A DNA stretch of 64,000 bases, from contig NZ_KB905141.1 of the NCBI RefSeq assembly GCF_000378225.1, positions 1,193,326-1,257,325 of the forward strand, in the 5' to 3' direction. The stretch is from Methylophilus methylotrophus DSM 46235 = ATCC 53528 (GTDB lineage: Bacteria; Pseudomonadota; Gammaproteobacteria; Burkholderiales; Methylophilaceae). Shown here one piece after another: positions 1 through 64,000 of this stretch. Below the pieces are notes generated by a model. That model searched no databases and was not told the origin of the DNA. It was given only the letters and a program-made list of their open reading frames with translations. Position 1 is the stretch's first letter; every line of letters starts with the position of its first letter. Both the position numbers and the translations under genes were made by a program.

Positions 1-1258
1 ACTGGTTGAGCAATCGGTTTACATCCTGCACTTGCACACCGCTGCCGGCGGCAATGCGTTTTTTACGTGTGGCCTTAATCAACTCCGGTTTGCGGCGTTC
101 TTCTGGCGTCATGCTATTAATAATGCCTTCGATACGGCGCATGGATTTATCAACATCATCGGTGTTAATTTTTTGTGCCATGCCAGAAATCTGGCTGGGC
201 ATTTTATCCATGAGTGAGGCCATGCCCCCCATTTTGCGCATTTGCAGCATTTGCGCCTTGAAGTCTTCGAGGTCAAACTTGGCACCGGACTTGATTTTGT
301 CGGCGACTTTTTGCGCCTCAGCCATGTCAACTTTTTTATGCGCTTCTTCAATCAGGCTGAGCACGTCACCCATGCCGAGAATACGGCCGGCCATGCGGTC
401 AGGGTGGAATGGTTCCAGGCCATCCACTTTTTCGCTCACGCCAATAAATTTGATCGGTTTGCCTGTGACGTGGCGCACGGAAAGTGCTGCACCGCCACGC
501 GCATCACCATCGAGCTTGGTGACGATCACACCTGTCAGTGGCAAAGTCTCACCAAAGGCTTTGGCGGTGTTGACGGCATCCTGGCCTTGCATGGCATCTA
601 CCACAAACAGGGTTTCGGTGGGCTTGAGGTAGTTATGCAGATCTTTGATCTCGGCCATCATGGCTTCATCAATGGCTAAGCGACCGGCCGTATCGAAAAT
701 CACCACATCGTAGTAATTCTTTTTGGCCTGGCCCATGACTTGCGCAGCGATTTCTAGTGGCTTTTGCTGCGGGTTAGAGTCAAAGCAGTCTATTTCAAGC
801 TGCTTGGCCAGGGTTTGCAGCTGGGTGATCGCGGCCGGGCGGTACACGTCAGCACTGGCAAGCAATACTTTTTTCTTTTGCTCTTTGAGCAATTTGGCCA
901 GTTTGCCCGAGGTGGTGGTCTTACCGGCCCCTTGCAAACCTGCCATCAAAATCACCACAGGTGGCACCGCAGCCAGGTTGAGGCCTTCATTGGCTTTACC
1001 CATGAGCTCGGTGAGTTCTTCATTCACCACTTCAATGACGGCCTGGCCTGGCGTCAGGCTTTGCAGCACATCACGGCCATTGGCGCGCTCTTTGACGCGG
1101 GCAATAAATTCTTTCACCACGGGCAACGCCACATCGGCTTCCAGTAGCGCCATACGCACTTCGCGCATGGCGTCAGCAATGTTGTCTTCGGTCAGTCGTG
1201 CCTGGCCGCGCAGGTTTTTAATAACGCCCTGCAAACGGCCGGTCAGGTTTTCCAGCAT
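1..1258 (-). CDS. ffh: Signal recognition particle protein Ffh (3' end cut by window edge)
   Basis: GTPase of the signal recognition particle; binds 4.5S RNA and signal sequences of nascent membrane proteins and delivers them to FtsY. Translation from the ATG at 1258 begins MLENLTGRLQGVIKNLRG, a typical Ffh N-domain start. The G-domain P-loop GLQGAGKTT lies near residues 107-115 (its lysine codon is at 920-922). About 419 codons are present, covering the N and G domains and the start of the methionine-rich M domain; the C-terminus runs off the left edge. It is divergent from the ypjD-type gene, an arrangement also known in other Proteobacteria. Recognition is firm; only the missing end is unknown. 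Confidence 0.96.
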   Translation of the reverse strand, partial: MLENLTGRLQGVIKNLRGQARLTEDNIADAMREVRMALLEADVALPVVKEFIARVKERANGRDVLQSLTPGQAVIEVVNEELTELMGKANEGLNLAAVPPVVILMAGLQGAGKTTTSGKLAKLLKEQKKKVLLASADVYRPAAITQLQTLAKQLEIDCFDSNPQQKPLEIAAQVMGQAKKNYYDVVIFDTAGRLAIDEAMMAEIKDLHNYLKPTETLFVVDAMQGQDAVNTAKAFGETLPLTGVIVTKLDGDARGGAALSVRHVTGKPIKFIGVSEKVDGLEPFHPDRMAGRILGMGDVLSLIEEAHKKVDMAEAQKVADKIKSGAKFDLEDFKAQMLQMRKMGGMASLMDKMPSQISGMAQKINTDDVDKSMRRIEGIINSMTPEERRKPELIKATRKKRIAAGSGVQVQDVNRLLNQ

Positions 1259-1407
1259 GGAATGCCTTTCTTTCACAATTCATGAATAGGTAATGGCTTG
1301 AATTTTACCTCATGCAAGCCCATCCCTAAAATAAAGTCATGGCAATCATTCGCAAGACCTTGGCGACGTGCTGGTCGAATGCGGCGAGTTTTGCCATAAT
1401 GCCAGGC

Positions 1408-2232
1408 ATGACTCAACACCTGCTTCCTTACCTGATTGTCGCGTTTGTTTATATGGCCGTGGCGCTCGACTACTGGCGCATTGCCACACAGGGCAAACCG
1501 GTGGATGAAAATTCGTTTCCGTTTCAATTACACAGTGCCATGGTGGCATTGGGCCTGGTCATGCATGGCGGCTTGCTGTACCGCGATATTTTTGCCATCG
1601 GCTCACTGAACCTGGGTGTTTTTTATGCACTCTCGGCTATTTTATGGCTGACGGTGCTGATTTACTGGCTAGCCGACTTAAAACACTCTCTACGTAGCCT
1701 GCAAGCTTTTGTATTACCACCTGCAGCCTTATTCGTACTCATGCCGGGCTTTGCGGTCAAAGACTATTATGTAGACACACACGGCTTCACCTTGTTCAAC
1801 CTGCACATATTGATTGCTATGGTCGCCTACAGCCTTTTTACTTTCGCCGCCCTGCACGCCTGCCTCATGCGCATGGCCGAGCAAGCACTGCACAAGAAAA
1901 ACAGCTGGTTGGCTTTGCCAGAATTTCCGCCACTGATGGTGTTGGAGTCTTTGCTATTTAAAGTATTGCATGTTGGCTTTGTCTTGCTGACCATTACCCT
2001 GATTAGCGGTATGCTGTTCAGTGAAGAAATTTTTGGCAAGCCCTTGCAGTTCAACCACAAAACCATTTTTTCGATTGCCTCATGGCTGATTTACGCCTGG
2101 CTGCTGTTTGGCCGTTTTAAATACGGCTGGCGCGGAAAAACTGCGACACGCTGGACCTTAATGGGATTCGTACTGCTGCTATTGGCTTACATTGGTAGCC
2201 GTTTTGTGCTGCATGTAGTGCTGGGCCGCTAA
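1408..2232 (+). CDS. ypjD: CcsA/YpjD-family inner membrane protein
   Basis: Polytopic membrane protein of about 274 residues with roughly eight hydrophobic segments, matching the cytochrome c assembly (CcsA/HemX-like) family that includes YpjD. The divergent neighbour is ffh, the same pairing as in enterobacteria, which supports the YpjD assignment. I prefer the ATG at 1408 (MTQHLLPYLIV), which places a transmembrane helix at the very N-terminus. An in-frame start at 1339 would add a polar 23-residue extension without a visible ribosome binding site; an ATG at 1399 is also possible. The exact function of YpjD is not established: a role in cytochrome maturation is inferred from the family, not shown. 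Confidence 0.85.
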   Translation: MTQHLLPYLIVAFVYMAVALDYWRIATQGKPVDENSFPFQLHSAMVALGLVMHGGLLYRDIFAIGSLNLGVFYALSAILWLTVLIYWLADLKHSLRSLQAFVLPPAALFVLMPGFAVKDYYVDTHGFTLFNLHILIAMVAYSLFTFAALHACLMRMAEQALHKKNSWLALPEFPPLMVLESLLFKVLHVGFVLLTITLISGMLFSEEIFGKPLQFNHKTIFSIASWLIYAWLLFGRFKYGWRGKTATRWTLMGFVLLLLAYIGSRFVLHVVLGR

Positions 2233-2372
2233 GCCATATTAAAAGTAAGTGGTTTTTTGATTGCTTTCCGGCTAAATCAACAGTTTGACCTCATGCTATG
2301 TTTATGCGATTGATAGGATCGGCGACATATTCTGCTGACCCCGTCTTGATCGCATAGACATTGGAAGTGAGC

Positions 2373-3467
2373 ATGAAACCATCTTTATTATTAGTTGCGC
2401 CCCTATTTTGCATGACATTCTCAGCCGGGGCCGAAGAACAGCCAGCCACTTCCGGCAGCTCACCCTTGCATTTCAGCGCATATCTGGAAACCTACCTGAT
2501 TCATGACTTTAACAAGCCGGACAATGACAGGCGGCCCGGGTTTGTGTACAGCCACAATGTGACTGACAGCCCAAGCATCAACCTGGGCGTCCTCAAAGCC
2601 GCACTATCAACCGAACGTGTACGCGCGAACCTGGCTTTGGGCTCAGGCACTTATATGCGTGCCAACTACGCAGCCGAGCCGCATGGCCTGCGCAACCTTT
2701 ATGAAGCCAATATCGGTATCAAGCTTTCCGATGCCCATGACCTTTGGCTGGACATGGGCGTGATGTCTTCGCATCTTGGTTTTGAGAGCGCAATTGGCAT
2801 AGATAACTGGACCCTCACACGTAGCCTGATGGCCGATAACTCCCCGTATTTTGAAACCGGGGCCAAGCTGAGTTACACCACACCAGATGGCAAGTGGCTG
2901 CTGAGTGGACTATTACTCACTGGCTGGCAACGGATTCATAGACCCAACGACAATACTACGCCTTCGATTGGACACCAGCTCACCTATAAACCGAGTGACA
3001 AAATCACGATTAATAGCAGCTCATTTATCGGCAACGATAAATCCGACGCCCAGCGGCAGATGCGCTATTTTCATGATTTTTACGTGCAGTGGCAGCTCAA
3101 TGAACACTGGGGGTTGACGACGGCTTTTGATATCGGCGCTGAACAGGTGGCCCCTGGCAGTGACAAATACAACATTTGGTATAGTCCGAATATTGTGCTG
3201 CGGTATACTTATTCAGACCGGCTGCAATTTGCGGCAAGGCTGGAACATTACAACGACAGGCACGGTGTGATTATCAATACTGGTACCAGCAATGGTTTCC
3301 AGACCACCGGTTACTCAGTCAATATGGATTACCGATTTCACCCGCGCATGGCATGGCGCAACGAGTTACGCAAGTTGAACAGCCGCGACGAAATCTTTGA
3401 CAAAGAGGGCTCGCGACTGGTCGATAACAACCTGATGGCTGTCACGGCACTGACACTGAGTTTTTAG
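2373..3467 (+). CDS. Putative outer-membrane beta-barrel porin (OmpL-like, bbp2 type)
   Basis: The product of about 364 residues starts MKPSLLLVAPLFCMTF with a signal peptide likely cleaved after SAGA. The rest is made of alternating polar/aromatic stretches typical of outer-membrane strands (for example LHFSAYLETYLIHDF) and ends in an aromatic residue, ALTLSF, as expected for BAM-dependent insertion. The pattern fits the OmpL-like putative beta-barrel porin-2 family (PF07642). Substrate unknown. The ATG at 2373 is chosen because GGAAG sits 6 bases upstream; the longer frame from 2361 lacks one. It is convergent with the HAD phosphatase, and its stop codon lies inside a 22-bp tandem duplication. 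Confidence 0.75.
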   Translation: MKPSLLLVAPLFCMTFSAGAEEQPATSGSSPLHFSAYLETYLIHDFNKPDNDRRPGFVYSHNVTDSPSINLGVLKAALSTERVRANLALGSGTYMRANYAAEPHGLRNLYEANIGIKLSDAHDLWLDMGVMSSHLGFESAIGIDNWTLTRSLMADNSPYFETGAKLSYTTPDGKWLLSGLLLTGWQRIHRPNDNTTPSIGHQLTYKPSDKITINSSSFIGNDKSDAQRQMRYFHDFYVQWQLNEHWGLTTAFDIGAEQVAPGSDKYNIWYSPNIVLRYTYSDRLQFAARLEHYNDRHGVIINTGTSNGFQTTGYSVNMDYRFHPRMAWRNELRKLNSRDEIFDKEGSRLVDNNLMAVTALTLSF

Positions 3468-3514
3468 CGCCAGCGATGATGCACCTTAGCGCCAGCGATG
3501 ATGCACCTTAGCGC
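3465..3514. repeat. 22-bp perfect tandem duplication between convergent genes
   Basis: A 22-base unit starting TAGCGCCAGCGATGATGC is present twice (3465-3486 and 3487-3508), followed by six bases of a third copy. The first copy carries the TAG stop of the porin gene. The second copy ends inside the stop codon (complement of 3508-3510) of the convergent HAD gene. Both reading frames stay intact. Confidence 0.95.
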
Positions 3515-4176
3515 AGGCTGATATGCGGCCAGCCATGTTCGCTGGCATACGCGGTCAATGTGGGGTCCGCATCGACTGCCACCGGGTTGGTCACCAGTTT
3601 CATTAATGGCAAATCGTTGTGTGAGTCACTGTAGAAATAGCTGGTTTCAAAGTCCACCAACGTTTGCCCACGGGCCGCCAGCCATTCATTCAGGCGCGTC
3701 ACTTTACCCTGCTGGAAACTGGGTGTGCCACTGACGCCACCGGTAAATTGTCCATCGACCATTTCAGGGTCTGTGCCGATCAGGTGTTCAATACCATAGG
3801 CAGTGGCAATTGGCTTGGTGACAAAGCTGTTGGTCGCCGTAATCACCATACACAAATCGCCATTGGCTTTATGCTGGTTGACCAGGTCTTGGGCTTTTTG
3901 CGTCATCATCGGGCGGATGACTGTTTCCATGTATTTTTTATGCAGTTCATCCAGAAAAGCTTTGGGATTCTGCGCCAAAGGCTGTAACTGGAACTTGAGG
4001 AAGGCATAAATATCCAGGCAACCGTTTTTATAATCCTCGTAGAACTGTTCATTGCGTGACTTGTGCTGCTCGGCATCGAGCAAGCCTTCGCTAATTAAAA
4101 ACACGCTCCAGTTATAGTCACTATCCCCGGCCAGCAGGGTGTTGTCCAAATCAAATAACGCCAGGTTTTGTTTCAT
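3508..4176 (-). CDS. HAD-IB family phosphatase (SerB-like)
   Basis: Cytoplasmic haloacid dehalogenase superfamily hydrolase of 222 residues. Motif I FDLDNTL is at residues 8-14 with the nucleophile and general acid aspartates. A helical cap follows (about 30-90), then motif II in VITATNSF, a lysine in the GKVTRLNEWL stretch, and the motif III/IV region DSHNDLPLMKL. This order matches HAD-IB phosphatases related to phosphoserine phosphatase; substrates in this branch include phosphoserine and histidinol phosphate, and none can be chosen from sequence. It precedes nothing obvious in a pathway: the EamA exporter upstream ends 20 bases before its start, so the two may be cotranscribed. Confidence 0.85.
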   Translation of the reverse strand: MKQNLALFDLDNTLLAGDSDYNWSVFLISEGLLDAEQHKSRNEQFYEDYKNGCLDIYAFLKFQLQPLAQNPKAFLDELHKKYMETVIRPMMTQKAQDLVNQHKANGDLCMVITATNSFVTKPIATAYGIEHLIGTDPEMVDGQFTGGVSGTPSFQQGKVTRLNEWLAARGQTLVDFETSYFYSDSHNDLPLMKLVTNPVAVDADPTLTAYASEHGWPHISLR

Positions 4177-4196
4177 AAAATCAACTTCTTGAATAA

Positions 4197-5090
4197 TTAA
4201 ACAATCTGTTCCTCGGGCACGGCTTCAGTCGTTGAGGTCAGCACCAGAAACACGCCGACCAGGATCACGGCCAACGCAATATATTCCATGACATGGATAT
4301 GCTCATTGGCAAACCAGACGCCGACCACAAAGGCCACCACCGGATTGACAAAGGTATTGCTGCTGGCGACCAATGGCCGCACATGATGCAACAGCCAATG
4401 GTACGCCGAGAAGGCAATCATGGAGCCTGGCACAATTAAAAAGCCTATCGCAGCCCATGACTGTGTCGAAATATGGGCGGGCAAATGTTCGTCAAACGCG
4501 ACGCTGAATAAAAATGAAATCAGTCCGCCGCATAACATCTGGCTGGCGGCACCCATCAAGCCGCTTGGCATGGCCATATGCTTGCTCCACACCGAGCCCA
4601 GCGACCACGAAGCCGCCGCAAACATCAGCAAACCGGCACTGAGCCAGTCGCCTTGCAAACTACCACGAGTATTCAATAACAAAATCCCGACCAGGCCAAT
4701 GCCTATCCCCAGCCACTCGCGGCGGCTGATCTTGTGCCCCCACAAGCTGGAAAAAACAGCCATCCAGATAGGTGCTGTGGCAATCGACAACGCAGCAACA
4801 CTAGACGAGACATGTAATTGCACATTCGAGACGGTACCATTGCCGAGTACGGGCAGCAATAATCCTACCCAAGCTGCACCACGCCATTGCGCCAGCGTAG
4901 GTGCTGCATGCCCCATGCTGCGCAAGATGCCATACAACAAAGCACCGGCAATCGTGAATCGGATACCCACCATGACAAAAGGCGGAAAACTCTCAATGGC
5001 GTATTTGATGAAGAGATAGGTGGAGCCCCAGATGAAATAGGTACAGGTCAGCGCAATGATCACCAGCCACCATTGATTTTTCTGCGCCAT
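4197..5090 (-). CDS. EamA-family (DMT) transporter, YedA-like
   Basis: Inner membrane protein of 297 residues with about ten hydrophobic helices in two EamA repeats (approximately residues 10-140 and 150-285). The N-terminus has the common DMT pattern YFIWGSTYLFIKYA. Members export amino acids, metabolites or drugs; the sequence closely resembles the YedA type, but the substrate is unknown. It lies upstream of the HAD phosphatase gene with a 20-base gap, a plausible two-gene transcript. A terminator hairpin upstream (5108-5152) separates it from leuA, so it probably has its own promoter. Confidence 0.85.
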   Translation of the reverse strand: MAQKNQWWLVIIALTCTYFIWGSTYLFIKYAIESFPPFVMVGIRFTIAGALLYGILRSMGHAAPTLAQWRGAAWVGLLLPVLGNGTVSNVQLHVSSSVAALSIATAPIWMAVFSSLWGHKISRREWLGIGIGLVGILLLNTRGSLQGDWLSAGLLMFAAASWSLGSVWSKHMAMPSGLMGAASQMLCGGLISFLFSVAFDEHLPAHISTQSWAAIGFLIVPGSMIAFSAYHWLLHHVRPLVASSNTFVNPVVAFVVGVWFANEHIHVMEYIALAVILVGVFLVLTSTTEAVPEEQIV

Positions 5091-5107
5091 CTCGACTTAA
5101 CCTTTCT

Positions 5108-5152
5108 CCAAAAAAATAAAAACGCTTGCTGTTTGGTCCACAGCAAGCGTTT
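5108..5152 (-). terminator. Rho-independent terminator of leuA
   Basis: The perfect 12-bp stem AAACGCTTGCTG / CAGCAAGCGTTT (5120-5131 with 5141-5152) has a 9-base loop. Read on the minus strand it is followed by an almost pure T run (complement of 5108-5119). It lies 14 bases after the leuA stop. Confidence 0.9.
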
Positions 5153-5165
5153 GCCAATACCGTGA

Positions 5166-6698
5166 TTACACTTGCGGATTCAGTTTTTCCGGTTTGGCAT
5201 ACAACTTATTCAATGCATTTAAATAAGCCTTGGCAGAAGCAACCACAATGTCAGTATCCGCGCCCTGCCCATTGACGATGCGTCCACCTTTAGCGAGACG
5301 CACCGTGACCTCACCTTGCGCATCCGTGCCGCTAGTGATGTTGTTCACAGAGTAAAGCAACAATTCGGATTCACTTTTCACCACGTTTTCAATCGCCTTG
5401 AAGGTCGCATCGACCGGGCCGCCACCATTGGCTTCCGTACGCTGCTCTGCGCCATCAACGCCCAAGGTTAAAATCGCATGCGGAATTTCACCGGTTTGTG
5501 ACGCGACCTGCAGATAAGCCAATTTGAACAATTCGGCGGTATCCTGCACCACTTCATCACTCACCAATGCGTGCAAGTCTTCATCAAAAATCTCGGATTT
5601 TTTATCCGCCAGCTCTTTAAAACGCGAAAACGCCGCATTGAGTGCATCTTCACTTTCAAGCTCAATGCCAAGCTCTTTCAAGCGCGTGCGGAAAGCATTA
5701 CGGCCAGACAATTTACCCAAGGTGAGTTTATTCGCGCCCCAACCCACATCTTCAGCACGCATGATTTCATAAGTTTCGCGGTGTTTGAGCACGCCATCCT
5801 GGTGAATGCCTGACTCGTGTGCAAACGCATTGGCCCCGACAATCGCCTTGTTCGGCTGCACCGGGTAGCCCGTAATCGTCGACACCAGCTTGGAAGCAGG
5901 CACAATCTGGGTGGTGTCGATGCGCGTGGTCAGGTTGAAAATATCACTGCGGGTCTTAATCGCCATAACGATTTCTTCGAGGCTGGCATTGCCGGCGCGC
6001 TCGCCCAGGCCATTGATGGTGCACTCCACCTGACGCGCGCCGTTCATGACGGCAGACAGGGAGTTAGCCACCGCCATGCCCAGGTCATTGTGGCAATGGG
6101 TAGACCAAATCACCTTGTCAGAGTTCTTGACACGCTTGATCAGCTCGGCCATGCGCTCACCCCACACGGAAGGAATGCTATAGCCAACAGTATCCGGCAC
6201 GTTGATAGTTTTGGCACCGGCTTCAATCACGGCCTCAAACACACGTACCAGGAAATCTATCTCTGAACGGACCGCATCCTCGGCAGAAAACTCCACGTCT
6301 TCGGTGTATTCGCGCGCCCATTTCACGGCTTGCACAGCCCGTTCAACCACTTGGTCTTCGGTCATGCGCAACTTGTTTTCCATGTGGATTTTGCTGGTTG
6401 CAATAAAGGTGTGGATACGGCCTTTTGCCGCATGCTGGATCGCCTCACCCGCACGTCGCACGTCGTTTTCACTGGCACGGGCCAGTGAGCACACGGTAGA
6501 GGTTTTAATCACTTTGGCAATTTCAGAGATCGCATCAAAATCACCCGGGCTGGCGGCAGCAAAGCCGGCTTCAATCACGTCCACGCCCAGCTTTTCCAGC
6601 TGGCGGGCAATGCGGATTTTTTCTTCTTTGGTCATCGCGGCGCCCGGGCTTTGCTCTCCATCACGCAGCGTGGTGTCAAAAATAATAATTTGTTCCAT
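5166..6698 (-). CDS. leuA: 2-isopropylmalate synthase
   Basis: First committed enzyme of leucine synthesis: condenses acetyl-CoA with 2-oxoisovalerate. At 510 residues it matches long bacterial LeuA. The HMGL-like TIM barrel occupies roughly 1-270 with [15 protein letters not shown] near residues 6-20, the metal-ligand motif STHCHNDLG near 200 and [10 protein letters not shown] near 230. The C-terminal LeuA dimer domain (about 360-500) binds the feedback inhibitor leucine. The ATG at 6698 has AGGAAC upstream on the minus strand. It stands alone between two terminators; leuB, leuC and leuD are not in the window. No leader-peptide attenuator was recognised upstream. Confidence 0.97.
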
Positions 6699-6789
6699 GT
6701 ATGTTCCTAATCTGATAGGCGTGAATTTTACTCGCTTGTCCTATAATTGACCACAATCTTAGATGTTTTACCCAGTTGATAAGATGCAT

Positions 6790-6813
6790 AAAAAACGCGC
6801 CTCTTGGGGCGCG
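6790..6813 (-). terminator. Rho-independent terminator of pssA
   Basis: GC-rich stem CGCGCC / GGCGCG (6796-6801 with 6808-6813) followed on the minus strand by TTTTTT (complement of 6790-6795). It lies just after the pssA stop and before the leuA promoter region. Confidence 0.85.
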
Positions 6814-6835
6814 CTTTCGATTGACCGGCACTGCA

Positions 6836-7624
6836 TCAGCCCGCTTTTTTCGCCTCTAACCTGCCACGTATCCACATATAGTAGCCAGACAAAGCGTAAA
6901 CGAATACTACGCTGAACAAAACTTCTGGCGGACTATATGAAATCAGCACAAACGCCATGACTACCGCCAGGATGGCTACAAACGGCACCGAATGTCTGAG
7001 GTTGATATCCTTGCCGCTGTAAAACTTGAGGTCAGACACCATGGAACCGGCCGCGAAGATGGTCAGGAACCAGGCAATCCATTTGACCTGCAAGGCGCCA
7101 AAGAAAATCTCGCGGCCATCAATATTGTATTCGTAGGAGACCCAGACAAAGCCAGCCAGCAAGGCAGCGGCCGCCGGACTGGGCAAGCCCTGGAAGAACC
7201 GCTTGTCCTGAAATGGATCATCGAGCTTGGTATTAAAACGGGCCAGTCGTAACGCTGCACAGGCGCAGTAAATAAACGCGGCAATCCAGCCCAGTTTATT
7301 CATGGGCTGCAATGCCCACACGTACATAATCAATGCTGGCGCCACTCCAAAAGACACCATATCAGCCAAACTGTCGTATTCTGCACCGAATGCACTTTGG
7401 GTTTTGGTCATGCGCGCCACGCGACCATCGAGACCATCCATCACCATCGCGATAAAAATCGCAATCGCCGATTGCTCAAAATGCTGGTTCATCGCCTGAA
7501 CGATGGCATAAAACCCACCGAACAATGCCGCGGAGGTGAATAAATTGGGGAGCAGGTAAATGCCACGCTGACGCAAACTGGTATGTTCTTCACGTTTTGA
7601 TAAGCGGGTTTGTGAGTCAGACAT
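6836..7624 (-). CDS. pssA: CDP-diacylglycerol--serine O-phosphatidyltransferase
   Basis: Membrane enzyme that makes phosphatidylserine from CDP-diacylglycerol and L-serine, the route to phosphatidylethanolamine. It carries the CDP-alcohol phosphotransferase signature D-G-x2-A-R-x8-G-x3-D-x3-D, starting DGRVAR in the first third of the 262-residue protein, followed by several hydrophobic helices. I take the ATG at 7624 (MSDSQTRLSKREEH), giving the short basic N-terminus usual for the family. A longer frame from 7681 adds a hydrophobic stretch that is probably not translated. psd and asd-like partners are not adjacent. It is divergent from tgt. Confidence 0.92.
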   Translation of the reverse strand: MSDSQTRLSKREEHTSLRQRGIYLLPNLFTSAALFGGFYAIVQAMNQHFEQSAIAIFIAMVMDGLDGRVARMTKTQSAFGAEYDSLADMVSFGVAPALIMYVWALQPMNKLGWIAAFIYCACAALRLARFNTKLDDPFQDKRFFQGLPSPAAAALLAGFVWVSYEYNIDGREIFFGALQVKWIAWFLTIFAAGSMVSDLKFYSGKDINLRHSVPFVAILAVVMAFVLISYSPPEVLFSVVFVYALSGYYMWIRGRLEAKKAG

Positions 7625-7743
7625 AAGAAAGATCAACAATAGAGATATGCGCATTGTTGCGGGCAATGACAAAAAATGCAAGCACGGTCAACCGACGAAA
7701 AAGCACTCATACATGGTCAGGAGGAGTCATCACGCTGTGCTAA

Positions 7744-8970
<1,227 letters not shown>

Positions 8971-9050
8971 CTCCGAACTGTAGAAGACTCAATCTGGCGC
9001 ATGAGTGAGTCGCAACTAGGCATGATTAGAACAAAAGGTCGTTCTTATTA

Positions 9051-9757
9051 CACACTTTATTTCGCCTGTAGGCGAGTTACTTTCTGTTGCTTGCCCCACA
9101 GAAAGTAACCACAACTAACGCAGTGTTGCGGTGAAGGCTAACCTTTAGGTTAAGCCACAAAGTGGCGGCCGAAGCCAAAGAAGAGGGCACCCAGCCATCA
9201 CGGCCTAACGGCTCCCTTGTGTTGTTGGCTACGGCCGCTGCGCTTAACATTGCTGCGCAAGTTAGCCTACGCCGTAACAGACTGCTTCGCAGTCTTAGTT
9301 ATCAACAAAGTAAGCGGTCACGAAACTCGCCCTAACAGCTTGCACACCACGCAAGCTGTCGCGGAGCTCAAACAGTCGCTCCCTTTTTTCTTACTTTGTC
9401 TCCGCTACTCAGCGTGATGGGATGGGATTTATCTCGTCAAAGCCACACTGTTGAAGTTTGGAAGGTTGGAAAACACCAATTCTTTTATTCACTCCAATGA
9501 GGGTGGTGCTCGCATGGTGTTCGGGCCTCCATCTGACGCGCCGAGCAACGCAGGCTTGGCGGGAGCTTTCGGTCATCGACTGTTCGAGTTCCGCAACAAG
9601 CCACGTTCTGTGTGGCTTGTCAGGGCGAGTTTCGATGGACGCCCGGCAAGCCGAGTAGCACAGAATAAAAGCGGAAGCTGGGGTGCACTTTCTTTTGGTT
9701 ACTTGTTCTTTGTGCAAGCAAAGAAAAGTAACTCGCCGAGAGGCGAAATAATGCGTG
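9051..9757. repeat. Mosaic inverted-repeat element with hairpin-rich termini
   Basis: The gene-free gap between tgt and yajC is mostly this element. Its ends, 9051-9110 and 9697-9757, are imperfect inverted repeats sharing blocks TTATTTCGCCT, GCGAGTTACTTT, TTGCTTGC and GTAACC. An inner pair, 9321-9378 and 9577-9634 (58 bases each), is also inverted and shares CGAAACTCGCCCT and AACAGTCG. Each terminal arm folds into two hairpins: TCGCCT/AGGCGA plus the 12-bp stem GTTACTTTCTGT/ACAGAAAGTAAC on the left; TCGCC/GGCGA plus a 14-bp stem with one bulged base on the right. The inner arms hold 9-bp stems with different but compensating sequence. No transposase is encoded. From memory it resembles a dispersed proteobacterial intergenic repeat; copy number was not checked. 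Confidence 0.75.
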
Positions 9758-10065
9758 ACAAACAATCACCCATCACCCGCGTGGGCATATATGCCCACCC
9801 TACCGCTGAACTAAGTATTCACGTTACCTGAATCCTGCCTCCGCCAAAATGACGATTTGTTGCAGGGCACGTTGGCTCTACAAAAACCAGCCGTTCCGCA
9901 GGCGCAGGGCATGGTCTACTCTTGTCAGACCTTACGCCGGACAGCCTTCACCCCTTTTTACTAAACTACTTGCATACACTCTCGAATCACACCGCGCCAT
10001 TTATTCTTCCCTCGCCTGTGCTAGAATCGCGAGTTATCTCGTAGATTGATTCAGGAACAAAAAAT
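9758..10065. other. Gap before yajC: perfect palindrome and weak promoter-like sequence
   Basis: No gene is visible. The 18-bp perfect palindrome GTGGGCATATATGCCCAC lies at 9781-9798, just outside the mosaic element, and looks like a REP-type hairpin. A TAGAAT at 10022-10027 could be the -10 box of the yajC operon, but no good -35 is found 17 bases upstream. CAGGAAC at 10052-10058 serves as the yajC ribosome binding site. Confidence 0.5.
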
Positions 10066-10380
10066 ATGTTTATCAGCAACGCATACGCAGCTGCCGCACC
10101 TGCCACCGACATCATGAGCTTCTTGCCTATGGTGGTGATTTTTGTATTGTTTTACTTTATGTTGATCCGCCCGCAAATCAAGCAGGCTAAACAGCATAAA
10201 TCGATGCTGGAAACATTAAAAGCGGGCGACGAAGTGGCCACAACCGGAGGCATTGTCGGCAAGGTGACTAAAGTGGGTGAAAACTTTGTCAGCATTGAAA
10301 TTGCGGCCAATACAGTAGTGAATGTACAGAAACATACTGTACAAACCCTGCTGCCTCCAGGCACCCTGAAATCCATTTAA
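10066..10380 (+). CDS. yajC: Preprotein translocase subunit YajC
   Basis: Small inner membrane partner of SecDF and SecYEG. The 104-residue protein has a short N-terminal Ala-rich stretch, one transmembrane helix (about residues 18-38, FLPMVVIFVLFYFMLI) followed by RPQIKQAKQHK, and a conserved cytoplasmic domain with LKAGDEVATTGGIVGKV. It heads yajC-secD-secF with a 57-base gap to secD. Confidence 0.96.
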   Translation: MFISNAYAAAAPATDIMSFLPMVVIFVLFYFMLIRPQIKQAKQHKSMLETLKAGDEVATTGGIVGKVTKVGENFVSIEIAANTVVNVQKHTVQTLLPPGTLKSI

Positions 10381-10437
10381 ACAAACCATTTATACGAACA
10401 AAGACTACGCGTCTTTCATTCCGACCAAGAGTTTCTT

Positions 10438-12267
10438 ATGAACCGTTATCCGATATGGAAATTCGTACTGATCGGCACAGTGATTATCATTGGCCTGCTG
10501 TACACGATCCCAAACTTTTTTGGTGAATCACCTGCAGTGCAAATCAGCCCGGCAAAAACATCCCTCAAGCTAGACGAGAGCCTGCTGGAGAAAGTGGAAA
10601 GCACGCTGAAACTGGCTAACATCCCGTTTGACGGGCTGTTTATGGATGCCAGTGGTGTCAAAGTACGTTTTGCCACGACGGATACGCAGTTGCTGGCAAA
10701 AGACAAGCTGGTCGCCAACCTCGGCAAAGACTATACCGTTGCGCTCAACCTGGTGCCACAAACGCCAGGCTGGTTGCAAAGCATAGGCGCCAAACCTATG
10801 TATTTAGGTCTGGACTTACGTGGCGGTGTGCATTTTCTGCTGCAAGTGGATATGAAAGCGGCACTTGACAAAGCGGCTGAAAGCACTGTTGGTGACTTCC
10901 GCATGTCTTTGCGCAAGGAAAAAATCAACTACTACGGTATTGAGCGCCAAGGACAGGTCGTGGTGGTGAAATTTGAATCAGAAGCCGAAGCGACCAGGGC
11001 ACGCAACCTGTTGGCTAAAGATTTTTCTGACCTGACCTACAAAATTTCCGGCAGTGATAAAGATATCAGCCTGACCGCCAGCATGAGCGTCATGGCGCAA
11101 AAACGCATCCAGGAGTTTGCGCTTAAGCAGAACCTGCAAACCTTGCATAACCGGATCAATGAACTGGGCGTGGCTGAGCCTATTGTGCAGCAGCAAGGCC
11201 TGGACCGCATTGTGGTGCAATTGCCTGGCGTGCAGGATACTGCTAAAGCCAAGGAAATCCTGGGCCGTACGGCTACACTGGAAATCCGTATGGTGGATGA
11301 AGAGAAATCTGATATGGCCACGCTGCAAAAAGCACAAAATGGCCAGGTACCTTTTGGTGATGAATTGTTTAGTGACCGTGAAGGCCGCCCTGTACTGGTT
11401 AAGAAAAGCGTAGTCCTGACCGGTGACCGCATCACCGACGCTGGGCCGGGTGTGAATGGCCAGAATGGTGCCTCTGTGGTGAACGTGACTTTGGATGGCC
11501 GCGGCGCTGGCATCTTTAAAAACGTGACCCGTGAAAACGTGGGCAAGCGCATGGCGATTTTGCTGATTGAAAAAGGCAGCACCGAAGTCATTACGGCACC
11601 AGTCATCAACGAAGAAATCGGCGGTGGCCGTGTGCAGATTTCAGGCATGGCCAACGCACAGGAAGCGACCGATATTTCATTGCTGCTGCGTGCCGGTGCG
11701 CTGGCAGCACCGATGGAAATCATCGAAGAGCGTACGGTTGGCCCTAGCATGGGTGAAGAAAATATCAAGCGCGGCGTACATTCAACCCTGTGGGGCTTTG
11801 CAGCAATTGCCGTGATGATGATGGTGTACTACCTGGTGTTTGGTGGCGTGTCAGTGATGGCATTGGGCGTCAACCTGCTGTTGCTGGTGGCGATTCTTTC
11901 CATGTTGCAAGCGACGCTGACCCTGCCCGGCCTGGCCGCGATTGCGCTGGCACTGGGGATGGCGATTGACGCTAACGTCCTGATCAACGAGCGTATCCGC
12001 GAAGAACTGCGTAATGGCAACACGCCGCAAGCCAGTATCCACGCCGGTTACGACCGTGCGTTTGATACCATTTTGGACTCCAACGTGACCACTTTGATTG
12101 CTGGCCTGGCGCTGTTTATGTTCGGGACTGGCCCGATCAAAGGCTTTGCAGTTGTCCACGTGCTGGGCATCATGACTTCCATGTTTAGCGCCGTGCTGGT
12201 CTCTCGCGCCTTGGTCAACCTATTGTATGGTTACCGCCGCAAGATTGAAAAACTGCAAATCGGTTAA
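10438..12267 (+). CDS. secD: Protein translocase subunit SecD
   Basis: Membrane subunit that uses the proton gradient to help pull proteins across the inner membrane after SecA. The 609-residue protein has an N-terminal transmembrane helix, a large periplasmic region (about 35-440) that includes YLGLDLRGGVHFLLQVD, and five C-terminal helices with the conserved ALGMAIDANVLINERIREE region. Length is normal. It lies 29 bases before secF. Confidence 0.97.
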   Translation: MNRYPIWKFVLIGTVIIIGLLYTIPNFFGESPAVQISPAKTSLKLDESLLEKVESTLKLANIPFDGLFMDASGVKVRFATTDTQLLAKDKLVANLGKDYTVALNLVPQTPGWLQSIGAKPMYLGLDLRGGVHFLLQVDMKAALDKAAESTVGDFRMSLRKEKINYYGIERQGQVVVVKFESEAEATRARNLLAKDFSDLTYKISGSDKDISLTASMSVMAQKRIQEFALKQNLQTLHNRINELGVAEPIVQQQGLDRIVVQLPGVQDTAKAKEILGRTATLEIRMVDEEKSDMATLQKAQNGQVPFGDELFSDREGRPVLVKKSVVLTGDRITDAGPGVNGQNGASVVNVTLDGRGAGIFKNVTRENVGKRMAILLIEKGSTEVITAPVINEEIGGGRVQISGMANAQEATDISLLLRAGALAAPMEIIEERTVGPSMGEENIKRGVHSTLWGFAAIAVMMMVYYLVFGGVSVMALGVNLLLLVAILSMLQATLTLPGLAAIALALGMAIDANVLINERIREELRNGNTPQASIHAGYDRAFDTILDSNVTTLIAGLALFMFGTGPIKGFAVVHVLGIMTSMFSAVLVSRALVNLLYGYRRKIEKLQIG

Positions 12268-12296
12268 TCGCTGTCACAACCTATTGAGTACAGATT

Positions 12297-13241
12297 ATGG
12301 AATTATTCAGAATTAAAAAAGACATCCCGTTCATGAGTTACGGGCGTCTGACCACTTCGATTTCGCTGATTACCTTTGTATTGGCGGTTTTCTTCCTGCT
12401 GCACCGTGGCCTCAATTACGGCGTGGATTTTACCGGTGGTACAGTGATGGAAGTACATTATCCGGCGGCGGCGAATATTGAGCAAATCCGCCAGGTGATG
12501 GATGGGGTGGGTCTAAAAGATGTGACGGTACAAAACTTCGGCTCCAGCCAGGATGTGCTCATCCGATTGCCAGTCAAAAAAGAATTATCCATTGCACAGC
12601 TATCGGAAAAAATCTCCACTGCGCTAAAAGGTGCGGATGCAGGGGCAGAAGTGCGCCGGGTAGAGTCGGTAGGTTCCCAGGTGGGTGAGGAGCTGTACGA
12701 GAACGGCGCCTTGGCCTTGTTACTGGTGTGTGCCGGTATCATGGGCTACCTCGCGTTACGTTTTGAATGGCGCTTTGCCGTGGCGGCGATTATCGCCAAC
12801 ATGCATGACGTGATCATCATCCTGGGCTTTTTTGCCTTTTTCCAGTGGGAGTTCAACCTCACGGTATTGGCGGCAATCCTGGCCGTCTTGGGTTATTCGG
12901 TCAACGAATCCGTGGTGGTGTTTGACCGCGTGCGTGAAAACTTCAAAAAAATGCGTAAAGCCAGTGCGGTACAGGTTATTGACAACGCCATTACGCGTAC
13001 CATGTCGCGTACGATTATCACGCACTTGATGACACAAACCATGGTCTGTTCCATGCTGTTTTTTGGTGGCGAAACCCTGCACAACTTCTCACTGGCACTC
13101 ACAATCGGCATTTTGTTCGGCATTTACTCTTCGGTATTGGTTGCCTGCCCAATCGCCATGTGGCTGGGTGTGAACCGCGCCAACCTGATTGGCGACACTG
13201 AGAAAAAACCCAAGGAAGACGAAGCAGCCATCGCACCTTAA
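12297..13241 (+). CDS. secF: Protein translocase subunit SecF
   Basis: Partner of SecD. The 314-residue protein has a first helix, a short periplasmic domain starting GVDFTGGTVMEV, and five further helices with GYSVNESVVVFDRVRENF, the SecF counterpart of the SecD helix motif. It is followed by a hairpin terminator at 13281-13314, closing the yajC-secD-secF transcript. Confidence 0.97.
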   Translation: MELFRIKKDIPFMSYGRLTTSISLITFVLAVFFLLHRGLNYGVDFTGGTVMEVHYPAAANIEQIRQVMDGVGLKDVTVQNFGSSQDVLIRLPVKKELSIAQLSEKISTALKGADAGAEVRRVESVGSQVGEELYENGALALLLVCAGIMGYLALRFEWRFAVAAIIANMHDVIIILGFFAFFQWEFNLTVLAAILAVLGYSVNESVVVFDRVRENFKKMRKASAVQVIDNAITRTMSRTIITHLMTQTMVCSMLFFGGETLHNFSLALTIGILFGIYSSVLVACPIAMWLGVNRANLIGDTEKKPKEDEAAIAP

Positions 13242-13280
13242 GCGCAACTATTATTTGATTCTTTTAGGCTTGGATTTTTA

Positions 13281-13314
13281 GCCACTGGTGGGTACACTAG
13301 TGGCTTCTTGTTTT
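13281..13314 (+). terminator. Rho-independent terminator of the secDF operon
   Basis: The stem GCCACTGGT / ACTAGTGGC (13281-13289 with 13296-13304) contains one G-T pair, has a 6-base loop and is followed by TTCTTGTTTT. It ends about 14 bases before the start of the next gene. Confidence 0.7.
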
Positions 13315-13327
13315 CAACTCCACACTT

Positions 13328-14599
13328 TTGGACAACATTCCGATTTCATGGCAGCTGGTGACGCTAGCTGTTTTATTGTTACTCTCAGGCTTTTTTTCTA
13401 TCGCCGAAACCAGCCTGATGTCGGTCAATCGTTATCGCCTGCGTCACCTGATGAACGAAGGCCATCGAGGCGCAAAACTGGCGAGCGAGCTACTCTCCCA
13501 AACCGACAAATTACTGGGTGTCATCCTGCTTTGCAATAATTTTGCCAACGCCTCTGCTGCCACTCTGGTTACACTGATTACGGTAGAGTTATTTGGTGAA
13601 GGTGAATGGATATTGATGTTTGGCACATTATCCGTCACATTTGCCATTCTGGTATTCAGCGAAATCTCACCCAAAGTGATTGCGGCTGCCCACCCGGAAA
13701 AGCTGGCTTTATTTAGCAGCTATATTCTCTATCCGCTGCTGAGAGTACTTTATCCAGTCGTCTGGTTTGTTAATTTGTTTGTGTCTGCCATCTTGCGATT
13801 ACTGCGCATCAAAGTCAGTTTTAAAGACCAATCACACGCCCTGACCACCGAAGAGCTGCGCAGTATTGTCAGTGATGCCGGACAGTACATCCCCTCTCAA
13901 AATCGCACGATATTACTCAACCTTCTGGATCTGGAAGACATCATTGTGGACGATGCCATGACCGCCCACACCCAGGTTGAATTTATCGACCTAGATGAAC
14001 CAATAGACCAAATCATGGAGCAGCTGGTACGCAGCCACCATTCACGCCTGCCAGTCCGTCAGGGAGATCATGAAGATATTGTCGGTATTTTGCATGTGCG
14101 CAAGGTATTGCCACTGCTACGTGACTTTCACATAGGCAAAGCGCCGACCAAAGCCCTTTTACAGGCAGCCATGAGTTTGCCCTATTACATTCCCTCGGGC
14201 ACGCCACTCTACACACAATTACAACAGTTCCAGAAACGTCATGAGCGCATTGCGCTTATCGTGGATGAGTATGGTGAATTCAAGGGTCTACTGACACTCG
14301 AAGACATTCTGGAAGAGGTAGTGGGCGAATTTACCACCCAATCGCCCGAGCATGCCAGCCACTTTCATCAGCTCGAAGACGGCAGTTGGCTGGTGGATGG
14401 CAGTAGCTTGTTGCGCGATCTCAATCGCAAATTGAAACTCTCTCTGCCAACAGATGGTCCACGCACATTGAATGGCTTAATTCTGGAGCATTTTGAGGAT
14501 ATCCCCGAGCCCAATACCAGCTTTAAAATTGATCAGTACAAGTTGGAAATTCTTGACGCACAGGATCGTGTTGTCAAACGCGTCAAAATTTACCCTTAA
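13328..14599 (+). CDS. CNNM/CorC-family membrane protein (DUF21 plus CBS domains)
   Basis: Membrane protein of 423 residues with a DUF21/CNNM transmembrane domain (about 1-185), a CBS pair (about 205-330, including HSRLPVRQGD and RIALIVDEYGEFKGLLTLEDILEEVVGE), and a C-terminal CorC/HlyC domain with WLVDGSSLLRDLNR. Family members are linked to magnesium or cobalt export; the older name is hemolysin. The frame opens at TTG 13328. An upstream in-frame stop at 13298 and the absence of any ATG before the first helix support this rare start, although no clear Shine-Dalgarno is seen. Confidence 0.85.
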   Translation: MDNIPISWQLVTLAVLLLLSGFFSIAETSLMSVNRYRLRHLMNEGHRGAKLASELLSQTDKLLGVILLCNNFANASAATLVTLITVELFGEGEWILMFGTLSVTFAILVFSEISPKVIAAAHPEKLALFSSYILYPLLRVLYPVVWFVNLFVSAILRLLRIKVSFKDQSHALTTEELRSIVSDAGQYIPSQNRTILLNLLDLEDIIVDDAMTAHTQVEFIDLDEPIDQIMEQLVRSHHSRLPVRQGDHEDIVGILHVRKVLPLLRDFHIGKAPTKALLQAAMSLPYYIPSGTPLYTQLQQFQKRHERIALIVDEYGEFKGLLTLEDILEEVVGEFTTQSPEHASHFHQLEDGSWLVDGSSLLRDLNRKLKLSLPTDGPRTLNGLILEHFEDIPEPNTSFKIDQYKLEILDAQDRVVKRVKIYP

Positions 14600-14678
14600 A
14601 CCCTGATTTCTCTCGCATCCGCTCTTGAATTTTTTAATACAAGGCGCAAAATAAGTTCTAAGATAGGTATACAAAACT

Positions 14679-14990
14679 ATGGTACGACCCAAGCGTGATG
14701 GTGACTTGGCTCTGGAGTCCCAGGTCGCCAAACCCAAGCCTCCAGAACTTTACAAGGTGTTGTTACTCAATGACGACTACACCCCAATGGAATTTGTTGT
14801 GGCCGTCATTGAGCGGTTTTTTAACAAGTCCCGTGAACAAGCCACGCAAATCATGCTCAAAGTACATACCGAGGGAATGGGTGTGTGTGGTGTGTACCCA
14901 CAGGACATTGCGGAAACCAAAATGCATCAGGTTCTAGAGTCTGCCCGCGAAGCACAACATCCCTTGCAATGCGTGATTGAGGCCGCTTGA
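14679..14990 (+). CDS. clpS: ATP-dependent Clp protease adaptor ClpS
   Basis: Adaptor that delivers N-degron substrates to ClpAP. The 103-residue protein has a short basic tail and then the ClpS core with [39 protein letters not shown] and a C-terminal QHPLQCVIE. These match the residues that form the N-degron pocket and the ClpA contact. clpA follows 267 bases downstream. Confidence 0.97.
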
Positions 14991-15225
14991 TGCTTGTAAA
15001 GGCATTGTGAGAATACAAGGCAAATACACTAGTACACTCTGGGTTAAATAGGTGTATTGTGGTGGTAGCATGATAGCCAGTGTTTCTGGATCGCTTCGCT
15101 CATTTAAACTTGAGTAAAAAGCAACCTTGGGGCATTGAATTTTTTGAAGAAAAGCACGATAACAATAAACAGACAGGTTTTGCCAAATTGCAGCAGTGAC
15201 ATCCGCAACGAGGCGTTTTGCAGTT

Positions 15226-15242
15226 TAGTGTAGTGTAGTGTA
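15226..15242. repeat. Short TAGTG tandem repeat upstream of clpA
   Basis: Three perfect TAGTG units plus TA lie immediately before the AAGGAAA ribosome binding site of clpA (start 15258). Nothing else with a clear identity was seen between clpS and clpA. Confidence 0.7.
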
Positions 15243-15257
15243 TTAAGGAAAGTCATC

Positions 15258-17513
15258 ATGATTGCTCAAGAACTTGAAGTCAGCCTGCACATGGCATTTA
15301 TGGACGCACGACAAAAGCGTCACGAACTAATTACGGTTGAGCATCTATTACTGGCTATGTTGGATAATCCGACAGCCGCAGAGGTACTGCGTGCCTGTGG
15401 GGCCAAATTTGACACACTGCGCAGTGAATTGACCCAGTATATTGAAGAACATACGCCTACTGTGGCTGGCTCTGACGAGGTAGACACCCAGCCAACCCTG
15501 GGATTCCAGCGCGTCATCCAGCGCGCCATGCTACATGTACAGTCTTCCGGTAAAAAAGAAGTGACTGGCGCGAACGTGCTGGTTGCCATTTATGGCGAAA
15601 AAGACTCGCATGCCGTATTTTTCCTGCACCAACAAGGCGTGACACGCCTGGATGTTGTCAACTTCATCTCGCATGGTGTGGCGAAAATTCAGGAAAACGA
15701 ACCAAAATCTGCCAGCACCGAGCAAGATACTGAAGGCGAAAGCGTCAGCACAGGTGCCTTGGAAAACTTCACCTTAAACTTGAACGCACAGGTGCTGGCA
15801 GGCAAGATTGATCCGCTGATTGGCCGTGGCCTGGAATTGGAACGGGTGATCCAGACCCTGTGCCGCCGCCGCAAAAATAATCCTTTACTGGTGGGTGAAG
15901 CTGGCGTGGGTAAAACAGCGATTGCCGAAGGCCTGGCCTCGCGCATCGTCAGCAACGACATTCCTGAAGTATTGGAAAATGCGACTGTCTACTCGCTCGA
16001 CATGGGGGCTCTGTTGGCTGGGACCAAATACCGCGGCGACTTTGAACAACGCTTAAAAGCCGTCATGAAACAACTGGCCGAAAAACCGGATGCCATTTTG
16101 TTTATTGACGAAATTCATACCCTGATTGGCGCCGGTTCCGCCAGTGGTGGCACCTTGGATGCGAGCAACTTGCTGAAACCGGCCTTATCAAACGGCTCAC
16201 TCAAATGCATAGGTGCGACCACTTACCAGGAATACCGTGGCATCTTTGAAAAAGATCATGCTTTGTCACGCCGTTTCCAGAAAATCGACGTGCAAGAACC
16301 GAGCGTAGCCGAAACCATTGAGATCCTCAAAGGCCTGAAAGCTAAGTTTGAAGAGCACCACAGCGTGAAATATAGCGCCAGTGCCTTGACCGTTGCTGCT
16401 GAGTTATCTGCCAAATACATCAATGACCGTCATTTGCCAGACAAGGCCATTGATGTGATTGATGAGGCTGGCGCTGCCCAGCGTATCTTGCCCAAGAGCA
16501 AGCAGAAGAAAGTGATTGGCAATAAAGAGATTGAAGAAATCATTGCCAAGATTGCGCGCATTCCGCCCAAAAATATTTCCACGGATGACCGCAATGCCCT
16601 GAAGACCCTGGAACGCGACCTCAAGGCCGTGGTGTTTGGTCAGGACAAGGCAATTGAAGTACTGGCGTCTGCTGTGAAAATGGCTCGTAGCGGTTTGGGA
16701 AATGGCAACAAGCCTATCGGTAGTTTCCTGTTCGCAGGCCCAACCGGGGTTGGTAAAACCGAGGTTGCCAAACAGCTGGCTTATATCCTGGGCATTGAAT
16801 TGCTTCGCTTTGATATGTCCGAATACATGGAGCGTCATGCGGTATCGCGCCTGATTGGTGCGCCTCCCGGCTATGTTGGCTTTGACCAGGGTGGCTTACT
16901 GACTGAAGCGGTGACTAAGCAACCTTATTGCGTATTGTTGTTAGACGAAATTGAAAAAGCACATCCGGATATTTTCAATATCCTGCTGCAAGTGATGGAC
17001 CATGGCACGCTGACCGATAACAACGGCCGCAAAGCGGACTTCCGCAATGTGACGATTATCATGACGACCAATGCCGGCGCAGAGAACCTGTCAAAAGCCA
17101 GCATAGGCTTTACTAACAGCAAGGATGTGACTGACGAAGCGGCCGATCTGAAACGATTGTTCAGCCCTGAATTCCGTAACCGTTTGGATGCGACCGTTTC
17201 ATTCGGCGCACTTAACCAGGAAGTCATCTTGCGCGTGGTAGACAAATTCCTCATGCAGCTTGAAGATCAGTTGCACGAGAAAAAAGTCGATGTGACCTTC
17301 AGTGATGAACTCAAGGCCTACCTGGGTAGAAAAGGATTTGATCCACTGATGGGTGCGCGTCCGATGGCTAGACTGATTCAGGACACCATACGTAAAGCAT
17401 TAGCAGATGAATTGCTGTTCGGCCGCTTGAGCGATGGTGGGCACGTACACATCGATATCGACGATAAAGATCAGATTCAACTGATTTTTAAAGAAGAAAC
17501 CATTTCCGCATAA
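15258..17513 (+). CDS. clpA: ATP-dependent Clp protease ATP-binding subunit ClpA
   Basis: AAA+ unfoldase that feeds ClpP. The 751-residue protein has the N-terminal ClpS-binding double repeat (about 1-145), first AAA module with GEAGVGKTAIAEGLA and FIDEIHTLIGAG, second module with GPTGVGKTEVAKQLA and LLDEIEKAHPDIFN, and the D2-small domain with arginine finger region SPEFRNRLD. The absence of a ClpB-type middle coiled coil and the upstream clpS gene assign it to ClpA. AAGGAAA lies upstream of the ATG. Confidence 0.97.
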   Translation: MIAQELEVSLHMAFMDARQKRHELITVEHLLLAMLDNPTAAEVLRACGAKFDTLRSELTQYIEEHTPTVAGSDEVDTQPTLGFQRVIQRAMLHVQSSGKKEVTGANVLVAIYGEKDSHAVFFLHQQGVTRLDVVNFISHGVAKIQENEPKSASTEQDTEGESVSTGALENFTLNLNAQVLAGKIDPLIGRGLELERVIQTLCRRRKNNPLLVGEAGVGKTAIAEGLASRIVSNDIPEVLENATVYSLDMGALLAGTKYRGDFEQRLKAVMKQLAEKPDAILFIDEIHTLIGAGSASGGTLDASNLLKPALSNGSLKCIGATTYQEYRGIFEKDHALSRRFQKIDVQEPSVAETIEILKGLKAKFEEHHSVKYSASALTVAAELSAKYINDRHLPDKAIDVIDEAGAAQRILPKSKQKKVIGNKEIEEIIAKIARIPPKNISTDDRNALKTLERDLKAVVFGQDKAIEVLASAVKMARSGLGNGNKPIGSFLFAGPTGVGKTEVAKQLAYILGIELLRFDMSEYMERHAVSRLIGAPPGYVGFDQGGLLTEAVTKQPYCVLLLDEIEKAHPDIFNILLQVMDHGTLTDNNGRKADFRNVTIIMTTNAGAENLSKASIGFTNSKDVTDEAADLKRLFSPEFRNRLDATVSFGALNQEVILRVVDKFLMQLEDQLHEKKVDVTFSDELKAYLGRKGFDPLMGARPMARLIQDTIRKALADELLFGRLSDGGHVHIDIDDKDQIQLIFKEETISA

Positions 17514-17534
17514 TCTTCAATTTGCAATAAAACC

Positions 17535-17573
17535 TCGCCACAAAGCGCACAAATTTGGTGCGCTTTGTGGCGA
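17535..17573. terminator. Strong 16-bp hairpin after clpA
   Basis: A perfect 16-bp stem, TCGCCACAAAGCGCAC with its complement at 17558-17573, has a 7-base loop. No T tract follows on the plus strand (AAAACCCC), so this may be a 3'-end stabiliser or a non-canonical terminator. Confidence 0.55.
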
Positions 17574-17685
17574 AAACCCCACGCATATGGGTATCAATAT
17601 ATTATCGTTTAGTATAAAATCAATACGTTACGCATATATTCATCTCTGGTACGGTAATTGCTACCTTGAGCAATGACTGTCAGTC

Positions 17686-18033
17686 ATGATTTTGTACATG
17701 CAAAAAATTTTTTATCTATTACATCTATTATGTTTGGTATTCGCCTTGCAGACCACTGCTGCGGAACCCGTAGTCACTGCATCGCTGTTACAGAACAGCG
17801 CCAGTGAAGCAATGTTATCCAATGCTGTAGATGATGTGTTGACGGCAGATTTTGGTGATGCCAGCAACAGTATCGATATGCTCGAAATCGCAGAAGTCGA
17901 TGTAGATAAAATTCTGTTACCGGCTTTCAGCTACCCGGTACAACGTACCAGCAATCACGCTCCAGAACATCAGCTACCTGATTACTATCCCCTCTTTGCT
18001 TTCTGGCTAGACCGGCCGCCCCAAATCCACTAA
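17686..18033 (+). CDS. Small secreted protein of unknown function heading the metal-efflux operon
   Basis: Not recognised. The 115-residue product (111 from the ATG at 17698) begins with a hydrophobic signal sequence, IFYLLHLLCLVFALQTTAA, probably cleaved before EPVV. The mature part is about 90 residues, acidic, with a run of Asp/Glu and Ser (DDVLTADFGD, IDMLEIAEVDVDKIL), no cysteines, and an aromatic and proline-rich C-terminus (YYPLFAFWLDRPPQIH). It lies about 100 bases before the TolC-like gene in the same direction. Small periplasmic proteins often precede heavy-metal RND genes, so a metal-related role is possible but not shown. Confidence 0.6.
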   Translation: MILYMQKIFYLLHLLCLVFALQTTAAEPVVTASLLQNSASEAMLSNAVDDVLTADFGDASNSIDMLEIAEVDVDKILLPAFSYPVQRTSNHAPEHQLPDYYPLFAFWLDRPPQIH

Positions 18034-18047
18034 CAATCCTTGCACAC

Positions 18048-18069
18048 ACAGGCATGCTTGGCTGCCTGT
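18048..18069 (+). terminator. Hairpin between the small secreted protein and the TolC-like gene
   Basis: The 7-bp stem ACAGGCA / TGCCTGT with an 8-base loop is followed by the A/T-rich ATATCATTTTAATT. It could attenuate readthrough into the efflux genes. Confidence 0.4.
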
Positions 18070-18138
18070 ATATCATTTTAATTATTAATTAAGGTGACTG
18101 TGCCATGATAGGCGTACAGTCATCCCAGAAGGATTATT

Positions 18139-19389
18139 ATGTTGAGTAAAACCCGCTGGCGAACAGCGCGCAGGCTAATGTGGCTATGTTGTTGCGTGCC
18201 TTCACTTGCCTTTGCCGAAGTCACTTTCGACCTAAAAACATTACTAGATAAAGCTGTCGCCGAAAACCCCATGATGGCGATCAGCAAGGCACAAGTTGAA
18301 GCCGCAGCTGCCGGTATCACCGTTGCAAGGTCTTTCTATAACCCTGACCTTGAGTTGATGGCTGGCCCGGCCAGATACCGCGGCGTGCCAACGCCAGGCG
18401 CCACCGAAAGGAACTACGGTGTCACTATCTCGCAACCCTTGGATTTTCCCGGCACTCGCACTTCCCGCCGTGAACTAGCCGAGCAACAATTGACCTATGC
18501 AGAAAAAGGCATACAAACCACCAGCTTCGACTTGCGTAACCTGATCAAGCAAGCCTACTTAACCGTTCTGCTGCGTCAGCAGATTCTGCAAATGCTAGGC
18601 GCCAACCTGAGTGTCTTGCAGGAAATTCAAACCAAAATCAAACGCAAGGTTGAGGTAGGCGAAGCGGCCAGATACGAGCTCATCAAGGCCGATACTGAAT
18701 TGCTGGCAGCAGAGCGGGATTACGCCAGCGCGCAAACACGTATTGATGAAGCCAAGGCGATTTTACGCGGCATGATAGGCAATATGCCCGACAACTTTGA
18801 AGTCAAATCTGAACTTCCTACGATTTCTGAATTGCCTAACATCACAGAGTTACGGCAATCTGCCGAGAACAATCCTTACTTGCAGCAACTCATCACAGCG
18901 AAAGACAGTGCTGAAGCCAAACTCAAGCTTGAGCAGGCCTTGCGTTTTCCAGGGCTTACTTTGAAGTCTGACTTTACCCAGGATCCGGACTTGAACACAT
19001 TCCGTGTGGGCGTTGTTTTGCCATTACCGGTCTGGAACCATCGTGAAGGCCAGATTGCCCAGGCAGCAGCCGGGGTAGAAGAAGCTGATGCCAATATTCG
19101 TCTGCAAAAACAGGTATTACGCAAAGAGATCGATAGCGCATACCAACGTAACGTGATCGCAAGCAACCAGCTCAAAGTATTTGAAAATGGCCTGCTGGAG
19201 CAATCACAAGCGACCTTGAGTCGTGCAGAAGCCGCTTATAAATTCGGAGAACGCGGCATCCTGGAATACCTGGATGCGCAACGCGTCAATCGTGATGTCA
19301 AACGGGACTATCTGATTGCCAAATTCGATTATTTTTTCAGTGTATTGCAAATCGAACGTTTCATCGGTTCTGATTTGGTTCAACCTTAA
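18139..19389 (+). CDS. TolC-family outer-membrane channel of a heavy-metal RND pump (CusC/CzcC-like)
   Basis: Outer-membrane channel subunit of a tripartite metal exporter. The 416-residue protein has a signal peptide cleaved after AFA (about residue 27), then two TolC/OEP repeats of long amphipathic helices with NPDLELMAGP, YNPD and PLPVWNHREGQIAQA, the last typical of CzcC-type channels. There is no lipobox, unlike CusC of E. coli. AAGGA lies before the ATG at 18139. The adaptor gene starts 10 bases downstream of its stop. Confidence 0.9.
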   Translation: MLSKTRWRTARRLMWLCCCVPSLAFAEVTFDLKTLLDKAVAENPMMAISKAQVEAAAAGITVARSFYNPDLELMAGPARYRGVPTPGATERNYGVTISQPLDFPGTRTSRRELAEQQLTYAEKGIQTTSFDLRNLIKQAYLTVLLRQQILQMLGANLSVLQEIQTKIKRKVEVGEAARYELIKADTELLAAERDYASAQTRIDEAKAILRGMIGNMPDNFEVKSELPTISELPNITELRQSAENNPYLQQLITAKDSAEAKLKLEQALRFPGLTLKSDFTQDPDLNTFRVGVVLPLPVWNHREGQIAQAAAGVEEADANIRLQKQVLRKEIDSAYQRNVIASNQLKVFENGLLEQSQATLSRAEAAYKFGERGILEYLDAQRVNRDVKRDYLIAKFDYFFSVLQIERFIGSDLVQP

Positions 19390-19399
19390 GGGGATGGTG

Positions 19400-20551
19400 A
19401 TGTCTCGCGTGTTATTTTCAACCTTGTTAACTGCCGCACTGGCCGTCATGTCTACGGCGTGCTCCGAAAAACCAGCTCCGGCACCAGAAACGAAAGAAGT
19501 CGTCGACCCTAGCCTGGTCACCTTGACCAAAGAACTACAAGCCAACGTAAAAACTGGCCCTGTGACTGAAATACAGTTTGTGGATACGCTACGCATTCCT
19601 GGCCGCATCCAGGTCGATGAACAATTTGAGTCCCGCGCTGGCGCGTCCATTACTGGCCGTATCAGCACACTGGACGTAAACCTGGGTGACGAAGTCAAAG
19701 CGGGCCAACGCCTGGCAACGATTAAAAGTACTGAGCTGGCGCAATACCAATTGAGCTATATTAAAGCCAGCCAGCAGATGCAATTACATAAAAAGGCAGT
19801 TGATCGTGCAAAACAGTTGCTGGAAGCAGATGTCATCAGTCAGGCCGAATTGCAACGTCGAGAAGGCGATCTGAATGCAGCCAATGCAGAACTCAATGCC
19901 GCCCGTGACCAGTTGCTAGTGTTGGGCATGACGCCAAATAGCATCTCTCAGCTAGGCCTCGCCAATAGTGGCATGTCTACTAGCCAGGTCAACTCCAAAA
20001 TCACCGGGACGGTGATTGAACGCAAGGCCCGTCTGGGCCAGGTTGTGGCCCCGGCAGAAGAATTATTTGTGATTGCGGATTTGTCGCATGTGTGGGCTGT
20101 AGCCGAAATTCCCGAGCAACAAATTGCCCATATCAGCGAAGGCCAAAGCATTAATATCGAGGTCCCTGCGCTGGATGATGCCGAACTGACTGGCACCTTG
20201 GCATTTGTGGGCGATATTGTGAACCCGGCCACACGTACGGTGATGGCACGTGCCAATATCAGCAACAATAAAATGCTGCTCAAGCCTGACATGTTGATTA
20301 CTATCCTGCTTGAGGCCAAACCGGAAAAAGTGGTGGCAGTCCCTGCGACGGCCGTGGTGCGTGAAAACAATGCGGACCATGTGTTTGTGCAAACCATGAA
20401 ACCCACGCAATACAAACTGATACCCGTCACACTGGGACGCACCTACGAGGGCCAGAGAGAAGTACTGCAAGGCTTGCAACCAGGTGATCAAATCGTGCTG
20501 GACGGCGCTTTCCACGTCAATAACGAGCGTAAGCGCAAAGAAATGGAGTAA
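19400..20551 (+). CDS. RND efflux periplasmic adaptor lipoprotein (CusB/CzcB-like)
   Basis: Membrane fusion protein joining pump and channel. From the ATG at 19400 (AGGGG six bases upstream) the product is 383 residues and starts MSRVLFSTLLTAALAVMSTAC, a lipoprotein signal with lipobox STAC. It continues with a split lipoyl domain (GASITGRISTLDVNLGDEVKAGQ ... SKITGTVIERKARLGQVVAP), a helical hairpin between the halves, and beta-barrel and membrane-proximal domains (VPATAVVREN). It lacks the extra N-terminal metal-binding domain of some CusB proteins. The RND pump follows 3 bases after its stop. Confidence 0.92.
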   Translation: MSRVLFSTLLTAALAVMSTACSEKPAPAPETKEVVDPSLVTLTKELQANVKTGPVTEIQFVDTLRIPGRIQVDEQFESRAGASITGRISTLDVNLGDEVKAGQRLATIKSTELAQYQLSYIKASQQMQLHKKAVDRAKQLLEADVISQAELQRREGDLNAANAELNAARDQLLVLGMTPNSISQLGLANSGMSTSQVNSKITGTVIERKARLGQVVAPAEELFVIADLSHVWAVAEIPEQQIAHISEGQSINIEVPALDDAELTGTLAFVGDIVNPATRTVMARANISNNKMLLKPDMLITILLEAKPEKVVAVPATAVVRENNADHVFVQTMKPTQYKLIPVTLGRTYEGQREVLQGLQPGDQIVLDGAFHVNNERKRKEME

Positions 20552-20554
20552 AGC

Positions 20555-23500
20555 ATGATTGAATCGATGATCAGAGGCGCTCTCAAGCAGCGCCTCATTG
20601 TGCTGGTAATTGCCATCGCCCTGATCGGCGCCGGTTTATTTGCGGTTAAAAAACTGTCCGTCGATGCATTTCCGGATGTGACCAACGTCCAAGTCATGAT
20701 TGCGACGCAGGCAACCGGAAAATCTCCTGAAGAAGTAGAACGTTTCATTACCGTCCCGCTGGAAATCGCCATGACCGGCCTGCCCGGCCTCACTGAAATG
20801 CGCTCGGTGAACAAAAATGCCCTATCGCTGATTACGCTGGTATTTACGGACAGTACCGATGTCTATTTTGCCCGGCAACTGGTGATGGAACGCCTGATGG
20901 AAGTGATGGAGCGTATGCCGCAAGGCGTCACACCTATCCTTGGCCCTGTCTCCACCGGCCTCGGCGAAGTCTACCAATTCACGCTGGACAAACCAGATGA
21001 TGGCAAGAAAGAACTAACGCGGGAAGATCTGACAGAAAGACGCGCTATCCAGGATTGGGTTGTACGCCCATTGCTGCGCGGCATTCCTGGCGTGGCCGAG
21101 ATCAACTCACAAGGCGGCTATGTCAAACAGTACCAGGTATTGGTCAATCCGGATCGGATGACGCATTTCTCCATCAAGCTCAAAGATGTGTATGAAGCCT
21201 TGGCGCGCAACAACGCCAATAGCGGCGGCGGCATTCTTCCGCATTATGCAGAGCAATACTTGATCCGTGGTGTGGGCCTGGTGCAAAACCTGGACGATAT
21301 CCGCAATATGGTGCTCAAAGAAGAAAATGGCATCCCGGTCTACATCCGTGATGTGGCAGAAGTCACCATCGGCCACGAGGTACGTGTTGGGGTGGTGCTT
21401 AAGAACGGCGACACCGAATCGGTAGGCGGCATCGTGATCATGATGCGTGGCGGTAACGCAAAAGAAGTGGTGAGCCGTATCAAGGCGCGGGTAGAAGAAA
21501 TCAACAGCAAAGGCATGCTGCCTCACGGATTGCAAATCGTGCCTTATTATGACCGTAGCGAACTGGTGGATGCGGCGCTGCACACCGTGACCAAGGTGCT
21601 GATTGAAGGCATTATTTTGGTGATTGTGATTCTGTTCCTTTTCCTGGGCGATGTGCGTTCCAGCCTGATTGTGGTGGGCACCCTGGTGCTGACGCCACTG
21701 ATTACCTTTATGGTGATGAATCATTACGGTATTTCTGCCAACCTGATGTCATTGGGTGGGCTGGCGATCGCGATTGGCCTGATGGTGGACGGTTCGGTGG
21801 TGGTGGTTGAAAACGCCTTCCACCACTTGGGTCACCGCAAGGACGAAAGCAAAATCCGCGTTGTGCTTGAGGCCGCCAGTGAAGTGGCAACCCCAGTGTT
21901 ATTTGGTGTAGGCATCATTATCCTGGTGTTCTTGCCATTGATGACACTGGAAGGCATGGAGGGAAAAATGTTTGCGCCTTTGGCATACACCATTGCCATC
22001 GCCTTGTTTGTCTCGCTGGTCTTGTCGCTGACCATGACACCTGCGCTGTGCTCTTATGTATTAAAAGGGGGTAGCGGTGAAGATACCAAGCTGATACAGA
22101 CCATCAAGAAACCCTACCTGTCGGCCTTGAACTGGGTGCTCAAAAACGAGAAGAAAACGATTACTTTCTCGGCACTGTTGTTTATTGGCACGATTGCCCT
22201 GTTCCCGTTCCTGGGTACTTCCTTTATCCCGGAAATGAAAGAAGGTTCTATCGTACCGGGGATTAACCGTGTGCCCAATATTTCGCTGGAAGAGTCCATG
22301 AAAATGGAAAACAAGGCGATGAAGCTAATCATGGAGCAAGTGCCAGGCGTGAAATCTGCCATCTCTGGTCTTGGTCGCGGCGAAAGCCCGGCGGACGCGC
22401 AGGCACAAAACGAATCCACACCTATCATCAGCCTGAAACCCCGTGAAGAATGGCCGGAAGGCTGGACGCAGGATGACATTGCCGAGAAGATGCGTGCAGT
22501 GCTGGAGAAATACATCCCTGGTGTACAAATCATCATGGCGCAGCCGATTTCTGACCGCGTGGATGAGTTGCTGACTGGGGTTCGTGCCGATGTGGCAGTC
22601 AAGATCTTTGGTGAAGACCTGGATACGCTGAAACAAAAAGCAGACGAAATTGCCAGGATTGCCGGTACGGTAAAAGGCGCCACCGAAATCAAGGTGGAAA
22701 AGGTATCAGGGCAGCAATACCTGAATATTACAATTGACCGCCAGGCCATTGCCCGTCATGGCATTAACACTGCCGATGTGCACGATATCGTTGAAACAGC
22801 GATTGGCGGCAAGATTGCTACCGAGATTTTCGAAGGCCAGCGCCGGTTCTCAGCAGCCGTGCGTTATCCGGAGTCTTTCCGTAACAATGAAGAAGCTATC
22901 CGCAATATCATGCTGACTTCACCGAATGGTTCCCGCGTGGCATTGGATGATGTGGCAGATATTGAGGTCAAGGACGGGCCGGCACAGATCAGCCGCGAAC
23001 TGGCCAAGCGCAGGATTGTGATTGGTGTGAACGTGAAAGATCGCGACCTGGGCGGCTTCGTCGCTGAACTGCAACAAGTGCTTGATCAGCGCCTGCAGTT
23101 GCCTGATGGTTACTACCTGGAATATGGCGGCCAGTTCCAGAACATGGAGCGTGCCATGGGCCACCTGATGATTATTATTCCAGTGACGATTGCAGCGATT
23201 TTCTTCTTGCTGTTCTTGCTGTTCCAGTCGATACGCTTTGCCACCATGATTATTCTGGTGCTGCCATTTGCCTCTATCGGTGGCGTGATTGCCTTGTTCG
23301 TGACAGGTGAATATCTGTCCGTCCCAGCTTCAGTAGGTTTCATTGCCTTGTGGGGGATCGCCGTACTCAATGCAGTGGTGCTGGTATCGTATATCCGCAC
23401 GCTACGCGAAGAAGGCCTGGATCAGCTAGAGGCTATCCGCAAAGGCTGTGCCCAACGTTTCCGGCCGGTGATGATGACGGCGACGGTGGCCATGTTGGGT

Positions 23501-23656
23501 CTGGTGCCGTTCCTGTTTGCCACAGGGCCAGGTTCTGAAGTGCAGCGTCCATTGGCAATTGTTGTGATTGGCGGCTTGATTACGTCTACCTTGCTGACAT
23601 TAATCGTGGTGCCCACCTTGTACCGTAAGTTTGAAGAAAGCAGAATAGAGGCATAA
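20555..23656 (+). CDS. Heavy-metal efflux RND transporter, CusA/CzcA family
   Basis: Inner-membrane proton-driven pump of 1033 residues with the RND layout: helix 1, periplasmic porter domain, helices 2-7, second porter domain, helices 8-12. The opening VKKLSVDAFPDVTNVQV is typical of heavy-metal RND proteins. The helix 4 motif reads AIGLMVDGSVVVVEN with the proton-relay aspartate at residue 412. It differs both from the CzcA form (DFGxxxDGAVVxVEN) and from the copper/silver CusA form (AIGAMVDAAIVMIEN), so the metal cannot be assigned from this motif. It is tightly packed with the adaptor gene. Confidence 0.93.
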   Translation: MIESMIRGALKQRLIVLVIAIALIGAGLFAVKKLSVDAFPDVTNVQVMIATQATGKSPEEVERFITVPLEIAMTGLPGLTEMRSVNKNALSLITLVFTDSTDVYFARQLVMERLMEVMERMPQGVTPILGPVSTGLGEVYQFTLDKPDDGKKELTREDLTERRAIQDWVVRPLLRGIPGVAEINSQGGYVKQYQVLVNPDRMTHFSIKLKDVYEALARNNANSGGGILPHYAEQYLIRGVGLVQNLDDIRNMVLKEENGIPVYIRDVAEVTIGHEVRVGVVLKNGDTESVGGIVIMMRGGNAKEVVSRIKARVEEINSKGMLPHGLQIVPYYDRSELVDAALHTVTKVLIEGIILVIVILFLFLGDVRSSLIVVGTLVLTPLITFMVMNHYGISANLMSLGGLAIAIGLMVDGSVVVVENAFHHLGHRKDESKIRVVLEAASEVATPVLFGVGIIILVFLPLMTLEGMEGKMFAPLAYTIAIALFVSLVLSLTMTPALCSYVLKGGSGEDTKLIQTIKKPYLSALNWVLKNEKKTITFSALLFIGTIALFPFLGTSFIPEMKEGSIVPGINRVPNISLEESMKMENKAMKLIMEQVPGVKSAISGLGRGESPADAQAQNESTPIISLKPREEWPEGWTQDDIAEKMRAVLEKYIPGVQIIMAQPISDRVDELLTGVRADVAVKIFGEDLDTLKQKADEIARIAGTVKGATEIKVEKVSGQQYLNITIDRQAIARHGINTADVHDIVETAIGGKIATEIFEGQRRFSAAVRYPESFRNNEEAIRNIMLTSPNGSRVALDDVADIEVKDGPAQISRELAKRRIVIGVNVKDRDLGGFVAELQQVLDQRLQLPDGYYLEYGGQFQNMERAMGHLMIIIPVTIAAIFFLLFLLFQSIRFATMIILVLPFASIGGVIALFVTGEYLSVPASVGFIALWGIAVLNAVVLVSYIRTLREEGLDQLEAIRKGCAQRFRPVMMTATVAMLGLVPFLFATGPGSEVQRPLAIVVIGGLITSTLLTLIVVPTLYRKFEESRIEA

Positions 23657-23696
23657 TCCATGATTGCCGATATCAAAAGCGCTAAGGACACTTTAT

Positions 23697-24029
23697 ATGA
23701 AAGAAATTAAAGCCGTCATACAACCTGCGAGACTGCCAAAAATTCGCTCGGCCCTGCGGAATATCAAGGGATTTCCCGGCATGTCAGTCAACAAAATGGA
23801 AGGTTGTGGCCCACACTTGCAGAAACCCAGTATTGGCGTACGGGAGGAGTTGACGGACTACAGTCCTAAAGTCTACCTGTACATGGTGGTGCCGGATGAA
23901 TTGGTAGAGGGCATATTACAAACCATTACTGAAGTGGCGCATACTGGCAATGTCGGTGACGGCATCGTCTGGGTGACACCGGTAGAGCGCATCATACGTT
24001 TATCAGAAGAAATTACAGTGCTGGATTAA
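23697..24029 (+). CDS. PII-like regulator linked to metal RND efflux (PII-NG type)
   Basis: GlnB/GlnK-fold protein of 110 residues. From the ATG at 23697 (AAGGA nine bases upstream) it starts MKEIKAVIQPARLPKIRSAL, as in PII proteins, and ends with the BC-loop VGDGIVWVTPVERIIRL. The T-loop differs from classical GlnB: the uridylylated tyrosine segment is replaced by a stretch with EGCGPHLQK. Proteins of this kind have been described as a separate PII group encoded beside heavy-metal RND genes, and the position 41 bases after the pump fits. The sensed ligand is unknown. A TTG at 23664 in the same frame is a less likely start. Confidence 0.88.
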   Translation: MKEIKAVIQPARLPKIRSALRNIKGFPGMSVNKMEGCGPHLQKPSIGVREELTDYSPKVYLYMVVPDELVEGILQTITEVAHTGNVGDGIVWVTPVERIIRLSEEITVLD

Positions 24030-24033
24030 ACAA

Positions 24034-24810
24034 CTAGGTGGGTTGTAAAGAACGCCAGCCCAGCCCTTCTTGCTGACTGGCAATTTGCACCCACTCAGTC
24101 GCGCACTGCAAGACCTCACTCAACGCCTGCTTTGCCAAGGCAGGCGTATTGTTTTTCTCGCTCAGGTGCGCTGCCACCAGATGTTTGAGCTTGCTATTGT
24201 CCAGCTGGCTTAACAACTGCGCACTCGTCTGGTTATCCAGGTGCCCTAACCAGCCGCCTACCCGTTTCTTGAGTGAATGTGCATAGGGTCCGGTACGCAG
24301 CATCTCCAGGTCATGATTACATTCCAGCAGTAACCCATCACAACCTTGTAACATCATCACAATATGCGGCGTAACACTCCCAACATCCGTCAACACGCCC
24401 AGCTTATGATTTCCGTCGCCAAACACGAATTGGGCAGGCTCCCGCGCATCGTGCGGCACCGGATAAGGCTGAACTTCAATCTCATGCAGTGCAAACGTGG
24501 TATGTGCATCTATGATATGAAGATTGACGGCCTGTGAGGGCAAATAACGCTGGCACATGCTGTACGTCCCGTGCGTCAGCCATACTGGGATTTGATAGCG
24601 TGCGGCCAGCTTGAACACGCCACGCGCGTGGTCATCATGCTCATGCGTTACCAGGATACCCGTCAACTGCTCAGGCTGTAACTGCAACCGCGCAAGGCGT
24701 TGCACCGTTTCTTTGACACTAAAGCCACAATCAAGCAAAAGCCGGGTTTCCCCGGCTTCTACCACAGTGGCATTACCTGCACTGCCACTACCTAGTGATG
24801 CGAATCGCAC
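24034..24810 (-). CDS. MBL-fold metallo-hydrolase (YycJ/WalJ-like)
   Basis: Metallo-beta-lactamase-fold hydrolase of 258 residues, cytoplasmic. It begins MRFASLGSGSAGNATVV, typical of the YycJ/VicX branch, has the metal-binding motif THEHDDHARG near residue 55-65, further histidines in PVPHDA and a C-terminal HLSEKNN. YycJ-type proteins are thought to be nucleases. It lies 12 bases downstream of bamC and likely shares its transcript. Confidence 0.85.
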   Translation of the reverse strand: MRFASLGSGSAGNATVVEAGETRLLLDCGFSVKETVQRLARLQLQPEQLTGILVTHEHDDHARGVFKLAARYQIPVWLTHGTYSMCQRYLPSQAVNLHIIDAHTTFALHEIEVQPYPVPHDAREPAQFVFGDGNHKLGVLTDVGSVTPHIVMMLQGCDGLLLECNHDLEMLRTGPYAHSLKKRVGGWLGHLDNQTSAQLLSQLDNSKLKHLVAAHLSEKNNTPALAKQALSEVLQCATEWVQIASQQEGLGWRSLQPT

Positions 24811-24822
24811 AGCCTGCTCCGT

Positions 24823-26079
24823 TTACTTCAACTGGTCATAGAGAAGTGAAATAATGCGGTTGGCCGTGGTGGAGGTGTTGCGTTTATTTTCAGGGGTCAA
24901 CACATAAACATCAGTGGTGTCATCTGCATTTTCCAGTACCTGGATATGATACTGTTTGCTGGATTTATCCCCATCAGATGTTCCTTTCCAGAACTTGGTC
25001 TTGTCGCCCGGCTTCACATCCGCCGGGGTAGTGCTCTTCTCATCATCATCGCTACCCCAGAACTTCAGGCGCTCCAGTAGACCTTTTTTCTGCTTGATCG
25101 GATCTTCTGCATCCGTGTCTGCATAGCGTACGTAGAAAATGCCCTCGGAACGGTTTTTGTCTTCGGTCACAAAACCAATACGATCCAAGGCCAGGCCAAC
25201 ACGGCGCCAGGCACGGTCAAACGGCTCATTCAACTTCAAGGTGACGCTCTGGTCAGACTCCTTGACCACATCTGCACGCTTGTCTGAAGCAGATTGTGCC
25301 ATCACCTGGTCTGCTTTCTGCTCATCCAGACCTAATTTCACCATCATTCGACGGAGTAATTCTGCATCCAAGTCAGCATCAAACTCTTTACCGGCATTGT
25401 TCTTGTTTTCAGCCGCGTTGGGGCGATAACCGGTATCAATGACACCCAATTGGGTCTGCACATAATTTTTGCCATCATCCGGTGCACCGGCGACAGTACG
25501 GTGCGTCATATAGATTTCGGTGGTGCCGTCTTTCTCCCCACGTTCCAGACGCGTACGGAATTTACGCCTGTCGGCAAAACCAGAAAGTTTATCCAGCCAG
25601 GCATCAAACTTTTCACCATAGCCACGGTTATCTTCCTTAGGCTTGATGGCATCAGATTGCAACCACTCGGTTTCAATCACGCCAAGCTCAGGATTCTCTA
25701 CCCTGACAGCAAAGCCTTGATCCAGCCAGAAATCACGCACAATCGGCCAGATTTTTTCCGGAGGCGCATTGACCACCAGCCAACGCTGCTGGCCTGCTTT
25801 CACCATGCGCACGTTTTTCATATCTGCGAGCACAGGCTGTGGACCATTCTGCTCTTGCACTTCCTGGTTCTGGCTATAGGCAGAGTAACTGGTGCTACCA
25901 GGCACATTGTAAGTACTGCTGGTACGCACCGCGGTCAGGTCTGGCGGCACTTCAAGTGGCCTGGAGCGACCTGCGCCCTTGTAGTCAGAACTATTATCAA
26001 TAAACGGGATGGAATCGCACGCTGAAAGCGCTGTGACCAGACTGGCCAGCACCAAACGTTGTAACCAAACATGACTCAT
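24823..26079 (-). CDS. bamC: Outer membrane protein assembly factor BamC
   Basis: Lipoprotein of the BAM complex that inserts beta-barrel proteins in the outer membrane. From the ATG at 26079 it is 418 residues with lipoprotein signal VLASLVTALSAC followed by the unstructured segment that wraps BamD (SRPLEVPPDLTAV). Two BamC helix-grip domains follow (about 95-220 and 270-415). It is larger than E. coli BamC (344), with an acidic KSTT/DGDKSS insert in the second half. A GTG at 26097 gives a longer version with a weaker start. dapA lies upstream, as in E. coli. Confidence 0.92.
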   Translation of the reverse strand: MSHVWLQRLVLASLVTALSACDSIPFIDNSSDYKGAGRSRPLEVPPDLTAVRTSSTYNVPGSTSYSAYSQNQEVQEQNGPQPVLADMKNVRMVKAGQQRWLVVNAPPEKIWPIVRDFWLDQGFAVRVENPELGVIETEWLQSDAIKPKEDNRGYGEKFDAWLDKLSGFADRRKFRTRLERGEKDGTTEIYMTHRTVAGAPDDGKNYVQTQLGVIDTGYRPNAAENKNNAGKEFDADLDAELLRRMMVKLGLDEQKADQVMAQSASDKRADVVKESDQSVTLKLNEPFDRAWRRVGLALDRIGFVTEDKNRSEGIFYVRYADTDAEDPIKQKKGLLERLKFWGSDDDEKSTTPADVKPGDKTKFWKGTSDGDKSSKQYHIQVLENADDTTDVYVLTPENKRNTSTTANRIISLLYDQLK

Positions 26080-26117
26080 GTATTTCACTTGTTTCACCCT
26101 AAATTAGTTTTAGCCGA

Positions 26118-26996
26118 TCAAGCGGCAATTTCTGCCTGCTTCATGGCGTTGCGCAATACTTCATGATATTGGCTGGATAAATTGACCAGCGGCAAACGGA
26201 TGCCAGTGGCAATCATTCCCATTTGTTGTAATACCCATTTCACTGGAATCGGGTTCGCTTCTACAAACAACTTCTGGTGCAATGCAAACAGTTTGGCATT
26301 GGCCGCTTTGGCTGCGGCCAGGTTGCCATTCAAAGCATGCTCGCACATTTCATGCATTAATTTGGGCGCGACATTGGCCGTGACCGAAATCACGCCTTTC
26401 CCCCCTAATAACATCAGGGCCAGCGCAGTGGCATCATCCCCGCTGTAAATGGCGAAATCAGCTGGTGCACGCAACAACAAATCGGTACCGCGCTCAATCC
26501 CTCCAGTCGCATCCTTAATCCCGACAATGTTGCGAATCTGCGCCAGGCGCAATACGGTGTCGTTAGACAAGTCGCAACCGGTGCGGCCTGGCACATTATA
26601 GAGAATTTGCGGAATATCGACCGCCTCAGCCACGGCTTTAAAGTGCTGGTACAAACCCTCTTGCGAGGGCTTGTTGTAATACGGTGCCACCAGCAGGCAG
26701 GCGTCTGCGCCAAGCGCCTTGGCCTTGGCAGTCAGTTCAATGGCTTCAGCAGTGGAATTTGCGCCAGTACCGGCAATGACTGGCACGCGCTTGGCGACAT
26801 GCTCGATCGTGGTTTTGATCAGCAGACAATGCTCATCTACATCCACCGTGGGCGACTCGCCAGTCGTGCCAACGATGACAATACCATCTGTCCCTGCCTC
26901 TACATGAAAGTCGACCAGCTTTTTGAGGGCGTCCAGATCCAAACGTCCATCTTCAAACATGGGGGTCACGATTGCGACCAAACTGCCCGTTAACAT
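26118..26996 (-). CDS. dapA: 4-hydroxy-tetrahydrodipicolinate synthase
   Basis: Condenses pyruvate with aspartate semialdehyde in lysine and diaminopimelate synthesis. From the ATG at 26996 ([13 protein letters not shown]) the length is 292, identical to E. coli DapA; another ATG at 27008 would add four residues. The active-site triad is visible: TTGESPTV, the tyrosine in [12 protein letters not shown], and the Schiff-base lysine in GIKDATGG. It probably forms a transcript with bamC and the MBL gene. Confidence 0.97.
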
Positions 26997-27233
26997 ACCT
27001 AGCGCCATCTTTAAGAATAAAGCGAATATTTTAACTGATTATCCGGTCTAACGCCAAAGAACGCGCCTACTTGCTGTATCTGGACGGATACAAGCGCAAG
27101 ACGGCGGCAAAATCACTGGCACCCAACTGCGGCAAGCTTTTTCCGCCTAGCTCCCGGCCAAAGGAAAAGCAAGGTTTCGGTTATAATAAAACTCTTAGCA
27201 ACCCATCTTAAACGGCTATTTAGCCAGGACCGA

Positions 27234-27920
27234 ATGCAGACTCACCGCCATCACATGATTGAAGTCGAAGGGACTGCGCCTGAGCTGCCAGAACGCTTTG
27301 TCGACCTCATTGCAAAGATCGACGCGGTATTACCGCAAACTCAATGCCGCCAATGCGGTTACGAGGGATGCAAACCTTATGCTGAAGCGATCGCCCGCGG
27401 AGAGGCCAATATCAACCAATGTCCGCCTGGAGGAGAAGCGGGCATTCATGCGCTTGCCAAATTACTGCAACGTCCTTTCCAGGCATTAAATCCGGCCCAC
27501 GGCATCACCAAACCCAAAGCGGTGGCCTTGATTGATGAGGAAACATGCATCGGCTGCACCCTGTGTATACAGGCCTGTCCCGTTGATGCCATTTTGGGCG
27601 CATCCAAACTGATGCATACGGTGATTTCCCAGGAATGCACTGGCTGTGAGCTATGTTTACCGCCCTGCCCGGTGGACTGCATACAGATGCAAACGATTCC
27701 CGGTCGGGCTACCGCCATGAATGAAGCTGAAGCCGCGGTAGCGAGACAACGCCACCAGCAACGCCTTTCTCGCCTCGCCCTTGAAAAACGGGAGACCGCC
27801 CAAACCTACAGCAAACGCAACCAGACGCTTGCTACGACCGAGACACCCTCAACTGAGGTGCTCAAGAAAAATGCCATTGCCGCAGCCATGGCGCGCGTCA
27901 AAGCGCAAAAGACAGGTTGA
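27234..27920 (+). CDS. RnfB-like soluble ferredoxin, orphan
   Basis: Iron-sulfur protein of 228 residues. An N-terminal Fe-S domain with [13 protein letters not shown] and a following CPPGG (about 37-67) is followed by two 4Fe-4S motifs, [12 protein letters not shown] (about 104) and [12 protein letters not shown] (about 134), then a charged Gln/Arg-rich tail. It matches RnfB/RsxB but lacks the N-terminal membrane helix, and no rnfA, C, D, G or E gene is in the window. Betaproteobacteria often carry such an orphan next to nth, as here. Electron transfer is inferred; the partner is unknown. A TATAAT lies at 27182-27187 upstream. Confidence 0.85.
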
Positions 27921-27948
27921 CCCTGTGACCTATGATTGAAACCGTTTT

Positions 27949-28608
27949 ATGAATGCACAAAAAAGACTGGCGATATTTGAGCGGCTGGCCCAAGCCATCC
28001 CCAATCCAACCACTGAGCTGGAGCATAGCTCCACGTTCGAATTACTGATTGCCGTCATCTTGTCTGCACAGGCGACAGACAAAGGTGTCAATATTGCCAC
28101 CCGCAAATTGTTCAAGGTGGCCAACACACCGCAGGCTATCCTGGATTTGGGGCTGGCAGGTCTTGAAAGTTACATCAAGACCATAGGCCTTTACCATGCA
28201 AAGGCGAATAATGTACTCAAATGTTGCCAGCAATTGATCGCTCTGCATGGTGGCAAAGTGCCAGATAACCGTGAGGCGCTGGAAGCGCTAGCTGGCGTTG
28301 GGCGCAAAACAGCCAATGTCATCCTCAATACCGCATTTGGCCAGCCCACCATTGCCGTTGATACGCATTTGTTTCGCGTCGGCAACCGCACCAAACTGGC
28401 GCCAGGGAAAAATGTGCTGGAGGTGGAAAAACGTTTTTTAAACACGACTCCCAAGCAGTTTTTGAAAGATGCCCACCATTTACTGATTTTGCATGGCCGT
28501 TACACCTGCGTGGCCCGCAACCCGAAATGCGGGGAATGCTGCATTGCCGACTTGTGTGAATTTCACGACAAGCAAATACATCCGGTGACGCCACCGGCAG
28601 GAGCGTGA
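27949..28608 (+). CDS. nth: Endonuclease III
   Basis: DNA glycosylase/AP lyase that removes oxidised pyrimidines. The 219-residue protein shows the helix-hairpin-helix LAGVGRKTANVILN with its catalytic lysine, the catalytic aspartate in TIAVDTHLFRVGNR, and the C-terminal 4Fe-4S cluster C-x6-C-x2-C-x5-C (CVARNPKCGECCIADLC). It lies between the RnfB-like gene and the DUF1841 gene, all in one direction with short gaps. Confidence 0.97.
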   Translation: MNAQKRLAIFERLAQAIPNPTTELEHSSTFELLIAVILSAQATDKGVNIATRKLFKVANTPQAILDLGLAGLESYIKTIGLYHAKANNVLKCCQQLIALHGGKVPDNREALEALAGVGRKTANVILNTAFGQPTIAVDTHLFRVGNRTKLAPGKNVLEVEKRFLNTTPKQFLKDAHHLLILHGRYTCVARNPKCGECCIADLCEFHDKQIHPVTPPAGA

Positions 28609-28610
28609 GT

Positions 28611-29060
28611 ATGGCCTTGTTCAATCCTAGCCGTGAAGAAGTACGCCAGTTTTTCTTTGATGCCTGGGCGAAGTTCAAACAACAGAAAACACTGACCGAG
28701 CTAGAGAAAATGGCTGTCGGCATCATGCATATGCATCCTGAATACCACAGTATCCTTGATGAGCCCGAACATTACTTGCAGCAAGCTTATTACCCGGAAA
28801 TGGGCGAAACCAACCCCTTTTTACATATGAGCTTGCATCTCTCCATCCAAGAGCAAATCAGCATCAACCAGCCGACAGGCATTACACAGGCTTATGGCAA
28901 GCTGTGTACACATTTCCAGGAAGAACACGAGGCGCAACATGCCTTGCTGGAATGCCTGGCTGAAACTATCTGGCTGGCACAGCGTAATCAGACAGGACTG
29001 GACGCGGCACATTATTTAACCTTGATAGAACAGCGTGCCAACATCGAGCCACATAAATAA
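28611..29060 (+). CDS. DUF1841 family protein
   Basis: Cytoplasmic protein of 149 residues beginning MALFNPSREEVRQFFFDAWAK, matching the DUF1841 family common in beta- and gammaproteobacteria. Other conserved-looking pieces are MHMHPEYH and NPFLHMSLHLSIQEQ, rich in histidine. Function unknown. The ATG at 28611 follows the nth stop by two bases and has GGAG upstream, so translation is probably coupled to nth. Confidence 0.88.
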   Translation: MALFNPSREEVRQFFFDAWAKFKQQKTLTELEKMAVGIMHMHPEYHSILDEPEHYLQQAYYPEMGETNPFLHMSLHLSIQEQISINQPTGITQAYGKLCTHFQEEHEAQHALLECLAETIWLAQRNQTGLDAAHYLTLIEQRANIEPHK

Positions 29061-29102
29061 GGCCATTTCTTGCAACGATTGGCTTAGCAAACGCAAAGCC
29101 TG

Positions 29103-30170
29103 TTAGCTTGACGCAATGTCTACGTCGTCTGCATGCTTGTTTTGCAAGGCTACCCAATGTGAAACAAGCGTCAAGCCCACCGCCAATAAAGTTGGTCCCA
29201 GAAAAATTCCAATAAAGCCAAACGCAAGCGCGCCACCCAGTACCCCCAGTACAACCAACAGCATGGGCAAATGTGAAGAATGGCTAATAAGGATAGGCTT
29301 GATGACGTTATCCACACTACTGATCACCAGCAAGCCATAAAACCCTAAAAATATCGCCCAGCCTGGTTCGCCATGGCTAAACAGCCATAGCGCAGCCCCG
29401 CCCCAAACCAAAGGCGGTCCCACCGTGACGACTGACAGAAAAAAGGTCGCCATAGCCAACAGCAAAGGCATCGGTGCCCCCGCAAACCAAAAACCAAAGA
29501 GAGCCACAGTGGTTTGTGCTAATGCGGTCCCAAATATACCCAGCATCACACCCTTGGCTGTCATGCAAGACAATTGCAGCATTTCCTCACCCAAGGCACC
29601 TCCCAGCCGCCTGACCATCACCTTGACAGCGTGGGCCATGCGAGCACCATCGCGATAAAAAAAGAAAGCAATGAACACAGCGAGTAACAATTGCATAAAA
29701 CCGCTCATCACCAACTGTACTGCACGCAACAAATAACTGCGCAAGGGCACGGCATATTGATGCGTCATCCGCATCAAGGCTTCATTGCTTACTAATGCAC
29801 TTTGCCATGCGTCAGCAAGCTGCGTCCCTATCACAGGGATGCGCACCACCCAAGGGGGCGCGTGTGACGGCAGGCTCTGCAGGAGGAGCCGCGCCTCATT
29901 CAGTAAGAGCGTGGCTGAATCGGTCAGATGCACGGCAAGATAGGCCATCGGCAGAATCAACGCAAGCAGCAGGAATAAGGTCATTATCACAGCGGCCAAG
30001 GCATCACGCTTGCCCAATTGCAACCAGATACGGTGATATAGCGGCCAGCTAAACATGCAGAGTACCGCTGCAAATAACATAGCAGCCATAAAAGCATGCA
30101 AAACAAATACACAGCCGATGATCAGCAGGGTAATCAGGGCAATACGCGCAATCTGGTTGGTATTAATCAT
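29103..30170 (-). CDS. AI-2E family transporter (PerM/YdiK type)
   Basis: Inner membrane protein of 355 residues with about eight hydrophobic segments. The middle of the protein carries a large soluble insert and the C-terminal half the usual PILISHSSHLPMLLVVLGVLGGALAFGFIGIFLGP pattern, here seen as PILIS followed by glycine-rich helices. Family members include an autoinducer-2 exporter and Na+/H+ antiporters; the substrate here is not known. It stands alone, divergent from the sigma factor operon and convergent with the DUF1841 gene. Confidence 0.87.
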   Translation of the reverse strand: MINTNQIARIALITLLIIGCVFVLHAFMAAMLFAAVLCMFSWPLYHRIWLQLGKRDALAAVIMTLFLLLALILPMAYLAVHLTDSATLLLNEARLLLQSLPSHAPPWVVRIPVIGTQLADAWQSALVSNEALMRMTHQYAVPLRSYLLRAVQLVMSGFMQLLLAVFIAFFFYRDGARMAHAVKVMVRRLGGALGEEMLQLSCMTAKGVMLGIFGTALAQTTVALFGFWFAGAPMPLLLAMATFFLSVVTVGPPLVWGGAALWLFSHGEPGWAIFLGFYGLLVISSVDNVIKPILISHSSHLPMLLVVLGVLGGALAFGFIGIFLGPTLLAVGLTLVSHWVALQNKHADDVDIASS

Positions 30171-30364
30171 ATGCAGTCTGTAGGTGGTACGAATTCATTT
30201 GATTATCTCGCAGGATGTGGATTTATTGGCAAACTTTATGCCTGCGGTGCAAGGTGAACCCCTCATCCATGGCTGACTGGGAAATTCTGAAAGCATCAAC
30301 ATTTTGCTCAACCGCATCACTTTACAAAATTAGGTATGTATACAAATGAGGATAGTCAAATATT

Positions 30365-30384
30365 GACGGACTGAATATTCCGTC
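30365..30384. promoter_or_regulatory. Inverted repeat upstream of the ECF sigma gene
   Basis: GACGGA and TCCGTC (30365-30370, 30379-30384) are separated by eight bases and sit about 30 bases before the sigma factor start in an otherwise gene-free 243-base gap. It may be an operator or a promoter part. I could not recognise a confident ECF -35/-10 pair. Confidence 0.35.
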
Positions 30385-30413
30385 GAGCGGTAAACTGTGC
30401 TTCAATAGCCAGC

Positions 30414-30956
30414 ATGAAATCTAACCCGCATGACTGGCTGAAAGAACATGGCGATTATCTTTACCGTTTTGCACTGGCGCGCTTGCGTGACGTGCATCAG
30501 GCCGAGGACGCAGTGCAGGAGACACTGCTCGCTGCAATCAAAAATCCAAACTTTGCCAAACAATCCAGCCCACGCACCTGGCTAACAGGCATTCTCAAAC
30601 ACAAAATCATCGATTGCATGCGCAAACAGATACGGGAAACACCCGTTTCTGAATTGCTCAGTGAGCAAGATGCCAATATGGATGATTTTTTTGATGACAC
30701 CGGGCATTGGGCGGAAAAACCGCAAGCCTGGGATGTGCCGCATGATGCGCTGCAGCAAACCCAGTTTCTTAAAGTGTTACAGCGATGCATGGAACGTCTA
30801 CCACAGAAACTGGCGGCCATTTTCACCATGCGCGATGTCGACGAGATGGATAATGATGAAATATGTAAGGAACTCGGCATCACCGCGACCAATGCATGGG
30901 TCATGTTATACCGCGCCCGTATGGGGTTACGCAAGTGCCTGGAGTTGCACTGGTAA
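30414..30956 (+). CDS. ECF-type RNA polymerase sigma factor
   Basis: Group 4 sigma factor of 180 residues. Region 2 (about 10-75) includes LYRFALARLRDVHQAEDAVQE and SPRTWLTGILKHKIIDCMRK. An acidic linker (DANMDDFFDDTG) leads to region 4 (about 125-178) with LPQKLAAIFTMRDVDEMDNDEICKELGI followed by a helix-turn-helix ending in MLYRARMGLRKCLE. It directly precedes a zinc-finger anti-sigma gene (27 bases) and the RiPP-like genes, so it most likely drives this operon under metal or thiol stress. That role is inferred from the neighbours. Confidence 0.92.
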   Translation: MKSNPHDWLKEHGDYLYRFALARLRDVHQAEDAVQETLLAAIKNPNFAKQSSPRTWLTGILKHKIIDCMRKQIRETPVSELLSEQDANMDDFFDDTGHWAEKPQAWDVPHDALQQTQFLKVLQRCMERLPQKLAAIFTMRDVDEMDNDEICKELGITATNAWVMLYRARMGLRKCLELHW

Positions 30957-30983
30957 ATTGTCTATGGTGAAACGGAAGAAGAG

Positions 30984-31232
30984 ATGCTGAATTGCAAACA
31001 AACCAGCCTGCTGGTCTCGCAATCACTTGACCGCCCGCTGACCTGGCGTGAGCGTTTGGCTGTCAGGGGACACCTGCTGATTTGTGTGTATTGCCGACGC
31101 TTCACGCAGCAACTCAAATTGATTCGTCGCTACATGCAAGGCTGGCAGCAACAAGTGACCGAAAGCAGCGACATTGCATTGTCTTTGGCGGCAAGGGAAC
31201 GTATTGCGCAGCAACTGGACAAATTTTACTGA
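30984..31232 (+). CDS. Zinc-finger anti-sigma factor
   Basis: The 82-residue protein has the ZAS signature: Cys4, then His30-x3-Cys34-x2-Cys37 (HLLICVYC). This matches zinc-binding anti-sigma factors such as RsrA and ChrR, which hold an ECF sigma factor until zinc is lost or the thiols oxidise. No membrane helix is present, so it should act in the cytoplasm. The C-terminal helix (LSLAARERIAQQLDKFY) completes it. It follows the sigma gene by 27 bases. Confidence 0.85.
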   Translation: MLNCKQTSLLVSQSLDRPLTWRERLAVRGHLLICVYCRRFTQQLKLIRRYMQGWQQQVTESSDIALSLAARERIAQQLDKFY

Positions 31233-31264
31233 TGTTTGTTTAACCCTGTTAAAAAGGAACCCTC

Positions 31265-31594
31265 ATGACTACCCATAAAATGGCTGCAATTACCGGTGCT
31301 GTTGCTTTGTCTATGGCCGCCGCCTCTGTCCATGCAGAAAATCCGTTTGAAGTAAAAACACTCGCCCAGGGCTATCAGGTGGCAGATGCCTCCGACAGCA
31401 AAACCAAAGAAGGTAAATGTAGTAGTGGCAAATGCGGTTCCAATATGAAGCATGGCAACACAAGCGGCAAAACCAAAGAAGGCGCCTGTCATCACGATAA
31501 AGCCAAGGAAGGTGCCTGCTCTGCCGAGAAGATGAAAGAAGGCAGCTGTTCGGCAGAAAAAATGAAAGAAGGCGCCTGCCACGCCAGCAAATAA
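31265..31594 (+). CDS. Secreted Cys-rich repeat protein, probable RiPP precursor of the bufferin/HvfA type
   Basis: The 109-residue product has a Sec-type signal peptide cleaved near residue 24 (after SVHA). The mature part carries six cysteines. EGxC motifs occur at residues 49-52 (EGKC), 72-75, 82-85, 92-95 and 102-105; another cysteine is in GKCG at 55-58. Residues 71-109 form four copies of a ten-residue unit KEGxCxxxKx. The next two genes encode a DUF692/MNIO enzyme and its DUF2063 partner, which in known systems convert cysteines of such precursors into oxazolone/thioamide or thiooxazole groups that bind copper. I infer a metal-binding modified peptide exported to the periplasm. AAAAAGGAAC lies upstream of the ATG. 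Confidence 0.82.
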   Translation: MTTHKMAAITGAVALSMAAASVHAENPFEVKTLAQGYQVADASDSKTKEGKCSSGKCGSNMKHGNTSGKTKEGACHHDKAKEGACSAEKMKEGSCSAEKMKEGACHASK

Positions 31595-31609
31595 ACAAGA
31601 CAGATACCC

Positions 31610-32488
31610 TTGGCACAACGGTCTGATATTCGTGGAGCTGGGCTGGGGCTAAAGCGCGAGCTGCTGCCCCAGCTCATGGAGCAACAAGGGAAACCTTGGC
31701 TGTCGCAGCTGCATTTCCTCGAAATTGCGCCGGAGAACTGGATAGCGGCGGGCGGCAAATATGCGGCCGAGCTGGACTGGTTAAAGCAACATTATCCTAT
31801 CGTATGTCATGGTTTATGCCTATCATTGGGCGGGCCTGATCCGCTTAACATCCCTTTTTTGCAGCAGGTCCATCGATTTCTGAACGAATTCGAGATCCCC
31901 CTCTACACCGAACACCTAAGCTATTGCAGTGATTTATCTAATGGCTACATTTACGACTTGCTGCCCATTCCATTTACGGAAGAAGCCATTAAATATGTGG
32001 CTCAACGCATCCGGCAGACTCAAGATATCTTGCAGCGGCGCATTGCTGTGGAAAACACGTCCTTTTATGTGGACGCGCCCATCTCCGAGATGGACGAAAT
32101 AGATTTTATCAATGCCGTGCTGACGGAAGCTGATTGTGACTTACACCTGGATATCAATAATGTGTACGTGAATAGCGTCAACTTTGGTTTTGATCCATAT
32201 GCTTTCTTGGACAAGATACCGGTTGATCGTGTGGTTTACGGCCATATGGCCGGGCATTTGCAGGTATCGCCCGGCCTGCTGGTAGATACTCATGGCGAAG
32301 CGATTGCTGACCCGGTGTGGCAATTACTCAAATATGCTTATGACAGGTTGGGAGGCTTTCCTACGGTGCTGGAACGCGACAGCAATTTCCCGCCATTAGC
32401 GGACCTGATGCAGGAAGTGGATCATATTGTTTCTCTGCAGCATCACGCAGAGGCTACGCATCAGTCATTGATGGATAAGATCGCATGA
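31610..32488 (+). CDS. DUF692 multinuclear iron enzyme (MNIO; BufB/HvfB-like)
   Basis: TIM-barrel enzyme of 292 residues, member of the MNIO family that also includes MbnB. Conserved pieces with likely iron ligands are EIAPENW, CHGLCLSLGG, YTEHLSY, VENTSFY, LDINNVYVN, HMAGHLQ, DTHGEAI and LERDSNFP. It is expected to modify cysteines of the precursor encoded 15 bases upstream. The frame opens with TTG at 31610; an in-frame stop (the precursor's own TAA at 31592-31594) excludes an upstream ATG, and the next ATG would remove the conserved N-terminus. The DUF2063 gene overlaps its end by four bases. Confidence 0.9.
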   Translation: MAQRSDIRGAGLGLKRELLPQLMEQQGKPWLSQLHFLEIAPENWIAAGGKYAAELDWLKQHYPIVCHGLCLSLGGPDPLNIPFLQQVHRFLNEFEIPLYTEHLSYCSDLSNGYIYDLLPIPFTEEAIKYVAQRIRQTQDILQRRIAVENTSFYVDAPISEMDEIDFINAVLTEADCDLHLDINNVYVNSVNFGFDPYAFLDKIPVDRVVYGHMAGHLQVSPGLLVDTHGEAIADPVWQLLKYAYDRLGGFPTVLERDSNFPPLADLMQEVDHIVSLQHHAEATHQSLMDKIA

Positions 32489-33270
32489 TGCCCGCTGCAT
32501 TTCAAACCTACCAGGCTGCCTTTACAGCACACTTACGTCAGCCGGTCATTCACGCCAAACCTGCTGGCGTAGACAGCAAACGTATAAGCATCTATCGTGA
32601 AATCGTCTTTAATAACTTTGTTGCCAGTGTCAGCACCTGTTTCCCGGTATTGCTGAGCATCCTGGGTAAACGTCGTTTTGGCAAACTGGTGAGGCAGTGT
32701 TTCTCCTCACAGCAATTCAAAAGCCCCCTGTTTCAGGATATTGCAGGCAGTTTTGTCGATTTTTTACAATCATTAAAATCACCAGAGATACCAGACTATA
32801 CCGCGCAACTTGCCCATTATGAGTGGATAGAGTTGGTGCTGAGTCGGCAAATAGAGACGAAAGCTGCGGCATTGCCTGCGGCACTTATCGCAGAAGCCGG
32901 TGCACTTTTGCACTGTGAAGTGGAATTGCCAGCCGTACATCAGCTGTTACAGTATGATTTCGCTGTTCATCAACTCTCCAGAAAGCGGCGAGCAATCTCC
33001 CCTGTAGCGACCTATTTACTGGTCTACCGTGACCCAGACTTCCGGATTCGGTTTATACAACTCAATGCGGTCACCTTCCAGTTACTGCAGCAATTGCAAA
33101 CACACACCAAGACATCCGAGGCACATTTGCAAGACCTGGCCCAAAGCCTGCCCCATTTAGATCCGGAATCCGTTATCAGATTTGGTCTGCAAACGCTCTA
33201 TACGCTTTATCAACAGCAGGCTCTCAGGACAGATGGCAGAGTAGCAACTTCCAATCAGCAATCCTTTTAA
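32485..33270 (+). CDS. DUF2063 partner protein of the MNIO enzyme (BufC/HvfC-like)
   Basis: The 261-residue protein begins with the N-terminal domain known as HvfC/BufC putative DNA-binding or precursor-recognition domain, here FQTYQAAFTAHLRQP, ISIYREIVFNNFVASVSTCFPVL and FVDFLQSL. The C-terminal half is less conserved, as in other members. Such proteins pair with DUF692 enzymes and are thought to present the precursor peptide. The start codon overlaps the MNIO stop (ATGA), indicating translational coupling. A DoxX-type BufD membrane protein, present in some related operons, is absent. Confidence 0.88.
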   Translation: MMPAAFQTYQAAFTAHLRQPVIHAKPAGVDSKRISIYREIVFNNFVASVSTCFPVLLSILGKRRFGKLVRQCFSSQQFKSPLFQDIAGSFVDFLQSLKSPEIPDYTAQLAHYEWIELVLSRQIETKAAALPAALIAEAGALLHCEVELPAVHQLLQYDFAVHQLSRKRRAISPVATYLLVYRDPDFRIRFIQLNAVTFQLLQQLQTHTKTSEAHLQDLAQSLPHLDPESVIRFGLQTLYTLYQQQALRTDGRVATSNQQSF

Positions 33271-33443
33271 ACAGGTTCACGAGCGAATAGAGTAATCTCT
33301 TGGGAGGTTGCAACTCTTGTAAAAACAACATTTTTGTCTAAAACCATATTTCGTTTCTGGTTTTTACATTCAACCACCCTCGCTAATTATTACTTCACAA
33401 AGGAAAATGATAAAATAATCATAATATTTACATTTAATTAATT

Positions 33444-33911
33444 ATGCAAAACTCACTCGCCAAAGATGCTTTAAAACAATTCAGGATTATTTTCGGTACG
33501 GTCAGGCAACATTTTAGGGAAATTGAAGCTTCTTGCGGCATCTCAGGTTCTCAGCTTTGGTTGTTACATGAAATTTATACACATCCAGACCTCGGTGTTT
33601 CGCGCCTGGCTGACAACCTTGCCATCCACCAATCCACTTGCAGTTTGCTGGTAGAGAAGCTGGTGAAAAAACAGCTGGTAAAAAAACAGCGCCTAGCAGA
33701 AGACCAGCGCAAAGTCGGTTTGATAGTGACACCAGCCGGTCAGGCCTTATTAGCCAATGCGCCACAGCCACTGGACGGTATTCTGCCGCAGGTATTGGCC
33801 ACGCTAGATGTAGAAGCGCTACAAAGTTTAAATGCCTCTCTCAAGATGGTGATTAGTAAATTGGATACACAATCCAATACGCTCGCAAATCACCCGTTGG
33901 CAGAGATGTAA
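33444..33911 (+). CDS. MarR-family transcriptional regulator
   Basis: Winged-helix repressor-like protein of 155 residues. The recognition region reads GVSRLADNLAIHQSTCSLLVEKLVKKQLV, followed by a wing with AEDQRKVGLIVTPAGQALL. This is typical of MarR proteins, which respond to phenolics, oxidants or metals. It follows the MNIO operon after a 173-base AT-rich gap that should contain its promoter. Its target is unknown; the sigma/MNIO operon is a nearby candidate. A terminator follows at 33932-33959. Confidence 0.88.
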   Translation: MQNSLAKDALKQFRIIFGTVRQHFREIEASCGISGSQLWLLHEIYTHPDLGVSRLADNLAIHQSTCSLLVEKLVKKQLVKKQRLAEDQRKVGLIVTPAGQALLANAPQPLDGILPQVLATLDVEALQSLNASLKMVISKLDTQSNTLANHPLAEM

Positions 33912-33931
33912 CCGGCGAGACGAGGAATAAT

Positions 33932-33959
33932 AAAAAAGCCGGCGGTTGCCGGCTTTTTT
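33932..33959. terminator. Bidirectional terminator (MarR gene / DUF1289 gene)
   Basis: Stem AAAAAAGCCGGC / GCCGGCTTTTTT (33932-33943 with 33948-33959) with a GGTT loop. T runs on either strand make it usable for both convergent genes. Confidence 0.93.
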
Positions 33960-33975
33960 ATTCGGTATAGCGCCG

Positions 33976-34161
33976 CTATTCGCCGAAGACTGCTGACTCA
34001 CGTGCATTCGCGAGCTTGATCACTTCTGCTTTACCGGCGTTATCCAGATCCCACCACTGACGGATTTCATCCAGGGTTCTGAAACAGCCTTGGCAAAAGC
34101 CATTGCTTTCATCAATACTGCAAACTCCTACACAGGGAGATGGAATTTCGTGGTCAGACAT
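33976..34161 (-). CDS. DUF1289 family protein
   Basis: Small protein of 61 residues beginning MSDHEIPSPCVGVCSIDESNGFCQGCFRTLDEI. The Cys pattern C-x3-C-x8-C-x2-C fits a zinc or Fe-S site and is the hallmark of DUF1289. Function unknown. It follows secA by 24 bases in the same direction and may be cotranscribed. Confidence 0.9.
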   Translation of the reverse strand: MSDHEIPSPCVGVCSIDESNGFCQGCFRTLDEIRQWWDLDNAGKAEVIKLANARESAVFGE

Positions 34162-34185
34162 ACTTTTTCCTTAGACGTGACTAGT

Positions 34186-36900
34186 TTAGCTCAAAGCCCC
34201 ATGACAGTTTTTGTACCGTTTACCAGAGCCGCATGGACAGGGATCATTACGTCCCACGCGCACACCTTCCGGTAAGTTCGGTGATGATGCCGCGCTGTCA
34301 GTGTTGTAATCGGTGTGCTGGTATTGCAAATTACCGACTTCTGCCGCGCGCATGGCTTCCTCTGCACGACGCTCTTCCTCTTCAAGCTCTTCACGTGAGC
34401 GCACTTGTACCTGCATGGTGATTTTCGTTACTTCGCTCTTGACGGTATTGAGCAGGGACTCAAATAACTCAAACGCCTCACGCTTGTACTCCTGTTTGGG
34501 ATTTTTCTGCGCATAAGAACGCAGGTGTATGCCCTGGCGTAAATGATCCAACGCCGCCAGATGCTCGCGCCAGTGGTTATCCAGACTTTGCAGCATGACT
34601 GCGCGCTCGAAATTACGCATATTGTCATTGCCAGCCATCGCCTCTTTTTCTGCATAACTCTCATTAGCAGCATTAAGGATACGCTCACGCAAGGTTTCTT
34701 CATGCAGGTCTGGGTTATTTTCCAGCCATTCAGCCACGGGCAGGCTGATAGACAGCTCTGCCTGCAAAGCTTGCTCAAGTGCTGGAATCTCCCATTGCTC
34801 TTCAACACTGCCAGGCGGCACATACGTATTAAACAGGCTATTAATCACATCCTCACGCATGGCTCGAATCGTTTGGCCAACATCAACCGATTCCAGCAGC
34901 TCATTGCGCTGCTCGTAAATGACCTTGCGTTGGTCATTGGAAACATCATCGTATTCCAGCAACTGCTTACGGATATCAAAGTTACGGCCTTCTACCTTGC
35001 GTTGTGCGTTTTCAATCGCACGCGTCACCATGGCGTGCTCAATCGCTTCACCCTCAGGCATGTTGAGGCGGGTCATGATCGCTGCCACACGTTCACCAGA
35101 GAAAATACGCAACAATGGATCTTCAAGGGACAGGTAGAAACGGCTGGAGCCCGGATCACCCTGGCGGCCGGCACGGCCACGCAACTGGTTATCGACACGG
35201 CGGGACTCGTGACGTTCAGTCCCGATAATATGCAAGCCGCCTGCAGCCAATACCGCATCATGGCGTTGCTGCCATTCTGCTTTCAATTGCGCCACCTTGG
35301 CTGTTTTTTCAGCCTCGGATAATTTATCATCCTGCTGGATGGCATGAATTTCATTTTCTGAATTACCACCGAGCACAATATCGGTACCACGGCCCGCCAT
35401 GTTGGTTGCAATGGTAATCACACCAGGACGACCAGCTTCGGCGATAATGGTCGCTTCACGTTCATGTTGTTTGGCATTGAGCACCTGGTGCTCCAGCTTG
35501 GCTTGCGTCAACAACTTGGAAATCAGTTCAGAGTTTTCAATTGAAGTGGTCCCTACCAGTACAGGTTGGCCTTTAGCCTGGCACTCCTTGATGTCTTCAA
35601 TGACCGCCTTGTACTTTTCCATGCCAGTGCGATACACCTTATCCATGGCGTCAATACGCTGTACTGGCCGGTGCGTTGGAATCACCACCGTTTCCAGACC
35701 ATAAATCTGGTTGAACTCGTAGGCCTCGGTATCTGCTGTACCAGTCATGCCACTGAGTTTTTGGTACATGCGGAAGTAATTCTGGAAGGTAATCGAAGCC
35801 AGTGTCTGGTTTTCCTTCTGGATGGCTACACCCTCCTTGGCTTCTACCGCCTGATGCAGGCCATCAGACCAGCGGCGCCCCGGCATCATACGGCCAGAAA
35901 ACTCATCGACAATCACGATTTCGCCATTACGCACGACATAATGCTGGTCACGGTGATACAGGTTTTGTGCACGCAGGGAAGCATACAGGTGATGTACCAG
36001 GGTGATATTGGCTGGCTCATACAAACTGGAGCCCGCTGTTAACAATCCGGTTTGCTCCAATAGCTGCTCAGCATGCTCGTGACCGGCCTCACTCATGGTC
36101 ACGCTCTGCGCCTTTTCATCGACCCAGAAATCGCCTTCACCGTCTTCCACCTGCTGACGCACCAATTGCTTGGCAACTTCATTAATGGCGCCATACAAAT
36201 CCACGCTGTGTTCTGCCTGGCCGGAGATAATCAGTGGCGTACGAGCTTCGTCGATGAGGATAGAGTCCACTTCATCCACCAGCGCATAATGCAATGGGCG
36301 CTGAACGCGCTCCTCTTTACTGAACACCATGTTGTCGCGCAAATAGTCAAAGCCGAACTCATTATTGGTGCCATAGGTAATGTCAGCGGCATAGGCCTGT
36401 TGCTTGGCATCATGGGGCATTTGTGACAGGTTGATCCCCACTGTCAGACCCAGGAAGTTATACAGCTTGCCCATCCATTCGGCGTCGCGTTTGGCCAGGT
36501 AATCATTCACTGTCACAACATGCACGCCTTTACCAGTCAAGGCATTCAGGTATGTTGGCAATGTCGCTACCAGCGTCTTACCTTCACCGGTACGCATTTC
36601 GGCAATCTTGCCTGCATTGAGCACCATGCCGCCAATCAGTTGCACGTCAAAATGTCGCATGCCCAAGACACGTTTACCACCTTCGCGCACTACGGCAAAT
36701 GCTTCAGGCAACAGCTTCTCTAATGTTTCACCATTGGCATAACGCTGCTTGAACTCTTCGGTTTTTGCACGCAATTGCTCATCTGTGAGCGCCTGTGTAT
36801 CAGGCTCCAGGGCATTGATTTGTTTGACGATTTGGTGATATTGCTTGACCAGTCGATCATTCCGACTACCAAATAACTTTTTAAACAACGAGGCTAACAT
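34186..36900 (-). CDS. secA: Protein translocase ATPase SecA
   Basis: Motor ATPase that pushes preproteins through SecYEG. The 904-residue protein has the DEAD-like motor with [14 protein letters not shown] near residue 100 and [20 protein letters not shown] near 210, the preprotein cross-linking domain, the second motor domain with [16 protein letters not shown] and [20 protein letters not shown], and the C-terminal zinc site [14 protein letters not shown] that contacts SecB. Length and ends are normal. It lies downstream of the M23 gene. Confidence 0.98.
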
Positions 36901-37004
36901 GAGTCACACCGATTTCCGCATGCGCGGCGTTAATAGAAATAAACCGAGATTGTATAAGATATAGAGGGAGGTTGTCTCAACTATTGCATCAATCACTACT
37001 TTAC

Positions 37005-37907
37005 TCAGGAGTGGTTCCTGAGATATTCACGCGGATCGAGTGGGTTGCCATTGAGCCTGATTTCATAATGTAAATGCGGACCGGTGGAGCGGCCAGTACT
37101 ACCAATGAGGGCGATTTTCTGCCCTTTGGTCACGCGCTCTCCTGACTTGACCAGCAATTTAGAATTGTGTGCATACCGGGTTTCCAGACCTGAGCCATGG
37201 TCAATTTTTAACAAATTGCCATAGTCAGATGTTTGTACCGCCGTGGTCACAATCCCATCGGCTGCTGCATAAACCGCAGTACCGACTGACGCCGGAAAAT
37301 CCAAACCTTCATGAAATGCGCGGTGCCCGCTCAACGGGTCAATGCGCCAACCATAACTAGAAGAACTGTAAGCCACTCCTACAGGACTGCTATTTGGCAA
37401 CATTTCGCGCAATACGCTACTCTGCAACAGTTTGGCTTCAAGTTTGCCCTGGAACTCATCACGAACATCGAGATCGGCCGACATCTGCTCAATAATTGTC
37501 TTCAGGTCCTCTTCACTTAAAGGCGAATCTTTCACCAAGGGTCCACCCTGCCCCATCAAGTCATTGACTGGTGTTCTTTGGTTGATAGGCTCGGCACTTG
37601 ACTTGACGCCTGCCAGTTTGGATAACCGCTGGTTCTGGGCATCCAGCCGCAATATCCGTGCCTGCAACTCACCAATCTGCTTGGCATAGGCATCCAGGTG
37701 GCTTTGGGTAGACAACATGGCACCACGCAAATGTGGGGGCAGCATCGCCTTCACGCCCTGGGATTTAATCACTTGCTGCGGGGTAATAAATAGCAATGTG
37801 AGTACTACAGGGACCAGAATCAGTGCCAGCACTATGCCCAAACTTTCAAACACACCCAGCGTTTTGGGTTTGGCCATTTTTTCTGAAACAATAATGATAT
37901 TAATCAT
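37005..37907 (-). CDS. M23 family metallopeptidase
   Basis: Cell-wall peptidase-like protein of 300 residues. A single N-terminal membrane anchor (about 20-42, LGIVLALILVPVVLTLLF) is followed by a coiled coil (about 70-95, QIGELQARILRLDAQNQRL) and a C-terminal peptidase domain with zinc ligands in FHEGLDFPA and the active-site HLHYE, so catalytic residues are kept. Such proteins trim peptidoglycan or activate amidases at the septum. The frame also allows a start at 37877 (MAKPKTLG). dciA is divergent upstream and secA lies downstream, a common betaproteobacterial arrangement. Confidence 0.88.
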   Translation of the reverse strand: MINIIIVSEKMAKPKTLGVFESLGIVLALILVPVVLTLLFITPQQVIKSQGVKAMLPPHLRGAMLSTQSHLDAYAKQIGELQARILRLDAQNQRLSKLAGVKSSAEPINQRTPVNDLMGQGGPLVKDSPLSEEDLKTIIEQMSADLDVRDEFQGKLEAKLLQSSVLREMLPNSSPVGVAYSSSSYGWRIDPLSGHRAFHEGLDFPASVGTAVYAAADGIVTTAVQTSDYGNLLKIDHGSGLETRYAHNSKLLVKSGERVTKGQKIALIGSTGRSTGPHLHYEIRLNGNPLDPREYLRNHS

Positions 37908-38004
37908 GCTACGAACTCTCGTTATTCACGGGCGGCTGGATGGCAGACCCAAACGGACGACCTGCGTGGTGTACAATATTCAAGCATTCTGTGGACAATC
38001 CGCC

Positions 38005-38451
38005 ATGTTCAAAATCAACCAGATTTTCAAACACCATCACGACCTCAAACCTTTGTTACAGGAGGCGGATGATCGCCAGCAGCTACAAGATTGCTGGTCT
38101 GCAGTTGCCCCGGAATTCTCCAGGTTTTCGCATGTACTGGCTTTACATGATGGCGCTCTGACGATTGCTGTGCAATCGGGCGCGGTGGCCAGCAGAATCA
38201 GGCTAATGGAAGCCCAACTCTTGCGAAAAATCCGGGATTTTTGCCAAAACTCCCGGAAAATCAAAGGCTTAAACCTTAACGCAATTAAGGTCAAAGTGCA
38301 AGTAAAATCTCGCCCGCAAAGCAAGCATAAACGCATTAAAGCGCCCTCAAATCGTGCTTTAAGCACGCTGGAAACCTATGCAAATGAAGCGAACAATCCA
38401 GCACTGGAAGCTGCTTTACGTCATTTTATCAATCATCAACGTCACGATTGA
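38005..38451 (+). CDS. dciA: DUF721/DciA-family protein
   Basis: The 148-residue protein starts at the ATG 38005 (MFKINQIFKHHHDLKPLLQEA). The DUF721 core covers about 20-95 with LQDCWSAVAPEFSRFSHV and LTIAVQSGAVASRIRLMEAQLL, followed by a basic tail (QSKHKRIK). DciA loads the replicative helicase DnaB in bacteria that lack DnaC. The sequence is somewhat divergent from well-known DciA, so the family is sure and the role is inferred. The long frame opening at 37717 overlaps the M23 gene and is not used. Confidence 0.82.
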   Translation: MFKINQIFKHHHDLKPLLQEADDRQQLQDCWSAVAPEFSRFSHVLALHDGALTIAVQSGAVASRIRLMEAQLLRKIRDFCQNSRKIKGLNLNAIKVKVQVKSRPQSKHKRIKAPSNRALSTLETYANEANNPALEAALRHFINHQRHD

Positions 38452-38611
38452 CTGCAACAACTACCCTTCAAAATTGCCCCAAAAACGCGCTTGTAGACGC
38501 ACTTTAATAGTGCAATAATGGTCCAACCCGTTACATTTTGTTTACAACTTTGTGACCGGCCAATAAGGTGTCATTACGTTCAACGCAGTTTCATCAGGAA
38601 CAGGAGAAGTC

Positions 38612-40642
38612 ATGTCAGTCGCACTAATGTTAGCCATAGGTGCAGCAGTTTTGGCGGTACTCTATGGTGTAGTAATGAGCAAATGGATTTCAGGTTTACC
38701 GGCAGGCAACGCACGCATGCAAGAAATTGCGGGCGCTATTCAGCAAGGCGCAGCCGCTTATCTTTCAAGGCAATATAAAACCATCGCCCTGGTCGGCATC
38801 GTACTGGCTATTTTAATTGGCATCTTCTTAACGCCACAAACCGCAATTGGTTTTGTACTGGGTGCCGTGCTGTCAGGGGCCTGTGGTTTTATTGGTATGA
38901 ACGTTTCCGTCAAGGCCAACGTTCGAACCGCACAAGCGGCTACCAACGGCATAGGTCCTGCGCTGGACGTCGCTTTTAAAGGTGGTGCGATCACCGGCAT
39001 GCTGGTTGTGGGTTTGGGCCTGTTGGGCGTGGCTGGATTTTATTTTTATCTTGGCGCGGAACAAGCGACTGATTTAAACCCATTGATCGGCCTGGCATTC
39101 GGCTCTTCATTGATTTCCATATTTGCACGTTTAGGTGGCGGCATTTTCACCAAGGGTGCTGATGTGGGCGCAGACCTGGTCGGCAAAGTGGAAGCAGGCA
39201 TTCCGGAAGATGACCCACGCAATCCCGCGGTCATTGCCGACAATGTTGGTGACAACGTAGGTGACTGTGCAGGCATGGCGGCGGACTTGTTTGAAACCTA
39301 TGCCGTCACACTGATCGCTACCATGGTCCTTGGCGGACTGATGGCCGCTGAAGCCGGTGCCAATGGGGTCATTTATCCTCTTTTGTTAGGCGCAGTGTCC
39401 ATCATTGCTTCAATTATTGGCTGCTTCTTCGTCAAAGCCTCACCTGGCATGAAGAATGTCATGCCCGCGCTCTACAAAGGCTTAGCAGTGGCTGGCATAT
39501 TGTCGCTGATTGCTTTTTACTTTGTGACACAGTATGTATTTCCACAAGGTTACACCCACGGTGAAGTGACCGTCTCTAGCCAAGCCCTGTTTGGCGCCTG
39601 CGCCGTTGGACTGGTACTGACCGCAGCCCTGGTATGGATTACCGAATACTATACCGGTACCGATTACGCACCAGTCAAACATGTCGCACAAGCTTCTACC
39701 ACCGGGCACGCCACTAACATTATTGCGGGCATAGGCGTCTCGATGAAGTCGACCGCCCTGCCTGTCATTTCAGTCTGTATCGCCATTTTTGTCTCTTTCC
39801 ACCTGGCAGGTTTGTATGGGGTAGCGATTGCTGCGATGGCGATGCTGAGCATGGCGGGTATTGTGGTGGCGCTGGATGCTTACGGCCCGATTACCGACAA
39901 CGCCGGTGGCATTGCCGAAATGTCGGAGCTGCCTAGCAGCGTGCGTGATGTGACTGACCCGCTGGATGCCGTCGGCAATACGACCAAAGCGGTCACCAAA
40001 GGTTATGCGATTGGCTCTGCTGGCCTGGCCTCACTGGTGCTATTTGCAGATTACACACACAAACTGGAAGGTGCGGGCATTACCGCCAGCTTTGACTTAA
40101 GTGACCCGAAGGTGATTATCGGCCTGTTTATCGGTGGCCTGATCCCCTTCCTGTTTGCCGCCATGGCGATGGAAGCAGTGGGCCGCGCTGCTGGTAGCGT
40201 GGTGGAAGAGGTCCGCCGTCAGTTCCGCGAAATCAAGGGCATTATGGAGGGCACTGCCAAACCTGAATACGGCAAGGCGGTAGATATGCTGACCAGTGCG
40301 GCGATCAAGGAAATGATGCTACCTTCGCTGTTACCCGTTGCCGCGCCTATTCTTGTGGGGCTGTTCCTGGGTCCGGTCGCGCTTGGTGGCTTACTCATGG
40401 GCACCATTGTCACCGGCCTGTTTGTAGCGATTTCCATGTGTACTGGCGGTGGCGCATGGGATAACGCTAAGAAATATATTGAAGATGGCCATCACGGCGG
40501 CAAAGGTTCAGACGCACACAAGGCCGCAGTCACTGGCGATACGGTCGGCGACCCATACAAGGATACGGCAGGTCCGGCAGTCAACCCTTTAATCAAGATT
40601 ATCAATATTGTGGCGTTGCTGATCGTACCATTGTTACACTAA
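38612..40642 (+). CDS. hppA: Proton-translocating membrane pyrophosphatase
   Basis: Membrane-bound pyrophosphatase of 676 residues with about 16 helices; couples PPi hydrolysis to ion pumping. Substrate motifs include [41 protein letters not shown] in pieces ([23 protein letters not shown]). In the K+-dependence motif the segment reads [16 protein letters not shown]: a lysine in the position occupied by alanine in K+-dependent enzymes, and threonine three residues on. That predicts a K+-independent H+ pump. AGGAGAAGTC precedes the ATG. It faces the soluble pyrophosphatase gene across a shared terminator. Confidence 0.95.
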
Positions 40643-40667
40643 ATCACGCACATCACAGAGAGCAATA

Positions 40668-40695
40668 AAAAAAGTCGGCCTGGGCCGACTTTTTT
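40668..40695. terminator. Bidirectional terminator between hppA and ppa
   Basis: Stem AAAAAAGTCGGCC / GGCCGACTTTTTT (40668-40680 with 40683-40695) with a two-base gap at the tip, so the top pair opens to form the loop. T tracts are present on both strands. Confidence 0.92.
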
Positions 40696-40712
40696 ATCAT
40701 GCACGCTCCAGA

Positions 40713-41261
40713 TTAGAACGCTGGCTTTACTTCCGCCTCGTTATAACGGGCAACACCATCGGTAATTTCCTTGTGCGCATCTTCAATGCCTACCCAGCCT
40801 TCGATTTTTACCCATTTACCTTTATCCAGGTCTTTGTAGTGCTCAAAGAAATGCGCAATCATATCCAGGCGCCATGGAGAAACATCGCTCAAGGTTTTCT
40901 GGTAGGCATAGAGGCCACATACTTTTTCGATAGGCACGGCCAGCACTTTTGCATCGCCACCCGCTTCGTCTGTCATTTTCAGCATGCCTAATGCGCGGCA
41001 GCGAACCACAACACCAGGCAACAATGGCACTGGCGTAATCACCAGCACATCCACCGGGTCTCCGTCGTCACCCAAGGTATGTGGAATATAGCCATAGTTG
41101 CAAGGATACTGCATAGAAGTACCCATGAAACGATCCACAAACAGCGCACCACTTTCTTTGTCCACTTCATACTTAACCGGGTCGCCATTGGCCGGAATTT
41201 CGATAATGACGTTAAAGTCGTGCGGTAAATCTTTGCCGCTTGGCACCAAATTCAAAGACAT
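40713..41261 (-). CDS. ppa: Soluble inorganic pyrophosphatase (family I)
   Basis: Cytosolic Mg2+ enzyme that hydrolyses PPi. The 182-residue protein shows [23 protein letters not shown] in pieces ([17 protein letters not shown]), with the catalytic aspartates, and a C-terminal half with YQKTLSD and [15 protein letters not shown]. Length is normal for bacterial family I. It is convergent with hppA, so membrane and soluble PPi hydrolysis are encoded side by side. Confidence 0.97.
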
Positions 41262-41332
41262 CTTGTTAAACCCATTTCAACAAAAAATCGCCATTATAGG
41301 CGAATAATATGACGCCTTGCAGGCAAATAGCA

Positions 41333-41629
41333 CTATTTTTGATCTTGCTCAGCTGACACCAACTCGCGACATGCCTGCCTGACACTGACAGGTGTTAGTT
41401 TGAGTGCCAGATAAAGCAATAACGGAATAATCACCAACTCATCTAATTGACCAATCACCGGAATAAAGTCCGGGATCAGGTCAAATGGCAGCACTAAGTA
41501 TCCTAACGCCAACCAGAGCAGAGCTTTGGCGAGCCATGGCGTTTGCGGATGGGCATGCAATGCACGGTAAAACAACACCTCTGTTTTAAACCGGCCAGCT
41601 AATGTCGCCAGTTGCGCACGCAATCCCAT
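41333..41629 (-). CDS. DUF1232 (YkvA-like) membrane protein
   Basis: Small protein of 98 residues with the DUF1232 core ALGYLVLPFDLIPDFIPVIGQLDELVII (about 43-70), forming one or two short membrane helices. Function unknown. It lies 10 bases after purC on the same strand. Confidence 0.87.
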   Translation of the reverse strand: MGLRAQLATLAGRFKTEVLFYRALHAHPQTPWLAKALLWLALGYLVLPFDLIPDFIPVIGQLDELVIIPLLLYLALKLTPVSVRQACRELVSAEQDQK

Positions 41630-41639
41630 CTCAGTGCAA

Positions 41640-42542
41640 TTACTCCGTCAGCAAGGTACGACCGGTCAACTTGGCAAATGCTTCCATGTATTTATCAGAA
41701 GTACGTTGTGCCACATCCGCTGGCAGTTCCGGGCCGGGCGGCGTCTTGTCCCAACCGCAACTTTCCAGCCAGTCACGCACATATTGCTTGTCATAGCTAG
41801 GCGGGTTACTGCCCACCTGATATTGGTCTGCTGGCCAGAAGCGTGAAGAATCCGGGGTCAACACTTCGTCCATCACATGCAAGATACCGTGTTCGTCAAC
41901 ACCAAATTCAAATTTGGTATCGGCAATAATAATGCCCTTGGTACGCGCATATTCGGCAGCACGGGTATACAAGGCAATGGCGGCTTTTTCGACTTGCACT
42001 GTCAGGTCTTTACCAATGAGTGCCTCAACTTGTGCGACACTGATGTTTTCATCGTGCTCACCGACGGCAGCCTTGCTCGAAGGGGTGAACAGAGGCTGGG
42101 GCAATTGCTGAGCCAATTGCAGTCCAGCCGGCAAAGAAATATCGCAAACCGTGCCTTTGGCTTTGTATTCTTTCCAGCCACTTCCTACCAGGTAACCACG
42201 CACAATGGCTTCCAGTGGCAAGGCCTTGAGTTTTTTCACCACCACAGCACGCCCTTTCACCTGCTCCACTTCATCAGTCGCAACCACAGTCTCTGGCGCA
42301 ATGCCGGTCAAATGGTTGGGCACCACATCTCGCAATTGCTCAAACCAGAAGTTTGCCATTTGCGTCAGCATGGCGCCCTTGTGCGGGATACCCGTTGGCA
42401 AAATCACATCAAAGGCACTTAACCTATCAGTGCTCACCAGCAACATGGTGTGGTCATCAATATCGTAAATATCGCGCACCTTACCCTGGTGCAATTTTTT
42501 CAGGCTTTTGATGGAGGTTTCGAGCAAAGGCGCACGCATCAT
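41640..42542 (-). CDS. purC: SAICAR synthase
   Basis: Phosphoribosylaminoimidazole-succinocarboxamide synthase, an ATP-dependent step of purine synthesis. From the ATG at 42542 it is 300 residues, typical of the long yeast-like PurC. Motifs include KLHQGKVRDIYDIDD near the N-terminus, IVRGYLVGSGWKEY and IIADTKFEFGVD, with DEVLTPDSSRFWPADQY towards the end. GTG at 42551 and ATG at 42539 are other possible starts. The DUF1232 gene follows 10 bases downstream. Confidence 0.95.
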   Translation of the reverse strand: MMRAPLLETSIKSLKKLHQGKVRDIYDIDDHTMLLVSTDRLSAFDVILPTGIPHKGAMLTQMANFWFEQLRDVVPNHLTGIAPETVVATDEVEQVKGRAVVVKKLKALPLEAIVRGYLVGSGWKEYKAKGTVCDISLPAGLQLAQQLPQPLFTPSSKAAVGEHDENISVAQVEALIGKDLTVQVEKAAIALYTRAAEYARTKGIIIADTKFEFGVDEHGILHVMDEVLTPDSSRFWPADQYQVGSNPPSYDKQYVRDWLESCGWDKTPPGPELPADVAQRTSDKYMEAFAKLTGRTLLTE

Positions 42543-42627
42543 GTCTATCACACAAATAAAAACAACATTATAAATGCGCCACGCCCTTGCAGGCGAATAA
42601 ATTGTCTATTGATATTTCAAGAATAGC

Positions 42628-43689
42628 TCAAGCGGCAACGGCCTCTTGCTGCTCAGTTTGCGGCAAATCCGTCATCGACAGCTTGGCATAACCGACATAA
42701 CGCGTTAAGCGCAACAGATTGCAGGTATAGCCATACTCGTTGTCATACCAGCCTATCAGCTTGACAAAGGTGGGGTCCAGCATGATGCCTGCACTGGCAT
42801 CAAACACACTGGCGGCCGGATAACCCCTAAAATCACTGGAAACGACGGCTTCATCGGTATAGCCTAGCACGCCTTTCAGGTCGCGCTCGGCTGCATATTG
42901 CATGACGGCGCAAATTTCTTCATAAGTGGTGCTCTGTTGCAACTCTACCGTTAAATCAACCACAGACACATCCGCGGAAGGAATACGCATGGACATCCCG
43001 GTGAGTTTTTTGTTAAGTGCCGGGATTACTTTACCAACCGCCTTGGCCGCACCAGTGCTGGAAGGAATAATGTTATCGAAAACACCTCGACCGCCACGCC
43101 AGTCTTTGTTAGAAGTACCATCAACCGTTTTCTGGGTGGCAGTCGCTGCGTGTATGGTAGTCATCAAGCCACGCTTGACCCCAAAATTGTCATGTAACAC
43201 CTTAACAATGGGCGCCAAGCCATTAGTCGTACAAGACGCTGCCGAGACAATATCTTCTCCGCGGTAGTGGTAATGATTGACACCATAGACAAACATTGGC
43301 GTATCGTCTTTGCCAGGCGCGGACTGGACTACGATACGTGCACCACCTGCAATATGGGCAGCACAGCTTTCCTGGGTCAGGAAAACACCCGTACATTCCA
43401 CCACGACATCGACATGCTCAGACCGCCAGTCAATGTCTGCCGGTTTGGCATGTGCAGTGAGACGGATTTTTTTACCATCAATCACCAGGAAACCGCCCTC
43501 TAAATGAGCTTCCTGTGCCAGTCTTCCGTGCACAGAGTCATATTTGAGCATATACAGCATATGTTCAGGTTCTTCGATGCCGTTAATGGCAACAACCTCG
43601 ATATCCTTGAACTCTGCCTGATTTAATGCGGCGCGCAGCACCATCCGGCCAATACGGCCAAACCCGTTAATGCCCACTCTAATGCCCAT
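42628..43689 (-). CDS. gap: Glyceraldehyde-3-phosphate dehydrogenase, second copy
   Basis: Type I GAPDH of 353 residues, starting [16 protein letters not shown] after AAGGAG on the minus strand (ATG at 43689). The catalytic cysteine sits in [12 protein letters not shown] and the histidine in [10 protein letters not shown]. The coenzyme-specifying position after the second strand reads [12 protein letters not shown], lacking the aspartate of NAD-specific enzymes (NDL in E. coli GapA). It has a roughly 20-residue C-terminal extension ([16 protein letters not shown]) absent from the other copy. The two window GAPDHs are clearly paralogous. It stands alone near purC. Confidence 0.94.
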
Positions 43690-43839
43690 TTTTGACTCCT
43701 TCGCCATGAATAGTCAGTAGACAAGCAATTTTAGTGCTAATTTGATAGCATTCAGATTAGACAGGCAGCCTCTGCTTCACTAGAATGGGAATAGCAAGCT
43801 CTTAACAATTGTGAGTTTCAACTACCTGCCGGATATTTT

Positions 43840-44829
43840 GTGAACATCGCAGAACAATTACTGAGTAGTATTCTGGACACATTGCCACTGCAAATTGCAG
43901 TGATCGATGAATCGAGCAGTATTGTATATGTGAATCAGGCATGGCGTTCATTTGGGCTGTTTTACGGGCTAGACATAGAAACCGACTGGTTTGGCATCAG
44001 TTACTTGGATATCTGCCGCGCCAATCAGGATACCAACCAGCCGGAATTACTGGATGGCATTGCGCGGGTACTTGACGGCACCCAGAATCACTTTACCACT
44101 GACTATTTGTGTCACACCCCCACGCAGCATCCCACCTGGCTGACCCTGAACTTGCAACCGATACAAACGGCCCTGGCTGATGGCAAATTGTTTCTACTGT
44201 CGCTCACCAATATCACCCATCACAAGCAAACCGAAGATCGCATCTCAGCATTGACACTGACTGATCCTCTGACCGGGCTGGCCAACCGTCGAAGACTGGA
44301 GCAATTCATGCATGACGAATGGTCACGCGCCATTCGCCACCAATCCAGCCTGAGCGTGATGATGGTGGACGCCGATCACTTTAAACAGTTGAACGACAGC
44401 ATGGGCCACGCAGCGGGTGACGAGTGCTTGCGTCAACTGGCGAATATCCTTAGGAAATATACTAACCGTCCGGGCGACCTGGCGGCGCGTTACGGTGGCG
44501 AGGAGTTTGTCCTGGTATTGGGGCAAACTACCCAGCAGGAGGCTGCCAAAATTGCTGAGCGTATCCGGCAAAAAGTCATGGCGCTAGATATCCGATTTGC
44601 CGGACACCGCTTAATGACAGTGAGCATAGGCGTGGCCTCTCTTGGCCTAAATCACTCACATTGGCAGAAGGAGCAGCATGCCCGAAACCAGTCGCTGAAT
44701 TTTAGTGAAGATGGCAACCTGCTGATTGAACAGGCCGATAAGGCTTTATATGTCGCCAAGAAGCAAGGCAGGAACCGTGTAGAAGTGTACGATAAGCATC
44801 ACAGGCTGACTGTCCCGTTATCGGTTTAA
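43840..44829 (+). CDS. PAS-GGDEF diguanylate cyclase
   Basis: The 329-residue cytoplasmic protein has an N-terminal PAS-like sensor (about 5-135, with QIAVIDESSSIVYVNQAW) and a C-terminal GGDEF domain (about 145-320). The active site is GGEEF, preceded at the right distance by the inhibitory I-site motif RPGD (RxxD plus five residues), so an active, product-inhibited cyclase making c-di-GMP is expected. The start is GTG at 43840; no ATG exists in frame before the PAS domain. It sits between the two GAPDH genes but on the opposite strand. Confidence 0.92.
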   Translation: MNIAEQLLSSILDTLPLQIAVIDESSSIVYVNQAWRSFGLFYGLDIETDWFGISYLDICRANQDTNQPELLDGIARVLDGTQNHFTTDYLCHTPTQHPTWLTLNLQPIQTALADGKLFLLSLTNITHHKQTEDRISALTLTDPLTGLANRRRLEQFMHDEWSRAIRHQSSLSVMMVDADHFKQLNDSMGHAAGDECLRQLANILRKYTNRPGDLAARYGGEEFVLVLGQTTQQEAAKIAERIRQKVMALDIRFAGHRLMTVSIGVASLGLNHSHWQKEQHARNQSLNFSEDGNLLIEQADKALYVAKKQGRNRVEVYDKHHRLTVPLSV

Positions 44830-44880
44830 CCGCCACGCCAACAGCCAGCTTATGACTTACAACCCAGGCAAATCTCGCAA

Positions 44881-46074
44881 TTAACGGGCGCGCTCTTCCA
44901 GAATAGCCACAGCCGGCAGAGTCTTGCCTTCGAGAAACTCCAGGAAAGCCCCGCCAGCCGTCGAGATGTAAGATACCTTGTCATAAATGTCGTACTTCTG
45001 GATGGCCGCAATGGTGTCACCCCCACCTGCCAGCGTAAAGGCCTTGGTTTCAGCGATGGCCTTGGCAATGGTTTTAGTACCTTCACCAAACTGGTCAAAC
45101 TCAAACACACCCACCGGACCATTCCATACGACAGTGCCAGCTTTCATAATGATGTCCACCAGCTCAGCTGCTGATTGTGACCCAATATCAAAAATCATTT
45201 CGTCTACGGCAACTTCTGTTGCTGATTTTTTGACAGCAGGTTCATTGGCATCAAACTGCTTGCCAACCACCACATCTTTAGCAATAGGCACACAGGCACC
45301 ACGCGCCGCCATTTTATCCATCAGGCACTTCGCGGTATCCACCAGGTCATCCTCACACAAAGACTTACCGACTTCCTGACCAGAAGCCTTGAGGAAGGTG
45401 TTAGCAATACCGCCGCCTACCACCAACTGATCCACTTTGTCAGACAAACTTTCAAGCACGGTCAGTTTGGTCGAGACTTTTGAGCCCCCCACAATCGCTA
45501 CCAGCGGGCGGGCGGGCGCCAGCAAGGCTTTGCTCAATGCATCCAGCTCTTCAGTGAGCAGAATTCCGGCACAGGCCACAGGCGCAAATTTGGCAATGCC
45601 ATGTGTAGAGGCTTCTGCGCGGTGTGCAGTGCCAAAAGCATCCATGACAAATACATCGCACAAGGCGGCGTATTTTTTGGCCAGATCATCATTATTTTTC
45701 TTTTCGCCTACATTAAACCGGCAGTTTTCCAGCAAAATGAGCTGACCATCTGCTGTGGTCAGGCTGTCTTCAGGCGCATTGGGGGCCAGCCAGTTTTTCA
45801 CCAGGCGTACTGGCTGCCCCAGCAGCTTGCTCATTACATCCGCCACTGGCCTCAATGAGTTTTCTTCACTGTAAACGCCTTCTTCTGGGCGGCCAAGATG
45901 CGAAGTCACCATGACTTTAGCGCCCGCTTTCAAGGCGTATTCAATGGTGGGCATGCTGGCTACAATTCTGGCATCACTGGTCACCACGCCATCTTTTACC
46001 GGCACATTGAGGTCGGCGCGGATGAACACACGTTTACCACGCAAGTCGAGGTCAGTCATTTTGATAAATTTCAT
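44881..46074 (-). CDS. pgk: Phosphoglycerate kinase
   Basis: Glycolytic/gluconeogenic kinase interconverting 1,3-bisphosphoglycerate and 3-phosphoglycerate. The 397-residue protein has the N-domain signature [16 protein letters not shown] (about 14-29), [20 protein letters not shown] and the nucleotide region [15 protein letters not shown] and GGGDTIAAI. It lies downstream of the gap gene at 46171-47172, with a hairpin between them. Confidence 0.97.
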
Positions 46075-46135
46075 GCAGGTCTCCCTTGAGCGGTCACTAC
46101 CGCTTGAATATAAACTGGTAAGGTGAAAATCGTGG

Positions 46136-46164
46136 CAAAAAGCAAACGGGGCATAAAGCCCCGT
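46136..46164 (-). terminator. Hairpin between gap and pgk
   Basis: Stem ACGGGGC / GCCCCGT (46146-46152 with 46158-46164) with a 5-base loop; on the minus strand it is followed by TTTGCTTTTTG. It may end or attenuate the gap transcript before pgk. Confidence 0.65.
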
Positions 46165-46170
46165 GCATGA

Positions 46171-47172
46171 TTAAGCAATGTGTTGAACCAGGCGCAGCAG
46201 GTTACAGGTATAACCGTACTCGTTGTCGTACCAGCCAACCACTTTAACAAAAGTCGGGTCGAGCATGATACCGGCATCTGCATCAAACACGCTGGCAGCA
46301 GGGCTGCTGCGGAAGTCACTGGAAACGACTTTGTCATTGGTATACTCCAGCACGCCTTTTAGCGGGCCATCGGCCGCTTGTTGCATGGCTGTGCAAATCG
46401 CCTCATAAGTAGCCTCGCTATTAAGTTCCACGGTCAGGTCAACCACCGACACATCCGCAGAAGGCACGCGCATGGACATCCCTGTTAACTTCTTGTTCAA
46501 GGCCGGGATTACCTTACCCACTGCCTTGGCTGCACCCGTACTCGAAGGAATAATGTTTTCAAAGACACTGCGTCCGCCGCGCCAGTCTTTTTTGGAGGTG
46601 CCATCTACGGTCAGTTGGGATGCCGTGGCAGCATGAATCGTGGTCATCAGGCCGCGCTTGACACCAAAGGTATCATGCAACACTTTTGCCAGGGGTGCCA
46701 ACCCGTTAGTAGTGCAAGATGCTGCTGAAATAATTGCCTGGCCAGCATATTCGGTGTGGTTCACGCCATAGACAAACATCGGCGTATCGTCTTTGCCGGG
46801 TGCAGACTGCACCACTTTGATGGCACCACCGTTGAGGTGCGGCTGGCAGTTGTCCTGCGTTAAAAAGGCACCGGTAGATTCAATCACCACCTCAGCCCCT
46901 CCTTTACGCCAGTCAATATTGTTTGGATCTCGCTCTGCCGTTAAATGGATACGCTTGCCATTCACCACCAGCGCACCATTGTCAGCTTCAACCTTAGCAT
47001 TAAAACGGCCATGCACAGAGTCATATTTAAGCAAATACATCATGTATTCAACATCATATGAGCTATTAATAGCGACCACTTCGATATTGCTGAACTCTGC
47101 TTGCTCAATCGCCGCACGTAACGCCATACGGCCAATTCGTCCAAACCCGTTAATGCCTACCTTGACTGACAT
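46171..47172 (-). CDS. gap: Glyceraldehyde-3-phosphate dehydrogenase, first copy (pgk-linked)
   Basis: Type I GAPDH of 333 residues beginning [20 protein letters not shown]. Catalytic cysteine in [12 protein letters not shown], histidine in [10 protein letters not shown], and [12 protein letters not shown] near the end. The coenzyme loop reads [12 protein letters not shown]; the aspartate of NAD-specific GapA is replaced by serine, and the INSSY pattern recalls the INASY of NADP-using GapB. NADP or dual use is therefore possible but untested. It is followed by pgk on the same strand. Confidence 0.95.
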
Positions 47173-47335
47173 ATGCTCCCCAACATTGCTTAGAACTAAA
47201 ACTCAGCATTTTAACCTAAACCACCTATACTGGACAGATTGTAAGTATTTGATTTGATACACGACAAAGCTGAAAAGTGATTCACACATCACAGCACAGA
47301 TACGTAAAACACCAAACACATGGAAAGAGAGCTTT

Positions 47336-47851
47336 ATGCAAGACACCATTATTCTCGCTGGCGGCTGTTTTTGGGGCATGCAAGACCTGTTCCGCCGCTT
47401 GCCGGGCATTATCAATACCCGCGTCGGCTACACCGGTGGCGAAGTAGCGAATGCCACTTACCGCAACCATGGCAATCATGCGGAGGCAATAGAAATTATT
47501 TACGATCCGGCCCGCATCACCCTCAGGCAATTGCTGGTGTTTTTTTTCCAGATTCATGACCCCACCACCCTAAACCGCCAGGGAAACGACTTGGGGCCGT
47601 CTTATCGCTCTGCAATTTACTATACCAATCCGGCACAAAAAGAAATTGCGCAGCAATTGATTAATGAAATGAATGCTTCAGACATTTGGCCCGGGGATGT
47701 GGTGACTGAGATCACTGCTGCCAGTGATTTCTGGCTGGCCGAACCAGAGCACCAGGATTACCTGCTGAAATACCCTAACGGCTACACCTGTCATGGCTTG
47801 CGGCCGACGTGGATCCTGCCACAGGACCGTTCATCCGCGATATGGATGTAG
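47336..47851 (+). CDS. msrA: Peptide methionine (S)-S-oxide reductase
   Basis: Repairs oxidised methionine. The 171-residue protein shows the active-site motif [11 protein letters not shown] at residues 9-19, [12 protein letters not shown] and [13 protein letters not shown]-terminal cysteine (TCHGLRPTW) could act as resolving residue. It lies between gap and rppH with gaps on both sides. Confidence 0.95.
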
Positions 47852-47870
47852 CAAAACCAAGACTAAAGGA

Positions 47871-48422
47871 TTATTCTGGCGTGACAATAGGAGGCTCTTT
47901 TTTGGAAACCGCTGCTGGCTTGCGCGGCTTGCCGCCAATACGCCGGGACGAGTGATGCAAAAATGTAGCCAACTCGTTCAGGGCCATTTGATAAACCTCA
48001 CGCTTGAACTCAATCACGTCTTCCAGTGGCACCCAGTAGTCACTCCAGCGCCATGCATCAAACTCTGGATGCTCAGTAGCACGCAAGGAAACGTCAGAAT
48101 CCCTGCCCGTCAGTCGCAATAAAAACCAGATTTGCTTCTGGCCCTTGTAACTACCGCGCCATTCGCGCTTAACCCAGCTGGTGGGGACATCGTAGCGTAG
48201 CCAGTCACGTGTACGCCCCAAAATTTTGACGTGCTCCGGCTTGAGGCCCACCTCCTCCATCAGCTCCCGATACATGGCCTGCTCAGGCGTTTCACCATAT
48301 TTGATGCCGCCTTGTGGAAACTGCCATGCATGTTCCCTGATACGCTTGCCCCAAAACACCTGGTTGTGCGCATTGCATAACACAATCCCGACGTTTGGAC
48401 GGTATCCATCACGATCTAACAT
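47871..48422 (-). CDS. rppH: RNA pyrophosphohydrolase
   Basis: Nudix hydrolase that removes 5' pyrophosphate from mRNA to start decay. The 183-residue protein begins [25 protein letters not shown] and has the Nudix box [22 protein letters not shown] (about 38-60; pattern G-x5-E-x7-RE-x2-EE-x-G) plus WLRYDVP and [11 protein letters not shown]. The C-terminal tail is basic, as in other RppH. Confidence 0.95.
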
Positions 48423-48604
48423 AAAAAACTGCCTTCAATATTTGCTGCAATTTTTTCACATTTTGCCTTTTAATGAAAGGACAACCGTCATATCCACCCT
48501 TTTAGAAATACACCTTAAAATGAAGATAAAATCTTAAATATCTGGATAAAGTATTTTTTGCTATCCACCTGTCAACCTGCGAGCATCAAAGGCGTTTTGA
48601 ATTC

Positions 48605-49612
48605 ATGCACGGTTTAACCACCTCACCTTCAAGAACTAGAAGACCTGACTGCAAATATATATCTTTGCAATTTTTCATATGCGCCCTCCTGCTGACAGGC
48701 CTTAGTTTGAATACCATGGCTGGTAATTTAGCCTATATCACTAACCAAGGCAGCGATACGGTATCAGTACTGGATACACAGAAAAAGCAAATTACACATA
48801 CCATTGAAGTAGGCAAAGCGCCCGTAGGCGTGGCTATCGCAGCGAAACAGCGCCGTGTCTATATCAGCAACGCCAATAGCCAGACTGTTTCCGTGATTAA
48901 CAGCGTCACACAACAAAAAATCCTTGAGATTCCTGTACATGTGCAAGCGGTTGGTATTGCCTTAAGCCGCGACGAAAACACCCTGTATGTCGCCGACTGG
49001 GGAGGCGAGCAAGTAATCGCGATAGAGACAGGCTATCCAGAAAAACAAAAAGCATTCAAGGCCGGTAAAACACCCTCTGGCATGCTGGTCAGCGCAGATG
49101 ACAAGAAACTGTTTATTGCCAACAGGGATAGCAATGATGTCACCGTGGTAGACACCAAAACCTTGAAAACCCTGGCTCAAATCCCTGTAGGTCTGCATCC
49201 ATTTGCGCTCTCCCTGAGCCCGGACGGACGCACATTGTTCGTCGTTAATGTCGTCAGCAACACACTCACGCTACTCAATGTGGACACTTACCAGTCGAGC
49301 ACAATCAAAACCGGGCAGCACCCTTATGGCGTGGCCATTAGCCCGGATGGTCGCTGGGCGTATGTCAGCAACAACCACGCAGAAAGCGTCTCGGTGATTG
49401 ACCTGAATAATGGCAAAACCGTTAAAACGATTACTGTCGGCGAGTTCCCTGAGGGCATCGAATACGATAAAGCCACCCAGCAGGTGGTGGTCGCCAACTG
49501 GGGCTCCGATACGGTTTCATTGATTGACAGTCATACCAACACCGTCACCAGCACCATCGCCAGCCCCAAACTGTGCCGGTCTTTTGGGCAATTTATATTG
49601 GAAGCTAAATAA
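48605..49612 (+). CDS. Periplasmic YVTN/YncE-type beta-propeller protein
   Basis: The 335-residue protein has a long N-region signal sequence (hydrophobic stretch LQFFICALLLTGLSLNTMA, about 21-39) and about seven repeats of a roughly 42-residue propeller blade (AYITNQGSDTVSVLDTQ, VYISNANSQTVSVINS, LYVADWGGEQVIAIE, LFIANRDSNDVTVVDT, LFVVNVVSNTLTLLN, AYVSNNHAESVSVIDL, VVVANWGSDTVSLID). The C-terminus CRSFGQFIL is unusual. Such propellers often accompany PQQ-dependent alcohol dehydrogenases in methylotrophs, and an MxaD-like gene follows. The ligand is unknown. Confidence 0.85.
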   Translation: MHGLTTSPSRTRRPDCKYISLQFFICALLLTGLSLNTMAGNLAYITNQGSDTVSVLDTQKKQITHTIEVGKAPVGVAIAAKQRRVYISNANSQTVSVINSVTQQKILEIPVHVQAVGIALSRDENTLYVADWGGEQVIAIETGYPEKQKAFKAGKTPSGMLVSADDKKLFIANRDSNDVTVVDTKTLKTLAQIPVGLHPFALSLSPDGRTLFVVNVVSNTLTLLNVDTYQSSTIKTGQHPYGVAISPDGRWAYVSNNHAESVSVIDLNNGKTVKTITVGEFPEGIEYDKATQQVVVANWGSDTVSLIDSHTNTVTSTIASPKLCRSFGQFILEAK

Positions 49613-49783
49613 AAATCGTTTTTTTCACAGGATCGCCCATGAATTAGTCGCAAAGAAGCTTTTTTTTAGGTAAAGTCACGGGTTGTTTTTAAAACTCAAG
49701 ACCATCTACTTTTATATACCTAACTTTATATAAGTACCGCTTAATTTCAGTTTTAAAAGTCTGTAAATATCAGGAGAAATGTA

Positions 49784-50329
49784 ATGAAAAAAATTCTCGG
49801 CATTATTGCCGTTTCCTTATTGCCATTAATTCCACTGACCGCTGGCGCACACGGCGCGGCTGCCTTACGTTTTGAAAAAACCGTGACCATCAAGGCTGCT
49901 CCGGCAAAAGTCTGGGCATTGTTAAAAGACTTCGGCAATGTGCAAGCCTGGCACGCAGGCGTTGAGTCCACCACCATTGAACAGAAAAAAGATGAAAACG
50001 GTGACGACGCAACTTACCGCACAGTCAAACTGAAAAATGGCGGCGTGATGTACGAAAAACTGCGTTCAGCCGATGACGCAGGCATGCGCTTGAAATATGA
50101 GTACATCCTGGAAAAAAGCACACTGCAACTGGCTAACTTTTACCCAACCATCACCGTGACTGGTAGCGGCAATGAATCTGTGGTGACTGTCAAAGGCAGC
50201 TATACCCGCGCCGACTCTTCCAATATTCCAAAACCGGAGCAGAACGATGATGCAGCCACTAAAGCCATCAACGAATTCTTTGATCCAGGCCTGGAAAGCC
50301 TGAAAAAGGTCGCCGAATCGGGAAAGTAA
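49784..50329 (+). CDS. MxaD-like periplasmic SRPBCC protein
   Basis: The 181-residue protein has a signal peptide ending near TAGAHG and an SRPBCC (START-like) fold with FEKTVTIKAAPAKVWALLKDFGNVQAWHAGV, LKNGGVMYEKL and a C-terminal AATKAINEFFDPGLESL. This order closely resembles MxaD, a periplasmic protein encoded with methanol dehydrogenase genes that helps electron transfer from the dehydrogenase to its cytochrome c. No mxaF or xoxF is in the window, so the link to methanol oxidation is by similarity. AGGAGAAAT precedes the ATG. A terminator follows. Confidence 0.82.
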   Translation: MKKILGIIAVSLLPLIPLTAGAHGAAALRFEKTVTIKAAPAKVWALLKDFGNVQAWHAGVESTTIEQKKDENGDDATYRTVKLKNGGVMYEKLRSADDAGMRLKYEYILEKSTLQLANFYPTITVTGSGNESVVTVKGSYTRADSSNIPKPEQNDDAATKAINEFFDPGLESLKKVAESGK

Positions 50330-50466
50330 TTAACCAGGGTTCTGGAAAAAAATCGCAAGGCAACAGTAAACCCTGGTGGAAATTCTGGTAAGTCTTACGT
50401 TGTAAACAACATTGTTTTTTGCAAATGCAGTTTTTGGCCAAAAGCTGAAAATTGGCACTCAATGAA

Positions 50467-50495
50467 GGGATTGTGTACCACACAGTCCCTTTTTT
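50467..50495 (+). terminator. Rho-independent terminator in the MxaD-pilin gap
   Basis: Stem GGGATTGTGT / ACACAGTCCC (50467-50476 with 50480-50489) with one G-T pair, followed by TTTTTT. A second inverted repeat, ACCAGGGTT at 50332-50340 with AACCCTGGT, lies just after the MxaD-like stop. The remaining 454-base gap is occupied by the pilin promoter region. Confidence 0.8.
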
Positions 50496-50684
50496 GCATT
50501 CTGCCAATCGCTACCTGACAAAAAACATCACTTCTAATTGCCAAAGATTGGCGAAGGTTGTCACTTTACGTCATCTGCAACCTAATTAACCTAACCCACC
50601 AAGCGCATATTTAAATCGAAGAATTAAGCGAAAAAAACCACTTAATTCATATTTTTCAATGAGTTATAGTCATAAAATCCTAGC

Positions 50685-50700
50685 TGGCACACCTGTTGCT
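50685..50700 (+). promoter_or_regulatory. Sigma-54 promoter of the pilin genes
   Basis: TGGCAC (50685-50690), five bases, then TTGCT (50696-50700): a match to the -24/-12 consensus TGGCAC-N5-TTGCW, located 84 bases before the first pilin start. Pilin promoters in Pseudomonas and relatives use sigma-54 with PilR; PilR control here is inferred. Confidence 0.8.
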
Positions 50701-50783
50701 TTAGGGTTTAGCGAACACTGTTGGAAAAGCAGTGAATGAAACAGAAGACTTTGACTTTAAACTTGACTCAAAAGGAAATTATG

Positions 50784-51110
50784 ATGAAAAAACACGTACA
50801 ACAAGGCTTTACCCTGATTGAATTGATGATCGTGGTCGCCATTATTGGTATTTTGGCTTCTGTGGCTATTCCGGCATATCAGGATTACACCCGCGATGCA
50901 GCAGACAATGCTTGTGCAGTGCAAACTAAGGGCTTCACAAATAATTATGTATTAGCACAACAAACTGCTAGAACATTGCCAACAAGCACTCCTGGCGCAT
51001 GCCGAGCTGCAGCAACCATCAGCGCAACTGAAATTTCGGCTCAGGCCAAAGAACCTGGTAGCAAAACCACCACATGCGTACTTGCAACTGGTGTTTGCAC
51101 ATCCGCATAA
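50784..51110 (+). CDS. Type IV pilin-like major subunit, copy 1
   Basis: Prepilin of 108 residues. The leader MKKHVQQG is cut before [28 protein letters not shown], the standard class III signal with Glu at +5. The globular part is short (about 75 residues) with four cysteines (NACAV, GACRA, TTTCV, GVCTS), so up to two disulfides, and the shared tail GSKTTTCxLATxVC. I take the ATG at 50784, seven bases after AAGGA; ATG 50781 is also possible. It is behind a sigma-54 promoter and ahead of a paralogous pilin. Confidence 0.9.
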
Positions 51111-51121
51111 TTGATCCCAAC

Positions 51122-51156
51122 GCCTTAAATGCCCAGTCAGGCATTTAAGGCTTATT
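51122..51156 (+). terminator. Hairpin between the two pilin genes
   Basis: Perfect 12-bp stem GCCTTAAATGCC / GGCATTTAAGGC (51122-51133 with 51140-51151) with a 6-base loop followed by TTATT. It could make copy 1 the more abundant transcript. Confidence 0.75.
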
Positions 51157-51183
51157 CTAAAGCCATAGACCTTTGTAAGGAAT

Positions 51184-51507
51184 ATGCAATTGAAAATGAA
51201 CCAACAAGGCTTTACTCTTATTGAGCTAATGCTTGTAGTTGGAATCATTGGCGTCCTTACCTCAATTGCGATTCCTGCATATCAAGACTACGCGAAGGAC
51301 GCTGCGGATAATTCGTGCGCAATGCAAACCAAAGAGTTCACTAACAACTATATTCTGGCAGATAAAACCGGAAGATCCCTTCCAGTAAGCAGCAGTGGAG
51401 CATGTGATACTCCAGCAGTCATTACATCAACAACCATTTCAGCAACTGCAAAATCTCCTGGTTCCAAAACCACGACCTGCATTCTCGCTACCGCAGTTTG
51501 TTCCTAA
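51184..51507 (+). CDS. Type IV pilin-like subunit, copy 2
   Basis: Prepilin of 107 residues with leader MQLKMNQQG and the mature start [28 protein letters not shown]. It is clearly paralogous to copy 1: same length, four cysteines in the same places (NSCAM, GACDT, TTTCI, AVCS) and the same C-terminal pattern. AAGGA sits two bases before the ATG at 51184; the ATG at 51196 would give an even shorter leader. No pilus assembly genes are in the window. Confidence 0.88.
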
Positions 51508-51600
51508 GCTTCAACCTAATGAAGGTTGGATTAATTTATCCATTCAACGCACACACTCATTACAATTCAATTTCTTCATTGTGTGAGATGAGAAATACTA

Positions 51601-52263
51601 ATGGGCATCCCTATAATTGAAATTAATATTGATAAAAACCCTTTAGCAAGCATCATCTGGATGCACGGCTTAGGCGCCGACGGTCACGATTTTGAGCCAG
51701 TGGTGGAAATGCTCAATCTGCCCCATATAAAATTTATCCTGCCACACGCGCCTTATCGTCCTGTCACACTAAACAACGGTTACGAGATGCGTGCCTGGTA
51801 TGACATTTTTGGGCTACAGCCTGATAGCCCACAAGATGAAGCTGGCATCAACCACATGCAGGTGACAATTAACGCCATGATTGAAGCTGAGATTGCGCGA
51901 GGTATTCCTGCACAACGCATTTTACTGGCAGGTTTCTCACAAGGTGGCGCCATGGCTCTGCACACCGCAACGCGTTTTGACCAACCTTTGGCGGGCGTAT
52001 TAGCACTATCCACTTATTTGCCATTAAAAAATCAACTTAAAGAGAAGCAACACCCCGCCAATAAACACTTACCAATCTGGATGGCGCATGGACGGCATGA
52101 CAGCGTGATCACGCTCAGCACCGCACAATCATCCAAACAGACGCTGGAAGCGGCTGGTTATGAGGTTGAATGGCACGAATATGAAATGCCGCACAGCGTT
52201 TGTGAAGAAGAGATCAACGATATACGCGACTTTCTGCTGCGCGTGTTACCCGCCCAGGCCTAG
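51601..52263 (+). CDS. Alpha/beta hydrolase, carboxylesterase/phospholipase family
   Basis: The 220-residue protein resembles the carboxylesterase/acyl-protein thioesterase group (PF02230). It shows WMHGLGADGHDF near residues 20-30 (oxyanion region), nucleophile motif GFSQGGAMAL (about 105-114), an aspartate in HGRHDSVI and the histidine in EMPHSVCEEE. Likely a cytoplasmic serine esterase; natural substrate unknown. It lies about 90 bases after copy 2 of the pilin and before xseB. Confidence 0.88.
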   Translation: MGIPIIEINIDKNPLASIIWMHGLGADGHDFEPVVEMLNLPHIKFILPHAPYRPVTLNNGYEMRAWYDIFGLQPDSPQDEAGINHMQVTINAMIEAEIARGIPAQRILLAGFSQGGAMALHTATRFDQPLAGVLALSTYLPLKNQLKEKQHPANKHLPIWMAHGRHDSVITLSTAQSSKQTLEAAGYEVEWHEYEMPHSVCEEEINDIRDFLLRVLPAQA

Positions 52264-52336
52264 TCACGCTTGAGAATAATCCCGCAAGACTGGGGAGTTT
52301 TGTTAAAATAGCTGGCGTTTTTACAGGCTAATTTTC

Positions 52337-52582
52337 ATGAGCGCTTCCAAGACCTCACCATCTGCGGTGAATGATCAACAAACCTTTGCCGAAAGACTCG
52401 CTGCATTGGATACCATTGTAAAAAACATGGAGTCAGGCGAGTTGCCGCTGGAAGCTGCGTTAAACGCCTATACGGAAGGCATGCAGTTGCTGCAAGCCTG
52501 CCAGGAGTCACTACAGCAAGCCGAACAGACGGTCATGATATTGAATCAGCAGCAACAACTCACTCCTTTCGAACCGAATTAA
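52337..52582 (+). CDS. xseB: Exodeoxyribonuclease VII small subunit
   Basis: The 81-residue protein has the XseB core FAERLAALDTIVKNMESGELPLEAALNAYTEGMQLLQACQ, in pieces FAERLAAL, MESGELPLE and YTEGMQLL. It works with XseA (not in the window) to degrade single-stranded DNA. It starts the xseB-ispA-dxs-folE2 run usual in betaproteobacteria. Confidence 0.95.
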   Translation: MSASKTSPSAVNDQQTFAERLAALDTIVKNMESGELPLEAALNAYTEGMQLLQACQESLQQAEQTVMILNQQQQLTPFEPN

Positions 52583-52608
52583 AGCACGCCCTCTTTCGCC
52601 TTTTATTC

Positions 52609-53499
52609 ATGACTAACCCGGCTTTTGTTTTTGATCATTGGGCAGCGGCACATCAACAGCATGTGGAGCAGGTACTTGCACGAATCGTACCAGACGAGCA
52701 AGCATTGCCGGAACGTTTGCACCAGGCGATGCGCTACGCGGTCCTAGGCGGTGGAAAGCGTGTTCGGGCATTACTGACTTATGCAGGGGCAGAGCTGGCA
52801 GGGACATCAAGGATGGCGGCTGACGCAAGCGCTGCCGCGGTAGAGTTGATTCATGCTTTTTCATTAGTGCATGATGATATGCCCTGTATGGATGATGACG
52901 ATTTACGACGTGGTAAGCCAAGCTGTCACAAGCAGTATGATGATGCCACAGCACTTTTGGTCGGGGACGCACTGCAAAGCTTGGCTTTTGAATGCATTGC
53001 CGAAACACAGGCACCACAAGCGCTCAAACAAGTGCAAGTGCTGGCTCAGGCAACCGGCTCAAGGGGTATGTGCGGCGGACAAAGCATTGACTTGCAAAGT
53101 ACGGGCAAGCGGCTCTCACGTCGCGAACTTGAAACTATGCATCAGTATAAAACCGGGGCACTGATACGGGCCGCTACACTACTTGGTGCTTACGCAGCAC
53201 CTCAAACGCCTCCAGCATTGATACATGCTCTAGAGCATTACAGCCAGCATATGGGCTTGGCGTTTCAAGTGGTTGATGACATCCTGGATGCGACGGCAGA
53301 TACGCAAACGCTGGGAAAAACCGCGGGCAAAGATGCGTTACAGGAAAAGTCGACTTACGTTAGCCTGCTCGGTTTAGAGGAAGCCAAAGTACTGGTGAAC
53401 ACCTTGTACGAGCAAACCATGCAATTGCTGTCCGGCTTTAACTGCAAAGCCGACCCACTGAGAGGCATTGCCAAATTCATTTGTGAGCGCCCATTCTAA
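52609..53499 (+). CDS. ispA: Farnesyl diphosphate synthase
   Basis: Polyprenyl synthase making C15 farnesyl diphosphate. The 296-residue protein has the first aspartate-rich motif [14 protein letters not shown] (about 85-98), [10 protein letters not shown] near 46, a conserved [12 protein letters not shown], and the second aspartate motif [11 protein letters not shown]. Length is normal. The dxs start codon lies two bases after its stop. Confidence 0.95.
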
Positions 53500-53501
53500 T
53501 C

Positions 53502-55346
53502 ATGACATCGCTGCTGTCCCGTATACATTCGCCCACAGATTTACGCAAACTTGAGCGCGCTCAACTCAAAGTGCTGGCAGCTGAGTTACGCGCTTTCTTG
53601 ATTCACAGTGTGTCACAAACTGGTGGGCATTTATCTTCCAACCTGGGAGTGGTGGAGCTCACCATTGCCTTACACTACATTTACAACACGCCGGATGACC
53701 GTTTGGTGTGGGATGTCGGCCATCAAACCTATCCGCATAAAATCCTGACTGGCCGCCGTGAAGCCATGGCTAATTTGCGTAAAGCAGGCGGCATTGCCGG
53801 ATTCCCCAAACGTGATGAAAGTGAATTTGATACTTTTGGCACGGGCCACTCGAGCACGTCGATTTCCGCAGCGTTAGGCATGGCAGTCGCAGCCAAAGCA
53901 CAAGGTTCTCACCGCCGCAGTGTTGCCATCATTGGTGATGGGGCAATGACAGCGGGCATGGCATTCGAGGCATTGAATAATGCGGGTGATATGGATACCA
54001 ACATTTTGGTCATCCTCAATGACAACGACATGAGCATCTCCAACAATGTGGGCGCGCTCAATAATTACCTGGCGCGCCTGATGTCTGGCAAGCTGTATGA
54101 CAGCGTGCGCCGCAGTGGTAAAAAAGTGCTGGATATCATTCCACCAGTGAAAGAGTTTGCCCGCCGCGCCGAAGAACATGCCAAGGGCATGGTCACGCCA
54201 GGCACGCTGTTCGAAGAGTTCGGGTTTAATTACATCGGCCCGATTGATGGGCATGACATTGATACGCTGGTAGATACCTTGAGCAATATCCGCCAGTTGC
54301 AAGGCCCGCAATTCCTGCATGTGGTCACGCAGAAAGGCAAAGGCTACAGCCCGGCAGAAGATAACCCGAATAAGTACCATGGTGTCAGCAAGTTTGACCC
54401 GCAAAATGGCCACAGCCTGAGCCATAGTGAGCGCCCGACATACACACAGATTTTTGGTGACTGGCTGGTAGATATGGCCGCGGCGGATGAGAAACTGGTA
54501 GGGATCACCCCTGCCATGTGTGATGGCTCCGGCCTCAACCGTTTTGCCGAGGCCTATCCGCAACGTTATTTTGACGTTGGCATTGCCGAACAACACGCAT
54601 TGACCTTTGCCGCGGGCATGGCCTGTGATGGTCTCAAGCCTGTCGTGGCCATTTACTCCACCTTTTTGCAACGCGCTTATGACCAGTTGATTCATGATAT
54701 TGCCTTGCAGAAGCTGGATGTGTTGCTGGCGGTAGACCGTGCAGGGCTGGTTGGCGCAGATGGTCCTACCCATGCCGGTAGTTTTGACCTGAGCTTTATG
54801 CGTTGCATCCCCAACATTGTGATCATGGCGCCTAGCGACGAAAATGAATGTCGCCAGATGCTGACCACGGGCTATCACTATCCAGGCACTGCAGCTGTGC
54901 GCTACCCACGTGGAAGCGGCATCGGTGCCGCTGTTACCCCAACGCTGGAGACCCTGGAAATCGGCAAAGCCGAACTCAAGCGCCAAGGTAAAAAAGTGGC
55001 GATATTAACCTTTGGCAGCATGCTGCAACCAGCACTACAAGCGGCAGAATCCGTGGACGCGACGGTAGTGAATATGCGTTTCATCAAACCGCTTGATGAG
55101 TCCATGGTACTGGAAATGGCACGCACGCATGACTACCTACTCACAGTAGAAGAAAATGCCATTATGGGTGGCGCAGGGTCCGCAGTGATGGAGTGCCTGC
55201 AAGCGCACTGCATTACTAAACCGTTGCGTTGCTTAGGGTTACCAGATCAATTTATCGAACATGGCAACCATGAAACTATGCTGGCTGAATGCGGTCTAGA
55301 TAGAGCTGGCATTTGCACAGCTATTGAGAAATTAATTTCCGAGTAG
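53502..55346 (+). CDS. dxs: 1-deoxy-D-xylulose-5-phosphate synthase
   Basis: First enzyme of the MEP isoprenoid pathway: joins pyruvate and glyceraldehyde 3-phosphate using thiamine diphosphate. The 614-residue protein shows [19 protein letters not shown], the TPP motif [17 protein letters not shown] followed by LNDNDMSIS, the central [19 protein letters not shown] and the C-terminal [15 protein letters not shown] long reading frame on the opposite strand is a codon-bias shadow. It is coupled to ispA. Confidence 0.97.
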
Positions 55347-55396
55347 TAAACTCAACTATTAATCAACAGGCGGGCACTCCCGCTATGGAACACCTG

Positions 55397-56203
55397 ATGA
55401 ACCAACCCGTTATTCCTACGATGATTGAAGACGTACAAAATACACCTGATGTGCGCCAATTGGACATTAATAAAGTAGGCATCAAGTCTATTCGTCATCC
55501 AGTCATCGTGAAAGACAAAACCGGCGGTGAACAACATACCGTGGCGGTATTTGATATGTATGTGCATTTACCGCACAACTTCAAAGGGACGCATATGTCG
55601 CGCTTTGTTGAGATTCTCAACATGAACGAGCACGCCATCTCGATTGATTCTTTTGAAACCATTTTGCGCCAAATGGTGGAGCGCCTGGAAGCCGAATCCG
55701 GCTACATCGAAATGCGCTTTCCTTACTTCATTAACAAGGCCGCGCCTGTTTCTGGTGTGAAAAGTCTGCTCGACTACGAAGTCACTTTTATTGGTGAAAT
55801 CAAGAACGGTCAGTTCGAGATTACCGTTAAAGTAATGGTGCCAGTGACCAGTTTGTGCCCATGTAGCAAAAAGATTTCAGATTACGGCGCTCACAACCAG
55901 CGCTCCCATGTCACTGTGACAGCCCTGCTCAATGAGTTTATGTGGCTGGAAGACCTGGTTACGCTGATTGAGGAACAGGCTTCTTGCCAGCTGTATGGAC
56001 TGCTAAAACGCCCGGATGAGAAGTATGTGACAGAACGCGCCTATGACAATCCAAAATTTGTGGAAGACATGGTGCGCGACGTCGCTGCACAATTGAACGC
56101 TGAAAAGCGCATCGTCAAATATGTGGTTGAGTCAGAGAACTTCGAGTCTATTCATAACCACAGCGCATACGCTTTGATTGAGCGCGATAAGCGCGTCAAC
56201 TAA
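55397..56203 (+). CDS. folE2: GTP cyclohydrolase FolE2 (type IB)
   Basis: Makes 7,8-dihydroneopterin triphosphate for folate and tetrahydromethanopterin-type cofactors; the IB enzyme can use metals other than zinc. From the ATG at 55397 (GGA eight bases upstream) it is 268 residues beginning [15 protein letters not shown], typical of FolE2; ATG 55385 would add four residues. The catalytic cysteine lies in [12 protein letters not shown], with [13 protein letters not shown] and a C-terminal [11 protein letters not shown]. No FolE1 is in the window. Confidence 0.94.
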
Positions 56204-56218
56204 TCAAGTCGTATCTCA

Positions 56219-56244
56219 AAAACAGCCCTTTCACGGGCTGTTTT
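56219..56244. terminator. Bidirectional terminator between folE2 and the MFS gene
   Basis: Stem AAAACAGCCC / GGGCTGTTTT (56219-56228 with 56235-56244) with a 6-base loop, followed by T on the plus strand and by T on the minus strand. Confidence 0.9.
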
Positions 56245-56265
56245 TATTTCTACAGTATCTCGTCG

Positions 56266-57438
56266 CTAATGACTAAACATGCCCTTGCGGGCGTAGGGCT
56301 GCGATAAATGTAATCCTAAAGTGACAATAATGGCACCCAGCAGCGGAAATAAAGCCGCTAAAGTAAAAGTCATTTGTCCGCCCAGATACTGCAAGGCAAA
56401 GCCGCCTAGTAGTCCGCCTAAGGCACCACCCACACCATACGCGACACTGTTATAAATAGCCTGCCCCTTGGCTTGATGCCGACCATTAAAGTATTGCGTG
56501 ACTACCTCGACCGAAGCGGCATGGAAGCTGCCAAACGTGAACGCATGCATGGTCTGCGCCAGCAACAGCAGCACTAACTGGTCTGGCACCAGGCCCATCA
56601 TGGCAAAACGGACAACCCCTATCATCAGGCTGGCCAGTAAAATGGTTTTCAGTTTAAAGCGTGCCATGATCCATGGCATCTTCACGAAAATGCCAATCTC
56701 GCAAATCACGCCCAGCGACCACAGCCAGCCTATCATGCCTTTGCTATACCCATGCTCTGCCAGATAAATCGAGTAGAAGTTGTACATGAGGCCATGCGCC
56801 GTCACCATCATGGCGCAACCGATAAGAAGTGACATCACTGTAGGTTGTTTAAGAATTTGCCAGATTGAAAAATCGTCATGGGCATGCGGCGGCACATGGG
56901 CTTCCGGCAGCTTCCAGGTCAGTGCAAACAAGGTACATTGCACCAGCAGGATAAACCAGAGCAGGCTGCCAATGCCAAACCAGTCGGTCAAATAACCCAA
57001 CAGCACCGAAGCCACGATAAAGCCCCATGAACCCCATAACCGGATTTTGCTGTAATGGCCATTAGTGCTTGCCAGATGCGCCAGCACCAAGGATTCAGAC
57101 AAAGGCAGGGTTGAACTGGTAAACAAACTTAGAGCCACCATCACGATAAACATGGTGGTGAAATCATGCGCCCAGAAAATGGCTATGAACCCCAGTAGCC
57201 CCAAAAAGGCGGTCATGCGTATCCAGCGCACGCGCTGCCGTGTATGGTCCGCCAACCAGCCCCAAAGGTTAGGCGCGATAATGCGGCTCAACTGGAACAG
57301 TGACATCAGGATGCCAATATCGGCCGGGGAAAAAGATTCTGCCGTCAGGTATAGCCCCCAGTAAGGGACAAACGCACCGACAAAGAAATAGTAAATAAAA
57401 TAGAAACGCGAGAGGTTAAAGTGTAAGGCGTGACTCAT
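56266..57438 (-). CDS. MFS transporter (MFS_1-like / HcaT-type)
   Basis: The 390-residue membrane protein has about twelve helices. The start LHFNLSRFYFIYYFFVGAFVPYWGLYL and the pieces LWGWLADHTRQRVRW and KIRLWGSWGFIVAS match the HcaT/LacY-like MFS group, where members move phenylpropionate, nucleosides or sugars. Substrate unknown. It starts 58 bases... upstream of it aroC ends its minus-strand frame at 57496, so the two genes run in one direction and may share a transcript. Confidence 0.87.
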   Translation of the reverse strand: MSHALHFNLSRFYFIYYFFVGAFVPYWGLYLTAESFSPADIGILMSLFQLSRIIAPNLWGWLADHTRQRVRWIRMTAFLGLLGFIAIFWAHDFTTMFIVMVALSLFTSSTLPLSESLVLAHLASTNGHYSKIRLWGSWGFIVASVLLGYLTDWFGIGSLLWFILLVQCTLFALTWKLPEAHVPPHAHDDFSIWQILKQPTVMSLLIGCAMMVTAHGLMYNFYSIYLAEHGYSKGMIGWLWSLGVICEIGIFVKMPWIMARFKLKTILLASLMIGVVRFAMMGLVPDQLVLLLLAQTMHAFTFGSFHAASVEVVTQYFNGRHQAKGQAIYNSVAYGVGGALGGLLGGFALQYLGGQMTFTLAALFPLLGAIIVTLGLHLSQPYARKGMFSH

Positions 57439-57495
57439 GACATACTCGCGTTTGGATGGATATTGCTCAGGCCCCTGGCTCGAGCGGAGGTAACC

Positions 57496-58587
57496 TTACA
57501 ATTTTGGAACGCTGGTATGCACGTCTGCATTCTGACCACGGTGGCGCAGGGCATGATCCATCAACACCAGTGCCAGCATTGCTTCTACGATCGGTGTCGC
57601 ACGTATGCCTACGCATGGATCATGACGGCCTGTGGTTTGCATCATGACCGCATCACCGGCCTGATTGATGGAGTGGCGCTGTTGCGGGATGCTCGAAGTG
57701 GGCTTGAACGCGACATTGACCACAATATCTTGACCGGTGGAGATGCCGCCCAGCACACCACCAGCGTGATTGGTGGCGAAGCCCTCTGGCGTAAGTTCAT
57801 CACTGTGGACACTGCCACGCTGTGCGACTGAATCAAACCCCGCACCGATTTCAACGCCTTTGACGGCGTTGATGCCCATCATGGCATGGGCAATATCGGC
57901 ATCCAGCCGGTCAAATACAGGTTCTCCAAGGCCTACAGGGACTTTTTCAGCGACCACAGTAATTTGCGCGCCCACTGAGTCACGCTCACTACGGATCTGG
58001 TCCATATAGGCTTCCAGTTGCGGCAGGATTTCGACATTGGGTGAGAAGAAAGCATTGCCCTCTTGTGACACTGCCTCCCAGCTCACGAATGGGATCTCGA
58101 TCTCACCAATCTGGCTGAGATAACCACGAATCTGGATGCCGTATTTTTCCTTGAGCCACTTCTTGGCGATGGCACCTGCGGCCACGCGTACTGCGGTTTC
58201 ACGTGCGCTGGAACGGCCACCGCCACGATAATCACGGATACCGTATTTCTGGCTGTAGGTATAGTCAGCATGTCCAGGACGGAAAGTATCCATGATCTTG
58301 CTGTAATCCTGCGAGCGCTGATCGGTGTTGCGGATCAGCAAGCCTATCGGGGTACCGGTAGTTTTACCCTCAAATACCCCAGAGAGGATTTCAACCTCAT
58401 CGGCTTCATTACGTTGTGTCACATGACGAGAAGTTCCCGGTTTACGGCGGTCAAGATCCACTTGCAAATCGGCTGCACTAAGCTCGAGTCCTGGAGGGCA
58501 CCCATCCACAATACCGCCAATGCCAGGGCCATGTGACTCCCCAAATGAAGTCAAGGTAAACAAGGTGCCGATGGTATTGCCAGACAT
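57496..58587 (-). CDS. aroC: Chorismate synthase
   Basis: Last step of the shikimate pathway; needs reduced FMN. The 363-residue protein has the signatures [18 protein letters not shown] (residues about 13-30), [20 protein letters not shown] and [16 protein letters not shown], and ends with [14 protein letters not shown]. Length and residues are normal. The MFS gene follows 57 bases downstream. Confidence 0.97.
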
Positions 58588-58719
58588 GCGATTTTCCTAC
58601 TGAATAATTTTCTTTATTTTAGCATAGACTGCCGCCACACCCGCCGCAGGTTGATTTCCAGGCCGTGAACGCTTATGCTGGGCCAGCAATAGGCACTGGT
58701 AATTTGATTTGGAATAACG

Positions 58720-59805
58720 ATGGCTAAACGCAGACACCGCAAACATAAACTTCTAGGCACCAACAGCCCGACACTGGCAGAAACACCTAAAGGCACACCG
58801 TTACCAAACGCCTGTATCCATAAAATTTGCTATAACGCACAAGATATCCTGTCACAACAACTCACCATGCAGGATATCGAGCATTGGCAACCACCTGCTG
58901 GCCACGTGGCCTGGATCAATGTCCATGGCGTACTCGACATTCCGGTCCTGCAAGCGGTCGCCCGGCGCTTCAAGCTGCATCCACTGGTGCTGGATGATAT
59001 TTTAAATACTGAGCAACGCCCCAAACTGGATACCTACACCGATTACCTGTTTCTGGAAACCCGTTTGTTTTACTATGAGGCAGGCAGTATGAGTGTCAGC
59101 TCAGAACAAATCAGCATGGCTTTAGGACGTGAGTGGCTGCTTACTTTCCAGGAAAGACCTTCTGGCAGCTTCGAGCCTGTGCGGGAGCGGCTACGCCAGG
59201 GCCAGGCCTTATTGCGTCAAAGCGGTTCAGATTATTTATGCTACGCCTTGCTGGACAGCCTGATGGAACGTTACTTCCAGGTACTGGAAGCGATCAACGA
59301 CGATGCCGAACAGCTCGAAAATCACCTGCTAGATCGCCCCAGTCCGGAAGACCTGCAGAACATCCACCGCCTGAAACATGTGACCATACAGTTACGCCGT
59401 GCTGTGTGGCCTTTGCGTGAAGTGCTCAATAGCCTGATCCGCAATGAACACGGTTTTTTCAGCCCGCAAACCTTGCCCTACCTGCGCGACTTGTATGACC
59501 ACACCGTGCATTTCACGGAATCGCTGGAAGCCATCCGGGACACCTTGAGTGGCCTGATGGATATTTACATGACCAGCCTCAGCCAGCGCGTGAATCTGGA
59601 AGTACGCGCACTCACTGTTGTCGCCATGCTGTTTATGCCGGCGACACTGATTGCGGGTATTTTTGGGATGAACTTTGAACAGATGCCGTGGTTAAAAGAC
59701 CCTCAAGGTTTTTGGTGGGCGATATTGATAATGCTGCTGATTGCCCTGGCGATGTTACTGGTGTTCTGGCGGCGGCAATGGCTGAGTAGCAGACGTGAAA
59801 CCTAG
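58720..59805 (+). CDS. corA: CorA magnesium/cobalt transporter
   Basis: The 361-residue protein has a soluble N-domain (about 1-250), a long stalk helix and two C-terminal helices with the ion-selectivity loop GIFGMNFEQMPWL, the GMN signature. It has an unusually basic N-terminus (MAKRRHRKHKLLG). The final residues SSRRET end at the TAG of 59803-59805. The G of this stop is the first base of the MITE-like element, so its insertion probably fixed the present C-terminus. Confidence 0.94.
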   Translation: MAKRRHRKHKLLGTNSPTLAETPKGTPLPNACIHKICYNAQDILSQQLTMQDIEHWQPPAGHVAWINVHGVLDIPVLQAVARRFKLHPLVLDDILNTEQRPKLDTYTDYLFLETRLFYYEAGSMSVSSEQISMALGREWLLTFQERPSGSFEPVRERLRQGQALLRQSGSDYLCYALLDSLMERYFQVLEAINDDAEQLENHLLDRPSPEDLQNIHRLKHVTIQLRRAVWPLREVLNSLIRNEHGFFSPQTLPYLRDLYDHTVHFTESLEAIRDTLSGLMDIYMTSLSQRVNLEVRALTVVAMLFMPATLIAGIFGMNFEQMPWLKDPQGFWWAILIMLLIALAMLLVFWRRQWLSSRRET

Positions 59806-60079
59806 GGCCTGTTAACACTATTTCAATTGTCGATGTTGCCTCTGTCATCAGTGCTATCAAGGCGTGAGAAGCGCAGTTTGGTGATTCCCAACAAGCGCCG
59901 AACAACGCGGAGAGCGCTGATGACAGGTAACCCTGCGGGCTGAAGTCATTGATTCGCTTCGCTAAGTTGTCTATCGCTTACGTAGCCAGTTACGCCAAAT
60001 CTATTTCTGCGACTCTTTCCGCCTTGCGTAAGAATAAATGCTCTCCAGCAGCGGCAACTGAAATAGCGTTAACAGGCCC
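59805..60079. mobile_element. MITE-like element with 25-bp terminal inverted repeats
   Basis: The 275-base segment between corA and the ParA-like gene is bounded by inverted repeats starting GGGCCTGTTAAC (59805-59829 and complement of 60055-60079), 25 bases with two mismatches. CTA flanks both ends (59802-59804 and 60080-60082), as a target duplication would. An inner 13-base inverted repeat, TGTCATCAGTGCT at 59843-59855 and its near-complement at 59913-59925, can form a stem. There is no transposase gene, so a source element elsewhere would have to move it. An IS5-like origin is possible but not shown. Confidence 0.75.
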
Positions 60080-60086
60080 CTAGCTA

Positions 60087-60878
60087 TCAGGCTGCAATTG
60101 ATTGGGCATGGGGTAGCTGCTTCATCACATCCTGCAACTCAAAATATAGCGCCATGTAATCCTGTGCGGCATCGCTTTCAACATCGTATTCGAACACGTG
60201 TTGTCCCATACGCGTACTGTCCGCCAAGGCATTATGCTCGAGGATTTTGCTGATCAGCACTTCACTTCCAAACAAGCGGCGCATTTCCTGCTCTACCTCG
60301 ACAGTCATGGGCTTGCTTTTATCCGCTCGCGTCAGTAAATAACGGCGCTGTATTTTTCGTTTTAACACGGGTTGCAGGGCATTAAGGGCCTTATCCATCT
60401 TGACCGCAGAGTGGATAGACAAATAATCGGTGGCGACAGGTACCAGAACAAGATCACTGGCAAACACGGCACTCAGGGAGATCACGCCTACAAAAGGACA
60501 ACAATCCATGACGACATCCAGTGCTGGGTGCCCTTGCGCAAGTTCTGCCAAGCCCTTGCCCAGCCGATTCAGTGTCGTCGGCCCGCGTCCAAATTGTGAG
60601 TCTACTTTCATTAGCTCAGGGCTTGCCGGAATAATCTGCAAGCCATTGCGCAATGGTTGAATCAGATTGGCAAGCGGTGTTTCATCCTGATAAAACTTGA
60701 GTAAATGTTGCTGCACATCCAGCCCGGTATGTTTGTACACCTCAGTCAGCCTGGCTTGTGGGTCCATATCCAGCACCAACAGCTGACGCCGCTTGCGCTG
60801 GCAAGCCGCGGCCAGATTGAGTGCAGTTGTCGTTGCTCCGACACCTGCTTTCTGATTAAAAATGGCAATCTTCAACAT
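60087..60878 (-). CDS. ParA-like ATPase with degenerate P-loop
   Basis: The 263-residue protein (from ATG 60878) resembles ParA/MinD proteins: LKIAIFNQKAGVGATTTALNLA, then LLVLDMDPQARLTEVY (switch I), VVMDCCPFVG and LVPVATDYLSIHSAV. The deviant Walker A box normally reads KGGVGKTT; here the signature lysine remains, but the P-loop lysine is alanine (GVGAT) and the first glycine is alanine as well. ATP hydrolysis would probably be lost, so this may be a scaffold or a pseudo-ATPase. No parB partner is adjacent. ATG 60881 and a frame from 60962 are other starts. Confidence 0.8.
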   Translation of the reverse strand: MLKIAIFNQKAGVGATTTALNLAAACQRKRRQLLVLDMDPQARLTEVYKHTGLDVQQHLLKFYQDETPLANLIQPLRNGLQIIPASPELMKVDSQFGRGPTTLNRLGKGLAELAQGHPALDVVMDCCPFVGVISLSAVFASDLVLVPVATDYLSIHSAVKMDKALNALQPVLKRKIQRRYLLTRADKSKPMTVEVEQEMRRLFGSEVLISKILEHNALADSTRMGQHVFEYDVESDAAQDYMALYFELQDVMKQLPHAQSIAA

Positions 60879-60999
60879 CATCAAATGAACACAGTCGCTG
60901 TTTTTACATGAAATACCACAAGCGTTGCATGCATCATAAACGATGTTGTCGGCAGAGACCACCCCAGCGATCGTAGAGATCTGGAAAAGGGGACGGTAG

Positions 61000-61026
61000 A
61001 AAAAAAGAAACCCGCTAATGCGGGTT
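61000..61026 (-). terminator. Rho-independent terminator before the ParA-like gene
   Basis: Stem AACCCGC / GCGGGTT (61009-61015 with 61020-61026), loop TAAT, then on the minus strand TTC and TTTTTTT. It stops the candidate sRNA or dnaJ readthrough. Confidence 0.88.
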
Positions 61027-61121
61027 AAAAGGGGGTTTGGATCAGGAGGAAATCAATGCTAGTGTTGAAAATCAACTAAACCTAGCCATCAAACGAAACA
61101 TTTTGTGTTTCGTTTAAAGAT
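61000..61121 (-). ncRNA. Candidate small RNA with anti-Shine-Dalgarno sequence
   Basis: On the minus strand, TATACT at complement 61128-61133 could be a -10 box placing a start near 61121. The RNA would open with a hairpin (10-bp stem AAACGAAACA / TGTTTCGTTT, 61091-61100 with 61106-61115, extended by GATGG/CCATC), continue with an unpaired UUUCCUCCUGAUCC (complement of 61040-61053, an exact anti-Shine-Dalgarno), and end in the terminator stem AACCCGC / GCGGGTT (61009-61026) with a T tract. No good -35 was found, and the segment could instead be the 3' end of a long dnaJ transcript. The plus-strand reading, AGGAGG plus a seven-codon frame (61056-61079), is less convincing. Confidence 0.5.
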
Positions 61122-61326
61122 GGGTTTAGTATAGGGAGGAGTTATTGCAGTAATTTGACCAAGCTGTAACTGAATTGTAAAAGTCAAAATTCAATTGTTA
61201 TCAAATTGTAACTTTAATAAAAACAACAGCTTGCAGAGATCGTTTTAAGTAAATCGATAAAAAGGAAACTGCCAATAGTTTAGCAGATTTAACTCTGCCT
61301 CACTATCGGCCGCAATTGCATGTAGA
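61122..61326. other. Gene-free A/T-rich spacer downstream of dnaJ
   Basis: No reading frame or strong hairpin with a T tract was seen between the dnaJ stop and the candidate sRNA. The sequence is A/T-rich and holds the proposed -10 TATACT of the sRNA, plus a TTGACT on the minus strand (complement of 61182-61187) without a matching -10 at a normal distance. Confidence 0.5.
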
Positions 61327-62457
61327 CTAGCTAAAAAAATCGCGGGCTTTATCTACCCAGCTTTTATTCTTGGGGCTATGTTTTCCCGCATCTGCCTGAG
61401 TACTACTTTCAAACTCACGCAACAGTTCTTTCTGCTTTTCTGTCAGGCGCACTGGCGTTTCAACGACCACATGCACCATCAAATCACCATATTCGCTGGA
61501 GCGTAAGGGCTTGATACCCTTGCCGCGCAAACGGAATACACTGCCTGTTTGCGTTTCAGCCGGTATCTTCATCTTGGCTGCACCATCCAGCGTCGGCACT
61601 TCAATTTCGCCGCCTAAGGCCGCGGTACTAAAGCTGATAGGCATTTCACAATGCAGGTTTGCACCTTCGCGCTGGAAAATCGGGTGTTCCTTGAGATGCA
61701 CCACCACATACAAATCACCCGTTGGGCCGCCATTGACGCCAGCTTCACCCTCACCGCTGAGGCGGATACGATCCCCCTCGTCGACACCCGCTGGAATCTT
61801 CACATTCAGCGTTTTATTCTGTTTGACGCGACCACCGCCATGGCAAGTTGGGCAAGGCTCTTTCACCATTTTGCCGGTGCCATGACATTTGGGACAGGTT
61901 TGCTGTACAGAGAAAAAACCCTGTTGCATACGTACCTGGCCGTGACCGTTACAGGTGGTACAAGTCACAGGGGATGTCCCTGGACGCGCGCCTGAACCGT
62001 GACAGGTTTCACAAGTGGTCTGTACCGGAATACGGATTTTGGTCTCAGTCCCTTTGGCCGCATCTTCCAGCGAAATTTCCAGGTTGTAACGTAAATCCGC
62101 ACCACGGTACACATTCGAGCGCTGGTTGCGCGCACCACCGAAAATATCCCCAAAAATATCGCCAAACGCGTCACTGAAGTTGCCAGAATTGAATCCGCCA
62201 AATCCACCGCCACCGCCCATGCTGGGGTCTACGCCGGCATGGCCATATTGGTCATAAGCAGCGCGCTTCTGCTCGTCACTCAATATCTCATAAGCCTCTT
62301 TGGCTTCCTTAAAGCTTTCTTCGGCTTTGGGGTTATCCGGGTTGCGGTCCGGGTGAAACTTCATGGCCAGTTTTTTAAAGGCTTTTTTAATTTCCTCTTC
62401 GCTGGCGTCGCGGTTTACACCTAACACTTCGTAATAATCTTTTTTTGCAGCTGCCAT
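61327..62457 (-). CDS. dnaJ: Chaperone DnaJ
   Basis: Hsp40 cochaperone that stimulates DnaK. The 376-residue protein has the J domain (about 1-70) with [10 protein letters not shown], a Gly/Phe region ([14 protein letters not shown]), four zinc repeats ([32 protein letters not shown]) and the C-terminal substrate domain. All hallmarks are kept. It lies downstream of dnaK with a hairpin between them. Confidence 0.98.
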
Positions 62458-62491
62458 AGTTTTTCCGTTTAATGCGCTTGCGCCATAAAGA

Positions 62492-62523
62492 CAAACACAC
62501 TCGCAGTCAGCGTAGTGTGTTTG
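62492..62523 (-). terminator. Hairpin between dnaK and dnaJ
   Basis: Ten-bp stem CAAACACACT / AGTGTGTTTG (62492-62501 with 62514-62523), extended inside by CGC/GCG. No T tract on the minus strand, so partial attenuation or RNA processing between dnaK and dnaJ is more likely than full termination. Confidence 0.5.
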
Positions 62524-62572
62524 CCGGCATGATTGAAAAAAGGGCGAGCATTTCTACCCGCCGTTTTCAAGC

Positions 62573-64000
62573 TTAGTTTTTCTTCACTTCTTCAAACTCG
62601 GCATCCACCACATCGCCTTCCACTGTTTTTTCAGTTTCAGCTTGTGCACTCTCGGTATTGGCCTGTGCCTGTTGCTCGGCATAGACCTTTTCACCCAGTT
62701 TTTGTGAAGCTTCCATCAAAGCATTGGTCTTGGCTTCAATCACTTCTTTATCGTCGCCGTCTTTAGCTACCGCTTCCAGGTCTTTAATTGCGTCTTCAAT
62801 CTTGGCTTTTTCATCGGCCTCAATCTTGTCGCCATGCTCAGCCAACGATTTTTTCACGCTGTGCAACACGCTGTCCGCCTGGTTACGGGCGTCGACCAGT
62901 TCACGCAGTTTTTTGTCTTCGTCAGCATATTTAGCCGCATCTTCTTCCATGCGCTGAATTTCTTCTTCAGACAAGCCGGAGTTAGCTTTGATGGTGATCT
63001 TGTTTTCTTTGCCAGTGGCCTTGTCTTTGGCAGACACATGCAAAATACCGTTGGCATCGATATCAAAAGTCACTTCAATTTGCGGCATGCCACGCGGTGC
63101 AGGTGGAATGTCGCTGAGGTTAAACTGGCCCAGGCTCTTGTTGCCGGAAGCCATTTCGCGTTCACCTTGCAACACATGGATAGTCACCGCATTCTGGTTG
63201 TCTTCAGCTGTCGAGAACACTTGTGATGCCTTGGTAGGAATCGTGGTGTTTTTCTTGATCAGCTTGGTCATCACGCTACCCAGGGTTTCAATACCCAGGG
63301 ACAATGGTGTCACGTCCAGCAGCAACACGTCTTTCACGTCGCCTTTCAGTACGCCGCCCTGGATCGCAGCACCTACGGCCACGGCTTCATCCGGGTTCAC
63401 ATCTTTACGTGGTTCCTTGCCAAAAATCTCTTTCACTTTTTCTTGCACTTTAGGCATCCGGCTCTGACCGCCCACCAAAATCACGTCAGAAATATCTGAA
63501 GGAGACACGCCTGCATCTTTCAATGCCGTTTTACATGGGCTGATGGTTCGCTCAATCAGGTCTTCCACCAATGACTCCAGCTTGGCACGAGTGATTTTCA
63601 CCACCAAGTGCTTAGGACCGGTCGCATCAGCCGTGATGTACGGCAGGTTCACTTCAGTCTGCTGTGCACCAGACAATTCGATCTTGGCTTTTTCGGCCGC
63701 CTCTTTCAGACGCTGTTTTGCCAGCAAGTCGTTACGCAAGTCCAAGCCGTTTTCTTTCTTGAATTCGTCAGCCAAAAAGTCGATGATGCGGTTATCAAAG
63801 TCTTCACCACCGAGGAATGTGTCACCATTGGTAGACAACACTTCGAACTGGTGCTCGCCGTCGATTTCAGTAATTTCAATAATCGAAATATCGAAAGTGC
63901 CGCCACCCAGGTCATATACCGCAATCTTGCGGTCACCTTCCTGTTTGTCCAAACCAAATGCCAGTGCCGCTGCCGTTGGCTCGTTGATGATACGTTTTAC
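62573..64000 (-). CDS. dnaK: Chaperone DnaK (5' part cut by window edge)
   Basis: Hsp70 chaperone. The frame stays open past the methionine at 63952 to the right edge ([20 protein letters not shown]), so that methionine is internal and the N-terminal part of the ATPase domain lies outside the window. Visible are [28 protein letters not shown], the linker [16 protein letters not shown], the substrate domain with [17 protein letters not shown], the helical lid, and a C-terminal tail rich in Gln/Ala/Glu ending [14 protein letters not shown], the usual grpE/dnaJ-type DnaK end. Confidence 0.98.

Follow-up and report, generated by a model that had tools for sequence, protein, structure and literature searches.

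A Putative Self-Regulated Captophorin Operon in Methylophilus methylotrophus and a Candidate Residue for Cysteine Selection in Its MNIO Enzyme

Gene Content and Distribution of the Operon

The window, that is, the whole stretch of 64,000 nucleotides that was analysed from Methylophilus methylotrophus DSM 46235 (genome size 2.86 Mb), contains five genes in one direction, which encode in order an ECF sigma factor, a zinc-type anti-sigma factor (ZAS), the precursor of a RiPP, an MNIO enzyme and its partner protein (Table 1). The open reading frames, re-read at these coordinates, are separated by gaps of 27, 32 and 15 bp, after which the last two genes overlap, and the layout proposed in an earlier note on this DNA is thereby borne out. 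From such short gaps it may be expected that the five genes are read as one transcript.

Table 1. Features of the sigma factor, precursor and MNIO locus (positions in the window)
Feature	Position	Strand	Basis or remark
Whole five-gene set	30414..33270	+	ORFs, Pfam and NCBIfam
ECF sigma factor, 180 aa	30414..30956	+	NCBIfam TIGR02943 over cut-off; Sigma70_r2 and r4_2
Zinc-type anti-sigma factor, 82 aa	30984..31232	+	C4/H30/C34/C37; zf-HC2 and antisigmaE (NF052368) over cut-off
RiPP precursor, 109 aa	31265..31594	+	Signal-like N-terminus at about 1–24 (by eye), then ENPFEVKTLAQGYQVADA, then Cys-rich core
Precursor core	31409..31591	+	EGKCS, SGKCG, EGACH, EGACS, EGSCS, EGACH
MNIO (HvfB family), 292 aa, TTG start	31610..32488	+	MbnB_TglH_ChrH and HvfB over cut-off
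Codons for D257 and S258 of the MNIO	32378..32383	+	Alignment to 3BWW; putative match to FonB numbering
MNIO partner (HvfC family), 261 aa	32485..33270	+	DUF2063, NGO1945_C and HvfC; 4-bp overlap with the MNIO gene

Families were assigned by Pfam and NCBIfam profile scans with curated cut-offs. The MNIO scored 386.5 bits against the HvfB model NF003818 (cut-off 360), and the partner scored 223.8 bits against the HvfC model NF050145 (cut-off 142), with PF09836 and PF22106 also over their cut-offs; for the anti-sigma factor, the scores were 30.3 bits for zf-HC2 (cut-off 22.2) and 76.3 bits for antisigmaE (cut-off 50). The ZAS ligand pattern C-x(25)-H-x3-C-x2-C falls exactly on the four residues that the earlier note had named. 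All members of the Neisseria-type sigma-E gene set (ECF, ZAS, precursor, MNIO and partner) are therefore present together, and the described combination, an MNIO with a DUF2063 partner beside a secreted EGxC precursor and joined to an ECF/ZAS pair, proved to be of the HvfABC type. As the note had also observed, no DoxX gene follows in the operon: the next gene, at 33444, encodes a MarR regulator, and the four DoxX matches in the genome lie on contigs 3 and 7. Upstream, a gene for an AI-2E transporter lies on the opposite strand between a DUF1841 gene and the sigma gene, and in many relatives, whose upstream sequences were compared by eye, the DUF1841 gene is directly followed by the sigma gene. 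A Buf2-like cluster is also present elsewhere in the same genome.

Among the matches listed, the nearest named relatives are Methylophilus strains, with MNIO identities of 80, 80, 79 and 73 percent. MNIOs of this kind (E up to 1e-80) were found in 83 of the 150 Methylophilaceae genomes searched. The neighbourhood search with the MNIO that the note had suggested returned the five-gene set at 68 of the 82 distinct Methylophilaceae loci, a count that may be too low, since five of the 12 family loci (out of 83) at which the sigma gene was undetected are short stretches of 3.5–4.0 kb. The same set was returned at 2 of the 106 distinct loci outside the family, where sigma and anti-sigma genes were sought by similarity to the window proteins and by the ZAS pattern, so that distant pairs may be missed. 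Since the arrangement recurs across Methylophilaceae, it is not a product of chance. The operon belongs to an already known arrangement. Methylophil* does not occur in the best literature matches for MNIO, DUF692, bufferin and oxazolin.

Precursor Peptide

The precursor has the trait by which captophorins are recognised, namely repeated E-G-x-C cysteines after a leader and a signal-like N-terminus (the signal judged by eye). It carries five EGxC motifs, and its last four cysteines (75, 85, 95 and 105) are spaced by exactly ten residues, as had been described from the letters; one further core cysteine that the note does not name, C57 in SGKCG, is the sole site with Gly after Cys. The six sites are consequently unequal in their neighbouring residues, which does not agree with the idea of several equal metal sites. 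With the HvfA model NF050188, the precursor gave only a weak match (E 1.1e-4, 22.8 bits) that failed the curated cut-off of 95, and the KCGExKCG domain model (NF050137) gave no match at E up to 0.1. In eight relatives, the precursors scored from 17.5 to 85.2 with NF050188, none of them passing, and five of the eight passed NF050137.

Within the genus, 12 of the 19 loci, two of them near-identical, form the group of the window. The leader motif NPF..GY, sought as a regular expression, occurs in 12/12 precursors of this group, in 67/69 others of the family and in 69/81 outside it. At least three cysteines at the exact spacing of ten are likewise found in all 12, and the same spacing is shared by 9/69 other family precursors and 7/81 outside precursors, which rules out the ten-residue repeat as a novelty and as the feature that was thought to set this precursor apart from described ones. 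It is the residue after the core Cys that differs. In the window group (n = 77), this residue is Ser in 38 cases, His in 24, Gly in 13 and Ala in 2; the other seven loci of the genus have mixtures or, in three of them (L052–L054), solely Gly, and outside the family it is Gly nearly always. Judged from the sequences, the distinguishing trait is thus Ser or His after Cys together with a matching difference in the enzyme, and not the repeat.

Candidate Gate Residue in the MNIO

The closest solved relative of the MNIO is 3BWW (E 3.5e-77), in which the stretch LERDFNFPP aligns with LERDSNFPP of the window enzyme, so that Phe in the former stands at the place of Ser258 in the latter. By this alignment, Asp249-Phe250 of FonB would correspond to D257-S258, and D257 would be the proposed catalytic Asp. 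In a reported model, FonB Phe250, the neighbour of the putative catalytic residue Asp249, is in contact with Lys3 and Gly5 of the substrate repeat (PMC13097082). Asp is reported at the Phe250 position in Buf2-type MNIOs (PMC13097082), and the Buf2-like MNIO of the same genome has EWDD at this stretch. In the window group, the residue is Ser, and Thr in one case. Experiments on the Phe enzyme, which weigh against a strict gate, are also available: variants of FonB with Phe250 changed to Ala or Asp were still active and behaved mostly similarly, and FonBC modified one Cys of the Cys-Tyr substrate LVHCY once (PMC13097082).

A search for diagnostic residues fixed in each group was also made and rejected as a way to this site: positions 60, 114, 232 and 247 alone passed the strict filter, and 258, being variable, did not. 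Attention was drawn to position 258 by the published FonB contact, and the later ranking of all columns, described below, serves to control for this selection.

Association between Residue 258 and the Substrate

In total, 191 loci with an MNIO were collected: the 83 family loci, two order-level loci (L061 and L062), 20 of the 25 loci of the nearest-relative list (L077–L096) and 86 places taken mostly from the upper part of a longer list, with L063–L076 and L097 left out. After removal of 29 loci at which no precursor was found (2 in the family, 27 outside), of L096, whose MNIO was read in two pieces and offers no residue at position 258, and of 3 duplicates, 158 distinct loci remained, each with both a precursor and a residue at 258. 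Cysteines before the leader motif were excluded from the counts. Before this rule was applied, the Phe group had 496 Gly at 508 sites, with five precursors in which Gly and Ala were not the sole residues after Cys, and in four of these (L227, L235, L236 and L247) the extra cysteines are located in upstream extensions.

At the sites that belong to a Phe enzyme, Gly follows Cys in 479 of 482 cases; at those of a non-Phe enzyme (n = 507), there are 276 Gly, 160 Ser and 35 His, and the rest are others. Counted by locus, 70 of the 158 have Phe, with substrates that are all Gly in 67, contain an Ala in 2 and an Asp in 1 (L180), and 88 are non-Phe, of which 56 have at least one residue beyond Gly and Ala, 6 have Gly and Ala, and 26 have Gly throughout. 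Since these 26 include L052–L054, which belong to the same genus and have Ser at 258, the change of the gate permits non-Gly sites and does not dictate them.

By mutual information with the residue after Cys, column 258 ranked first of 292 over the 158 loci (0.57; next 0.42). Among the 80 family loci, it again ranked first of 292, narrowly (0.44; next 0.43), the runners-up being the terminal positions A2 and Q285, and among the 78 outside loci, of which just 3 are relaxed, it ranked 22 of 292. On a tree of 161 rows including duplicates (column 258 removed, short search, LG+G4), six gate changes were found: Phe was lost five times and regained once, in L056, where Gly alone follows the substrate cysteines. 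With branches that carry a gate change scored as non-Phe, parsimony placed 1 loss of the Gly/Ala state on Phe branches (length 30.7) and 9 on non-Phe branches (8.05; binomial p 6e-6), and 3 losses of the all-Gly state on Phe branches (30.3) and 9 on non-Phe branches (5.6; p 8e-6).

It might be argued that the association reflects shared ancestry only, that is to say, that the gate has no control over the substrate. Most of the non-Phe rows go back to a single basal loss of Phe, from which 81 of the 161 rows descend, so that some other trait of the whole family may be the cause; independent pairs that differ at the gate number two on well-supported branches and six in total, too few for significance, and the rank outside the family is in keeping with this reading as well. 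Against it, column 258 leads inside the family too, where Phe is present in 1 of 82 distinct loci, albeit by a thin margin. Moreover, four of the five Phe-loss clades contain non-Gly residues after Cys: the family itself, two with a Ser (L219 and L201) and one that is Ala-only, Ala also being accepted by FonBC. The residue in FonB, furthermore, was picked from a model and mutated by others. Ancestry as the whole explanation is considered rather unlikely, and a causal role of the gate would account for the association.

Regulation

In N. meningitidis, NMB2140-2145 has been reported as an autoregulated operon with sigma-E and its anti-sigma factor MseR (PMC2893595; PMC3240639). The function of MseR needs Cys4, Cys34 and Cys37 but not His30 (PMC2893595), and the ligand residues of the window anti-sigma factor are located at the same positions as those of MseR. 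As for the signal, H2O2, diamide and singlet oxygen left the expression of the Neisseria operon unchanged (PMC2893595), whereas in H. influenzae the expression of rpoE2, whose product regulates an operon with DoxX and DUF2063 genes, was raised by HOCl and H2O2 (PMC7907618). As these results for relatives differ, the earlier proposal that the anti-sigma factor senses zinc loss or oxidation is not established, and an inducing stress may be suggested by analogy.

Alignment of upstream regions gave nothing firm on an ECF-type promoter. A promoter-like pattern, itself unproven, had one match in the genome, at the operon itself, and its reversed control also had one; a scan for sigma-70 promoters and terminators stayed at chance level. 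The one SelR-type (MsrB) match in the genome is distant (contig 1, 417744-418082), and 1800 bases of its neighbourhood yielded nothing firm on a sigma promoter or regulon.

Proposed Mechanism

The locus is probably a self-regulated captophorin operon of the oxazolin (HvfABC) type, in which an altered gate would open the enzyme to sites that an enzyme of the EGKCG type would mostly reject. By analogy with the relatives, the zinc-type anti-sigma factor would hold the ECF sigma factor until a stress (envelope, thiol or metal) releases it, whereupon transcription of the operon would increase. The complex of the MNIO and its partner would then bind the precursor through its signal and leader, and the core cysteines would be oxidised by the MNIO, most likely to 5-thiooxazoles with the loss of 4 H per site. 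The peptide would be exported to the periplasm, and may bind copper or a similar soft metal there. Under this mechanism, Ser (once Thr) in place of Phe at the gate would allow the C-Ser and C-His sites to be accepted.

A different outcome for the same peptide would be that modification is confined to the two sites with Lys before Cys (EGKCS and SGKCG), or to SGKCG by itself, and that the four C-terminal EG[A/S]C[S/H] cysteines are free thiols which bind metal with the neighbouring His or Ser. In favour of this, Ala was the sole accepted substitute for Gly in FonBC double variants at residue 5 (PMC13097082), all 12 precursors of the window group retain SGKCG or one of its variants SGQCG and AGKCG, and the residue before Cys at the four C-terminal sites is Ala in three and Ser in one, never Lys. 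However, FonBC tolerates Ala before Cys (PMC13097082), the ten-residue spacing of the cysteines is kept throughout the group, and the enzyme differs just where the substrate differs, which makes such partial modification unlikely. It is also unlikely that the operon serves mainly for redox protection or repair instead of metal binding, after the manner of the sigma-E regulon of Neisseria and the RpoE2 regulon of Haemophilus with their msrAB, and that the peptide acts as a thiol or HOCl scavenger: the ECF/zinc anti-sigma pair does resemble systems that control msrAB, but the lone SelR-type match lies far off and the promoter-like pattern occurs nowhere else in the genome.

If the captophorin reading with a changed gate is extended to the history of the family, a scenario that we put forward tentatively is that Methylophilaceae lost the Phe gate early and that C-Gly sites in their precursors then gave way to C-Ser, C-His, C-Asn and others. 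The window group might in that case make a distinct captophorin with thiooxazoles beside His and Ser and with a different metal site, and the family might represent a natural enzyme-substrate series.

Significance

Clusters of an MNIO and its partner are present in about half of the reference genomes of Pseudomonadota (PMC13097082), and the rules by which MNIOs choose their cysteines are only starting to emerge. The family offers naturally varied enzyme and substrate pairs for this question, and one named residue (258) for which a clear prediction about Cys specificity can be made. Moreover, the pairing of an ECF factor with a zinc anti-sigma factor, familiar from Neisseria, is a common trait in this family of environmental bacteria, harmless strains of which would allow its signal to be studied. 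The unusual feature here is an apparent joint change of peptide and enzyme at the presumed Cys-selecting spot.

Comparison with Known Systems

The bufferins (Buf1/Buf2) share a secreted Cys-rich precursor, an MNIO and a DUF2063 partner with the window, and differ from it in the precursor family and the type of anti-sigma factor. It has been reported that Buf1 clusters can carry sigma and NrsF genes, and the account of the EGKCG type in the same source makes no mention of sigma genes in the part relevant here (PMC12452194).

The sigma-E operon of Neisseria meningitidis and N. gonorrhoeae (NMB2140-2145; NGO1948-1943; gonophorin) has, like the window, genes for an ECF factor, a ZAS, a periplasmic protein, a DUF692 enzyme and a DUF2063 protein, and the gonococcal operon is described with genes for the periplasmic protein, DUF692, DUF2063, ECF and DoxX (PMC2954202). 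However, the Neisseria operon includes a DoxX gene and has its sigma pair at the downstream end, neither of which is the case in the window, and the Neisseria product is of the EGKCG type, unlike the window precursor. The oxazolin system HvfABC of Haemophilus influenzae shares with the window the HvfB and HvfC families and a signal-bearing EGxC precursor, but its RpoE2 is encoded in another region, DoxX is part of its operon, and the window precursor stays under the HvfA cut-off. 5-Thiooxazoles are present in both the gonococcal product and oxazolin, and products of this kind bind copper as a rule (PMC13097082); HvfBC prefers full-length HvfA including the signal (PMC13419390, preprint).

Fontiphorin FonABC of Fontimonas thermophila, one of the captophorins, shares with the window the precursor with EGxC repeats, the MNIO and its DUF2063 partner, and its FonA loses 4 H per repeat (PMC13097082). 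The two systems differ at the gate and at the substrate alike: FonB has Phe250 and a strong preference for Gly or Ala after Cys, whereas the window enzyme has Ser258 and a substrate with Ser or His at that place.

Region upstream of the sigma gene

The RTGNTTSAAT element lies a short distance 5′ of the conserved start of the sigma gene, and it was found before this start in 29 of the 62 Methylophilaceae loci, out of 83, in which the start was located, against a shuffle expectation of 0.1 loci, though the sequences are related. No obvious Shine-Dalgarno site accompanies the element near the sigma start in these 29 loci, and RTGNTTSAAT is perhaps the -10 of a nearly leaderless mRNA. Further upstream, in many relatives the sigma gene appears, as read by eye, to be directly adjacent to DUF1841, unlike in the window, where a transporter gene stands between them; in these relatives, the two genes may share a common transcript.

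Positions of the features
Feature	Location	Strand	Remark
AI-2E-type transporter gene	window 29103-30170	-	between DUF1841 and sigma gene
RTGNTTSAAT element	window 30397-30406		
L069	G000 (genome of the window), contig 3, about 179.6-182 kb		further MNIO

Variants and split genes in relatives

In the family locus L059, the precursor carries DGSCC motifs, that is, pairs of adjacent cysteines, and the MNIO has Met at the gate position (residue 258 of the window's MNIO). The sigma gene of L055 and the MNIO of L096 each read as two pieces, being either decayed copies or sequencing errors.

Second MNIO of the genome

Besides the MNIO of the operon, the genome encodes that of L069, a single 549-aa protein joining an MNIO part and a DUF2063 part, in which the presumed catalytic Asp is followed by another Asp. 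It is neighboured by a DoxX gene and by a BufA2-like precursor, which contains Cys-Lys motifs and scores 30 bits, below the cut-off of 60. The MNIO part of the 549-aa protein matches the BufB family with 374.6 bits, against a cut-off of 310.
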